From assembly GCF_019649055.1 (NCBI RefSeq), contig NW_026570221.1, forward strand, positions 2,046,001 to 2,110,000: a DNA stretch of 64,000 bases. Direction: 5' to 3'. Below, piece after piece: positions 1-64,000 of this stretch (position 1 is the stretch's first letter; each line of letters starts with the position of its first letter). A program made the position numbers and the translations under genes. Below the pieces are notes generated by a model. That model was not told the DNA's origin. It saw only the letters and a list, made by a program, of their open reading frames with translations, and made no database searches. This DNA comes from Paramacrobiotus metropolitanus (lineage: Eukaryota; Tardigrada; Eutardigrada; Parachela; Macrobiotidae).

Positions 1-257
1 ACGGGATGTAGTGGTTCATGATACAACTCTCGAACAATCACCAACGGCAGTTTGAACAATAATATCAAGAATTTCCTGTGATTGATATTCAGAAAGTGAG
101 CGGCAACTACAGCCTGCGGCATTAGAAACAGCTTCTGATTCTGCAGTTTGTATTATACCTTTGCTAACCAACTGCTCCTAACTTCAAATCTTCCCTTGAA
201 GTACGATTACGTATTTACAGCTGACAGTAATAACAGTACTTCGATGCTTGACAGTAC

Positions 258-425
258 CTGATCGAGTTTAATATACGTGGATGTCCAGTGCAGAAATTTC
301 CAGTTAAACGTTTCTTTAAGGTCATGATTTTTAACGCCTTCGAACACCGCAGGCGGCCAAAACAAGAAAATGACTGGAGAGTTAGGATGCAAACTAACGA
401 TAAGCAAAGATTTTTTTAGAGGCAT
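258..425 (-). CDS. possible isolated exon, hydrophobic product, unrecognised
   Basis: A 56-codon open stretch sits between a plausible acceptor (AACAG before 425) and a plausible donor (CAG/GTACTG at 258/257). The predicted peptide is hydrophobic at its start and around residues 15-25, and could be part of a membrane protein running off the left edge of the window. I found no neighbouring exon that clearly joins it, and I do not recognise the family. It could equally be chance open frame. Confidence 0.2.
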
Positions 426-518
426 CTGTTCTTCAGTTCAGACAGTACTCTGCAATTTGTAATAATTAACATCAGCCAAACTCGAACACCGATGCTTAAG
501 CTTGGATGCTTGTTACAG

Positions 519-1724
519 ATGGCTTGGTTTCCCGTCGCGATTGTTTGACCTGAGCGACATCTTCCAGTGGCCACTGTATACATGGCAAATGAAGAACCAA
601 GCTGGTATTAAGCTCTCGTATGGAATAACTGCATGGAGTCAGTTTTCCCTTATGCGATTAGCTGACTGGTAAGGTCGCTGATTTTAAACAATACCGTTTG
701 CGAACAATAATTAAAACATGCGCGAATTATGCATGCTTGAAATTCATCAGGATACTCGTGGCATTTTCCTGGGAACGATTGCTGATCATTTTAAGTCCGT
801 TTCGGCTTGATTTTCTGCAAAGGAATTCCACCGCGCAAATTATCAGTTGCATCTTGTTGGTGTTGGCTTTGCTCGATTCGATGTTGACCTTTGTGGATGG
901 ATATTTCAAATTTAACTTCTTGCAAACACGCGTGGAAATTCCGGCGTGGGTCGCGCGTTGGAGATTTCAGAACGACATTGCAGAGGTATGAGCAGTTTTA
1001 CGTAGGTTTTATAATTATATGGTTTTTATCTTGGATTAATTTTATTTGATGCAACACATTGCTTTAATTATACGCGGATATTAACTAGTACGACGACATT
1101 AGCGGGTTGCATGTATACAAATTTATTGAGTGATTCCCTGTTTGCTAGGTCGTTGTCACCCTGTTGACCTTTCTTCTCATTTTGATCCCAAGTGCTTTTT
1201 TGATTGGCTTCCTCGCTCGATACCGCCGATCAACGATCAGCCAGAAAGGAATCTTAAACCGAGCACGTAGTAAATCGGCACAAACTGACATCGGCAATCA
1301 AACTAGTTCCCCCACATCACGCAACGCAAAATCATTTTACAGTAGCAACATTCTCCTACTTAGCAGCGCTGGTTTGTATCTTCTCACCAGAATCCCCATC
1401 ATAATATTATCGGGCATTCTTACCGCGCAGAAGAACGGATATATCCGTTTGGACCAATCATCGCTGAAGTTCGCTACGCCGTTCGTGAATGCGGCAATGT
1501 ACATGGGTTATTCGTTTACTTTCTTTGTTTATCTGATTTCTGAACGGCACTTTCGTGAGTGCTTTGTGAAGGTGATCACTGCGCCTATATTTCCACGATG
1601 GCGGACTGGGAAGAATTCAACTATTCGATCGGGCTTCGCTTATACTTATACTAGTGGGCAATCCACTGCTTCTACGGGGATAAGCTATACGCAGGCGACC
1701 AAACCCCTGATGGCTTCCGGTTGA
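519..1724 (+). CDS. class A (rhodopsin-like) GPCR, 5' exon(s) not found
   Basis: Three exons join in frame: 519-668, 751-985 and 1149-1724. They give about 320 residues covering TM2 to the C-terminus. The second junction creates the run DWILVAFSWERLLIILSPFR, the end of TM3 with an ERL in place of the usual DRY, followed by the TM4 region. Exon 3 holds TM5, a Ser/Thr-rich basic third loop, TM6, and TM7 ending SERHFRECF, as in many peptide and amine receptors. Exon 519 begins in mid-codon, so at least one upstream exon with the N-terminus and TM1 is missing. I could not place it in the first 518 bases. The ligand is unknown; a neuropeptide-type receptor is the likeliest class. It is a plasma-membrane protein. 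Confidence 0.75.
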
Positions 1725-4451
1725 TTTTAATACCGGGTTAACAATTAAAATAATACCACCTAAATTCACTAGTGTCTCGATCATCCTGGATATTTCGAGG
1801 TTTTTCAAAAATCTGTCACTTTTAATACAATATCTCTAGGCGTTATACAGTTTACTTGTACTTGTCTACAGTTGCTTGCAGTCGATCTTCGCCTTTTTTA
1901 AACTACAGCAATCAAATTTATATTTTGTCTAAAACTGCAAGTGGATTCCATATTAATTTGGTTGAGATTTCGATGCAAAGCGCCGGAAATTTAGTTTTAC
2001 GTGAGCTCAATAATTAAGCGCTAAGAAACCCGACATTTTTCTAAAAGAAAATTTCTGTGTCTTTTCAGTGAAGAGTCTATTAGGTAAATCCTTCCGCAAT
2101 ATTTAGTAATTACACAGTAATCCTTTTTTTAATATAAAGAAATGCACTCGTATGCACAGATATTTATATATCTCGTATTTACTCTATACTCTTATAATAT
2201 CTATATTTATACTATTAATAAACCTCGTCCGATGCCTAAACAATCTTATGGTTAGGAATAAAATGATCAGCAGTAAGCACTAAACTCTTATCACGAACTG
2301 CGATAGATTTATATGACGTGATAACGGATAAAGTACGTAATACTGCAATGCAATGTTCACATCTCCGCATCAAATTTTGATGATGAGCTTCAGAAGTGAT
2401 CTTGAATCCAGAACAGACAAACCGTTAGCGTATTTGATGGTCCGGTAACTTTGGCACTGCTCGTTGCTCGGCAGTGTCAGTACGTTTGTCTTATAGAAAG
2501 CGTCGTCACAGACAACATTATCCAATATATAAACATCGTCCACACGCGGCTGACACACACGGTACAAGTCAGATCGGAACAATTAACAAAGGTCAAGACG
2601 GTAGGGTCAGATTGAAACAACAGCCGGTGCACGCGTGTTGGGGTCAAGGGGAGACTGTTATGTTGACAACAGGAACCCGGTACGAACGTCATCATCCTAA
2701 TTACTCACACCAATTATCAGAGAGAAACAGAGAGAAATGCGCACAGCACAGCGTTGTTGTGAAACAATTACCATGTACGTATATCGATGACTGCACCGGC
2801 CGCACAGACTACTATCCTCGCTCGTCTCTTGCCCAATCGCTGCACATATCGTGCAGTGGCTAGCAGCTTGAGGAACCGGAAGTGCACTCAAGTGCCATTG
2901 CAGTCAAGAACCGGCAAATTGATACTGCGCTGCACAGCTGCCGTGCTACCGGCTACCTCAAGTTGCCGTGTGCTGCACCGTATTGTAGCGGAGTGATCCT
3001 CGCGCGGTGAGCCGGGTTCCGATGAGAAAAATGATCTTAATGTGTTACGCGACGGGGTCTGCTGATATGGGCTCATTGACAGTGATTATGCAAATTTTCC
3101 AAGGTGCTCATGTAATGCGGCGTAACGAAAAAGTGGACCGGTCGGCCAGACGACGCCGGTTCTGGTTGGGTCCGACCCAAATAGAACCGGCTCAGATTTT
3201 TAATAAATTGTTTTTTTTTTAAATTAAGGCTTTTCAAGCCTGCGGCCGCATTTTGTTGCAACTTGAACTTGCATAATATTATAAAAGCCTTCGAAATAAG
3301 CTTTACTTATAACACCTGTTGATTCAAATCTGAAATTCATTTAGCCAAAACTCGGCGCAAAAAAATACATTTTTTCCAAAAATTACCGAATGTTGTGTAC
3401 TATCACAAAATTATGTACAATTTATAAAACAAACATTATTTGGCATACAGTGCGTTCAACGGTAACAGCGACAAAAGCAAGATGGCCCAAGTTGACGCCA
3501 TCGTTCTACGATGCTCATCGTTCGTGTATTATAATTATGCCGAAGACGGAATATGGCAAAGTGCGGCTGCCAACCATTGGTATAAATTCATCTGACTTGT
3601 GACTTGTGACTTTGGATTAATGGTTTAAGTAGAACTAAATCTTGCGAAATTCATTTAATAAATACACAAGCACTGAGAAAATCCCTTCAGCATGTTTGAC
3701 ATGCGAAAACAAAATTAATTTAAAAAAAAATATTTAATAATGATTATGTATCAGACAACACGTGAAGTCAGTGCAGTCGGGTTTCAGTTTGATAGTCGGT
3801 TTCTTCGGCGAAAACTCAGCCGCTACATCGGCCTACCGCATAACTGGATGCTAAGCACAAGATCATTATGCAAAAAAACTTGAAGTTGTATTATGATCGG
3901 CGACTATGAGAGAGATCCATGAGATGGTCAGGTCCAATTCCAAACTACCATATTTCCCACTCAATATTAATGATTCCGCGTGCGAATCGACCCCGGCGTC
4001 ACTTGAGGGGCGTACGCGCGCGTACGTCGCCGGTTGGCCAGTGGTCATTGGCTGCCTATATATTACATTACCCGCGTCTCCACAACATATGCATAATGCA
4101 ACATCTTGCGCGAGTCTGATCATATATATGCAAAATAACCGACACTTGCTACTGCACCACGCAATCACGCCGGCTTCTCTGATTACCGCGCATCTGTCAT
4201 CCATCTGCACGTTGACGTATAAAAGCATACAGCACTTGGTTACAGTTCACATCTCGACCGGCGGACGTGACTGCTGTTTTTATACAAGCTACCGTTATTT
4301 TGTGTGTTTTTGTATGTTTGGAGAATTCAGCCCGAATTACGTTGTCGATGCGGTAGTGATTTACGGAAGTTTATGATACTGCGAATTGTCCATTTGGGAT
4401 TGAACTGGGAGCTATAAGGATTCGCCTCCTTCGTCTATTAAGTCTTAGAAG
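1725..4451. other. intergenic, no gene recognised
   Basis: About 2.7 kb between the GPCR stop and the CBM14 gene. Open frames here are short, overlap on both strands (2370-3260, 3866-4376) and resemble no family. The only structure I see is an inverted repeat at 3156-3190. The last few hundred bases probably include the promoter of the CBM14 gene. Confidence 0.5.
3156..3190. repeat. 17-bp imperfect palindrome (hairpin)
   Basis: The arms are CCGGTTCTGGTTGGGTC and GACCCAAATAGAACCGG. They are complementary except for two adjacent positions and are separated by one base. It lies outside any recognised gene. It could be a regulatory dyad or a transposon remnant; the sequence does not decide. Confidence 0.6.
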
Positions 4452-7400
4452 ATGAGGTTGTTGTTGGTCGCCGCGGTCTTGTGTGCCGCTTATCATAACC
4501 TTCAGGTAAGTATTTTTACGACGTAGTTATGTGTTAACTATACGAAGTAGGAAAATGTGACATAACCTTCTGCTTAAATTGATCTTATAATTAATAATAT
4601 ATGCCATTTGTTATTTTAACATAAAACAGAAATAATGTACGTACACGTGTATGTAGACGCGCGGGTCGGATTTCTAATTTTGCAATTGCGTCTTTTTCCT
4701 ACGGGCATCCTACTGTATGTAATTTGTTCCATCATTTCCATCCATCTGATGTTTTCCGTTGCCATTATTCAAAATTTACGAGTAATTTGACTTGCAGAAT
4801 GCGAATTAGGTACGATTGTCAAAATTAATACCAAGTACGATCCCGGTATGCATTTTCAACTTCTTTATATCGTGGTAAAGCAAGATAAAAATATAGATAT
4901 GGTATTACTCGTAGTAAGCGCAAGTACATTTGCCGACATATGTAATATCGTACAGTCATTTATGAGGAAATTTCAAATACTGGTGCAAAATTTCTTTAGT
5001 TTCTGGAATTTAGCCGAATTGCTAAGGACCATTGTTTTTTCAAAGAGGCGTTACGATTTTGTAATTCTTGTACATTTACAAGCTAAATGACGTAATGCAT
5101 CTACTGTATGTATATTAATTTTATAGTACTCAAGTAAAGTCAACGATTAGTGTACTGTAATATTACTGCTGCTGCTATACTGTAAGTACGTTTTCTATAC
5201 TCGTATATTTTAAATAAGATGATGGCATACAGTATACACCTGCGTTGACCATACTAGGAAAGCGCACCGCTGTCGGCTTGCACTAGAAGACCGAAGCGAA
5301 GCGGGAAACCAAGATTAAAATGTTTAATAAACTGTTTAAAAATACATTTTTTATATTTGAAAAGTATTTTTGTTTTATATTTATCATTTTTGGTGTGCTC
5401 TTCCATATTTTATTTAAAATTGTTAATGCGTGACCGACGTGACCGACGTGACCGACAAAATTCCTGATTTCTTGAACAGAGAGGACCTTCGCTTCGCTTC
5501 GGTCGATCACGGGAACACAAGTGCTGTAAAATTCGTATATTGTGCTGTAGTTTGTTAGCAACTGTTTAGCAGCGTTTTTAAAAACGCTCTTCGATATGCA
5601 AAAAAGGAAATTGTAATTTTCATTAAATTAACACGGCGCTGTTTCGCTGTTCTAGGCCAGTAGCCATAAAAAATCGTCAAGTCGGGGCAAAGCGAAGAGC
5701 GAGCGCAAGCGTAACATCGACTACACCGGCCCGGTCTCCAACACCGGCTATAATTCCCCGCTGGCCCAGGAGCAGGCCGTTTACGCGGCCGCCCCACCAC
5801 CCCGATCGTACGGTCCGGCCCCACCCCCTCAGAACCCGCTAGTTTTCGATGCCCTGGATATTCTGCGCGGCCGACCCCCGCTGACCGCCAAGGAAGCCGG
5901 TGATGTGGTGGCCTATTCTTCCGGCGGCAAAGACTTCCCGGCCTATCTGGAGATTCCCAAGACCTACTTCTCGTGTGAACACATGAAGCCGGGATTGTAC
6001 GCGGATCTGGATCACTACTGCCAGGTGTACCATCGGTGTGATGTCGGCGGTAAACAGTCGACGTATCTCTGCCCGCCCAAGACACTGTTCAATCAGATTA
6101 CCCTGGTGTGCGACTGGTTTTATAATGTCAACTGTCCCAAGTAAGCGAGAAGATTTTTCAGCCGGCAATAGCGTTGTAATTATTTATGGTCCTGGTTTTT
6201 TATTTTTAATGTGTTACAGCTCTGGTACGAACCACTGGGCTGGCTTTTTAATAATGATAGAATAGCTATTCAGTTTTAGCGCTCTTGAAAACTTTGTAAG
6301 TGACACATGCTCAGTTTTTGTAAATTCCATACTCGGCTGGCTCTGTTTTGAACTGCAGTGGGCTGCAGCTGCAGTTCATTTAACATCGCATCGCGCACTT
6401 TATAATACTCGACAAAGTAACTTAGTACAAAAAAATTTTTAGTGCAAAGCGTTTTAGAACAGAGCTTTATAACGGAATAATAACTTACTGCAAACCTTTC
6501 AGAAACAAAATTGTGCAAGATAAAAATATTTTTGATGTGTTATACAATGTACTTTTGTGCAGATGCGTATCTTCTCTACGAGTAGAGGTCAAAGGATATG
6601 TTTAATGTTAATTTGAACCGGAGCGGAAAGATGCCACCGTACTACAACTGCTTCACAGTTTATTTGCATATTGACTCCTGCAGTGCACGTGTGCAGGCCT
6701 GTATGAGCGCGCGCTTAGGATAGTGAATAAATCATATTAATATTTCCCTGGCAGCTGATCGCCTACAAAAATTCAATGAAATATAACTTGTGACATCTAA
6801 AAGTAACTTGAATTACGTGCTTCTTTAGCTTTACTTCGTCTGTTACTATGGATCGAAAATTCGAAAGCAATTTCGAATTCGAATTTCGTGTGCGGACGTT
6901 AATCCATTAAACTTAACTTAACTTAACTAAATTAGTAATGTTCCTGTTGCAGCTCACGGCAATTTATTGAATACTCCAACTCCCGTCTGTACTATCCCCA
7001 GTGGCACGTTCTGGACACCCAACTTGACTATGTCCAACCCTACGTCCAACCACCGCCCCCCGCGCACGTCCAACCCTACTCGCCCCCGGCCGCCGCACCC
7101 CAACCCCCGCCGGTCCTGTATCCCGGCGTGAAATCCGCCCAGCAACCACTGTACAGCAGCAACATCAACGGCCACGAGAATCCCGAATACCAGATGTCGG
7201 TGGTGATTCGCAACCCCCAGCTGATACCCGACTACAGTCTGGGAGCGGAGAGTAATCTCATGCCCAGTAAAGAGCAACTGGATCAGCCGTCCGTCATGCT
7301 ATCGACCCCCGTCCCACCCCCGCCCTCGATGGTCAATATTAATATGGGCAACGGAGCCGGCGCGGGCGGCAGTGAGACGGTCGTGGTGGATGCGCCGCCC

Positions 7401-7550
7401 CGGGCCAACGGGGGCAGCGTCAATGTGACGATTAATTTAAGCGGTGAACAGAATAATCAAGGACCGACCGGTATTATGGTACCCGGTCCCCAGCAGGCCA
7501 TTAAGGATGGGAAAGGTCAACCGGTTAATCAACGGTTTAACGGGACGTAA
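4452..7550 (+). CDS. secreted chitin-binding (CBM14/peritrophin-A) protein with Pro-rich C-terminus
   Basis: Exons 4452-4505, 5656-6140 and 6953-7550 give 378 aa, and all splice phases agree. Exon 1 is exactly an 18-residue signal-peptide-like start (MRLLLVAAVLCAAYHNLQ). A basic Ser/Lys/Arg-rich stretch follows. One CBM14 domain at about residues 122-179 has its six cysteines in order (FSC, YC, RC, LC, VC, NC) and the aromatic residues usual for chitin binding. The rest is Pro/Tyr/Gln-rich and then Gly/Asn-rich low complexity with no second domain. The likely role is binding chitin in cuticle or another extracellular matrix. The 1.15-kb first intron carries a MITE-like element. Orthology is uncertain because the flanks are low complexity. 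Confidence 0.88.
5289..5504. mobile_element. 216-bp MITE-like element with 15-bp perfect TIRs
   Basis: GACCGAAGCGAAGCG at 5289-5303 is the exact reverse complement of CGCTTCGCTTCGGTC at 5490-5504. The interior is AT-rich and non-coding, and includes three GTGACCGAC tandem units. No clear target-site duplication is visible. It lies in the first intron of the CBM14 gene. The size and termini suggest a non-autonomous DNA transposon; the superfamily is not assigned. Confidence 0.5.
5430..5456. repeat. three tandem 9-bp units (GTGACCGAC)
   Basis: Three perfect consecutive copies of GTGACCGAC lie inside the MITE-like element in the CBM14 intron. Confidence 0.9.
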
Positions 7551-7647
7551 TTTGTATGTGTAATTTATATGTTTTTATTATAATTTTGTATTGCTACAGT
7601 AGTTAAATCGAATCTGTTTTTGTATTCGAGTTAACCTTAATACGCTC

Positions 7648-7653
7648 AATAAA
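7648..7653 (+). terminator. polyadenylation signal AATAAA for the CBM14 gene
   Basis: A canonical AATAAA lies about 98 bases after the TAA stop at 7550, on the same strand, with no competing gene between. Confidence 0.5.
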
Positions 7654-8663
7654 GATTCTTGAAGCATAGTAGATCAGTTTCACGAAATTCAACGTTTTTA
7701 TGGCATGACAGCGGCATTCGTTGACCGCTGGTCAACCGAGTGTACCATCGGGTGAATCGGGTGCCATGCAGTGACGGGCATGCACTGATCGTTTCAGCGC
7801 TACGAGTAGCCTGCAGTAAAACGTAATGCACTATGTCGTAAATGCGATAATACTGTTACGTATTTATAAGGCTGCCGAGATTTCAAAGGTGAAGGGATAA
7901 TTAATCATCGTTGTACAGTGTACAGATACGACTACAGAGTACATACTCAGGTCACGGCAATGATATTAATCGTATTTATATAATAGTACTTTATTCAAAA
8001 TACACAGACTTATCATCATAATCAAGTTCAGCCTTAAGAATACAACCGACAAAAGCTGCACACAGTTTAGAATAATTTTATAAGTACGAATACTGAAAAG
8101 CGAAACAACGATGCCGCTGGTTCAGTCAACCCAGATATAACGACAAAACAAAGTTCTGGAATTTTATTTTGTAAACGGACTTGTAATTCTAAGTACGCAA
8201 TAAACGAATGCATAGTACCAGTTGGGATACTTTGTTAAATTCAACAGTTCTTATCGGAATAATTCACGGGTCAGCGACTCAGCGTTCACAGAAAATGTAA
8301 AGCAAATCTATTAAGGCTATCACGCAGATATCACTAGTCAAAATGGTATGTGTGGTAAGATGTTGTAGCGCTAAATAAATCGGGCGAATCTATCCTTCCG
8401 CGAAGCCACCTGGAAAAGAAAACAGCATCCTGCAAATCACTGTACCAATCACGCAAGTTGACTGCACACCGAAATGTAGAAAGCTATTACGAGCACGATG
8501 CCGAAATAAAACTTAACAGGGGTAACAGACTTTTTTCAGCTTTTCCACAATTCGGGATTTTTTGTTCTTAGCCATTAAACTGCAATACTAAACGATTAAA
8601 CTACTAAACAGTAAACAGCAATACAGTCAACCGTTTAAAACGTTTAAGTGTAATTTCAAATGG
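7654..8663. other. intergenic, no gene recognised
   Basis: AT-rich sequence with only short shadow frames. No domain, RNA gene or clear repeat was seen. Confidence 0.5.
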
Positions 8664-8897
8664 TTATAAAACATAAATCTGTGCAGTTACGTTAACAAGA
8701 TTTCCTTGAACCCAAACGTAATTAGAACCTCTTCGTACACTTGGTCCGACCGGTTTCTGGGATAGTCCCGCTGTGAAAGGGGCCTGCGTCACTGGCACAG
8801 TAACAGTAGGGACCATCGACGGCAACGCACCAGGCGGTGCAAACTCAGTGCTTGCAGTGGAGAGATCACAACAACTGATCCAATCCGGTTTCGCCAT
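8664..8897 (-). CDS. small ORF, Pro/Val/Thr-rich, unrecognised
   Basis: A 77-codon ATG-to-stop frame lies downstream of, and on the same strand as, the NR-MH1-THAP gene. The middle is rich in Pro, Val and Thr and no domain is recognised. The strand and position would allow it to be a separate small gene or a terminal exon of one starting near 9182. Nothing in the sequence proves it is expressed. Confidence 0.25.
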   Translation of the reverse strand: MAKPDWISCCDLSTASTEFAPPGALPSMVPTVTVPVTQAPFTAGLSQKPVGPSVRRGSNYVWVQGNLVNVTAQIYVL

Positions 8898-9011
8898 TTC
8901 CGCGCGATTGTTCTTGAATCACAGATGTACCCGCTTTACCCTTCACGCTGCTTCCCTTTCCGCTTTTTTTCGACTTTTCCCTTCCCTGCTCCTCTTTTCC
9001 CTTCCCCTTCA

Positions 9012-9182
9012 TTAATCAATCAATTCCGCAATACGCTGGAGCTCCGCGTAATGAAGGATGAGCTTCCGTTGATACAACGACTCCATCATCGCAATTTGAT
9101 CAGGCCGAAAATGCTTCCGCGTTAGTTTTTCGGCGGTTTCGAAGTTCTCCAACTTGAGTTGTTGTTGTGCAGCACCGGCCAT
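9012..9182 (-). CDS. small helical ORF, unrecognised
   Basis: This is a 56-aa frame starting MAGAAQQQLKLENFETAEK. It is charged and strongly predicted helical by eye. An in-frame extension upstream to 9290 lacks a convincing start. An (ATTG)n stretch lies just upstream at about 9182-9204. I recognise no family. It could be a small tardigrade-type orphan gene or chance. Confidence 0.3.
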   Translation of the reverse strand: MAGAAQQQLKLENFETAEKLTRKHFRPDQIAMMESLYQRKLILHYAELQRIAELID

Positions 9183-9841
9183 TTTGATTGATTGATTGAT
9201 TGATTTAATTTCGAGTAGCCAAGCCCGTAAACGGGCACTCTCACATATCCTTATCCGTTGAAGAACATCAAATATGCTAAGGCTAGTCAAGTCACCACAA
9301 CTCGTTAAACACCAGTAATACGAACGCTAGAGAAGCAACACGTCACAGAATTGCTGTAGGCTAATACGGGCACAAAGCTACGTTTTCGAAACAACTAGCC
9401 GCATAAAGCAATCGCAAAGTACCGGCTGTGTTTTTGCACAAGGCACAAAGCCACAGAACAACAAGATCAGTATCACTCTATATCGCATCCGTATCAAAGT
9501 TGAGTCGAAGTTGAGGCCCCTTCGTACGTCCACGTACGGCAGCGAAGTGGTGAGTTGATCCACGTAGAATCCGTATTGACCACAGGCGTCGAGGAAACGT
9601 ACACGCCACTCCGTACGGTCAGCGCTGATGCCGACTAACCACTTCGCACACAGCCTTGCGGGCCATGCACTCGCAGCCTGAACTCAGAGTGGTCACCCAT
9701 CCAAATCCAAACCGCGCTCGATGTAGGCTATCTTTCAAAATCCGAAGATCCATCCATTTAGCTACACAGAGTGTGGCTTTTCAGTTACGTTTTCGTTTTA
9801 CGCTTGCTGAGATACACATATTTGCCCCGTGCACCACATCA

Positions 9842-11840
9842 TCATTGCGCAATAAAACTGTTGAGGTTTTTCTTCTCCTCGGTTTTTTCAAAACCCAAAC
9901 GGGCATTGTCTCTTCTCAAGGGAGCGATTCTGATTGGCTTTGGCATAAGCTGTGATGGTAATGCCGTATTGTTCAGCTTCCGGCGCTTTCCACTGCTGCA
10001 AAGCAAGGATATATTAGCTGCCTGTATAAGCAAATGTTTCTTAATTTTACATTTGAACAAAATCCGATTCAAGAAAATGCTCTCCACAAATACGGTGGTG
10101 CTTGGTAAATCCCGTCTTATCCAAATCTTGACGAGCGCACAAGGAAAAAAACTGCAAATATCGCTCTTCGTTTGCTGTTCTGTCCGGCAGACGGAAAAAT
10201 CCCACGTTAGCATGACTTCCAGTGTAATTATTGCAACTGGCAACAACACAGACTTGTCCAGCCGGCCCCGGCTTCCCTGCCTTGCAATAATGGTAAGGAT
10301 TAATGCAAACGGCACTCGTATCCACCGTGCAGTTATGTGAAGAAACAACTTTGCTCGCTGCCACACGATTCCAACGGAATATCCGTGCGGTCAGAACATG
10401 ACTCAAAACCTCGTTTTCGTTCACCTAAACGCATAACAAAATTAATAATCCAACAGAAAATAAGAACTTAAAATATTCTAAAATGCAAAAAAAAAATAAA
10501 ACTAGATTATAAACTGAACTGTAAAACTGTAGACAAACAAAGCTGTAGATTTATCAATTTCTAAACTATACGCAGGCACCTTGAGAAATTTATGCGGGAA
10601 CGGCACGCATGCGGTTTCTGCAGAATCTTCTTCCTGCACTGCACGGAGTAGTTTTTCCAAGTCGTCCACACTGTGGGCATTGCGAACGACAGCTCTGATA
10701 GCCATTTTGGCAAAGGCAGTAGGGTTTTGTGGGTTGCGCAGTCCCAAGAGCTCCGCTTCTAGCCGAGCGCGGTCTGGATGTTTCAAAGATTTCCTTTTAT
10801 CCATGCCGACTGCTAGACATCTCTCCAAACGACATTTGCTGCACGACTTGAGACGAACATTTTCCACCGCACACTGACCGCTTCCTTTACATGTCAAAGT
10901 CTACGGCAACAGAAAGACGGTGATGAATGATGAAAAATTCCAAAATATCAATTCGCATGCCCTCATACTGAACAAACCGTTTTATTCCAGTTGGCCATAA
11001 AAAAGCTCTTGCAAGGAATACACGTCAGCACTCCGCAACACAAACCGGATGCAACTTCCAGGCATACAGCGCAACGGTCCTGCTGCATGCTGTCTTCTGA
11101 AACACAGGACACAGACTGAATCCATGTGCAAACACAACAATACGCTTGAAACTGTTTTAAATCAGCTATCCAGACAGAGCAGTCGGTTCTGCAATGACTA
11201 TCGAGATTTCCGCGTTGCGAGAACGGAACGATATTTGAAATGAATGATTTAACAATCATGAAATTTACAGCAAAAAAAACATTGTTCGATTAGTCACTGC
11301 CTACCGTGAGCGCCCGTATCGCTGAGCAGATTCGTCTGATCGACGCCTTCCATGGCCTCGCTGAGATGCTGCTGATGGGCCAGAAGAGGCGCTTGGCTGT
11401 CTGTGTTTGGGATCGGCGCTGCACGGGCGAGATCGTGAACGGTGCAGCTTACGCTGGTCGACGAGGGGCTCTCGGCCTCTCGCTGATCCTTTACGGGCTT
11501 CAGGAAAGCCCGCTTTAGCCTTTAGCCAGGCAAATATGATCAACCAACATCGGCGCGAGTCTCAGACAGTCCAAACGCCTCTTTATGGTCGTAACTGTTA
11601 GAATACGATCGAAGTACTATGTCTACAATCTGATAAACCTACAATAATCGACACGACACTAGGAAACCATAAAAATAAGAAAATTCATAAACGGTAAAGC
11701 CGTAAAGATCAGCACTTTGATTTATCACTACGAGTATCAGCATTCAGCGCTGCACTGCGGGCTCTCCCTCTCCTGTAACTTACCATTAGAAATTTCAAAT
11801 TACTGTGTTTCTTGACGTTCTTGCCCGCTTCGGGTGGCAT
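9842..11840 (-). CDS. nuclear-receptor DBD - MH1 - THAP fusion protein (probable novel transcription factor)
   Basis: Six exons are read from 11840 down: 11784-11840, 11305-11512, 10978-11096, 10580-10900, 10051-10424 and 9842-9995. They give 410 aa with every phase consistent. Residues 97-160 form a nuclear-receptor DNA-binding domain with exact C4 spacing in both fingers (C-x2-C-x13-C-x2-C; C-x5-C-x9-C-x2-C) and the tail CRLERCLAVGM. Residues about 190-282 form a compact SMAD MH1 domain (FAKMAIRAVV, HVLTARIFRWNR, VCINPYHY) with all zinc ligands, C226, C267, C275 and H280. Residues about 294-375 form a THAP finger (C294, C299, C348, H351; TALPS for the usual AVPTIF). There is no ligand-binding domain and no MH2. 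Family knowledge says each module binds DNA; that one protein carries all three is my reading of the gene model. The exon joins inside the NR and MH1 domains support a single gene. The first exon is the weakest part; a start at 11353 is an alternative. Confidence 0.8.
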
Positions 11841-12031
11841 CTACGTGCAAACCAGTCCATGCCGTCTGTCTGAAGCAGGAGCAGTGCGCGGTTTGTGATT
11901 TTCATTTCTCCTCGAGTTTGAATTTTTACATCGTGCATTCCAGTGTCGATTTTGTTTTTCTGGTTACCATTTATGAAATTGTTGTACTAACTTTTGACAG
12001 GCGCCGGGATTCCCAACAAGCAGATGTGAAA
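11841..12031. promoter_or_regulatory. candidate bidirectional promoter (NR-MH1-THAP gene / NDUFA12)
   Basis: The two predicted start codons point away from each other with only 191 bases between. Any promoters must lie in or overlap this gap or the first exons. No TATA box stands out. This is inference from layout. Confidence 0.4.
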
Positions 12032-13503
12032 ATGTCCTTGATCAGTAAGGTTGGCAACCTGATGCGGGCGATCAAGCAGAACGGAGGCATCGTGAATTCC
12101 GCGTACACACTGCTGGTGACGGATGATTTGAAATGGGGAACACACGTTGGCACGGATAAATACGGGAACAAGTATTACGAAAACAATTACTATTTCGTCG
12201 GTAAGCCCATTCTAAACCATTTGTTGTTCTTATTCTGTCCACGATGCATCGTAAATGGTTGACATTACGAGTTGCAGCGTAAGAACTGCACAGGCAGTAT
12301 ACATAAAGTGGTGTGCACACTGCACATTCAAATGACGATTCACGGGAAATTTGTCATTATTTGTGTGTAAATTTTCAGGGAGGAATCGCTGGGTGATCTA
12401 CAATAAGGCCTTCTTTGTGGATTACGATGGATCGCAGATTCCAGCGGAATGGTAAGTGTATGTTTACAGTACATAAATTATTTAAATAGTTGTAAATTGC
12501 GATAAACTAATTTGTTGTTTGCTGTTATAAAGTGTTATTTATTTATGGTTTTCTAATTAACGTGGATTTGCTGATAATTTTATGATTACTCATACTGTAT
12601 TTGTTTGTTATTTACGCATTGCTCTGTAAAATTTCTAAATCTTTTACAGCGAAACAAATTCGGCGGTGTTTGTGGTGGGTTTTCTGTTGCACGTGTTGGT
12701 AATAATTATAAATTATTCATTTTCTAAAGGGTTTATCATGGGGAGCTGACTTACTGCGAAGTGCGAATACCCCATCAGTGCCATCACTAATAATTATCTT
12801 GCCGCGTGAATTTACTGAACTTTTTTCCTGGAATGGGAATTATAGGACTATCACCTGAAACATTGGTTTTGGCATTTGTCGGCTGTCACCCGCGCTTAAA
12901 TTTTCTGGTGTTTTTCGTTTTGTGCAGTTTTAATAAATTTAGAAAGCATTTATTGTGGAAATGGCAGCTTAAAATGAATGCCGATTGTTTTAAAGTGAGC
13001 AGTAGTTTGAAAATTGAATGGTAAAAGTTTTGCCATATCAAAAAAATTACTACGGAAGAAGTACTAGTACAATGCAAGTACATGTTGACCTTTTGAACTG
13101 TAGATCTACTGGAATTAACTGGATGATTATGGCACATAATTATATTGAAAGTTTTTCTGTTTAGAGTCTTTAGACAAAACTACAGCTTTCATAATACGCT
13201 ACCTTTTTGTGAACAGAATGTTGAGGACACTACATAAATTCGAATTTTCTTTTGCCCAGGCATGCCTGGATGCATTACACCACCGACTTGCCACCGACAG
13301 TGAAGCCCCCGGTGAACTACAAGTGGATGGTGCCGCATCAGGAGAACAAGACCGGCACCAGCGAGGCTTACTTCCCCTACAGCACCACGCGCACCAAGGT
13401 GCAGTCCTGGATGCCGCAGCATCTGCGCGGGGCCGACTACGATGAGACCACCAGCCAGCTTGCATCCGGTCCGAGCAGCGACTCCCACAGACAGAATGCT
13501 TAA
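12032..13503 (+). CDS. NDUFA12: NADH:ubiquinone oxidoreductase subunit A12 (complex I, B17.2)
   Basis: Exons 12032-12200, 12379-12451 and 13260-13503 give 161 aa. The N-terminal part has the family's run GTHVGTDKYGNKYYENN, then the conserved RNRWVIY, and after the second splice the WHAWMHYTTDLPPT block that links the family's core to its C-terminal tail, ending in a YxPYSTTRTKVQSWMP-type stretch. The length matches the usual 145-160 aa. It is an accessory subunit of mitochondrial complex I, on the matrix arm. The third exon begins with one base completing the Trp codon split across intron 2. Confidence 0.95.
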
Positions 13504-13710
13504 AATGGTTTCTTCGTTTTACCAGCGTCATAACTGCCATTGGATCCACGCTTTTATTCGATATTCTGAGTATAATGCGCAGAGGAAGACTGCATAGAAA
13601 TTTATCCACAATTTTTACATCGTAGTGTATTTTAACGCTGTGTTGTGCTAAATCAGAGTGTTTATAAACACTGTAATTAATTACATAAATGATATTGGGC
13701 TTGAAATTGA

Positions 13711-14522
13711 TTATGGAGTTGTCTTGGACAGAAATCGGGCCACCAGGGCGTCGATCCCAGGCTCCGTTGTAAAGCCGAATTGATTATAAAAGCGGACGAA
13801 CGGCTCCGGGCTGTCGACGTGGATTTTGTAGCAGCCAAGGGATTTGGCGAGACTCACTAAGACGTTAGTTAATATGCTGGCCAGGTTGCCGTCTTGGTAA
13901 CGGTAATCTTGGATTTCTTCCTCGCGGTCAACCATCAGGTCTTCGATGCGGCCTTGTAGCGAGACTGAGTGGATGAATTTGTACTGAATTTCCAATGAGC
14001 CTGTTAAAATCCACTATTTTTTTATCAATACCTAATTTATCTTTTCGTATTTAATAATTATTAATGTTGAGGAGCTCCAATCTTCAACTTATTCACTCGT
14101 CAAAAAACAGTACTTGGCGTTGAATAATTCGAGTCGAAAAAGCGTTTCTGATTGAATAATGAGGAAAACATTATTTCGTTTTGTATTAATACAAATTTTT
14201 GTTAAAAAAATGCACCTGTTGCCACGATTTTATTGGTCGCCAAGTCCTCGATGACCACAACGTAAAACGTTCCATTTAGCGCTTGCATCCGACGAAATTG
14301 CCGGAGAAATACTTCTTCCGGTATAGGCGTAACATTACTGCACTGCGCCAGTAACTGCATGTATCCCTTCTTGTAATCGTCCTGCTGAAGCGGCCGGATG
14401 ACCATATTCCGCGAACCTCGCAGTTGGGATGACAGCGCTTCGAAGCGTCCTTCTTCCTGCTTTTCCAGTGCGTTTCGGATTTCTTCCGCAGGAAACAGGT
14501 TTGCATCGCTTTTGGCTGACAT
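13711..14522 (-). CDS. GNPNAT1: glucosamine 6-phosphate N-acetyltransferase
   Basis: Exons 14216-14522 and 13711-14000 give 198 aa, close to the family's 160-190. It transfers acetyl from acetyl-CoA to glucosamine-6-phosphate in UDP-GlcNAc synthesis, and so supplies chitin and glycoprotein precursors. The GNAT fold is recognisable: IRPLQQDDYKKGY, YVVVIEDL.TNKIVATG, GRIEDLMVD, SLGCYKIHVD and VRFYNQFGF. The acetyl-CoA loop aligns as Q-D-G-N-L-A against RGKQLG of the human enzyme, with about four extra residues just before it. The intron donor is GTGCAT, weaker than its neighbours. The start at 14522 gives a family-like N-terminus; an upstream in-frame extension looks non-coding. Confidence 0.9.
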
Positions 14523-15635
14523 TGGCGGGTATACTCGTATAGATATACTTGTACACGTGAATCTGCGCAGTTTATCCACAAATCGTAAACAAGTGACACT
14601 ATTAATTCTCAGATTTTTATTCGAATAATCAGTTGTTAATGCAGTTATTGCGGTATACAAATCTTGATTGCTGCACTGGAGAAGAACATGCTTTATAATA
14701 AGTTTTTCCGTGCTGTCTGCGCAGATACATAGGTACGGCACTTCCGACTGATGGTAAATTAATGGAACACAAGGAATCTCCCCGTTAAAGTTTTGTACTT
14801 TAGTATGTAGCATTGAATACAATACTGCGTTTCAGCGCTGGTTTATAGGCTATTTTTAGATGGACAGCATTAAAGCAAAACCAGCGGTAGCTCGATGCTG
14901 ACTGCTGGTTTTTATCGTACGGTAGTGCATCGTTTTTATCCGATGCGAGCTCGTACTGATCGTGAGTAGTACCGGTACTTCCTCCAGCTGTCAACTTCCG
15001 GTAGTCAGTATGCAGCGCGACTGCACGAGCACTTCTCGCAGAAGTTGGGAATGCTTTCCACTATAACTTATTAGCATACAATAACATATTTCACATATAT
15101 TTGAAAACTGATTATGCATCGTAATATTTTTATTTTGTTCAGTTGTAGATGGACAGGCTTTTTTGGAGCACGTTGCTAATTTTTGTGGGTGCCCTTCCGG
15201 TGAAATGTTACACACTACACAGTACTGCAGACCTCGTGACGCCACTCACTGAGCATTGCTGCATGAATCACTAGACCAGAACGAAATGTTGTGGTTTTGA
15301 AAAATTTCCTTTGCATTTCAGGTGACTAACTAACACGGACTGTCATCGGTTGATTTTTGAGTTCTTTGGCGATATAATATTGTTGGTTTTGGAGGATCAC
15401 ATAATTTGTGACTGAACTCTATCATTTTTTTGAAGTTATATATTTTTTCCCCAGGCAGTGAGTACTGTGGACAGCGTTCTTTGATCTTGAAGGCATCCTG
15501 ACTCAATTATCCCTTCCCACATCGATGGCAGCTGATGTCGTTCTGCCATTCGTTCGCCTCTAATCTGTTCGTTTTTACCCTGTATCCCTCTCTGCTTTAT
15601 CGTTTATTCAGTTGCCCGTGTGGCGTCCCCTCCCT
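14523..15635. other. intergenic between divergent GNPNAT1 and ELMO
   Basis: About 1.1 kb between two genes facing away from each other. No coding region is recognised. Both promoters are expected here. The pyrimidine-rich stretch just before 15636 is probably ELMO 5' UTR. Confidence 0.5.
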
Positions 15636-18600
15636 ATGGTAAGATACGCTTGGCTGCGGATAGCCTGGACGATTCTTGACGCGTGATGACATGTTCATGG
15701 TCTCGTTTCTCCACCAGGATGCGCAGAACGGCGCGGGGAGTGGCAGTGCGGCGCGTGCCGCCCCCCGTCCCGTGACGACGGTGTCGGGCGGATCTGGTGA
15801 TGGACGGCAGGAGAGCGGTCAGCTGAAGGTGGGCGTCAAGTTCTACGCGGACGATCCCAGTAAACTGCCGCAGATGGTCAAACTGGATTTCACGCGGCCC
15901 CTCAGCGCCCTCGTGGAGGACCTGTGCGCCCCCTGGGGGATCCCCAATCACCAGGATTTCGCCCTGCAGCTGCAGGATCCGCAGAATCCCTCCCAGATGA
16001 TCTACGTTACGGCTAAGAATCGCGATGAAATTAAAAATGGCAGTGTTCTTGGTAAGAGTAGCGACAAAGAAAAACGGATTAAAAATCGTCATAAAATAGA
16101 CGACATAACTAGTTGAAAATTTAACCATTTACTTGACTGTCAGTTGTAAAAAATCGATTTCTTGGTAAGTTCTATCCAGGAATAGCAGTAACGTGATTTG
16201 TGATGCGAGGCATCACAAAAATTCTGTCTGCTAACATCGAAAAAAAGTTTTCGTAAAAGAGGTAGTAAATTAAATAATTCGAGATAATAATAATTCCGTT
16301 ATTAGTTAATTTTTGACAATGTGTATCAAAATTTTTGGTAACGTTTTAAAATGAGTCGGTTTTAACAACACAGTTATAACGAGTTACTAGATTATCTCTT
16401 TTGAATTGCATGTACCGTGAAAAGCATAAGTATTGGATAAGCACAATACCGTTTCATCGCAATATTTTCCCTGGTTTTTATTGAATTGTGCGCTTTCCTT
16501 TTGTTGGTGTGAATAGTGTTGTCTCCCTCGGCATCGGAGCAAGTCAAGAGCATCCTGGAGAGTCTGCGCATGGGAGACGCCACGAAGAAGCGCGCCGCCG
16601 TCACCCAGCTGGCGGCCTTAGCGCCGGACGTCACCTTTGCCGAGGAGTTCATCACGCAGGACGGCATGGAGTTGCTGGTGACCATTATCGAGAAAACGGG
16701 CTGGGATAAATCCCTCTCCACCGTCCCCTTCATGATGCCCGAACTGATCGGGACGCTGCTGGGCGCCTACCATGATCTGATTGAACTGCACGGGATCGTC
16801 AGCTGGGATACGGTGGACCAGAATGTCATCGCCAAGGTATGGAACCGGTGTCGATTTTTTTCTCTTGTTACAGTACTTTTACGACGAGCGACGTTTAAAG
16901 GGACACCGTTATAAGATATCGTGCTTCCGAATAAAATTAGATAGCATTTACATTTAAATTGAATCGGTTTGTGATTATTAAGCAACGATTAGAAAAGTCT
17001 TTCCTTGGCCGTTTTGTGATTTTCGCTTAGACGAGGAAATATATAGGTTGTCGGTTCTGATTTTCTTAAATGTAATAGTGGATTTTCTGAAGTTTTCTTT
17101 GGTTTTTCAAGGTGGCATCCTATGTTAACAAGAGTAGTTTCGACCCGGCCACGGTGCAAATTTCCCTGACGATTCTGGAATCGCTTCTTCTGAACAGTTC
17201 CAAGCAGGCGTCGGTGGCGCGGGAAATCTCCTTGCCCCACGTAATGGAGCATCTCAAACAGCCGTCACTCCAGCAGAGTATTTTATCCCTCATCAACGCT
17301 ATCTTCGCGCGGGGCATGAACGATGCGGCGCGGCAGAGTTTGGCACAGGTCATCCTGTCGTCCGGCACGAGAGAGATTGTCCTCAATGAAGTCATTCCCC
17401 TTAATCAGACACCCAAGCCGGAGATTGCCAAGCAGCTGTTTATTCTCCAGATGCATCTAATGAAAGTCATCAACTTTAGGTAAAACTTTAAACTTTTGTA
17501 CTTACCTACGCGGTTTTAGAGTTATTAAATATATTTTATTTATTCGTGAATGATAGGTTACTTTGCAGTGTTTGTATAGTACCGTTGATGTATGGCATAA
17601 AAAATCTGCACGCAGTTTTCACTGTTGAACGAAAGCTTTCCATTTGAAAACAGTTTAGTGCAAGCTGAAGTTATCAGTTTGAAATGTACCCAATGATTTA
17701 AACAACTGAATTTACTGTCACGACTCACAAATCAATGTTATTCTTAATTACGATGGTTTATGATTCTATTTGAACGCTTTCCATAACGATATAAGCTTAC
17801 CTTATTTTTCTGTAATTGATTGACGTCGTCTTTCTAGAGTAATGAACCATACATGGGAAACAGAGACGGCCGAGAAGCATTTGCAAGATTTGAGAAAATC
17901 CACAGCCGCCGTTCTGGCCGAAGTGCCCAGTTATCCCAGCCTCACCCGCAAGAATAGCGAACCGACAGAAGAACTCTCCCGGTTAGGCTTCAAACACACC
18001 CGTTCCCCGTTGGACGACCTGATGCCGCTGCCGGAAGGCGCTCTCGTCCTGGACTGTATGCAGTATTTCGCCATGAAACATCCCGCCGTCTTCCGGCAAT
18101 GGATCCTGGAGAGCTGCTCCCGTAGTGCCTCCGACTGCCCGTTCCTCTTGGCCAGTCTGCACGTGGTGCGCGTGCTGTTAGAAACCTTCCGGGTGGTGGA
18201 ATTGCCGTCGGGGGAGTTCCCGGTGGGCGAATATGACCGGGTGGTGTTCACCTCGGAGTATCCCTTCGAGGAGGCCTATGTGCTGGGCATGCAGACGCTG
18301 TGCCGGACGTGGAAGGAGATGAAGGCGTCGGCGCAGGATTTCATGAAGGTCATCGGGGTGCTGAAGGAGAAGGTGGATTTGTCGTTGCGGGATCCGCCGG
18401 CGCCCGGCTCGGTGGAGGCCTGGCGGGAGCGGGTCAAAGAGTATACGTACGGGAAGATTAACGAGATCAGGGAGGCCAGGAAGAACGCCAAGGAACAGCT
18501 GGAGTCCAAGGCGGAACCGATTGTCCAGTTGAGGGAGATGCTGCGCTCCGAGGTGAGAATGTTGAAAACTATAAAATAATTTGACAAGTTCAACACTTCT

Positions 18601-19631
18601 TTGATTATTGCACTCGTACCGAATTGCAGAAGCTGTATGATTACACAGATGGTATTTATTTTATATTTATACCTACATGCTATACTTCACAAAATTACCT
18701 GCCCTTACTTTGTGTTTTAATAATATTTTGTAAATTTTGGTGAAATTAACTACGATGTTTTACGCGATATAATTTATAGCGTAGGTACTTACACAAAAGC
18801 GTGAGCAATAAAAGATAGCGTAGTTAAATCGTTGAAGTATGTAATGGAAAATCGTATGCTCGTGAATAACAATCATTTTCTAGCTTGATTGATTTTTTAG
18901 TCTGATACAATAAAGATTGCGTGTTATATTGTGCTTACACACGGATAATTGAATGTTAGTACAAAGTCATGATATTGTATTGTAGAGTGAAATGTATATA
19001 TCAAAATTACTAATATTACTAAACGATACGGAAAAATATCTGCATCCGACTGCCGTAAAAGACTGTTATACAGGTTGTCATTTTTTAGGTTTTGGGGCTC
19101 ATTACGGAGAATCGCATACGGCACATGCAGGAAGGCACACTCTTCTCGCACTACGAACGCCGCATGTTCGCCGGGAAGAGCAAAACCTGGAAGTGCAAAC
19201 TCTCCATTAACAAGAAACTGCTGCACTACGGTGACGCCGACGAGAGCTCATCAGGCCAGCTGGCCAAAGTTATCGGCATCAGCGAGATCAAAGCGCTGCT
19301 GACCGGGAAGGAGTGTCCGCATGTCAAGAACAAAAAGAATTACCACAACGTCGCTTTCTCTCTGGCGCTGATCGGCGAGAACAAGGCAGGAGAAAATAAA
19401 ACCCTGGATTTTATTGCGCCCAGTGAGTTTGAATTCAATATGTGGACGGATGGACTGCGGGTGTTGTTGGGGGAGGAAATGAGCAGTCCGCTGGCGGCAT
19501 CCGACATGGAGGAGCTGCTGACGTGGGAGATTAAGATGCGCTTGTTGGGCACGGAGGGCATCGCGATTCCCGAGAAAATCCCGGAGATGCCGCCGCTGCC
19601 GGACAATTTTAATTTTGCTATTGCATTGTGA
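15636..19631 (+). CDS. ELMO: ELMO (engulfment and cell motility protein, CED-12 family)
   Basis: Six exons: 15636-15638 (the ATG alone), 15718-16051, 16517-16836, 17112-17479, 17838-18552 and 19089-19631. They give 760 aa with all phases matching; the family is usually about 720. ELMO pairs with DOCK proteins as a Rac exchange factor in engulfment and migration. An N-terminal ubiquitin-like/Ras-binding region (NRDEIKNGSVL) is followed by an armadillo-type region (HGIVSWDTV, ASYVNKS, NAIFARG), an ELMO domain (LGFKHTRSPLDDL, SEYPFEEAYVLGMQTLCRTW), a PH domain at about 580-715 (KLLHYGDADES, TGKECPHVK, LDFIAPSEFEFNMWTDGL) and a C-terminal Pro-rich tail (EKIPEMPPLPDNF) suited to the DOCK SH3 domain. 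An alternative start at 15676 would read through intron 1 in frame. Confidence 0.95.
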
Positions 19632-20214
19632 GAGGCTTGTTTTGTTTGGCTGGTTTTGAATGTTTTTATTTTTTATCGTTTGTAAACTTTAAATTTTTTA
19701 ATGTTTTTAGCGTTGATATGTTGTACGACCCGGATCCGCATTCCGCTGTAATTGTTGTAATGTTTACGGTTTCTTTCACGTTTAAAAATCTCCAGTTATT
19801 GGTTTTGCCGTTAATGCCGCAAATGCGTTTAATCTGCTTTGTAAACATCGAAAGCCGAAACAACTGCCATCAAGACTTTTACCAAAAACCGCATGAAATA
19901 TAGACAACATCTAATCGAAAGAAATATACCTACACACCGTTTTCCAGAACAAAAAGTTCCCAACAATGTCCAGTTTATCCTCCCACTCAACAATAACACA
20001 AACATCACCGAACTAACCGAATTTCAACAAACGAAAGTAATTTCTAACTAGATCGCATCACAAACTGTACCGTAATCGCGATAGAGAACACTAAAAATAA
20101 TCAAAATTTAAACATACTGTAATTACCGTCCTTGTGCACCTTACCATCCAGTCGCTACCAACAGTCAGCAGCTCAGGTTACTAAACGACCATAATTTAAC
20201 AAGCTGCGCTTTGC
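19632..20214. other. intergenic between convergent genes
   Basis: 3' flanks of ELMO (+) and the zinc-finger paralogue A (-). AT-rich with no recognised gene. Both 3' UTRs probably lie here. Confidence 0.5.
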
Positions 20215-22099
20215 CTAGAAGTGGTCATAATGGTGGCCTGTATCGTGCGCTTTCTTTTCATGGCGATACATGCCCGACAAATGGCTATAAATCTTCCCGC
20301 AGCCATCCACTCTGCACGGATACCTGGGCTTGCCGTGGCACGTATGCCCGCGCAGCTCCGCTTGGTCGGCAAACTCCACCAGACACACTTTGCAGGTGTT
20401 GGCCGTCAAGAGCGTTTCCGCTCGCTTCCGCTTACCCGGAGCAGGAACAGCGATCCCGGCTCCCTGGTCGGACACCGAAGAGAAGGCGACGGTCTTCGTG
20501 GGTGCGCTGATCTCCGGGGAGGTCAAATGCGCTGCTTCGGCCTGCGTGTCGGTAGGCGGGGAGGGGAGATGCACCCGCAAAGCGGATTTGGGGAGAGTCA
20601 CGAGAATCTGTTTGTGGGCCAGTGGTGCGGTGGCGACGGACTCCGTGGCGTGCATAATGGACAGCGCTGATGGCATGCCTACGCCCGCTCCCACACTCTT
20701 GGCCATCGTGTGCGCTGTGACGTCAGAAACCGGCGGCGGCGGGAAAAAGACGGCCGGCAGGTCCATGTCGACGTGTTCGGCGACCGTCACGACCGGGAGG
20801 TTCGGTGCGGATGGCGGCGGAGTTTGGTCGCGCGGGGCAGGCACGGAGTCAGCTGGTCCATCGGCAACCGCAACGGAAGCCCTGAAAAGAACACATTGAC
20901 CATTTATCTATTCAGGAGACTACCGCACTTGACGAGCCAGTCCAAAACCATTCAGCGTAAAGTAAAAAATCCAAAACATTTCCTATACTAATGTAGTCTG
21001 CTGAGCTGCTCAGATTTCAATACTGCCGTAGCTCACAGTAATACCAAATAAGAAAAATAAAAACCAAGAACAGTAAATACAATGCGTTCTTACTGTTCAG
21101 TAGCGGCAACACCAGGAATCGGGATACCAACAGGAGTACCGGCGCTCGCTTTCGAATCCTACAAACCAAAATCTTGTTTAATCGCTAAATATATAATCTG
21201 TTAACACAAGGTAACGCAAACGGGCAGCATCCCTCACCACTACTCGCTCCACAACAGCGCGGTGCCGGGCGAACACTCCGTGGAAGGCCGCGGTTGTCTG
21301 CGCCAGCTCGGCGTTGTACGCCAGCAACTCCTCAATGCGGCGTTTCTCCTCCACCAAGCGCGCCTCCAAATCCTCCACACGACCTTGCGCCGCCTCCTTC
21401 TGCAGCTGACTGTCTAGCACCCGCGCTTCACTCTCCTTCAAGCGGGCCCCTTGCTCCACGATTTTGCCCCGGAGACGGTCCGTCATGGTGTTCTGCTCTT
21501 TGATATGTCGCTCGAGCTTAGTTATTGTCACTGCAAGTACGAGTACGTACAGATGCACAGTTAAGATAATTTTGTGAACATACGGAAAGTACACCATCCT
21601 TACATTGCTGTTTTTGCACCTTCTCTGCCCACAAAGCCTTCAGATGTCCGAAGTCGTTCTGTATAGCCTCAGTCAACTGTATGTGCAAACAAAACCAACA
21701 CTTCAACCAACTGGCGGTCAATCCTGCACTGCATTGCCGAGCCTCACCTCCTCCAACGCCTTATCGGACGAACCGTCTTCCCGGTCTGGCATGTCTAGAC
21801 AAAAGCCATCAGAAATTTGAGATTTAGCTTGAAAAACTTAAGATTAAGATACAGTCTACAATACGCTGATAATATGGTAGAAATCATCGCAAAACATGGA
21901 CATCAGCGTGCAGAATACAGTGTAATCGCGAAAGATCCGCATAATGCTCACTGTTCACCACTGCAGCGTGTATCGGATACTGCAGTTCGTACTTAATTAC
22001 CCATTCGATAAATCCAACCATACCTGGTTCAGCTGGATCGAGAATGTCCGACTCATCAAGACCTTCAAGACCACTGGTCAGGGAAGACGCATTCGCCAT
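20215..22099 (-). CDS. coiled-coil / zinc-finger orphan protein, tandem paralogue A
   Basis: Exons read from 22099 down: 22024-22099, 21748-21794, 21604-21676, 21238-21530, 21094-21158 and 20215-20881. They give 406 aa. Residues about 70-160 form a charged coiled coil (LKESEARVLDSQLQKEAAQG). A long Pro/Ala/Val/Thr-rich region follows, then a basic GKRKRAE likely nuclear signal. The C-terminus has a CxxC finger ending H-T-C (TCKVCLVEF) and a C2H2 finger C-x4-C-x12-H-x4-H (CRVDGCGKIYSHLSGMYRH). Exon phases equal those of paralogue B about 1.3 kb upstream on the same strand. It is probably a nuclear DNA- or RNA-binding protein. The family is unknown to me, and the first two short exons are the least certain. 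Confidence 0.7.
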
Positions 22100-23372
22100 T
22101 GTGGAGATCACGAGGGAAAAGTTGTACCTGCAACTGTAAGTCGTAATATGCACCAGCCTGCATAGACCACGACCAAACTGACCACATTCACTCCGCAGAA
22201 AAGGAACTCGGAAAAATGCGAGTGGTGATCACTGATGTGAGGGTTTATGGCCAAACTTACACAGCCAAATCAGGATAGATTTTGCTTGACGTGAGGTGGC
22301 TAGCAACTCGGTCCTTTTGCGAACATCAACACCAACACACAAGAATCCCCAACAGATATATCCGCTGGGATACACTAATCCTATCCCTAAACGCAGGTCA
22401 ATCAGCAAAAACAATCAAAATGACATACAATCACATAAAAAGAAGTGAAACATAGGTAGTAGGCGTAGCATTAAAAAGTCAATCAAAGATCACATTGCGA
22501 CTGTCTGAGATAAACGACGACGAAGTGCAGCTTCCGGGATCGGATGCTCGTATTGACAACAGATGAACCACAACAAACTGCCCACTCAAGGTGGTGGACA
22601 ATTCGCCAAGCAGGTGTACGCCGTGCAATTGGGTTTATGTACAGGTACGTATCATTTACCTTATTTTACTTTACCTTTACCTTATCACCGTAATACTAAG
22701 TAATCCTTTCCTAATTTCCTAAAGGAGAAATTCTTAGTTCTTAGCGCTCGGTGCAAATTAAATAATCCTTTCCTAATTTCCTAAAGGAGAAAGTTCTTAG
22801 TTCTTTTAATAATCAGTAAAAATAAGTATATACTATTTATTGCGATCAGCACACAAAAGCGTTTTATTAAGAAGCTCGCCAGATGAAACTGGAGTGTAAA
22901 TAAACCAGCCGTCCAGAGGCGGAGCACAATCGCGGTCCAAGGTTATGTTTTATTGTCTCAAAATTTCGCAATGCTGTTGTCGCGGTAAGCACTTGCTATT
23001 CACACAGGTACCATCTTTATTTGAAATTTACAAACATCGAAATTTCTGAAAACACTCTACCGAAAAGCTTCCTAACACCACAAACACAGTCGAATTGCGA
23101 AATATATAAATCAAATCAAAAATGTACCTGAGAGAGTGCCATAAAAACAGAATAACCTAACAATTTCCAGCCATCATGCCCAGGAAAGAAAGCAAACCTG
23201 TCATCACCAAAACCCAGCATCCAGCAAACAGAAAAATTATACATATGTTAGTAAACAGGAACTCCATCAAATCACGTAAGGCAATCGGTACAAATGATAA
23301 AAATACAAAATTTTTGAAAAAATGCAAAGATCATTACTGTCCTCGTAAAACGAACCACAACGCTATCCCTCA
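22100..23372. other. intergenic between tandem paralogues
   Basis: 1.3 kb separating the two zinc-finger paralogues. It contains a 42-bp direct repeat (22701-22742 and 22763-22805). No gene is recognised. Confidence 0.5.
22701..22805. repeat. direct repeat of about 42 bp, two copies
   Basis: The block starting TAATCCTTTCCTAATTTCCT occurs at 22701-22742 and again at 22763-22805. The copies are identical except for one added G in the second, and 20 bases separate them. It is a short local duplication upstream of paralogue A. Confidence 0.9.
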
Positions 23373-25986
23373 TCAAGAACCCGGAGAAGAGGAATTATTT
23401 ATCGGCCCTGATTTGGCTGCGCGCAATTTCGGCTTATCAACGTGCGCCGCGTTCTCATGCCGGCGCTTGCTGGATGCGCTCCCGAAGGTCTTCTGGCAGC
23501 CGTCTGTTCCGCACTGGTAGATACGCTGCAACGGGCACACATGCCCGCGCAGTGCCGCCTCATCCACGAAATCCACCAGACACACGCGGCACGTGTAGGA
23601 CGTCACCAGGGATTCCGCCCGTTTCCGCTTCCCTGGCACGACGCCCACCTGATCGAGCAGCGGCGAGAAGCTGACGGTCTTCTTGGGCCGGTCGGTGATC
23701 TCGGGGGAGGCCGGGTTCTCTGAGTCAATGGGCGGGCGCGAGCGGAGCGCCGGTTTGATGGGGAGGACCACTATAATGGGTTTATGGGCCGCGGCGGGCT
23801 CCTTAGACTGTTCGTTAACGGAAAGGGCGGGAGGCATGTCCACGTCCGCTCCCACACTCTCGCTACCGGTCGGCGGTGTGTCGTCAGCAACGGGCAATGG
23901 CGGCGGGACAACCACCGGCTCCGTGTCGACTTCTACGTGCTCGGCGACCGGCTCGATCGGGGGTTCCGGTGCGGAGGGCGGCGGAGTGGGATCGCGCGGT
24001 GCAGACGCCGATTCCGATGGGCCATCGACAGCCGCCACGGGAGTCCTGAAATACACATTAACAATTTGTCCGTTCAACATACAAACTGACAGATCAAATC
24101 CCATTCGGCGCAACATAAAAAATCTAAAAAAAGATTTCCAGGCGACACATGTCTGCATGTTCGTACTGTTTCACTGCAGAAGCTTAGAGTAAATTATTTC
24201 AGCGCAGCGTGGGTAGGCAAAAAATCCAAAAACAAAGCTCAAAACAATCCACTCTTACTTTTCAGCAAGGGATTCCGATGCACCATCGACAACTGCTGCC
24301 TGAATCCTGAAATGAAACACAGTAAGCACTTGTCTATTCAGCACAATACTGCACTTGACAAAATCAATCCAAAACCATTCAGCAAAAAATAAATTGAAGA
24401 ACTAATTCAATATTGCGTGTACAACAAAGCTGTCATGTCATATGTTGGGATACTACCGTCGCTAAAGTGAACAAAACACCAGCAAAGCTGAACTGCGATA
24501 CGTTCATACTGCATGCAGTAGCGCAAAATAACAAAGCAACTTAAAAACAATAACCGAAAAATAAATTCTAACTGCAAACCATTCTTACTGTTCAGCAGCG
24601 ACAACCGGAATCGGAACAACAGTAGGGCTTTCACCGTCGACTTTGGGGACATCAACAACAGCTTCGACGCCCACTTTCAAATCCTGAAAACAAATACTGC
24701 GTGTAATCGTTCAAGAATCAGAAAACGCAGCACAAGATGTACTTGGGGAGCATTAACAGGAGATCCGACGCCACCAGGCGAACCCTACAACGACACTGAA
24801 TCTTTAACTGTGTCTCATTAGAGCACGAACAACAATCTCCCTCACCAATAGTAGCTGCACAACATCGCGGTGACTAGCGAAAGCCCCGTGGATGGCCGAG
24901 GTTATCGTCATCAACTGGGCATTGCGTGCCGCCAACTCCTCGCGCGCGCGTTTCTCCTCGGCCAAGCACGCTTCCAGCTCCTGCAAGCGGCTCTGCTGCT
25001 CCTCCATCTTCTGTCGCTGACCGTCCAGCACCCGCGCTTCAATCTCCTTCAAGCGGATACCTTGCTCTTCGATGATGCGATTCTTGGTGGAGACGACACT
25101 CTGCAGATTCGTCATCATCGTTCGCTGCTGTTCTATGACGCGGTCGCGGTCCGCCACTTGTTGCTGCAGCGTGCTGACTGCCACTACAAACGCAGACATC
25201 AAATTGCGTGTTATACTGTGATAAAGATACGCAGTATACGATTACTTTTTATTTTCCTTATTACATGGGTATCGGTATAGTTACTTTTTTATTTTATTAA
25301 TTTTATTACATAGTACCCGGTGGTTGCTAATTTATTTTTATTTCATTAAGTACTCAATATTCGGTGAATCGGTACTTACTACCCAGTACGACTTACGTCG
25401 AGCACTTTGCTTGTCCTCTGTCCATTTAGCCTTCAAGCTCCTGTATTCCTAAGGACAACACTCACAACAGTCATAAAACGATAGAAATTTTTCCAGCGAT
25501 ACAGTCCTGCATGACGGAGTTTTACCTTATCCATTCCCTTGAATGCTTCGTCCTCTTCGCTTTCTGAAGATCTGCCTAGACAATACACATCAAAATGATG
25601 ACATAATCAATATCATACAGTCTACAGTACGATGCTTTATGTACAGTAACACAGTATACGTAAACAGTAAATACTCATGCAACCAGGAGGAAGGGACAAA
25701 AGTTGAACATCTTTACTCCTCATTCCCTGTCGAATGTGTCGCTGCACACTGAACAGGAATATTGGTAAGAGCGCCTAGCTAAAAGATCCGGGTATGGGGC
25801 TTCCACATGGCACATGCACACTGCATATCACTGCACGGACTGCAGTCGATGCAGTGTATTTCACGTTGGCAACGAAGTACCTACTACCTAAGTACCTACA
25901 CAAAGTAGCTATGCAGTACCTTGCTTAAGACGGTGCATTATGGATCCATTGAGATTCACGCTAGTTATGGAGTTTTTGTTCGCCAT
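23373..25986 (-). CDS. coiled-coil / zinc-finger orphan protein, tandem paralogue B
   Basis: Eight exons read from 25986 down: 25920-25986, 25526-25575, 25397-25448, 24846-25183, 24743-24784, 24589-24683, 24259-24306 and 23373-24045. They give 454 aa. The architecture is that of paralogue A: a coiled coil of about 110 residues (IIEEQGIRLKEIEARVLDGQ), a Pro-rich middle sharing PTPPPSAP, the basic GKRKRAES, a CxxC finger (CRVCLVDFVDEAALRGHVC) and a C2H2 finger (CGTDGCQKTFGSASSKRRH). It has two exons that A lacks: a 42-bp one (24743-24784), and a 48-bp one (24259-24306) that resembles the start of the last exon and keeps the same phase. It is probably nuclear. The function is unknown. Confidence 0.7.
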
Positions 25987-27211
25987 TGTGGATCCCGAGA
26001 GTGCAGTCTGCATCCAGGGAAACTGTGATGAGAGAGAACAGAGCATTTGCAAGTTGTCAGCCCAGTCAAGGTGCACACAATTTACACAGTCAGCACAGAA
26101 GGGTTTCCGCTGATACCTGCTATGCAAACTCCAAACCGCGGCGATTCAGACAGTAATTGGTCAATTCAGATAAGCTCAAGCGAAAACTCGCAAAAAATAC
26201 GGAGAAAACTTTCGGTCACGGACTCACAAGAAAAGTCTGAGGTGTCAAAGAGTGTTGACAGATTTCAGCACGGCCACGCTGCAGGTTGCACGCGTGGGCA
26301 TTCGAAAAAAACTCAAAAAGACTGAGAACAGTTCAGATTCAGAACACGGATACGCGGCCTACGTTCCAGTTATCTAACTGCTTTCACAAGGGCGGTAGAC
26401 AATACCAGCTATAGCCGTCCAAGATATTACCGCCTTCAAAATTATCAAAACGAAAATTTTTTGTTTTCTGATTATTTACGTTTTCTAAATCTAAGGAGAT
26501 GTTTTAAGTTGTAACACGGTACGTTAAATAAGATTAAGCGGCTTCGGTGTTTTACGGTATAGAAACAGTCAAACAGTGTTTTTGCAAAACTTGGAACTGG
26601 ATTGGTTCGTTTTCGAGTTTACGTCGGCGAGTTGTCGCGGTTTCCAGCGCGGCCGATGCAGGTGGATAAACAAAAAATGCTTTTCCATCAGAAATCTAAT
26701 ATCCTTTCAATATTTACCCTGAAGTGTGATGGTTTCTCGTTTCAAACATTTCAATCAATCGGATTAACAAAAGCTAACGTTGTGAATAGGCTGCCAGTCA
26801 GTAAATTTGCGCAGGAAAAAATTTAAAATAAATTTAAAGAATCCTGGATCAAAAAAGAAAAGCCGTCGGACGCTAATGCTGCAGTTGGAACGAACGGAAG
26901 CCAAACGAAACCGCTGAAAGATCAGAGAAGTTTCATTTTACCTCGAAACATGCTAAATATCGCTTAAACTTTCAAGGAGAAAAATTAACAACATAAAGGC
27001 TTAACAAGTAACATTGATAACAACAAAATTCTGTTACAAAAAAATAACCTCGCAAGCAAATCAGGACGGTCGTTTTAACTAACAGTACAAAAACGAATGT
27101 TGATCGGGACCGGAATAAACTGACAGGGAAAGCAGTACAAAAAGGCCAAAAAATAGGCATTCACCAGCGGAAAAGCCGCGGTAACCGGAGTATGCCTAAT
27201 TCCACCGTTTT
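25987..27211. other. intergenic, no gene recognised
   Basis: About 1.2 kb upstream of paralogue B and downstream of the sugar transporter. Short frames only (26047-26325, 26602-26826) with no family resemblance. Confidence 0.5.
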
Positions 27212-30072
27212 TTACAAGCTCTGTCGCATCTCCGCTTGTATCTCATCCACCCGCTTGCCTTTCGTCTCCGGCACTTTGAGGTACGTGTACACCACAAAGC
27301 CCACCAGGAATCCCGTGAAGATGAGGAACGTGTACTCCTTGGCCACGTTGACAATCATGGGAAAGGTCAGGGTGATGAAAAGGGCACTGGACCAGTTGAC
27401 CCCGGCCACCACGCTCATAGCCGGCGCACGCGGACCTTGCGTGAACAGTTCGCTGGCGATAAACCACGGGATGGGTCCGGGACCGATGGCGAACAGGATA
27501 ATGTACAGCATCACCGAGATCACCGCTAGATACGAGGCCCATTCGTACCCCGAATCCATCAGCCGCATGAAGACAACGAGGAGGATCGTCATGACCAGCA
27601 TTCCACCCAAGCCAATCAGCAGAAGGATCTTGCGACCGGCTTTTTCCACGACCACCATGGAGACACCGGTGGCGACCACGAAGATGGCGCCCATGCCGAT
27701 GGTGGCGTACAGGGCGTAGATGCCGTGCATGCCGCAGCTGGAGAAGATGCTGGTTGAATAGAACATCACCGCGTTGATACCTAACGAAGAAACAAACAAA
27801 TTAATCAACTTTCAAACATCAACAATGATCCAGCACATACCGTACATCTGGTTATGCAAATGGCTGTACTTTTCCGAAATTCAATTCTCTCGTTACCAAA
27901 CATTCAATCAAAATTACAATTCGTTACCAAAGGCGAAAATTCAACAACGACATAAAAAATTACAAATTTCTTACCGAAATTAAAACAATCATTACCAAAA
28001 TTTAGACTGTCACAATTATATAGTACATTCAGTTACAGTATTCCCAGTGGTCTACTGTTGTTTTTACCGGAGAACTGTTGGCTCAGCATGACCATGATGC
28101 AGATGATGATGATCTTCCGCAGAAATCGATCGCGGAACAACTCGGGAATGGTGACAGTGGGCATATCCTTGGAGGCCAGATGCTCCTCTTCCATTTGCTC
28201 TAATTCGTACGCCACATCCGCTGATCCCTGGAAAAACTCGAGAGCTTTCTTGGCCTGGTCCGGCTCATGGCGGTTCAGATAGAGGTGGCGCGGAGACTCC
28301 GGACAGAAGAAGAGAGTGACCACCTGCAGAGCGGCAGGGACCACGCTGAACGCCAGCAGGTACGGCCAACGGTAGGCGTCGCCCAGCAGCTGTGGCAGGC
28401 CCAGAATGTTAGAAATGAACACGCCGACGACGATGACCAACTGATGGACGGTGCCCAGTGCGCCGCGCAGATCCGACGGGGCGATTTCGGTTAAGTACAT
28501 CGGCGGGACGCCGGAGTTGAAACCTAAACAACACACAGAGCTTTGTTCACATCATCGTGTTTAAACTTCGCAGTAATATTTATATGCTCAGTCAGTCTCC
28601 CATTAAAGAAAGAAATCCTTTATGGGAGCACTGTAGTAACAGTTCGCTCACTTCTGATTCTCCGAAGGACGATGTATAGAAACACAAAGAAGTATAATGA
28701 AATTTTGAGCAGCGGTACGCAAATATACAGCTACCATAAATATAGATATGATGCTATCGTGTTATGCACATCATGAAGAAGAAATAACAACCAGTTTTCA
28801 CTTTTGAACTGAGCCGCTTCTTCCGTTTTCTGAGGAACGAAATGTACTGTATGTACCGAGACAGTTTGTTTAGGTTTACGAAATATTTATGTAAAAGAGC
28901 ATATATGAATGGATCATTTCTTCAGCTTTTCAAATATAATCACGCGTTTATGTATACGAGAGAGACGAGAGACGAGAGAATTCGTCCTTCTACACATATT
29001 AGGATGTTATTTCAAATTAATTCGAAGAATCTGAGATATGTAAAACAGTGTAAAGCATTACGTACGTACGGTATATCTGTTAATCTGTAGTATGTTGTAG
29101 AACCCGTTCGAGACCAGGACAAGAATGCAACACAACAAAATTCCATCACTAACCACTGATCCGCGATAAATGAAAGAAAACGAACTTTGTACAAACGAAC
29201 TATCGAGGTTAAAACATCGCTGTCATAACGGGCAATCTTTATCATGATCTTTACGAAATACTATCGAAAAGCTCCAGTAACCTTTATTATACTTCATTAT
29301 TAGACTGTCTTTGTGCATTTGAATATGATTTGATAAACTCCAACAGCTAAATCGGTAACCGATAAGCCAGGTCGCGCAACAAAAACTGAAAACAATGAAA
29401 TTATAAAACCCTGGGAACTTACAGATTCTTGAAAAAGCACTTTTTAGCATACTCCTAATTTTAGCAACAATTATTCTGTCGCAAAATTCAAACCGGAAAA
29501 CAAACTGACAGCAAAAATTCAAAATCTAAATTAGCAAATTTTATAAACGTTGCAAAAAAGCTACTGCACGGTACTAAACTAAAAACTCTCACAAAAACAT
29601 TCCCGTACAATTTCTTCTTACCAGCATTCATTCCAATGATAAATCGTCCCACAATCAGCAACTCATACGATCCCACGTAATACGGCACCAGCATGCACAC
29701 CGATCCAACCAGCGCCGTGACGTTATTCAACAGCATCGTCCCTTTCCGCCCGAATCGCGCCACAAAAAAGTTGGCCGCCAGCGCTCCGATCAACGCCCCC
29801 AGGCAGAAGATGGACGACACCAGGGACCAGATGGTGCTGAGTTCCGAGTTGTGTTTCGTCAGGTCGGCGAAGGTGGCGTTGTCGGGATAGGCCCGACACC
29901 ACTCGTCCTCCTGCGTGGCATTGCCATGATCCAGACGACTGCAGCGGATACTGCGGATCCACTGGGCCACCACCACCTGTGGGGCATTGATGACGCCCAC
30001 GTTGTAGCCGAAGAGGAAGGAGGAGAGTGCAGCGGAGAGGACAGCAAAGACCAGGCTTCCTGTTAGAGCCAT
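27212..30072 (-). CDS. SLC2A: facilitative glucose transporter, SLC2A (GLUT) family
   Basis: Exons 29622-30072, 28068-28523 and 27212-27780 give 491 aa, the length of human GLUT1. It is a 12-helix major facilitator in the plasma membrane. Family marks in order: FGYNVGVINAPQ in TM1; an N-glycosylation site NAT in the first outer loop; RFGRKG after TM2; GRFIIGMNAG; the PESPRHLYL sequence after TM6; QQFSG/INAVMFYSTSIF in TM7 (QLS of class I GLUTs reads QFS); GPGPIPWFIASELF in TM10; and PETKGKRVDEI near the end. Both introns split a Gly codon in phase 1. The ATG at 30072 gives the shortest, most GLUT-like start. Confidence 0.95.
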
Positions 30073-30887
30073 GGTGGGAGGCACTGGCAGGCGTTTTGGG
30101 AGCGATGTGCGCGGGGTCGACGGCCGGAACTGACGGAGATGTGATTAATATACTAATAGGAACTTTGCGCAGTAATATCGAGACGAAAAATAGATCAAAG
30201 TTCTTTAATGGCAAAAAAATACGACAACGTCATACAGACTTCGCATTACAGTTTACTCATTAATCGAAAGCTGCTGGGCTTGTCACCACTTGTGCAATCA
30301 GGAAATGCTGAAAAGTGCAAACATTGCGAAACGCCGGAAAACGTGCCAGCGCACGGCCACACACGCAGACTATTGGTTCCAGTGCAAAGTGGAATTCCAA
30401 ATTCTTTTTAGTGGATGGGCTGAACTGGTGATATGAAGCCCGCAATGAAGGCACCAATACTCAACACTCAGGGCGTGGTTGGCAATTGGCACTGGTTCCG
30501 TCTGGCGCCGTGGGCGGTCTAACCAAAGTTCCATTCCATTTTCGCTGCTTTCCATTGCACGTGGAAATGTACTGTATTACTGTATATGTCACATCGCTAC
30601 CAGTTTTTTGTCTTCGACAAGTTGACAACCATAGAATTCGCGTTTCGAATTTTCGAGGTTGGGTGAATGGATGTTTTGGTTTTTTTGCCTTTCCGGATTA
30701 AACGAGCACTGCTGGTAAAATTGCTGTGATTTTCAGAAATATCTAATCATTGTGTAGCTTCGAATATTTCGCGGATAAATTAGTTATTGTATAGTATTAC
30801 TAGTACACTGCACAGCGTGCCTGTTTCACGGTGTGATAGTGTTACTGTGTGAGAAGCGTCGCAAGTCTTGTGAGTCCTTTGGGAAAC
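30073..30887. other. intergenic between divergent GLUT and chromodomain genes
   Basis: About 0.8 kb. No gene is recognised. It should contain the promoters of both flanking genes. Confidence 0.5.
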
Positions 30888-31190
30888 ATGCCAGCTCGAT
30901 ACAGTCGCCCCAAACGTGCGCACCCTCGGCAGCGAGCGGGTAACGTGCCCGGAACGGATCACTACAACGTCAAGACCATCCATGACTACAAATTTATGCG
31001 AAATCTGGGCAATGAGGATAGTAGGCCGCTGAGTCTGTACTTCCTGGTCGAATGGGACGGATATTCGATGGATCATGCGACCTGGGAGCCAGCCGATAAT
31101 CTCATGGATTCCTGGAATCTGGTGGTGGATTACATGAAAGAACAGGGGAAGCGTGTCGTTTTCGAGACGAAGGAAGTCACGGATTTGTGA
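30888..31190 (+). CDS. short chromodomain protein, copy 1
   Basis: A single-exon frame of 100 aa. After a basic N-terminus (RYSRPKRAHPRQR), residues about 28-85 match a chromodomain: DHYNVKTIHDYKF, YFLVEWDGYSMDHATWEP and NLMDSW. The three aromatic-cage positions expected for methyl-lysine binding are plausible (Y in HYNV, W in VEWDG, and W or Y in the following stretch), but the first strand differs from HP1. No chromoshadow domain is present. It is clearly paralogous to the gene at 61901-62314. It is probably a chromatin-associated nuclear protein. An in-frame Met 13 codons upstream is an alternative start. Confidence 0.85.
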   Translation: MPARYSRPKRAHPRQRAGNVPGTDHYNVKTIHDYKFMRNLGNEDSRPLSLYFLVEWDGYSMDHATWEPADNLMDSWNLVVDYMKEQGKRVVFETKEVTDL

Positions 31191-32098
31191 ACAGGGACGG
31201 CCAGGCGTGTGAGTTGCGCAGGATCGCATGTCTGGTTCGTGTTTCTACATTGTACAGTTTGGATCGCACTTGCAGGATCATGGCCTCGCTTTTACAGTGT
31301 ATTTCTCTGATAGCCTTCTTTACCTTCGTATAATTAACGTATAGTATTAATTATTATGATTTGGATCTCTGTGAATTCCGCTTTTTTACGGATGAGAGTT
31401 TGTCTTTAATTGGGAGACTTTTTACGGAACGGCATGCAGCTTTGATTTCAGTACTTTGAACTTTCAGTGCTGTACTTGTGGAATACTGTGTTTGTTACAT
31501 AAGCATCATTACGTAAGTGGCAATTTGTATCCCCGAAATACGCAATTTTTTTACAGTTTGTTACTGATTTTGTATTATGTAAGGAGCTGTTACGGTCAGA
31601 AAAAATTACCTCATGATTTGCATTGGCGCGATGCTAAAATAATAAGTTCTGGAAGCTGAAAGTGTGAATTGTGTATAGCTGTCTCCTAGAAAATCGGTAC
31701 TGTACGACTAGTGCAACAAGACAACTTCAATTATTTTATTTGCCATAATATCATAACTGAAATACGCACAGAGCCACAGACTCAGAGTTGTTCAAAAAAG
31801 AATCAAGAAATAGTATTTCTGCAGTATTTCTGAAATACTGCAACAAAATCTTTTTATTATTTAGTTTTTAATCTTGTTTAATTATCTGAATTATTCGGTT
31901 TTCCGCAGCAAGGCATAAACAGTGTGGACATCAAAATCAGAGCGCAGCAGTTATTAAAAGGATACTCTGTCACTCTTTAATCACCAGGGTAGTACTATTT
32001 TCAAGAATTAACCGGCACTGCATATCAATGGAAGTGGAAACACAGGCAGTGATAGTTTTTGGACAATAAATTTAAATCTGATGTAACGAAACTATAGT
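31191..32098. other. intergenic between convergent genes
   Basis: About 0.9 kb of AT-rich 3' flank for the chromodomain gene and the C11orf54-type gene. No gene or repeat is recognised. Confidence 0.5.
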
Positions 32099-34663
32099 TT
32101 AAAATCCTAAAAGCAGTGACGTTAAATTTTCGGTCGGACTGGGTCGGTCAATCCGGAAAAGCTTTTCCGCGACGCTGAAGTATCCCCAGTATTCCACTTC
32201 GTCGGGTGTCGTATCTGCAAAAAGTACGAGTTCAGATTTAACATGGAAAATCTAATCTAGCGAATCCCAAGAAAAACACGATAGTCAACTAAATCAGGAC
32301 ATACCGTAATGATAGTGACCACCGTGGTTCGACGAACAATGTCCACTTTCATCGAGGAGAGCATGGCCGTGCGTATGTTCCAAGCGTAAATCATAACCCT
32401 GTCGAAACAAAATGACTGGTATTTTTTCTTTGCAATTTGCAGTGCTTGCTACAGCCACTTTTTCATTGCTGTCAGTTGCTGCGAAGGGAGCGAAAGACAG
32501 AAAACAAAAGAAATCATGAAGACACTTGTAAAAAAAAACATTTACCGGGTCTTCAGACACGAATACCGAATAAAACACCATTGGAGCAGGAAAATCGAAA
32601 AATTTCAACCAATTGTTGACATCGGTCTCGTTTTTCAATGGAGTGTCAGCAAAATCCGGCTGAAAAATGTAATCACACCGTCAAGTTACAGCACCCGTAT
32701 TAGCACTATCGCAACTTAAACAAAATATTTTGTGTCTGTACATGTACACCGTGTACGGGACAATACCGCATATAAAACTGCTACAGTTTAATCTACCAAA
32801 TACGAAGGCAGTGGATTTAATGCAGTAATTTCCGAAATTAAATATTAAAAAAAATAAGAAAAGTTTTTGCGCAAGCAGCGTATTATTCTCAATTTAACGA
32901 AAGGTTTACTATCAAAAGGTTTGGTAATTAATCGTAATTACGAAATAGAACTGTTTACCATAATATGTATTTTAAGTTTTCCGCTGGGAACAACAAACAC
33001 TCCACCGATGCCAACAGGTTGCCCACCGAAACGCGCAGCAAGAGCTTTTCGCATGCACGTAATAAAATTCTCCTCTCCGGTTCGTCTTTTGACTTTCACT
33101 TCGAGCACCGGTCCCGTTAAACCCTGGCTGGCGAAAAAATTCCCCAGAATGGCAAACTTGGACGAAATCAAAAGATCCACATTGTAGTTCAGCGGCTAAA
33201 AACATGTGAACTTCACTGTCATAACTTTCCCGGCTAGCGGCTACTTGAAAATAAATCGTATCAAATTCAGTGTATGCGAAAATAAGGGCAGGGGCGTCAA
33301 AGGGGGGGTGTCAACCGGCAAATTTTTGGAGTTTGACTCCCCCTGTTTTTCGAAACCGGTTGCCCCCCGTCAATTTTTTAGAGGTTCTGGAAGCCAGTTG
33401 CCCCCCTGTCAAAATTTGACACCCCCATTTTGCCAGACCTGTGACGCCCCTGAATAAGGGTATACTGTAATCCGCAAGATTTCAATGTTCGAATATTTGT
33501 ACAAACCGGTAAGATTTTTGCCGTTTGAGAGACACTCTTGATTTCTCCATCCACGTTTTTATGCACATTGGCCATCAGCTGCAGGCAAGGAGAAAATCAT
33601 TTTTACAGTTAGATCAGCATAACACAAGCACTGTCTCTCAAGCATTCGACAAAAGACCAGTACAACTGTACTCGTATACTTCGCAATTACATCCAGTCTC
33701 CGGAAATGGGCCGGCGCCGGCTCCAATGATAGAATACTCTCCTTTGTACCCCATTATGTTGCCCACGTCCACCAAATCATATTTCTGGAAGGTACCAGCG
33801 ACATTCAGTACTTTGGAGTGCGCAGAAAAGACGACATACGAAAACACTTTTCGAAATGAAGTTTGAAAGGAAGAAACACAAGAAAATTAAAGAGAAGCTT
33901 TTTACAAAGTACCGGATAATACAGACTGTACAGGAATTTTACTGGGTAGCGGTACAACGTACACGACTGCGTTGCGGAATAGGCTGCATGTATTTCACTC
34001 CGCCAACGTCGGCGATGCCGGGACATCCTCCCAGTCCTGCAAGACATTGCATACGAATATGATCATTGGTTACAACATTTTTTAACTGCCATGCGTATCC
34101 GTGAAGTCTTTAATATGAAATGCAAGTTTTAATGAAATTTTAACGAGATATTTTGATCAAGAAAATTTTAAGTTAACTATTAACTAACTTAACAGTCAAC
34201 GTACAATTTTATTAACAAAATACTGCCCTCGTTAAAATTTCAATCAAATTACACGGAGAGCATTAACTTCGGAAAGCGTATGATTGGGTAACAGCGTCAA
34301 GGAACAGTCATGTTGCAGCTGCAATAAAAAGATAAAATTTGGTTGCTGGTCGAAAAACTGTTAAATACCTTTGACAGGCATCCGGAATGGCTCTTTTCTC
34401 AAGTCTGGACATTCCACCACCTTCACCTCAACTTCGTGAAAATTCTGTTGCAAGGCTTCCTTAAATACTAAAACACCGGATAGATTGTACCACTGTCCCA
34501 CTGTTAGGTATTCTGGTAGCGCGCAACAGGTGTAAAATGTTTTGAAGCATTCAAAGATGATGTTGAAACATCTGTCAAGTTATCCACAGAACAGTAGCAA
34601 TCGCTCACCCTTCTGAATTTCCGCCAGTTCGGGCACAGTCAAAATCAATTCCTCCGCTTCCAT
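32099..34663 (-). CDS. C11orf54: C11orf54-type metal-dependent ester hydrolase (DUF1907)
   Basis: Nine exons read from 34663 down: 34609-34663, 34369-34500, 33963-34036, 33680-33784, 33507-33578, 32959-33195, 32546-32659, 32305-32398 and 32099-32214. They give 332 aa (human 315) with every phase consistent. Family marks are VECPDLRKEPFRMPVKG, IADVGGVKY, GAGAGPF, VKRRTGEENFITCMRKAL, PVGIGGVFVV, VFVSEDPGYDLRLEHTHGH and GGHYHYGDTTPDEVEYWGYF. The human protein binds zinc through three histidines in the HTH...H region. Those are present here, with a short extra His/Ser/Cys-rich stretch. The human enzyme cleaves p-nitrophenyl esters and its natural substrate is unclear. Intron 5 (33196-33506) carries a hAT MITE. 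Exon 5 is the least conserved. Confidence 0.92.
33281..33462. mobile_element. 166-bp hAT-type MITE with perfect 8-bp target-site duplication
   Basis: The element runs 33289-33454. It starts CAGGGGCGTCA and ends TGACGCCCCTG, a perfect 11-bp terminal inverted repeat with further inner complementarity (GGTGTCAA / TTGACACC). AATAAGGG flanks it on both sides at 33281-33288 and 33455-33462. The CAGGGG start and 8-bp duplication are hallmarks of hAT transposons. It has no coding capacity, so it is non-autonomous. The intact duplication and TIRs suggest a fairly recent insertion. Confidence 0.9.
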
Positions 34664-35252
34664 TTTATCACAATTTTGACACGGTGGCAATGAAACACAT
34701 ACCGTCCAAAACCAAACGTGGCAGGAGATATCGCGGTGGAATAAAATGATATTAAAAACCGAACAGCAAAAGAAACTGCAGCTTTCAGCCTTTATGGCTT
34801 TATAGCTTGAATCCTGCGGACTTGCCGAGTGATGCGTCAATCGTAATGCGTAAACGGTGCTAAAGGCAGTTAAAAATATCTTCCAAAATCATATCTTATT
34901 GCTTTTTCATAACTTTTTATGATCCAAACGGACCACACCGCAGGTAAAAATTTCTGCACAACGGTAAAATTGTAACACGATTTTTATGCTCTTGCAAAAT
35001 CTGATAACAACATTCCACTTAATCCAGATAACGATAAACACGACAAACGATAAGGAAGCGTGGCGAGCTGAGCGTATCAAGTGGGGTTGAGGCTTCCAAC
35101 CCTTTGACGCCACCAACGGAAAAGTGAGTCCGCGTTTTTCAGTTCTCATTTTCACTCTTCATTTTGAACTTTTCGTTTAGGTTTTCAAGTTTTGCACAAG
35201 GCTCTCCCTTTGATTGATAAGTGATTAATTTTAAATTTCTGACAATTTGAAA
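34664..35252. promoter_or_regulatory. divergent promoter region (C11orf54-type / HAT1)
   Basis: 589 bases between two start codons pointing outward. No coding region is recognised. Both promoters are expected here, though no specific element can be named. Confidence 0.4.
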
Positions 35253-38200
35253 ATGGAAGAATCTGTGAAATTGCAAGATTCGGTGGCAATGGCCGGCTCC
35301 AAACGAGAGGATGCTGTTAAATTGGACGATGCCGTCGATGCGGTTGATAAACCCGATGCCGTTCAAACGTCGTCCAAAGGCACCCCCGAAAAGAAAAAAG
35401 TAGTTTTGGATCTGGCCAAGATTCCCCCGGAATTTCGCGCCAATGGCCTGAGCGCCGTCAGTATGCAGCTGGTGCAGAAGATGGCCGATGTGGAAGATCC
35501 TCCAGCCCAGCAGCGCTTCAGTCCGCTCTTCGTCTATCAGTTTTTCGATGAGCCCTACGATCGGGAAGAGCTGGAGAAGATGGAGAAGAAGGCCGAGAGT
35601 AATGGGGAAACGAATGGAAAGGCTCAGGAGGATATGGATGCGGAGGAGGATTCCGAGGAGGATGGTTCAACCAGTACGTTGGTACTCGTGATAATTTACT
35701 CGTAGAAATTACTAATGATCAATAAATTATCGTACTTACGTTATTCTTATTATTTTAGCTGGGTACTGTGCGTTTAAGTCTACGTTTGTGATTGTTTTTT
35801 TACTCGTATAAATAATGAATATTTATCGTGCATATTATGAATTCAGCTTGGTGTTGCGGTCTGTTTGCAGAGTAAAAAAAGTGACTGTTTATATTTTTTT
35901 GTAATTTTTGTTTAATAAATTTATTTATATAGTAGCCATGTTCTAAGTATTTTTGTTATTTATCTGTTTTTAAATTTTTTGCTTGCAGTTCTGACGATAT
36001 TTCTATGAGGAAAGTATAAATATGTTAAGGTTATCCGAACCCTGCCCTGTTAAGTGTTGACTAAATATTTTTAATAGAATTTTATTTATTGTACTGGATA
36101 TAATTTAGCTTTGTAAAATCTAATTTTTTTGGCAGATGGCGACGACAGTCAGAACGGGACGGAGGGTGCCGTCAGCAACGAGGATGTGGATGAAGGGCTG
36201 ATTGTGGGCTACAAGGATCTGTCGGTGCAGTTGTTCTTCACGCCGGCCACACTGGAACCATTCCTCCGCGTGCATTACACTGCGGCACTACCTCCGTCTG
36301 AACGCAGTACTCCGGATCTGTTGGCGGCTGTGGAAGAGATCTACGGGCATAAAATTATCACGACACCTGATGCTTTTCAGGTAAGGAGCAATTACGTCTA
36401 ACGTATAATTTTCATGCGCTGTATTCATGTAGTTTCGCCGACTTGTTTCTGCTTGATTATTTGGCGCGGTATTTACTGGAATTTTCGTCAATATTGTTGT
36501 TAGACAGATTTTCTTCGCATGTGTTTATTTTCTTTGATTACTTTCTTTTCACTGCACTTTGTGGAAATTATTTTTAAAGAGATTGTTTCTAATTCAATAT
36601 TTGCTTTGGTTCAGTTCTTGAACTGCCACTTCTTGAAACAGACAAATTTTCTTCGAAATCAGTAATTTTCTTTGATCTAGTTTTACTGCAGGGAATTTTG
36701 TTTTTTTGCGATTATTTAGTTTGAATAACCAGTAAGTGTTTTTCTGGTTTCTGAGATTGCTTTGAGACAAATTTTTTGCTGATGGATAAGTTTCTTTATT
36801 TTCATAGTAGACGCATTTTATCATAATTACTTTTGTAGATCGCTCTAACCAAAGACCACCAGTTCAAACCCATCGGCACGAAGCTGCGCACCTTCACGCT
36901 CTCCACGAAAGCCGGTGCTGCTCATAATTTAGAGCTGTACGAAGTCGGCGACACCGCCAGGGAATTCGGCTATCCGAGCCGGTTCGGCGACATTCTGGCC
37001 AATATCCAGCCATTTCTGGCCTGGTTCATCTACGGCGCCAGCATCCTGAGCACGGATGATACCCGCTGGCTGCACTACCTGCTGTATGAAGTGAACGGGG
37101 ATGGTGTTTACAGTTTGGTCGGGTATAGCTCCGTGTACCGTTACTGGATGCTGCCAAAGAAAAACGGCGAGACCAGCGGTGCATGGAAGGGCGAATTCTC
37201 GACACGCTGCCGGATTGCACAGTTCATCGTCGTTCCGCCGTACCAGAAGAAGGGTTTCGGGGCCCGATTGCTGAAGGGAGTGATTGAACGTCTGCAGGAG
37301 GATCCAAAAACGTTTGATATCTCCGGTAAGAAAATATTTCGCTTTTATTAAATTATACAAAGATGCCCTCGTTATTTTTTATCACGCTTGTAGTTGTTTC
37401 GAAAATTGTTTTCGTTTTGGCACAATGTAGCTTATTTTCTACAAATTTTATCTCTGTGCATCATCTGGTTAGTTCCCAGTTTGCGATCGTGTGACGCTTG
37501 TTTCTTCGTGGCGCTAATTTCGCTTCATTTTTTCCCAACAACATTTAGCTCTGTATTAGTTAACAGTGGACGGACAAAAACGCTCGTTTAATTTTTACTA
37601 AAGATCGAATTTATTTTTTAATAACTGATCGAGTGATAATTTTGATGCATGGTGTTTTGTTTGTTGCAGTTGAAGACCCGGATGAAGCCTTCGTTCGCCT
37701 GTACAATGCCGTCGTATCGCGCTTGGTGAAGGATTACATCCAGCGTAAAGGCATCAACCTTGATCTGGCCAGCGGCGTGGATGCCAGCACCGTGCACTCG
37801 CTGTCGGTTGGCACGAAATTTCCCAAGAAAACGCTTATGTTAGTGTTGGATGTTCTGGCCTGCAGCCAGGCACGCACGGTGGGTCAGGAGGCCACTAAGA
37901 AATTCTACGATATCATCTCCAAACGCACCCGCGAGAAAGTGAAGGTGAGAGCATTACGTTTTGATTGTGATCACTCTTATTCGTACAATTGCACTACGAT
38001 TGGTATTTAAGTAAGTACTCGTTTTCCAATAAATGTTGTTTATTATGTTTATTGTGTTTTAGTTCTGTTTATTATTTAAATATAACGGTTTTTTGCACGA
38101 TCAAAAAACCATCGTAATTATAGTCAGATGATTTGCAGTATTTTGCATTTTCAATCGGATTGTAGATTAGTATTGATCTGTGATTTGCGGTCAGTGTCTT

Positions 38201-38676
38201 TGTTACTTGTAGAAAGAAGATTTATTTTGCAAATATCGACCGTCAAGTATTTTATATAGCAGCCAGGCCAACACATACATTTTTGCAAAATTATTGATTG
38301 TTCATCGGAGTGTCGTTTACCCTACTGTGAATAAGAATATGGTCTGTTTTTAATGCTATAGAAGGGTATAATTTACGTGGATCCGTTTCGTTTTAAATAC
38401 GGCAAATACACACGTGCATATTGATTATTTTTCTAGGGCCAACAGCGTGATTTAACTCGTAAAATGAATCGTGTGGCCAAAGGTTACTACACGTTTAGCG
38501 AAGACGAGCAGGACGCCGAGCGCCAAATGTCCACAGCCGGCTGGACATACAATCTCAATAAGGAAATGGATTCCGTCAACAATGATCTCAAACCGGATAA
38601 AATCAAGGAGCGCCTGCACGAGACGACCAAGATGGTCACACACGCCGCCAAACGTATGGATGAACTGGATTTTTAA
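35253..38676 (+). CDS. HAT1: histone acetyltransferase type B catalytic subunit
   Basis: Exons 35253-35673, 36136-36380, 36839-37325, 37670-37944 and 38437-38676 give 555 aa; human HAT1 is 419. HAT1 acetylates newly made histone H4 (K5/K12) with RbAp46/48. Family marks are GYKDLSVQLFFTPATLEPF, FKPIGTKLRTF, FLAWFIYGAS..DTRWLHYLLYE, VGYSSVYRYWMLP, and the acetyl-CoA motif in IVVPPYQKKGFGARLL at about residues 353-368, followed by VEDPDEAFVRLYN. The N-terminus is about 100 residues longer than in vertebrates, with repeated short motifs (KLQDSVA, KLDDAVD) and an acidic Glu/Asp/Lys stretch at about 110-160. The C-terminal half is helical. Confidence 0.93.
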
Positions 38677-39388
38677 TTAATTTTATTTTCGTTCGAGCCT
38701 GTTCGCAGATGGTAGCTGCTTTTGCCATTTTCAAGGGTGTTTTATTGTATTTATGGAATCTTTTTATGGAGGTATTTTTGGTCGTTTCAGTTCGTTAATT
38801 TTTAAAACAATTCCATGTACTGGTTTGCGAATTGAATTTTAACAAAATATTTTTTGGGGCTGCCAGGCAACGTTCTGCAGAAAGACCACTTTGCGATGTT
38901 GCAGAGACTTCCTGTAACTGTGAAAAAATAGTGTTTTCTTTCGTCGGGTTTGAAAAGTAACTGCAAAGTTTTGATTTTTTTTAGTGCTTGATTTGAATTC
39001 TTTTCGTTTAGTCGCTCGAAGTGGGTCCGTTCTGGCATTGTTTTGAACCGCAAAAATTGTCAGTGTTGCTTGGGTACTGCCCGCGATCCATGGGAAGAAC
39101 TCGTAATGTTTGTGTGCTGAGTTTACAGTACCATGAAACCAGTGAAGCATTTGGTCATGATATTACTGCACTGAAATTTATCTACTTTCCCACGGCTTTT
39201 TGTTTTACCGTTGGAATCATGCTTTTCAAACTAGTAGTTACGATGCAAACAAGTTGGCTGTAGTATTCCACAAAAATGCTACTTTTGATTGGTGAAATGC
39301 ATTGTGGAACTCGGTGTTACGACGTATGATTCTCTACTGGATTACTTCATGTGGCATCTGTTTGGGTTTGTGAAGATCCTTAGTGATT
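38677..39388. other. intergenic, no gene recognised
   Basis: 0.7 kb between HAT1 and the His-rich gene on the same strand. Short frames only. It probably holds the HAT1 3' UTR and the next promoter. Confidence 0.5.
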
Positions 39389-42300
39389 ATGCCAGACCAC
39401 AAAAAAGATGGTCATTCCCATAAATCCCATCATCCCAGCACATCGCACCATCCGAGTCACCATGATGTCAAAGGTCATCCCTCTGCAGGTATGCACGTCA
39501 GTGATTAATGACTTTTAGCAATCATGACGCTTTCTATTTTATTACTGCAATTTGTCTTGCTTTTGTGCAAGAGAAAAAGAACTTCGTCGCAGAAAAAATG
39601 GTAACTGTAAAATATAAACTACGAAGTACTCAATCAAATCATTACTAGCTTTATACATACGTTGCAACATGTGCATGAAGCTAGTAATGATTTGACGTGT
39701 ACCCGTAAGAGTAGTACTAGTGTACGCAATTTTACACACTTGTAACACGTTCTCCTTTATTACATGTATGTGCTGGATTATTAATTTATTATGTCAGCAG
39801 CTGTTTTTCAAATTTATTTTGCTGCTACAGTAAGTACCTGTACAGTGTACAACTACAATAGTATAGATACAGAAGTACAATGGACAAACTACAAACCTCG
39901 ATTGTGTGGCTTACTGGTTAGCTGGATTGAGACTTATCGTTGATTATGAAAGCATATGTGGTTACAGATTCCGGTGGTACCTCGCATTTTAATTAGAGAC
40001 ATTTGGTGCTCTATTTATATGACAGAGCGCTAATAAGGCTATTCTCAATATTTGTTACGTAATCGTATCTAATTATTATGCATTACATCATCCAGCTGAA
40101 TAATTCTTCACGCTTCATGCTCACTACAGCTTTGATGGCCTTTCATAATTACTCGCATCGGATCAGCAACACACTTCAGTTAACTGAGAAGTACTTACTA
40201 TAATCTTTCATTAGATTACCGAGCGCAATTGGAAATCTCTTGCATTACATTAATTTTATATTATGAGATGGTTTGCGGAAAGATAATTATTTATATCATG
40301 AGTATCGTGCCATCATTCTTACCAGCACCGTTCTTTCTCTGTAGAAGTGCTCCTAGAGCACGGTGCTTCTCTAACACGATTGTTTCAACTATGTACAGCA
40401 TTACCGCAAAAGTGTCGAGATATTTCGTTAAATATAATTTTGGAGTAAGCTGCATGCATCTAATCATGTAAGAGAGAAAGGCTGCTGGCTACATAATTAC
40501 TTGCATTTGAATTTAGGTCCATGACGTCCGTCTACTACTAGTAGTCTAAATTAATTAGTGCAAAATCTGATCGATACGTCATTTCCTTAGCGTTTTTAGG
40601 TTTTGCATGCAGTAAGTACTATTTTTGTGGGCAACCCGCTATTAAAAATCAATTTAAGATACTCGGGAAATTAGGTATATTTATATAATATAGTTGCAAT
40701 TATGCGCTGAAAATTACCATGTTGTCATAATTATATGCATGATGATTAGGCCAACTTCATGAAAGATATTATTACTAGATTTTCTACAACTGCAGTAAGA
40801 GATATACAAGTAAGGCAATAAGATAATTAAAAAATCGACTATCTACGACTGCAGTATTTACAGTACTACCATTATTGCATTTTGACATTACCGTTATTAT
40901 CAGTTGATGTAATACCTTTATAGATGTACGGCATACATATGCGCATTCACCCTTTTTTCTGTTTTTCTGTCATGTGGCATTCAAATGTTGCCGTAGATTC
41001 ATAATTGTACGAGTAATATCCATGTCGACTATCTATGCCTGTAAGAAAAAGCCACGACCGCACTCTACTGTAGCTTAGGGATGCAGAAGTAATGTTTATT
41101 CATTTCTTCTGTACTACTGTAGTTCTTAGAACGCGATCCTGGTAACAGTTTCAAAACTTTTTTTCACATACGCTTTGGTGAGGCTATGCTGCAAAATTCT
41201 TGTCCTTTTCAGCAGCTGCCATCAAACCAATCGATTACCGGCGTCACACCAACCATTCCAGCATTGAATTCGAGCTTCCGCTACATATTGACGACCCTCA
41301 CGGACATCATCCCTCCAAGCACTCTCCGTCAAAGGACCACCTCGAACACAGCGCCAGCGGCATAACATGCGGCTGCAAAGCCACACTGCATCCCGGCAAA
41401 CCGGGTCATACGCGCTCTAAACACCACGACGACGATCACCCTAAACACGGCCACCACGATCCTCACCATGCACCCTCCAAGCATGATCATCATGGCAAAC
41501 CGTCTGTTCACGAGGCCCATCCCAAAGGCCACCCCGGGCATGGCGCGCACAGAGGCTCACACAGTAAGGATCACCACGACGCTAAAGGTCATCACGGGCA
41601 TGATGATAAAGGCCATCACGGACACACCGATAAAGGTCATCATGGACATGCCGACAAAGGTCATCACGGGCATGTCGATAAGGGCCATCATGGACATGAT
41701 GATAAAAGTCATCATGGCCATGCCGACAAAGGTCACCATGGACCCCACGGCCATAAGAGCCATCACGATGATCACCACTCTAAAGGCCACGAGGACGATC
41801 ACCACGGCGGTCACGATGAGCATGATCCGAGTAAGCCGAAGAAACACTGCAAGGCCTGTAAATTGAAACATGATAAAGCCGCGCATCCCTCGAAGAGCCA
41901 TATTGACCCGCATGACCACCCGCCCCACGAGTCGCGGTCACATTCGACATCGCACCATACAGCCAGTGATGGCCATCGGGGATCCGTACACGATCATGGT
42001 GCCCATGGTCACCGGGCTTCCGGTCACCATGACCATCCGCACGAATCGCGATCGCGGTCCACTTCCTACCACGCTCCGGGTGACCATCGGCCATCCGCCC
42101 ATGACCCGCATCACGGGCGCGATCGGACCACATCCTACCATGCCGAAGACCACGGGCGTCCGGAACACCGGCATTCGGCTCACGGGCATAAGACATCGCT
42201 CCACGAACACCGGCATTCTGCGCCGGAACCCCACCGGAAGTCTACGCATCATAATCTTGGACATGGACCGGAAGGTCACGGGCACGATGACCATCTACAC

Positions 42301-45300
42301 TCCGCACACGATCCACACCGAGCGTCACACCATGGAGCAGCCGGGCACGATGGTCACCGGACGTCCAGTCATGGACATGATGACCATCGGAAGGCGTCGC
42401 ACGGGCCTTCGCACGAAGACCACCGGCATTCGGTACATCCGCCGGGGGAGCACCGCCACTCGGCTCATCCTCACGAGGAAGCGCACCACTCGGCGCACGA
42501 TGAACACCGGAAGTCTTTCCATGGCCATCCGCACCCTGATCATCGGCATTCGGCACATCCCCACGATGACCACCGACCGTCGGTGCATCCATCCACCGAA
42601 CACCGGCATTCTGCTCATCCACCTGGTCCTCATCGTCCGTCCACGCATGCCCACGATCCCCATCGACACTCGGCGCATCCGCCCGATGGACACCGACCTT
42701 CCACGCACCCCCACGATGGACTGCCCCATTCAACGCATCCTCATGACGATCATCGACAGTCTGTGCATCCTCACGATGACCACCACGACTCCGTCCATCC
42801 CCATGAAGCAGCCCGGCATTCCGTGCATCCGCCGGATGACCACCGCCCTTCCGCCCATCTCCATGATGACCACCGTCATTCGGTCCACCCTCGTGATAGT
42901 CACCGCCATTCAGTACCGAAAACAGGCGACCATGGCCATCCAGGTCATCCGCACGACAATCATCGGCATTCTGTCCATGGCCACGATGACCATCGACATT
43001 CTGTCCATCCGCCGGACCACGCACTCCAACACCGACATTCTGTCCCACACGACGCCCACCGGAAGTCAGACCCCCACCGGTCGTCGCTTCCGGTTCATCC
43101 CGACGCAGCCCGGCATTCGGTCGGCGGACACCGTGCATCGCAACCCTTCCACCACGGATCACTGTCGTCCTCGCCGGGAGCAGATGCAGCCGCGGAATCT
43201 CCTTATATTCGCCCGTGGACACCGAAACACGGATTCGCCGGGAAGAGCCTAAGTTCCCCGGGAGGAGCACCAGTAAGTAAGCATGGCCATTCGCGAGCAA
43301 CACCGATGGGCTGCGTATAAACTTCTTAGCTCCTAGGTGACCCTTCCGCCACCTGTCCGGGCTGCCAGGTCACCGCCGAGTGCCCGGGCTGTGCCGTTGC
43401 CGCGCCGGGTGGACCGCACGACGCAGACAATGTCCAGGAGACGCTGGAGATGGAACAGAGCCGGCGGCGGTACTGCGAGCGGATGATCGCCACGATACAG
43501 TGTACGCTGCTAGCGGCCAATGAGGAGGTGGCCGCGTTAATGGAACAGGCGCATCGGCGGGAGCAGTTACTGGCCGAGCGGGAAGATAAGCTCCGAACGA
43601 TGCAAATGGAGCATTGCAATACGGAGACCTTTTTGCGAAATAGCCTGCAGGATAGTCAAAGCCAGTGCCGGTGTGCTAATACTGATCTCGAACAGGAGAG
43701 AGGCCGCTGGACCGAGCAAGAGCACGAGTATCAGGATAAAATTAAAGGTCAGCTTAATTTACCGGCATTTTATTTGGCTTCGGTAGTGCACACCATAATT
43801 CCAATGACTCAGATGTTAAAGGTTAACCGTTTTCTCTAACGAAATTGACGCGAATTAATAGCTTTATTATTTATGCTGTTATGGATATATTTGGTGATTC
43901 TGGACAGTTGCTAGCTGAATGTGTAAAGATCAACGTTCTGTGTGATAGATCGCAGACGCAAGTAGCGAACATTATTTGAAAAATAAGTCTGAATGCATAT
44001 ATATTTTGTAGATTTGGAGAGCCGCCTAAAAGGAATGCGCGATGACCTCCGGAAATCACAAGCCCAGATTACCAGCTTCGAATCGGAGCGGCATAAGCTC
44101 ATGTGCTCGATGCAGGACGCCGAAGCCGACCTGTGTCGGAACCGTTCCGCCGGTGACGCGGAACGGCGTCAATTAGAAGGCTGTAACATCCAGCAGAAGA
44201 TGAAGATAGATGAACTGACCAATGAACTGGACTGCCTGAAGAAGTACGGTGAATACCAAGACCGGAAGTGTAAAGAGCTGGAGGATAAGCTCTTCCGGCT
44301 GGAATGCCAACTGGACAATGCGCTACGGTGTAAAGAGTTAATGGAGAAGGATTACAGGAGCCGGGAGAATAATCACGAACAGCAGGTGGCCAAGATGTGC
44401 GATAAGATGCGCCAGTATGAGGTCAAATTGGAGGGGATTGTGCGGGAGAGCGAGGCGGAGTCCTGGTCGAAAGGGGCCTCGGGGTGGAGTGCACGGGGGG
44501 ATGGGGCTCGGTCTAGTGGAACATGTAAGCCGAATTTAAATATTTCTTGTTTTTATTAGCTAATTATACGTGTTACTAGCTTTATTGGGTAATTAGGTTA
44601 ACTAAATGCTCATTATTTCGTTTACTAATTCGCACGCCTGTAACCAGGCACTACTGCTTCGAAATTAGATTAAGAAGATCGTTAACCGCATTAATATATT
44701 TGGTTCTCGAATAGCTGTCTGGGATTTATATATAGGGTGACACTATAGGCACCCCAAAAACCCCCGTTTACTATAGGCACCCCTTTTCCGCACCCCGTTT
44801 ATTAAAGACACCCTTGTCTTATTACTTGATTCTTTCGTGCACCCTGTTTTTTATAGGCACCCCTATGAAACTTTAGCATATTATACTGTAATTGTAGTGT
44901 TAGAACCTAGATACGGTAATGTTGAAAACTACTGCTTGTACGCTGTTTTTGTGCAAGATCGCCACGGGAAAGGTCGACCAGCTGCACTTTGTTTTATGTC
45001 ATACGAAAGGAACCACTATATCGACGCGTGTTTCACCGCCTTTAAAAACTGCCACAAAGACTGGGGGTAAGGAAAAACTTTGGTGTCCGAAAAGAACCCA
45101 AGGAGGCCACCCGGTGTCCGAAAAGAACCGACAGAAAACCGGCATCCGAAAGTACAATTGCGAAACGAAACATCAAAATTACCGCCGACGATACCATCCT
45201 CATTAGATCTAACAAGTAAGTTAGCAGATCAGCCTCACCGCCCGATCATCAGATGGAAAGCCTGATTCTGTCTGTAAGCGAGTATCTGTATGAGACTGAC

Positions 45301-45816
45301 GCACGTACAGTACATGAAATCATTTTCGAATTCTGTATCCGAAATATGCTATTAAAGGGTGCCTATAAAATACACTGACAGGGTGTTTCTATTTAATAAA
45401 CAGAAAAGGGTGTCTATAAATTACGGGGTGCGAGAAGGGGTGCCTATAATAAACGAGGGTGTAAGGGGGTGCCTATAGTGATTTCCTTATATATATGTAC
45501 TAGCCAGGTATATCTATATATTTATGAAAGTTATGCTTTACCTTATCTTAATTGTTGGCGGTGTACAAACTGTTCTGTACGTACAAGTTGTGGAATTGTA
45601 AAGGTTATTACGATTTCTACTTTTGCAGACGGTGACGGAGGAGGTTGTGCGTATGGTGGGATGGATGGCAACGACAGTGATGCCGGTTCGCGGGGTTCAC
45701 GTCGTTTTGTTATACAGGGCACGTACACGCCCAGCTCGTCGATGGAACGCAATGGCAGTCTCTCGCCGGATTCCGGACGACGGTCTTGTGGGCAAGGAAA
45801 AGGTTACTGGAGTTGA
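39389..45816 (+). CDS. giant histidine-rich repeat protein with coiled-coil C-terminal region
   Basis: Exons 39389-39488, 41213-43276, 43337-43747, 44012-44524 and 45629-45816 give 1,091 aa in agreeing phases. Residues about 1-700 are His/Asp/Ser/Pro-rich. First comes a run of near-identical 8-residue units (DKGHHGHA, DKGHHGHV and so on, about 41595-41740). Then come dozens of 8-12-residue units of the type HRHSxHPxDD. Two CxxC pairs (CGC, CKAC) sit in the tract, and a further CPGC pair twice in exon 3. Residues about 730-1030 form a charged Cys-bearing coiled coil (EREDKLRTMQMEHC, KMKIDELTNELDCLKKYG). No signal peptide or membrane helix is present. It is probably a metal-binding or phase-separating scaffold; the function is inferred from composition only. 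Intron 1 (1.7 kb) and intron 4 (1.1 kb, with a TIR element) hold no other gene. The exon 2 donor uses the second of two overlapping GTAAG sites (43277), which keeps the frame. Confidence 0.75.
44741..45480. mobile_element. 740-bp TIR element with repeated subterminal motifs
   Basis: The left end reads CACTATAGGCACCCC and the right end is its reverse complement (GGGTGCCTATAGTG). Within about 130 bases of each end the motif (TT)TATAGGCACCC or AGACACCC recurs three to five times in mirrored orientation (for example at 44775, 44850, 45355, 45410 and 45440). This is the subterminal-repeat layout that transposases bind. The interior has no transposase-like frame. Target duplications are not clear. 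The CACTA start recalls CACTA elements, but I do not assign a superfamily. It sits in intron 4 of the His-rich gene. Confidence 0.75.
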
Positions 45817-46325
45817 TGTGTTGTTTGTACTTGGGTCTTGTTGTTAGATTGACGATATTGATGGTTGTGCAGCGCTACTCTAGTCGACACTAGTAATTGA
45901 CAGTTGACACCACATGATTTTTCCGTTGTTGAATAAAGAAAAAAGTTCAGTTAGAGTCGGCTGGACCAATTTACGTACTCCAGTAAGTACAAAAATTCCC
46001 TTTTCGTTAGACTTTTATCTGCACATACAGAGTAGATATGTGATATGCGGGCAGTCGAGTGCAGCTGGATGAAAAAGCAACTTATACAACAGCTACTTAC
46101 CGTTTTTGTATTTTGTGAATAGTAGTAACAGTAAAATTCAAGTGAGTTGAAAATTCTGGGTGATTGGTTTAATTGATCACAGCCAGTACATTACTTACTT
46201 ACGCTTTCGATAAAACCGAATTAACGAATGAATGATTCAAACTATGTTAACTACAAAGTACAAAGTACAATTGTACAAGGTACTTACTGTAATTCTTAAT
46301 TTTATTATTTAATGACTAGTAGACC

Positions 46326-46342
46326 CCGCGCAAACTGCGCGG
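46326..46342. repeat. perfect palindrome CCGCGCA-aac-TGCGCGG
   Basis: A seven-base perfect inverted repeat with a three-base loop, in an AT-rich intergenic region. Confidence 0.8.
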
Positions 46343-47927
46343 AATAAATCGGCGATAAATTGTTATTTATGGAAAGCTACAAAGCACAAACCCATGACTG
46401 CAAATTTAGTTTTATTGAGCGGAGCGTATAAGAATATTTTAGTTAGTGCGTCCCGACAAAACAATCCAGTGATGCGACCGTACGACCACCGATGTCAACC
46501 TTTAGACCACTTAGAATAAAAATACTTTCCAGTTTCCTCCAACTGTTTACACACAATTTAAACCTGATGAAGACTTCAAAATTTCGTTGTGTTCTTTGGT
46601 GAACTTTTTATTGATTAACGTCGACAACTTAAGCACAGTGTCTTGCTTGCGACCCCCGCTGCAGATAGGCGCCGCCTATGATTCCGCTTTCTGTTACGTG
46701 CTTATAAAATTTGTTTCAAGTTTGGCAAAAATCTATGCATTTGTATAGTACATCCCCAACGCGTTGTCGCCTCCCCAATCCCAACCCCAACCCATCCCAA
46801 ACCCAACCCATTTAACGCCAACAACATCCCCAACCCATTAAACGCATTGTCGCTTCACGCTTACGTCCTCACAGATGGTTCATTAATGTAGCTTGTCGCA
46901 CCCAGGCGCACCGGAGAGGGTATTCCCCTAGTTTTTTTGTTCTGACCTTTGATGGGAGCTGATCTGACGGAATGCTTTATAGCTGGCGGAAAGATAGATT
47001 AGAATGCGGATAAGCTTCGCTTTTTAAATTTTCTGTTTATGTTAAATTGTTGAATGCTAAAAATGCGGTTTTGTTTTCATAAAACCGTTTTGTCTACGTT
47101 CCTTAGCGGAAAAATATCCCTTCTGAAAAATATTTTTACCTTCTCTACCTTCCCCTGCTGGAGGCTCGCGCGCTCCTCATTTAGGTCGCCGTGAAAAGAT
47201 TTGCCTTGGGCCGCTTTCTCCCCCCGGGCGGCGGTTAGACTCGAATCCTAGTGCGTACGCCCGGTGGGACTGGGACTCGCTGTTTTGCTCGAGTAGTCCA
47301 CATCATTTCCAGTCGAACACCAAAATTCTCAAAATCGACTTTCAGTCTCTCACAAAATGATGTTTATTTGAGATTTGAAAAAAAGGATAAAATATTCCAC
47401 TTTATTGGCACGGCAGCAAAAGCCAACCGCCCTTTGGAAGCAGTTTTAAATTTTAATTAATACATCTAATCAACCCGTTGCGAAAGGCAACTACTTTATC
47501 TTTGGAATTTGGGTCCCTCCCACTTTCCAGGAGATTCTGCATGTTCAGTCTTTAAGAAACATCACTTTCCGAGCCTACATATTTTAAAAACTAACTCTTA
47601 ATAAAAATCTTATGAACTAAAGGCAGTCCGATAACTAACGGACACCAAAGTTCCATCAAGTGTAGATGTCTTTTCCTGTGCTGTTCGTGCCAGTGGTGGC
47701 TTGGGTGGGTTTGCAGTGGTGGGTTCTGCCCTTTTCCCGTAGACTTTGTATGTTAAGTTCTTTTAAGATTTTCTCTAAAACTTCACATACTTTCAAAAAA
47801 CTAACTGGTTTCTGCAAATCTGCAAACTCGCGGCTATTGAATGACATATAGACATCAAAGTTTGGTTCAGTGGATCGCTCAAAAAAGGGTGACAGAAATG
47901 GAATTCGCTAAGGCTTATTTTATTAAT

Positions 47928-47955
47928 ATATAGGATATAGGATATAGGATATAGG
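47928..47955. repeat. microsatellite (ATATAGG)4
   Basis: Four perfect consecutive seven-base units in the intergenic stretch before the NOL7-like gene. Confidence 0.95.
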
Positions 47956-48386
47956 ATGTTTCTATATCGACCGCCTGGAATGGCATTTTGATGTGTTCCA
48001 GTGCTGTGTGCTCACTGTCAGCTGTCACTTTTCAAGCTCTCAAGTCTAAAGCCATCAGAAACAGAATTCAAAAAATCGTGAAAGCATACCGAAATTTTAT
48101 ATTCTGTTTTATTTATCTTCATCCTTATTATTTCTGTTAGAACGATGAGTTAATAAAAAATTGATATCATTTCATCATTGTTGGTGGCACAGACGTACAG
48201 TGGCTGTATATACGTTTTGCAGCGTTCACCCTGTTAGTTGTTACCCTTGCCATCGTGGCTTAGCGTGCTGTTTTGAAAAGGAAAAGGCCCGAAAAGCTTT
48301 CGAGTCTTGCGCTTGAATCTGCAGTGGATCACTGGATTGCTCGAATTGAGCGAAGTCGCTAATCTCATTCATTTGACTTCGTTGAC

Positions 48387-49966
48387 ATGAACGATAACGA
48401 TTTACTGATGAGCGAGACGTCCGAAGTGGAGGACGACGACGCTCCCGAGGATGTGGGCTTCGCGGCCTCGCGTGTCACAGCACAACAGCAGCGACAGCAG
48501 GAACTGCAGGCCTCTAAACTGCACAAACAGGAACGCCACGCCAAGAATGCCAAACAGCAGGCCTGGTTCCACGATCAAAAGGTATTTTTTTCTCTTCCGC
48601 ACATACATGTGATCACCTACGCCGTTATGCGTAGCGGATCGGAGAACGTTTGCAGGATAAATGGCACGAAAATTCTCATACTTACTAAAAGTCTAAAATT
48701 AGAAAAATTTCATAGTGTGTGTGCTGTTAAAATGTGATTATTCTTTATTTTTAAGCGTAAATAGCTGAATATTATCCAGGTATTGTTATTTATTATTTTT
48801 TACTGGAAAATTTTTAGGGCTAATTTTCTTAAATTTTTTTGCAGTTGAAAAACAAGTTAACTAGATTTTGCCGCTTGTTAATGTACTGTTGGGCCTATAT
48901 CTGTAATGTTGGTGTTGTCAGGTTAAAGCGCTGCTAAAACCAAAGAAATCCTCTAAAAATTCATCAAAATCAGCACCACAGCCAGACCATCCTCCGCGTG
49001 ATGCGGAAATTGAGTTTCCGGCAAATGAAGATACCGATATGGTTATCGAGGAGAAACCTGATGTAAAGAAGCCCCGCCGAAAGAAACCGATGCCTTTGTC
49101 TGAAGACGGTATAATTTTTTTCGCTATTTCGGCTGTGAAATATTTCGTGCATTTACTGCATTTATTGCCAATGTTTAACTTCGACGAAAGGTTGTGTTTT
49201 GCTAATAGCAATGCTCTTACAGATGAGCCGTTTCCGGATTTTATTCCCTTGGATAAAAAGTACGTAGAAATGTCGTTCGAAAGTAAAAATGTAACAAGGC
49301 GGTGTGATATACCTGTTTAAATTTTTCATCCCCGGGCTTTATGATGAGTATTTGAAACGTTGGCTTTGTTTTTGTGTTTCGTATTTTTTTTCAGCTTTCT
49401 TTGTACGGAACTTGTTCTGTATACTTAACTACGTGTATTTTATGCGTATTGTTTGGTTTACAGCAGTGACGAAAAATCAGCGTCTTCCAGGTCGAATGTG
49501 CGGATAAAAAGTATTAAAAATGCTGCATCGTTACAACGACCGGAAGTGCTGGCCTTCGCCCGATCACGCTTTACAGCCCGAAATGTCCGACGTATTCCCG
49601 GTAAGAAAAATTTGCAGCTATCCAGGTGGCTTATAGCCATGGTTTCGCTGTTTTGGCTACAAACGTTGCGAGTCTGACGATGCCCAATTGCCCAATTCTG
49701 TACCAGTGCTCCACGTAACCACGTTGATTCGAGTAGATTTTTGATGCAGTACAGTACTATGATTCTACAGTTTATTTGCATTATGCCCGTATTATATGGA
49801 TGGGGCTCTGTTTCAAAATATGGATGTTGATTAGTGTCCAGCGCGCAGGCACTTGTATGTGTGGGTGGGTATTGCCAAATAAAAACTAAAACATGGATGT
49901 TTTGTTGCAGCGTCCACGATCGCCAGTATTGCTGCGAAACGGCTGGCCACCCAACGTCGGTTATGA
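48387..49966 (+). CDS. NOL7: NOL7/UTP16-like nucleolar protein
   Basis: Exons 48387-48581, 48922-49108, 49223-49259, 49464-49600 and 49911-49966 give 203 aa with agreeing phases; human NOL7 is 257. The start is acidic (SETSEVEDDDAPEDVGFAAS), like NOL7's DDEAPEELTFASA. A Gln/Lys-rich helix (RQQELQASKLHKQERHAKN) and a Lys-rich low-complexity middle follow. The C-terminal block (VLAFARSRFTARNVRRIPAS, then SIAAKRLATQ) resembles the family's AFIHNSLYG...LANKRL region. NOL7/UTP16 acts in the nucleolus in early small-subunit rRNA processing. The match is by short motifs, so this is a probable rather than certain assignment. Confidence 0.65.
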
Positions 49967-50462
49967 ATTTTGCCTTTCTTGTTTTTCACTTGTTAGGGAG
50001 TGGTTCCTGTTGTGTATGCCAGTGTGCGGCTGTGAAATACAGCCAGAAATAAAACGTGCGATAAAATATATCATTAAAACAACAAAAAGTGGAGAAGCCT
50101 GGTTGATCCAGATATATGTAATTTTAGATCAACCACTCAGAATTACATAAAATCTCACGTTCAGTCCTAAAAATGAGAAACTATGGATGCGTATTTACTG
50201 TAAGCATCTTTTTCCCATCATTACTGTGAAGTGCACAGAAATGAGCCATTTGTAGAAGCTTGTTAATGAGTTAAAGCAAACTCGCAATGTCAGAGCAATT
50301 AATTTTAGAAATTTGTAGCAGCAAGAATGTATGGAATTAAAAGTCCATCATCATTCAAATTATACATAAAAAACACGAAATATTAAAAATCTTTAACCAG
50401 CCACCGAGTGGAGTATTCACGTTAAGCGATCCAACGAAAACCTGCATTAATCTCCGCCGATA
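49967..50462. other. intergenic between convergent genes
   Basis: 0.5 kb, AT-rich, 3' flanks of the NOL7-like and CTR genes. No gene is recognised. Confidence 0.5.
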
Positions 50463-51104
50463 TTATAAGCAACTCGTATCACAATTCTTCTGACATTTAT
50501 TCCCGCAATTCTTCCCACACGCCCGACAAATCCCCGTGCCATGCCGGCACCCAACCGCCGCCTCATCCGGCGCCGGTCGCTTATCTCGACTGGTCAGCGG
50601 TGTCATAATAAAATAACCCAACACCGTGCCGGCCGTCATAGCCACAAACAGCCACACATTGAACGTCATGGCGATCAGCATGAGGAAGTACGACAACACC
50701 ATTTCCTCTCCGTGCAGCAGCGTCTCCAGCAGATGGTACCGGCGAAACACCAAGCGCAGCCAGATGCCCGCGGATAACTGCGGATGGGCTTTGAGGAGAT
50801 CCGCCACCCGCTGCCCATCCCAGCGGCTGATTAATTCGCGGAATTTCTTGGAGGATTCTAGCACCAGCGCCATGCCCAGCACGACAAACACCGACCAGAT
50901 CAGCTCCGTGTCCCGCCGCGGTGCCCACAGATAAAAGAGAATGTATCCAGGAATCTGAAAGTTGAAATACATCGGCATCGACATGCTGGGCTGCATTGAT
51001 ACGGACGTGCTCTGATTAACGTAATCCACAGAGTGGACAACGGGCAGCGGCAATTCCATGGTGCGGGGATAATTCGCGCTTTCGTAATGATGATGGGATG
51101 ACAT
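50463..51104 (-). CDS. SLC31A: high-affinity copper transporter, CTR (SLC31A) family
   Basis: Single exon of 213 aa. CTR proteins form trimers that import Cu(I) at the plasma membrane. The N-terminus is His- then Met-rich (SSHHHYESAN, SMQPSMSMPMYFNF), running into the family's MYFNF block before TM1. TM2 carries the copper-gating MxxxM (in LMLIAMTFN) and TM3 the GxxxG (GTVLGYF). The C-terminus ends in an unusually Cys-rich tail with seven Cys in about 30 residues (CRACGKNCGNKCQKNC). The human protein ends in a short HCH. The ATG at 51104 is chosen because the in-frame upstream codon at 51113 is TTG. Confidence 0.94.
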   Translation of the reverse strand: MSSHHHYESANYPRTMELPLPVVHSVDYVNQSTSVSMQPSMSMPMYFNFQIPGYILFYLWAPRRDTELIWSVFVVLGMALVLESSKKFRELISRWDGQRVADLLKAHPQLSAGIWLRLVFRRYHLLETLLHGEEMVLSYFLMLIAMTFNVWLFVAMTAGTVLGYFIMTPLTSRDKRPAPDEAAVGCRHGTGICRACGKNCGNKCQKNCDTSCL

Positions 51105-51657
51105 AATTGACAATATCAGGGAATTGAACCTCGAATTCTCGAAGTAAAATATTTTGCGCAGAAGCGCAGATCGAATGTTGTCTGGTTGGGTGTAATGTGC
51201 TCGATCAGTGTAAATGTTTATCGTGGCGTTATCAGGTTTCAGACTGATAAAAACCGGATCGGTTGTCGATGTGTTCGTGGTACAACGGAGAAAGATTTCC
51301 CCAGTCAGTTCAGATTTCGCTGTCAGTGCGGTTAACAGCCATTCATCACGCGTTCACCGTGCGATCAAGCGCGACGGACAAGTAGGTAACTATCTGCTGT
51401 TGTACAGGTATATACCAGGTAAGCAATGACAAGTCAAAATCAACAACGAAATAAATATTTTTAAAAATCTCGGTACAGACGTAGCGCGTATGAAAGAGAC
51501 GCGTATACTTGAGAGTTTGCAGTCTCTTCATACGCACACACGATTCAACTTTCACTTGACGAAGTTCAGACAGTAAAATCAGCGATAATGGGAGCGATAA
51601 TTTCAAACTGACTGTAATTATGTCATCAATTTAGTTAATATGTCTCTTGTCTGAGTG
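51105..51657. other. intergenic between same-strand CTR and EMC4 genes
   Basis: 0.55 kb holding the CTR promoter and the EMC4 3' flank. No gene is recognised. Confidence 0.5.
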
Positions 51658-53444
51658 TTACATATTCCCTCCAGCCAAATATTCCACTCTCTGCAAAAAA
51701 AAAACATTTTCCTTAAGCAAAATAACATAAGAATACGCAGTTGCGTCAGTACATTTTATCCGACTTGGAGAGAAAACAAAAAACAATCCGTACCTCCAAG
51801 GGTTTTTCGAAAGACAGCCAGTCAGACGGTTGCGTCGGCAGCAGTCCCATGGAGTTGCATTTATACACAGCCAATCCCAGTGCCACGATATTCCCCAAGA
51901 CGTACACGAGTTTCTGAAGGAACGAGTTCCGCCCCTCGATTTGCTTGAATGCTATAAAAAATGGAGTCAATGATATCGATTATCAAGTAATTTCTGGTCA
52001 AACTGTAACTGCATATTGCAACACGAAATGTTATTAATTCAAATTACACTATTCAAACTATCTATCTGTGAGTATGTAATAGAATTTCGGGTAAAAAGGA
52101 GGATACTTTCACCGAGTCTAGCCATAACGCACATACACATAGCCTACACAGGTGCACAAAAAGTTAATACAGTTTACAATACATATAACAGAAAGTGAAA
52201 GTTACGCACAGTCGCACATTTAAATAAGCAAAACTACGCAAAATTGTTGCTACCAAATAACGACTTGGACTGTACAGACGTCATTCAAGTTAGTATAAAC
52301 TTCAAAATCACAAAAATTCGTATCATGCGTAGTGAGCACACGTACTTTGATGCAAAAGCAAAAAACAAAGCAAAAAATTTGAATGCAAAAAACATCTGGT
52401 GATGAGGAATGACACGACCAGCATTTGGAATGGTATACAAAGTAAAGTGATTTTACGAGTTAAGTAATGTACACTGTACTTAAACGTAAACGGAAATAAG
52501 TTATCCACAGACCACAGTTGACAAAAGTCACAAAATAATTAAAAACAAATTTATGAAAGACATCCAGTAATTCAAGTGGTCGACCTCACCATGAGTTATG
52601 TAAAAACAGCCATCAAATACAAACTTACTCGACTGCGCAGAAATAATCGCTTTCACCGGTTTGAAGAACATCATCACCACCATCATAATGGGAAAGATGG
52701 AGATGGCATTGCCTGACATCCACATGATGAACAGATTCATCGGCACTTGTTTGATGGGCGCCAACGCGATATCCCAGGATCGCTGTAGGAATACACAAAC
52801 TGTGACAAACATATTACGTCATCACCCAAAATTTAAAATACACCGTAAAGCGCTGGCTCGCATTTAATTAAGAAAATAATACATAATTACATAAAAAACA
52901 AAACAAGTAATTCATTGATGTATCTGGGCACCAGGAAGGTTGGAATTATTGAATTATCCTTCGCCAAAATAATAACTGAATTCTAGAAAATTATAATTCA
53001 GAGTTAAAACTACAAAACCGCTAAAAGAATAGAAGTATACGTAACAAGAACGATCATTAAAACAGAGCCCAAGAACCGAAAAGCATATTATACCACAGAC
53101 GTGCCGCGTACCTTGACAATTAATTCCGGATCGATACCTTTGGACTGAGATTCGGATGAGGAGGAGAAATTGGGATTGTATCCCACAGGATTAGGCAGGT
53201 CGGGACGGTTTAAGGGGGGCAGATACGCCACTTGGAACAGTTTCTCCGGCTTGACGGCGCTATAACATTCGCGAATTTAGTATGGAAATATAGGGAATAG
53301 ATAAACTGTGAATCTGGGAGATAGTAGGAGAGAGTTAGCTGTTAGTTCCTGCTCTTACACCGTGGTGATGGGATTGACTGAACCGCCAGCAGCTGGCTTC
53401 TTCGGTTTCCCTGCGGAATATTTGGCTGTAGTTGCCACTGGCAT
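51658..53444 (-). CDS. EMC4: ER membrane protein complex subunit 4
   Basis: Exons read from 53444 down: 53359-53444, 53112-53259, 52629-52782, 51794-51951 and 51658-51690. They give 192 aa (human 183) with all phases agreeing. EMC inserts tail-anchored and multi-pass proteins into the ER membrane. The product shows PVGYN in the N-terminal part, then [32 protein letters not shown] (TM1), [20 protein letters not shown] (TM2) and [14 protein letters not shown], each matching the family closely. A tiny last exon codes [10 protein letters not shown], the counterpart of the human tail. Confidence 0.95.
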
Positions 53445-53968
53445 TCTGGGAGCTGTTCAGTAATGAGATCCACGGATCAAGCAACTCACAATCAGATGGT
53501 TAAAGAGAGACTTCAAGAGAATTCGACAAAATCAGCCAACTTTATTAGGGAATTACCTAAACGTCACAAAAGCAAAACTGGAGAATTTTAATTTGCCGTA
53601 AAATTTAAAGAAGGCTGCAGTCACTTGTGTAAAATGTGACAAGTGAACTGAAGTGTGAGTTCCAGTTTTCTTGTTTCCGGTACATAATGGAACCATTCGC
53701 ACTGGAAGTTGTTAATGGAACTATTTGCAGTCACCGGCAGTGGAAGTCGTTTATTCTGGTCGCAGGGAAATACAAAAAATTCAGTTTTATTATTTTTACA
53801 ATTTATTTTGACTTTTCGCTAACTGTAACGGAGTAACCGTATCTTCATGCTTTTTCGATTTTTGGTGAAAGAAACTTTTTTTTGGTTAATAACGGTTATA
53901 CAAATTCTGTTTCCGATATTCGCTGTTTTAGTTGTGCTTTCATAGACTGTTTTATCACTTGCGGCGCC
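53445..53968. promoter_or_regulatory. divergent promoter region (EMC4 / MRPL17)
   Basis: About 0.5 kb between two outward-pointing start codons. No coding region is recognised. Both promoters are expected here; no element can be named. Confidence 0.4.
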
Positions 53969-55059
53969 ATGACAGAACGACTGCGAGTGCTCGTCCGACC
54001 CCGACATGGCCATCTGAGAGCCAGGATCAACAAAAAGATCGAGGATGACATTGTCTACATCGATCAAACAGGGGCCGACCGTACGACCCAGCTGCGGAAG
54101 CTGGTAACGGGACTGTTCCGGTATGAGCGCGTGGAGACCCATCCGCATGTGGCCCTCGAGATGCAGGGCTACGCGGAGCGGCTGGTGCAAGAGGCGCTCA
54201 AGTACGGACCCAACCACAAGCCCACCATGGAGCTCATGGACTTTTGGATGAACGAGAAGGATCTCATCCATAAGGTCTTCAAAGTCTTTGTTCCCAGGTA
54301 AACACCTACCTCGGCAACCGATGTTCGGCGCCTGTGGATCTGAACACGCGTAATTTTTTGTATTTTTAGATTTTTTTTATTTTTAGGTTGCAGAATTGCA
54401 GCAAATTGAGTTTTGAATAAATGATGAAGCACTGAAGTTTGTTCCAGCTTTAAACGTCTTATTCTTTTTTGTGTAAACTTTGTATCTGCTGTTTCGCAAA
54501 AATAAAAAAAAATTAAAATTATGAAAATGGTTACTGGGAACTGGAATGGTCTATGATTCTATAGTCTAACTTTAAATTGGTAATTATTTTAATTATCTCT
54601 GGAGTCAAGAAACTCTGGTAATGTACTTACTGTACTTACAAATATGATAATACGTTTCTTAAAAATTTAAATGAGTTGTTCTTATCGTTAAAATTTATTT
54701 ATAGCGTTCCAGTAATCTAGTTCGTTTTATGTTTATTTTCGTTCTTTGTCTTCTTATTTCCCTATGGTTTTGTTTCTAGATACCAGAAATTCGACGCTCC
54801 ATACACCAAACTGCATAAGATTCCCATGATGAATAAACAGAAACAACCGATGATACGCGGCGTATTGGAGATGAAAGGGAATCCGTATCCACCGGTTGAG
54901 CCGCATCCGCTGCAGAACCGAAACTCCCTGGCCAACATCCTCATCGCCGAAGCCAAAAAAGAGTATTATCTGCGGAAGCTGAAAACCCCGGAGGAAGTGA
55001 ATAAAATGCCGCCGGCAGAAAATCCCACCGCGACGGAATCTACTCCGTCTTCCGCATAG
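53969..55059 (+). CDS. MRPL17: mitochondrial ribosomal protein bL17m
   Basis: Exons 53969-54297 and 54780-55059 give 202 aa; human MRPL17 is 175. It is a large-subunit protein of the mitochondrial ribosome. The core matches bL17: DRTTQLRKLVTGLFRYERVE, EMQGYAERLVQEAL, MDFWMNEKDLIHKVFKVFVPRY. A C-terminal extension of about 70 residues, Lys/Pro-rich, follows, as in other animal versions. An Arg codon is split across the intron. The frame is open upstream of the chosen ATG to 53882, but that stretch is not bL17-like. Confidence 0.94.
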
Positions 55060-55642
55060 CGGGCTTGTTTGTTATGTATGTATAGTAAAAAAGAATCTAG
55101 TGGTATGACATTCTGTGTTTGTTTTTTAATTCAGAAATTTGGTGTGGAATTGTCAGGCTGCGTTTATGATTCGTCGGTTTGTTGGATGCAAAATAAGCAC
55201 TGAAAACCCGTTCCTTTTGAAACTCTACGCAGTACGAGTACTTGATATGTTCACAGACTTGAATCCTTGATTCACCAAATATCCAAACCTGCGTACAACG
55301 CATGATCCGCGCATTGACCGTTAGCGGAATTTATTTGCTACAAATTTCATTCAGACAACAAAACCAAAAGCATTGCCGTTCTTAATTCCGCTCGAGATGA
55401 AGAGAACGCATAGCAGTATATAATTACATTACAATTGTTACATTTAGCGAAAGGAAAAGAAAACTGTTTTAAGACAAATGAATGCCGAATACAAATTACC
55501 ACTGGAATCCAGGAATATTCTCAACTTTCCAAGTGGGAATTCCGTAAAAAATACCCGCGCTGATCTCCACGCCACGCGAATCCCATAAATCCAGGGAAAA
55601 TAACATGAACAACAAATGAAGATCCTTCAGTGCGAATGTGAA
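55060..55642. other. intergenic between convergent MRPL17 and SNRPD3
   Basis: 0.58 kb of 3' flanks. No gene or repeat is recognised. Confidence 0.5.
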
Positions 55643-56056
55643 TTACATCGGGGGCCCGCCGCCACCCCGTCCCTCGCCGCGACCCCGACCGCCCCGCGGC
55701 GGGAACATCCCGCGGGGTCCCCGCGCCCGTCCCCGGCCGCGCGCCGCCTGCGCACGCAGGATGGCTGACTTGCCCAGGCCGGCGCCCTTGGTGCGGTCCG
55801 GCTTCTTCAACATCGGGGCATTCTTCAGCATGTCGGGCAGGATCATGAAGCGCACCATGGAGCCGCGAATGAAGACGTTCTCCAGCTGCGACACGCGGCC
55901 GTCGCGGTGCGTCACGCTGACCTGCGTCATCTGGCAGTTCATGTTGTCCTCGGCTTCGATCAGTTTGCCGCGGTACACTTCGCCCTCGTTGGTCTCGATG
56001 GTGATGATGTGGCCCTCCGCTTCGTGGAGGATTTTAATAGGGACGCCGATCGACAT
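55643..56056 (-). CDS. SNRPD3: small nuclear ribonucleoprotein Sm D3
   Basis: Single exon of 137 aa; human SmD3 is 126. It is part of the heptameric Sm ring on spliceosomal snRNAs. The Sm1 and Sm2 motifs are clear: [35 protein letters not shown] and [20 protein letters not shown]. The C-terminal tail is rich in Arg-Gly ([23 protein letters not shown]), the usual sites of symmetric dimethylation for SMN binding. The gene is markedly GC-rich compared with its flanks. Confidence 0.97.
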
Positions 56057-56747
56057 GATAGGGAACTGAAGCGAGTGATGCGCAACGGCGCTGAAGAAAA
56101 ATGGGATAATCACAACGCCAGATGCCACTCAAGAACAAACAGAAACCGTAAGATTACGGTTTCTAATACGCGCAGTTTTTTCCTCCGATCAGTCACGCTT
56201 TATAAAAAAAAACGTTGCAGAAAAAACGGATCCTAGAAACTATACGGTAACTTTGATTTCGCCGTTCTTGTCACTTGTGCGTTGTGCCAAGCAAGTGGCG
56301 TACGTGCAAAACTAAAAAGCTAATGCGTTGATACAACGAACGCTCTGCTACAGGGTCCTGGTCGGACGCGATTCCATGCCAAATAGCACTTCCGGTGAAC
56401 CATCGAAACGTTTTAAACAACCTAACAACTTATTTTTTAAATTTTTCTAAATTTTTTGACTCGCAAATGTACTAGTCAATTTTTCTGTGAACAATAATGT
56501 ACCGTAACAAGATGACAACGCCGAAATAGAGGCTTGACTCATGTTTCGTAAAACATCGTTAAATCCAACCGTGCGACAGCTTCCCCGTACGGCTGCGATG
56601 ACATCAGTAAGTAGTTTTGGTTTTGTAGTTGTGCATTTTCTTGTTTGAGCGGCCAGACCAAATCACAAACAGAATGGCATTCTTTGCTTGAGCGCAGTTT
56701 CTTTTCAAGATCTTCCAGGACGCCCGTAATGATTTCCCTCTATTACA
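56057..56747. promoter_or_regulatory. divergent promoter region (SNRPD3 / XPG)
   Basis: 0.69 kb between outward-pointing starts. A short ATG frame at 56541 ending in a good donor (TCA/GTAAGT at 56607) might be an alternative 5' exon of XPG, but no join is proven. Confidence 0.4.
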
Positions 56748-59700
56748 ATGGGTGTTCTAGGATTATGGCAGCTGCTGCAGTCCACGGGCCGTCTCGTGCC
56801 ACTGGAATCACTGGAGAACAAGACGCTGGCCGTGGATGTCAGCATGTGGATGCACCAGGCTGTGCGGGGTGTACGGGATCGTCGCGGCATCGCCGTCACC
56901 GACGCCCATCTTCTGGTGCTCTTCAATCGCATCTGCAAACTCCTGCATTACCGCATTAAACCCGTCTTTGTCTTCGATGGGCCGGCGCCGGTGGTCAAGC
57001 AGCGCCTGCTGGAACGGCGACGAAATGCACGGGCCAGCGCGCAGTCTCGCGCGGAGAAACTGTCGCGGAAATGGCTGGAGAATGTCGTACAGCAGCAGGC
57101 GGTTAATGAGGCGCTGCGAACAAACGGGAAATCACCGGTGAAAGTGCGGAAGCCTAGTCCCAGTAAACCGCCTGGGAAGTCGCCACGACGGGGGCGGAAA
57201 AATGACGAAGAGGCGAACGAACTGATAGAGGTGAATGGAATTCTGCATTTTTTTCCTCGTTCTTTTTCTGTTAGGATAATAACGTTTAGTATTAAGTACA
57301 GTTCAGCTTCGTGATTAAGTTTTTTGTTCGGTATGTTATAAGGAAATTGTGTACTATGGAAGCAAATTCGATCCGTGCAGGATTAAGTAAATTTGTCATA
57401 ATTTTACCATTGAAATAATTATAAGAAGTAATTAGTAATCCGAAGAATTATGGATGTGTTAGTATTAGTAGTCAATTTGTTGTTGTTAATGACCCCCTCA
57501 AACCTAAATTAATTGCAGTTATAAAATAGTAATTAGGTGAATTTCCCAACGCATTTTATGGCAGTATTATACAGCCTGCAGGTCTACTTTTGATGATTTT
57601 GATTTGGAAAATGTAGCCAGTGTATTTTTATAGAATTTACTGGAAGCCGAGCAGGATCCGTCAAGTGATATGTACGCTTTACCTCCGATGCCCGATGAGG
57701 AGCCTTCTTCGGCTGACTTCGATACTAGCACGGACGAAGACAGCTCCAGTGATGAAGCCGATAATCTCCCCTCGACCGGTATCAATCCTGAGCGGTTTGA
57801 CATCGAATCGGAGGATTTCAAGGCACTGCCGCCGGAGATCCGCTACGAAATTCTCGTTGATCTGCAGGCGTCGCGTCGGCGTCCCTCCTGGAAGAATGCC
57901 AAGCAGCTGCCAGCGGAATCGGATAAATTCTCCAAGTTCCAAATTAATCGTTTGTTAACTCGCTGCCAGGTAAATTAAAGGAAATCATTACTCTAGTAAT
58001 TGAGTGGCGATGGATTATTGTATGGGATTACGCGTACAGTGCTTCTAAAGATGGCTTTTCCTGCCAGCAACGAAGTAAATCAGTCACACGTACATAGGTA
58101 TTGGATAGTATGTATGTATACGATAATACGAACATTTTGATCTTTGAACGTTCGGACTTCTGTTGAATTATAGCGACATATTTTTTTGAACTCTGTTTAT
58201 GTCCTTTTTTAGACAGCCTGTATTTATTATAATCTTTACTTACTTTATAGGTACAAGTTGAACTGGATAAGACTTCTCGTGAGTTAAACTCCCATCGTAC
58301 CGGCCAGATCTGTGATAAAATTGGAGACGGCTTGTCGGATGGAACTGCATGCAAAGTGATCGCACAGCGCATCGTGTCGGAGGATTCTGCGCATTATCTT
58401 CTGGTGAAACGACAGCCTTCCGCGACGATACAACGCTCTATCTCATCTGGATCGCAGAATTCTTCCGAAAGCTTTACTGTGGTGGATGAGAAAATGACCG
58501 AGGAGAGCAATAACGACATTTCGCTTCTTCCGGAAAGTGTGAGGAAAATTCTGGAGAAGAGCATTGTTCCGAAGGAAGCGCCCACGCTGCCTGATCTGTT
58601 TCTCGAAGAGATGGATGGGGATGAAGACGTTCAGATTACGGGGCAGTTTGGGTGGGTTTGAAATGTTTGTGAGAATCAGGGCAGTTATTACTTATTTTAT
58701 TAAGGGTCATTGCTATTACTGTGAGTGGAAAGTGGAAAACACAATCATTTGCAGTATCTATGCAGTCCAGCCGTTTGGCGGTATTATGAACTTAAATTCA
58801 TCCAGAAGTACGGTGATTATAATTAAATTTTATAAATTCTTGATTTTTTCCAGGCCGACAGAGAATACCGTCCGCGTGCATACCTTCGCCAACGAAAGAA
58901 CCGTAAACAAGAAGTCCAGATCGGTGGTTGTGTCTAAAATTGTTGCGCCTACGGAGATCACTGACGGTAAACAACCAATGGAAGTGATTGATATTGAAGC
59001 GGACTCAGCGGATGACATTGTTGTTATTGAGAGCGCTGACGATATTCCCAAGAAGAACATGCAGTCGGCAAAACCCATTTTACTGGACGACGATAAGCCG
59101 AAACTCTCTCCTCCGGTTACTGCCGAAATAAAGAAGAGCGAAAGTGAAAAACAGCGTTCTGATGCGCTCATTGCCAGCATAGCTTCCGATAATTCAGATT
59201 CTGATGGAGATTTCGTTGAAATTTCGCCTGTAAAGGAAACAGATCTGGGAAAATCCAGGTATATAATTCTTTAATTTTTCCAGTGTAATTTATTGCAGCA
59301 GTTTTTGAAACATTTTCTGTCGTGAAACTGACGCATCAAATATTTAGATGGATCGTTTGTTTAGTGAAATGGGCAGTGATTACATATAATGTAAAATGTT
59401 TTGGAATGTAACAAATATTACAATTTTTGCGTTTCCTGAATTAGGGAAATGGAGCCGAATCAGCCGATGACGGATGATCTCGTGCAGTATTACTCGCAAG
59501 CGGACTTCAGCGATTTTTTCGACTCTATCCCGCGTACACCGAGTCCACAACCGTCCACATCGCAGGCTATTCCCATATCTCCGGTTAACATCCCCAGTCC
59601 CAGTCAACTTGTGAAACAACCGCCGATCTTCCACAAAGAAGACGAGGATGCGGAAGCCGTCCATGCCTTCCTCTCGGTGCCGGAATTTGATCTGCGAAAA

Positions 59701-61420
59701 CCAGCAAAGTCAGTGGAAGTGGTGGATCTCGAGGATGATGCGCAATTTGACATGGCGGAGTTGTCGGTGGAAGAACTGCAGGGTTTACAGGAGCATTTAG
59801 CTAGCGAGGGAAACAGTTGCGTATGGAGCAGAAGAAAGAGGAACGGGTGGCGGCCAGTGTCACGGAGCAGCTGCGGCATGAATGCCAGGTAAATCCTAAA
59901 TCTCCGTATGGGTGTGACATTTTGAATTGTGGTTATTGCCGGTTTGGTTCTGAATGTTTATTGGTTTGTGTTGGTATGCATATCGTTTTTTAGGAGTTAC
60001 TGCGATTGTTTGGAATTCCTTATATTGTCAGTCCCGGAGAAGCTGAAGCGCAGTGTGCCTTTTTGGATACGACCAAACAGACGCACGGAACCATTACCGA
60101 CGACAGCGATGTGTTCTTGTTCGGCGGGCAGAAAGTGTACCGCAATATGTTCCATAAGCAGAAAAACGTGGAATATTATAATGCCGAGGATATTGAAAAA
60201 CAGCTGGGTATGAATATTAAAGCGATATTCGGGTGCAACTGTAAGGAAAGAAGTAGAGCAAATGGAATTTAATAACTCATAGAAGTATAGAAGTAGTGCT
60301 GATAATATACCTACTTCAGTAATTGAGAATGTAAGGTAATGCGCGTACATTTGCATGAACTGAGTTTCCTTCTGCTCATCTTGCGAGGTGATAAATTAGA
60401 ACATGAAATTTGCAGGCTTGGAACGTGAGAAGATTATTGCTTTGGCGTTACTGACCGGAAGTGATTACACGGAAGGTATCGAGGGCGTGGGAGCGGTGCG
60501 GGCGTTGGAGATTCTGGCTGAGTTTGGCGGCAAAGGATTGCAGAGTTTGAAGAGCTTCTCCAAGTGGGTCAAAGCGACCGCAGAACGGCGCAGCAATGGT
60601 GACATCCGTCCAGAAAATCGTCTGCGTGCGGCATTATGTCAACTACCGGTGCCCGAAAACTTCCCTGATAAGCTGGTGGTGGACGCGTATTTGCAGCCGG
60701 GTGTGGATGAATCCAAGGAGAAACTAAGCTGGAGCGCACCGGCGCTAGATTTACTGCGCGATTACACGCGACGGAAATTCGGATGGGGCAAACAGAAGGC
60801 AGACGACGTGCTGTTGCCGATTATTAAACGATTGAACACGCGGACGACACAGACGCATCTGGAGAGTTATTTCAAGGTAAATCTCAGTTCCATCAACTTT
60901 CCGTATATCAAAAAACCTTTGCGTACCACTTTGTGTATACGAGTATACTGTAAAAGAATCCAAATTTTCAGATTTTTTTGCAACCAAAATTTTTATGTTC
61001 ATAATGAACAGTTAATTTAAATTTGTCTTCACATTTTTTTGGTAAAAATCCAGTATTCCGTGTTAAGATGTTAACGTTTTCTTTATTAAGCAGGTGCAAC
61101 TGCGCAAGCCAGCCGAAAATCCAGTCAGTAAACGCGTCGGGAACGCTTTGAAAAAAATGAAGAGTTCGGAAGAGCTGAACATCGAAGTGACGCAGAAGAA
61201 CACTAAACCAAAGAAGGGAGAATCAGAATACTTTCCTGTATCCACCACTGAAAAGCGTCGAGGAAGGCCGAAGAAAACCGGAACCAAGGGAAAACGTCAA
61301 AGCGATGCTGGCGCGGAAAGCGACACGAATGAAGCATCCACCTCAACGACAACCAAAGCCTCCACAAATGTTAAACGACGGAAAACTAGCGCGAGTGCGT
61401 CCCGATCGAAAAAAGCCTGA
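56748..61420 (+). CDS. ERCC5: DNA repair endonuclease XPG/ERCC5 (Rad2 family), with an apparent one-base frameshift
   Basis: Exons 56748-57230, 57634-57969, 58251-58651, 58854-59258, 59445-59888, 59994-60207, 60416-60876 and 61094-61420 give about 1,023 aa; human XPG is 1,186. XPG makes the 3' cut in nucleotide excision repair. The N nuclease region starts [10 protein letters not shown] and holds [13 protein letters not shown] and [10 protein letters not shown] long acidic spacer follows. The I region has [20 protein letters not shown] and [11 protein letters not shown], then [12 protein letters not shown] (helix-hairpin-helix). A PCNA-box-like QTHLESYF precedes a basic nuclear-signal tail. 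Exon 5 is one base short of the expected phase. The frame reading [10 protein letters not shown] cannot reach [18 protein letters not shown] without one added base near 59810-59815. This may be a sequence error in an A run or a true lesion. Confidence 0.92.
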
Positions 61421-61900
61421 GTTTGGTTAGCCTGAATGCGTTTTTATTAACTTGTAAGAATAATTTATATGTTCTTGATTAATTTATTTAAATCTCTTTT
61501 TTCGTAGCGTTGAATGATGGTTTTACTGCAGTATGCGCTTGCATGCCTTTTATAATAATTTTATACACAAAACGAATGAGAATTCATATACAGAAACAGT
61601 AACTTAGGTGAGATCTTTGGTCCCACGATAATATCATCCCAAAAAAAAGGAAAAAATCCATCTCAATCTGAGCGATGAATATCACATACACCGAACGGAA
61701 AAAGCAACAAACGACGTGCAGGTAATCTCACGAAATCCATCACAACGGCAAAATCATGCTAATCTTCTAGGTCAAACAGAATAAACGAGATCGTAATGAG
61801 CAGGATATGGAATGGTGCGAAAACCGAATTTAACAGTAATACTTGCGAATTTCGAGGTACAGGGAATTCCAGGGTCGCGCAGTCCGACCCCTTTCCGTGA
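61421..61900. other. intergenic between convergent XPG and chromodomain copy 2
   Basis: 0.48 kb of AT-rich 3' flanks. No gene is recognised. Confidence 0.5.
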
Positions 61901-62314
61901 TTAATTCTCGTCATTCTCATCCTCAATATCCAGAATCTCCATGGAATGATTCTTCTCATCGATGACGATGCGCTTGTTCTGCTTCTGCAGGAACTCTTTG
62001 ACCAGGTGCCAGGAATCGAAGAGGCTCTCCGGATCCTCCCAGGTGGATTCCGCGACGGTGTAGCCTTCCCATTCCACCAGGAAGTACACAATGTACTTGC
62101 TGGGATCCTCCAGGGACATGCAGAATCGGTAGTCCAGAATGCCCTTCACATCGTAATGATCCGTGCCGTGAACGTTGCCCTTCTTCGGCAGGGGGAAGGG
62201 GCGGTGGGTTTGACGGGGTCGCTTGGCAGGTTCGCTGGCCGTGGCGGACCTGCTGCGTTTCTTTGGCTGTTTCGCGCCATGGGCGACTGCGGCGGGAGAG
62301 CTCACGGTGTCCAT
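61901..62314 (-). CDS. short chromodomain protein, copy 2
   Basis: A single-exon frame of 137 aa. A basic Lys/Arg/Pro/Ala-rich N-terminus of about 50 residues (KQPKKRSRSATASEPAKRP) precedes the chromodomain at about residues 49-105 (HYDVKGILDYRF, YFLVEWEGYTVAESTWEDPE), then FDSWHLVKEFLQKQNKRIVI and an acidic tail (DIEDENDEN). The stretch from GNVHGTDHY onward aligns without large gaps to copy 1 at 30888-31190. There is no chromoshadow domain. Probably nuclear; histone-mark preference cannot be read from the sequence. Confidence 0.88.
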   Translation of the reverse strand: MDTVSSPAAVAHGAKQPKKRSRSATASEPAKRPRQTHRPFPLPKKGNVHGTDHYDVKGILDYRFCMSLEDPSKYIVYFLVEWEGYTVAESTWEDPESLFDSWHLVKEFLQKQNKRIVIDEKNHSMEILDIEDENDEN

Positions 62315-63595
62315 GTTAGCGGGAGTACAAACGAAAAGTTAATGGCAAGAAAAGTAGTAACAGACAAGCAGTAAGAATCGGGTAAGAACAGTAGCAACAA
62401 AATGTTTAGTAAAATCGTGAGCTGATTTAAGTAAACAAGTTTTTTTAAGTTAAAAAACGCGCAGCTGGGCCTGCAAGAACGAAAGCCGTTCAGTTCCAAA
62501 ACAAGCCGGATGTGCTTCACAATGCCATTGGAACGGCTTGTGTTGGAAATGGATGAAAGAAGGGCTGGCAGCTAATTTATCGTCAGTTTACAATTTACAT
62601 TTATTTTCCCGTTTTTACTAGTATCGAAGAATATTTCGTTTTTAAGAAATTCAGTACTGTACTACAATAAAATCCAAAACTACGAAAAACGAAGTACGAA
62701 TTTACGAAACCGGAAACAAATTGATGAGCTGTGATACGAATACAAAATACTACAGTATATCCCGATGCAACAAACCCGGATCCCATGCATACGAGTACTG
62801 CGCATTAGGACTGCATCAGCACTCGACGTGCCAAGCAGACAACGTGATAGCAAAACGTCATGCACACTTAATTATAGCAATTAAAAATGTGTGCTGAACC
62901 GCGCGGTGGACAGTGGCACTGGAGAACAATGGATCCGGATGTGAAACTGTGAAATACTCGGTTCCGTCATAAAATACACTGTACTCGTATTTCACATCAT
63001 GATCAGTTCTTGGTAGTGCAGTTTAATTAAGCTAAAGTGTGATAATCTTAAGCAAAACGGTCTTATGTAAAATTAATACTATTTTGTGCTGCTGTACGAA
63101 TCTTTAATGGCGGTATCCGCAAGTACTTTAGGTAGGTACCTACTTAATGGCAATCGCGCCAAAATTACTTGTCACTTTATTTAAGTACTGCTAGATCGCA
63201 AAACTGCTATATGTACAGTACCCGTAATATACGTCGGCACTCTGCGCTTATACAATTAATTTGACCTTTACTAAATTTGTCAGGAGATGTCTGTGGGGAC
63301 GCTGAACCGTTAAACCTTACCGATGTGAGTTCTTTTGTAACTTGCGATTTTGTTTAGTTTTGTATCGCGATCTTTTAATTATGAATGCAACACTATATAG
63401 AGTAGTAAAGACTAATGGTAAGGAGTCTGCATTGCGGCTGTGATACTTATATTATATAGATCTGTAATATCATTACAGAAGCTTATACGTTCTTCGCTTC
63501 CCTTACGATGTACAATCGTATCATTAGTCCAGCAAGAGAGCTTGTATCTTCTGCCTCCTAATAAGATTTGCAAGATCCTAAATATTGCAGGACGA
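62315..63595. other. intergenic, no gene recognised
   Basis: 1.3 kb upstream of chromodomain copy 2. It presumably holds its promoter. A good acceptor at about 63590 (TATTGCAG) suggests that an intron of the last, partial gene lies here. Upstream exons were not found. Confidence 0.4.
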
Positions 63596-63748
63596 ATGGG
63601 AAGATTTGGAGCACCTGCAAGCCGAATGGCGCGTCTTCTGGCCATGTACGAAGAAATCATGAGGTCAAATGCCGCAAAATTAGCTGCTCGTCAGCTTGCG
63701 CGCACTACCCGCAATCCGAAGAAATTTTTGTGCTGCACGATTATGTAA
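63596..63748 (+). CDS. short basic protein or terminal exon with C-terminal CaaX box
   Basis: A 50-codon frame from ATG to TAA, preceded by a plausible acceptor at 63583-63590, so it may be a terminal exon. It is an amphipathic basic helix (MARLLAMYEEIMRSNAAKLA) followed by a basic TRNPKKF and the C-terminus LCCTIM, in which CTIM is a CaaX prenylation box (Met at X favours farnesyl) next to a second Cys open to palmitoylation. The C-terminal layout recalls small membrane-anchored signalling proteins such as G-gamma subunits, but the body does not clearly match. Another frame over the same bases is also open for a shorter distance. Confidence 0.35.
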   Translation: MGRFGAPASRMARLLAMYEEIMRSNAAKLAARQLARTTRNPKKFLCCTIM

Positions 63749-64000
63749 GATGGATCTGAGTGACCTCACCGATAGAGCAGCGAATTGCTACATTTCTTAA
63801 TTCTTGAGCTTCGTCTCCAACGCCTTGTTTCAAATTTGCTCGGGATATTAATGTTTGCCGTTAATAGATGTACCAAATCTTTAATTATGTAATTTGTCTG
63901 TGCTGTTTCTGTCGCTTTTTCCGCAAAACAGTTTGTTAATGCATTGGATCTGTGTTAATAAAATTATCCCTGAACCGCGTAATAATTTGCATCTTCAGAA
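63749..64000. other. window end, no gene recognised
   Basis: Non-coding flank after the CaaX frame. An AATAAA overlaps 63957-63962 and might be a polyadenylation signal. Confidence 0.4.

Follow-up and report, generated by a model that had tools for sequence, protein, structure and literature searches.

The gene that joins three kinds of DNA-binding domain in the window, i.e. the whole 64,000-nt stretch of Paramacrobiotus metropolitanus DNA that was analysed (C1:2046001-2110000, in a genome of 169.8 Mb), is very probably an internally deleted, transposon-derived copy of a P-superfamily DNA transposon. Its nuclear-receptor (NR), MH1 and THAP domains go back to a parent transposon family in which a THAP transposase acquired NR and MH1. 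An earlier note on this DNA had tentatively proposed the opposite, namely a domesticated THAP tail on an NR-MH1 host factor. The link to a THAP transposon holds; the direction is rejected, as NR and MH1 joined a THAP transposase that is the frame of the gene, and the window copy ends in a terminal inverted repeat (TIR).

Splicing of six minus-strand segments in phase reproduces exactly the 410-aa protein of the earlier note, with every proposed zinc ligand at its proposed residue number. All three domains exceed the Pfam gathering cut-offs: zf-C4 at residues 96-163 (E 8.6e-15), MH1 at 195-282 (E 1e-12) and THAP at 294-374 (E 5.4e-12). The reading as one gene with NR, MH1 and THAP domains is thus confirmed, and the Pfam run on the spliced protein, suggested as a check, finds both MH1 and THAP significant. 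The N-terminal part of the protein also matches NR DNA-binding domains (DBDs) of solved structures, e.g. the estrogen receptor (1hcq, E 1.1e-11); estrogen and glucocorticoid receptor DBDs of solved structures match the zf-C4 at E about 1e-11. Neither an NR ligand-binding domain nor an MH2 is matched among the five families listed by Pfam for the 410-aa model, as had been read from the sequence.

The database protein of this gene (P0001; P. metropolitanus, 337 aa) is named "nuclear hormone receptor family member nhr-10-like isoform X2". It starts at M73 of the 410-aa model and corresponds to residues 73-410, minus one residue at a NAGNAG acceptor. Its first coding segment (MEGVDQTNLLSDTGAH; 11305-11353, minus strand) ends at the donor GTAGGC; residues 1-16 of P0001 match window positions 11353-11306, and the start is placed as in P0001. 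NR zinc finger 1 (CAVC...CIPC) is encoded at 10978-11096 (minus strand), an exon supported by splice sites, phase and the zf-C4 match; P0001 uses an acceptor 3 nt further in. Exon 10580-10900 (minus strand) carries both NR zinc finger 2 and the N-terminal half of MH1, as previously claimed; splicing, Pfam and paralogs agree on this.

Exon 10051-10424 (minus strand) encodes the rest of MH1, its C-terminal half (VCINPYHY), together with most of THAP; this exon is supported by splicing, Pfam and a comparison with host SMAD introns. THAP is split by an intron too: the end of the domain (GKRRKLNNTALPS), a basic tail and the stop are encoded in the last exon (9842-9995, minus strand), and splicing and TIR alignment place its final codons inside the 3' TIR. 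An annotation merge of separate genes, already considered unlikely in the earlier note, has a negligible probability and is rejected: the domains have exons in common, the splices are in phase, the second half of MH1 and THAP share one frame, and paralogs have the same domain order.

The six-exon coding model is supported by P0001 from position 11353 downstream; its upstream part is not. Exon 1 (11784-11840, minus strand) lies outside the homology to the element, and the P0001 start and the alignment to the C20 copy give no support for coding there or in exon 2 upstream of 11353. No pyrimidine tract precedes the acceptor at 11512. Residues 1-72 of the model are not accepted because P0001 starts at residue 73 and because, upstream of this start, gaps between the window and C20 are not multiples of three. 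As P0001 is called isoform X2, a longer isoform may nevertheless be conceivable.

The alignment to the C20 element breaks off in the THAP tail at 9868 and continues from 9864 inside the 3' TIR. At this deletion junction (9864-9868, minus strand) the element coordinate jumps from 1956 to 5662; about 3.7 kb, including the transposase, is gone. The 3' TIR remnant (9813-9867, minus strand) follows directly, with 39 nt (9864-9826) at 90% to the C20 TIR and an extended alignment over 9867-9813. The last codons and the stop of the window gene derive from this repeat. At the other end, a 5' leader (11354-11757, minus strand) is homologous to the part of the element that follows directly on its 5' TIR; window 11757-11294 aligns to positions 2850-3287 of L039, and position 11757, where the homology to the C20 element sets in, is immediately internal to the expected 5' TIR. 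The 5' TIR itself was not found in the window (score 24, against a mean of 22.8 and a maximum of 41 in 300 shuffles). Without this repeat, the window copy should be unable to move and is probably immobile.

An NDUFA12-like complex I gene is the head-to-head neighbour of the copy and lies outside the element. Its first exons are at 12032-12452 on the plus strand (PF05071, E 6.7e-4 and 1.1e-4 on two open frames), and its ATG, read from the sequence at 12032, is about 190 bp from the proposed exon 1 region on the opposite strand. On the other side of the copy, a stretch at about 9700-9240 with the motif GGATGGGTGACC presumably resembles 5S rRNA, and a short run of TCAA repeats is found at 9187-9204; together these are perhaps a retroposon tail. 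Rfam gives no match in window 8500-13500.

Same-genome search and regional comparison identify seven related loci: the window (C1), C20, C29, C99, C89, C2 and C33. NR, MH1 and THAP all align in five of them, among which the C29 copy has frame breaks. The C2 and C33 copies are internally deleted; THAP is gone from both, along with the very end of MH1 in C2 and its second half in C33. Between C20 and C29 the identity is 99% over 5.7 kb, and their flanks differ. The C99, C89 and C2 copies are 96-99% identical in their common parts, and C89 and C2 lack internal stretches of differing extent. The window copy is single, with a next best DNA match of 74% in the genome, and its deletion junction is absent from the other six copies compared. 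THAP (PF05485) is present in the database proteins P0001, P0002, P0003 and P0005.

Two of these loci call for separate comment. C29:71961-77660 is 99% identical to C20:907747-913462, and small indels in C29 break its frames; this is either a recent transposition or an assembly error. C33:876064-876618 (L044; P0006) is named ecdysone receptor-like; what it represents is the NR DBD from a transposon copy with an internal deletion, and the name is misleading.

In C20, C29 and C99, THAP is followed by long open frames. The frame is continuous from the end of THAP into the transposase part in C29 and C99; in C20 the two are not in one frame. TNP-like_RNaseH_N (PF21787) is matched by ORFs of C20 (E 7.2e-13) and C99 (E 1.1e-8), and also by ORFs of C5 and C370, which belong to a second group of loci described below. 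C29 matches part of the RNase H model in the genome search (E 5.6e-7), and the window copy is without PF21787. The match of Tnp_P_element to C20 is below the cut-off (E 0.0063).

A profile of the transposase stretches of C5, C370, C99 and C20 finds one protein at E 1e-5 or better. This is a P-type transposase which carries PF12017, PF21787, PF21788, PF21789 and PF22824 (Tnp_P_element, both TNP-like RNase H domains, GTP-binding, THAP9_C). The GTP-binding (PF21788) and RNase H C-terminal (PF21789) domains are undetected in the nine ORFs scanned, which suggests a divergent family transposase. A PDB search with the C20 transposase part gives chance matches only. The best four of 18 TNP-like RNase H matches (C8:1793817-1794236, C2:2951867-2952286, C153:60381-60800 and C1:3439097-3439516) lie away from MH1 matches, and two of them have open frames of 653 and 842 aa.

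TIRs are 94 nt long in C20 (100% identity), 127 nt in C99 and C2 (95%), 117 nt in C5 (98%) and 143 nt in C370 (99%). Exact 7-bp TSDs flank eight of the ten elements readable at both ends (C29, C99, C89, C2, C5, C370 and two MITEs); six of the seven positions match in the remaining two, C20 and C33. The TSDs of C29 (ATATTAC), C99, C89 and C2 were computed; those of C5, C370, C20 and C33 were read by eye.

A search with the 94-nt repeat gives at least 40 genome matches. By our own count, the ends of C20 and C29 account for four of these and those of C33 for two; 28 are arranged as 14 MITE-sized inverted pairs, and the other six stand alone. The inverted pairs indicate that non-autonomous relatives have the same ends as the elements. 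MITE-like pairs, e.g. C10:1353095-1353652, C77:72485-73039 and C2:1006304-1006859, mostly have the first 59-77 nt of the transposon TIR in common, and TSDs of exactly 7 bp flank the two MITEs whose two ends could be read. One more pair, at C2:1860892-1861414, has 93% identity to the 3' end of the window copy.

Neither NR half-sites nor SMAD sites are enriched in the five TIRs scanned (25 motif-by-TIR tests against simple base shuffles), a comparison of low power. The scan of these TIRs for NR, SMAD and Maf sites gives one TGCTGA in the C99 TIR (P 0.04). The palindrome GTGCAC occurs in three of the five TIRs (P about 0.02 each), a motif picked after the TIRs had been read.

A second group of loci (C5, C17, C155, C370 and C21) carries MH1 and THAP. 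No NR is found in their upstream frames or in P0005, the protein at C155. TIRs and RNase H matches are present in two of the five, C5 and C370. A Maf bZIP model is matched before MH1 in P0005 (E 9e-4, below the Pfam cut-off) and in the 89-aa N-terminal piece of P0007 at C5 (E 0.007, also below the cut-off); the whole of P0007 gives nothing at 0.01, and the N-terminal piece at C17 has no Maf bZIP match in Pfam. When the three N-terminal pieces are used as a profile against the PDB, the best six of 16 distinct sequences are all Maf (best E 0.0033). These Maf-bZIP-like stretches (L045, L047 and L048; P0005, P0007) are suggestive only, and their sequence similarity hints at a sister MH1-THAP lineage with a Maf-bZIP-like N-terminus in place of the NR. 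The second half of MH1 and THAP share one open frame in the NR-bearing and the Maf-like lineages.

A third group consists of L050 (C12:1829430), L051 (C12:1816671) and L053 (C166:70390). All three match MH1, in L050 below the cut-off, and two of the three match THAP; L050 and L051 are MH1-THAP genes, and L053 is MH1 only by Pfam. No inverted repeats of 40 nt or more are found at these loci in the 8-9 kb examined. They may be domesticated MH1-THAP genes. The existence of MH1-THAP genes without TIRs of 40 nt or more (L050, L051) would also fit a host NR-MH1-THAP regulator that exon shuffling had produced before transposons acquired it. This order of events is highly improbable: THAP belongs natively to P transposases, the window copy, too, has a TIR at its end, and the NR-bearing copies with readable ends are transposons.

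Intron positions bear on the source of the added domains. The start of the second MH1 exon (phase 0) precedes the end of the FRW/FRG motif by 18 residues in the window, C20, C99, C5, C17, C155, C12b and C166, with acceptors read from DNA, not cDNA. C370 agrees by acceptor reading, and L050 differs in this position. The same position and phase are found in the host Co-SMAD-like gene at C2, the only one of six host SMAD-type genes examined to have them. In the R-SMAD-like genes at C4 and C34 the MH1 intron lies nine residues later; in C3, which is also SMAD4-like, it is later than in C4 and C34; it is earlier in C14, and C12:1832082 has none in MH1. These subtype names are provisional, given from sequence features. 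Because position and phase are those of the C2 gene, a Co-SMAD-like gene appears to have contributed MH1 in the form of genomic DNA, at a time when the NR-bearing and Maf-like lineages had not yet diverged.

The NR donor gene was not found among the host NR genes compared. Two split host NR genes were read; the intron between finger 1 and finger 2 has the position and phase of that in C23, which we take to be HR96-like, and is unlike that of C11. The best host DBD matches, C16 and C15, have no intron at this site. The Maf intron, considered as evidence of a host Maf origin, gives no support, as the intron of the Maf-like lineage is three residues off that of the one host Maf gene read for this comparison.

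Of 906 coding nucleotides aligned with C20, 173 are different in the window copy, and still its 337 codons contain no stop. The two sequences give dN 0.139 and dS 0.609 (NG86, 302 codons), or 0.143 and 0.466 by ML. With C99 as outgroup, and with 38 unpolarised differences and codons with an outgroup gap left out, non-synonymous and synonymous changes number 39:30 on the window branch and 30:30 on the C20 branch. The neutral expectation is 78% non-synonymous, and the window branch (39/69) departs from it with a binomial P of 8e-5, mutation bias not being allowed for. The window branch is somewhat less constrained than the C20 branch (ratio 0.38 vs 0.29). These values are moderate evidence of purifying constraint on the window copy, since silent sites are saturated against the C99 outgroup and the constraint may predate the deletion.

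The same values weigh on a less favourable explanation, in which the window copy is a decaying, functionless transposon fragment whose open frame survives by recency and whose database entry is an automatic prediction. Frame breaks or deletions in other copies (C29, C2 and C33) and a deletion junction not found in the other six copies are in line with such decay. The stop-free frame despite its many differences from C20, and a window branch far from neutral, argue against it; it is possible but doubtful.

The parent family has a transposase with an N-terminus of zf-C4, MH1 and THAP in this order, followed by an RNase H-like transposase part; the window copy retains the three domains and has lost the transposase and, as far as detectable, the 5' TIR. 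The window protein is presumed to be made, the predicted-protein record being the only hint of expression, and to enter the nucleus. THAP would be the part that binds the TIRs of related elements and of MITEs, and MH1 and NR would contribute affinity or specificity. The protein could then either compete with active transposase, like the KP and 66-kDa proteins of Drosophila P, or take on a DNA-binding regulatory role for the host. The chances that it has one or other of these roles are about even. Repression of related elements in the manner of KP, taken by itself, is a tentative suggestion by analogy, with a probability well under even.

A further explanation is that the gene is a domesticated host transcription factor which uses the NDUFA12 promoter and controls genes near MITEs with the same TIR. 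The single locus (next best DNA match 74%), the 5' TIR that was not found, the closeness of the exon 1 region to the NDUFA12 start on the opposite strand (about 190 bp), and at least 14 inverted MITE-size TIR pairs elsewhere in the genome would all agree with this. However, no other species has the gene in protein searches and the role is predicted only; domestication of this kind is unlikely. The lineage-specific regulator of the earlier note fares in the same way: the gene is confined to one species in the protein searches run, and its regulatory role is a prediction.

The transposon-derived reading can be extended to a broader model. Tardigrade P-superfamily transposons would have a modular N-terminus which takes up DNA-binding exons of host transcription factors before THAP, i.e. 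a Co-SMAD MH1 with its intron, then an NR DBD or a Maf-type bZIP depending on lineage. The window gene would be a domesticated product with three kinds of DNA-binding domain, acting on TIR sites spread by MITEs. As a whole this model is rather unlikely.

Among 5.8 billion proteins searched, 1895 are candidates and three of these reach an E of 0.001 or better; all three are from P. metropolitanus, and the first is P0001. A profile of six N-terminal parts finds 20 proteins at E 0.01 or better. Seven of these are from P. metropolitanus, including all with MH1 plus THAP; the 13 from elsewhere have MH1 and MH2 (eight) or, as listed, MH1 alone (five), and no MH1-THAP protein from outside P. metropolitanus is among the 20. 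The protein search needs common 5-residue words and limits length, and relatives in other tardigrades could be missed. The earlier note knew of no protein with the order NR-MH1-THAP, and no account of this architecture is present among the matches listed in the open-licence literature. A count of 42 C4-type zinc-finger proteins is given for P. metropolitanus in the available part of PMC12941274, in the main text of which MH1 and THAP do not occur.

Host regulators are known to have received DNA-binding domains from transposons. In this case the transfer appears to have gone the other way, twice and perhaps three times, with DNA-binding domains of host regulators taken up by transposons and kept beside their own THAP. 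The NR-MH1-THAP hybrids make it testable how a transposase gains or changes its recognition of ends, and whether such hybrids turn into regulators or repressors. There is also a warning for annotators: the names "nhr-10-like" and "ecdysone receptor-like" given to copies of this family could lead work on tardigrade receptors astray.

Knirps-type nuclear receptors are host genes with an NR DBD and no ligand-binding domain, and the window protein resembles them in this; we know of no MH1, THAP or TIR in these receptors. With SMAD4/Medea (Co-SMAD) the window gene shares the MH1 zinc ligands, and its MH1 intron has the position and phase of the C2 host gene; in the SMAD4-like host gene C3 the intron lies elsewhere. 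Unlike SMAD4/Medea, the window protein has no MH2; consequently, neither Smad-type signalling nor trimer formation is expected of it.

Among transposons, Galileo (P superfamily) has long TIRs and mostly 7-bp TSDs with the consensus GTANTAC, according to the available part of PMC4168063, and is described with a THAP domain in that of PMC3688188. In its long TIRs and 7-bp TSDs (ATATTAC in C29) the tardigrade family resembles Galileo. In contrast to the tardigrade family, no NR or MH1 is mentioned for Galileo in the available part of PMC3688188. THAP9 and zebrafish P-like elements combine THAP with a P-type transposase in animals and have internally deleted relatives; unlike in the tardigrade family, captured transcription-factor domains are not mentioned for them in the available part of the source (PMC7776569).

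Drosophila P has a THAP domain, an RNase H-like transposase, TIRs, internally deleted copies and 8-bp TSDs, as given in the available part of PMC7776569. The first four of these features recur in the tardigrade family. The families differ in their TSDs (7 bp in the tardigrade family, 8 bp in Drosophila P) and TIRs (94-143 nt vs 31 bp), and the tardigrade family, unlike Drosophila P, has MH1 plus NR, or a Maf-like stretch, before THAP. The 66-kDa and KP proteins of Drosophila P are truncated, keep the DNA-binding end and act as repressors, according to the same part of that source (PMC7776569). In KP as in the window copy, an internal deletion leaves the DNA-binding part.
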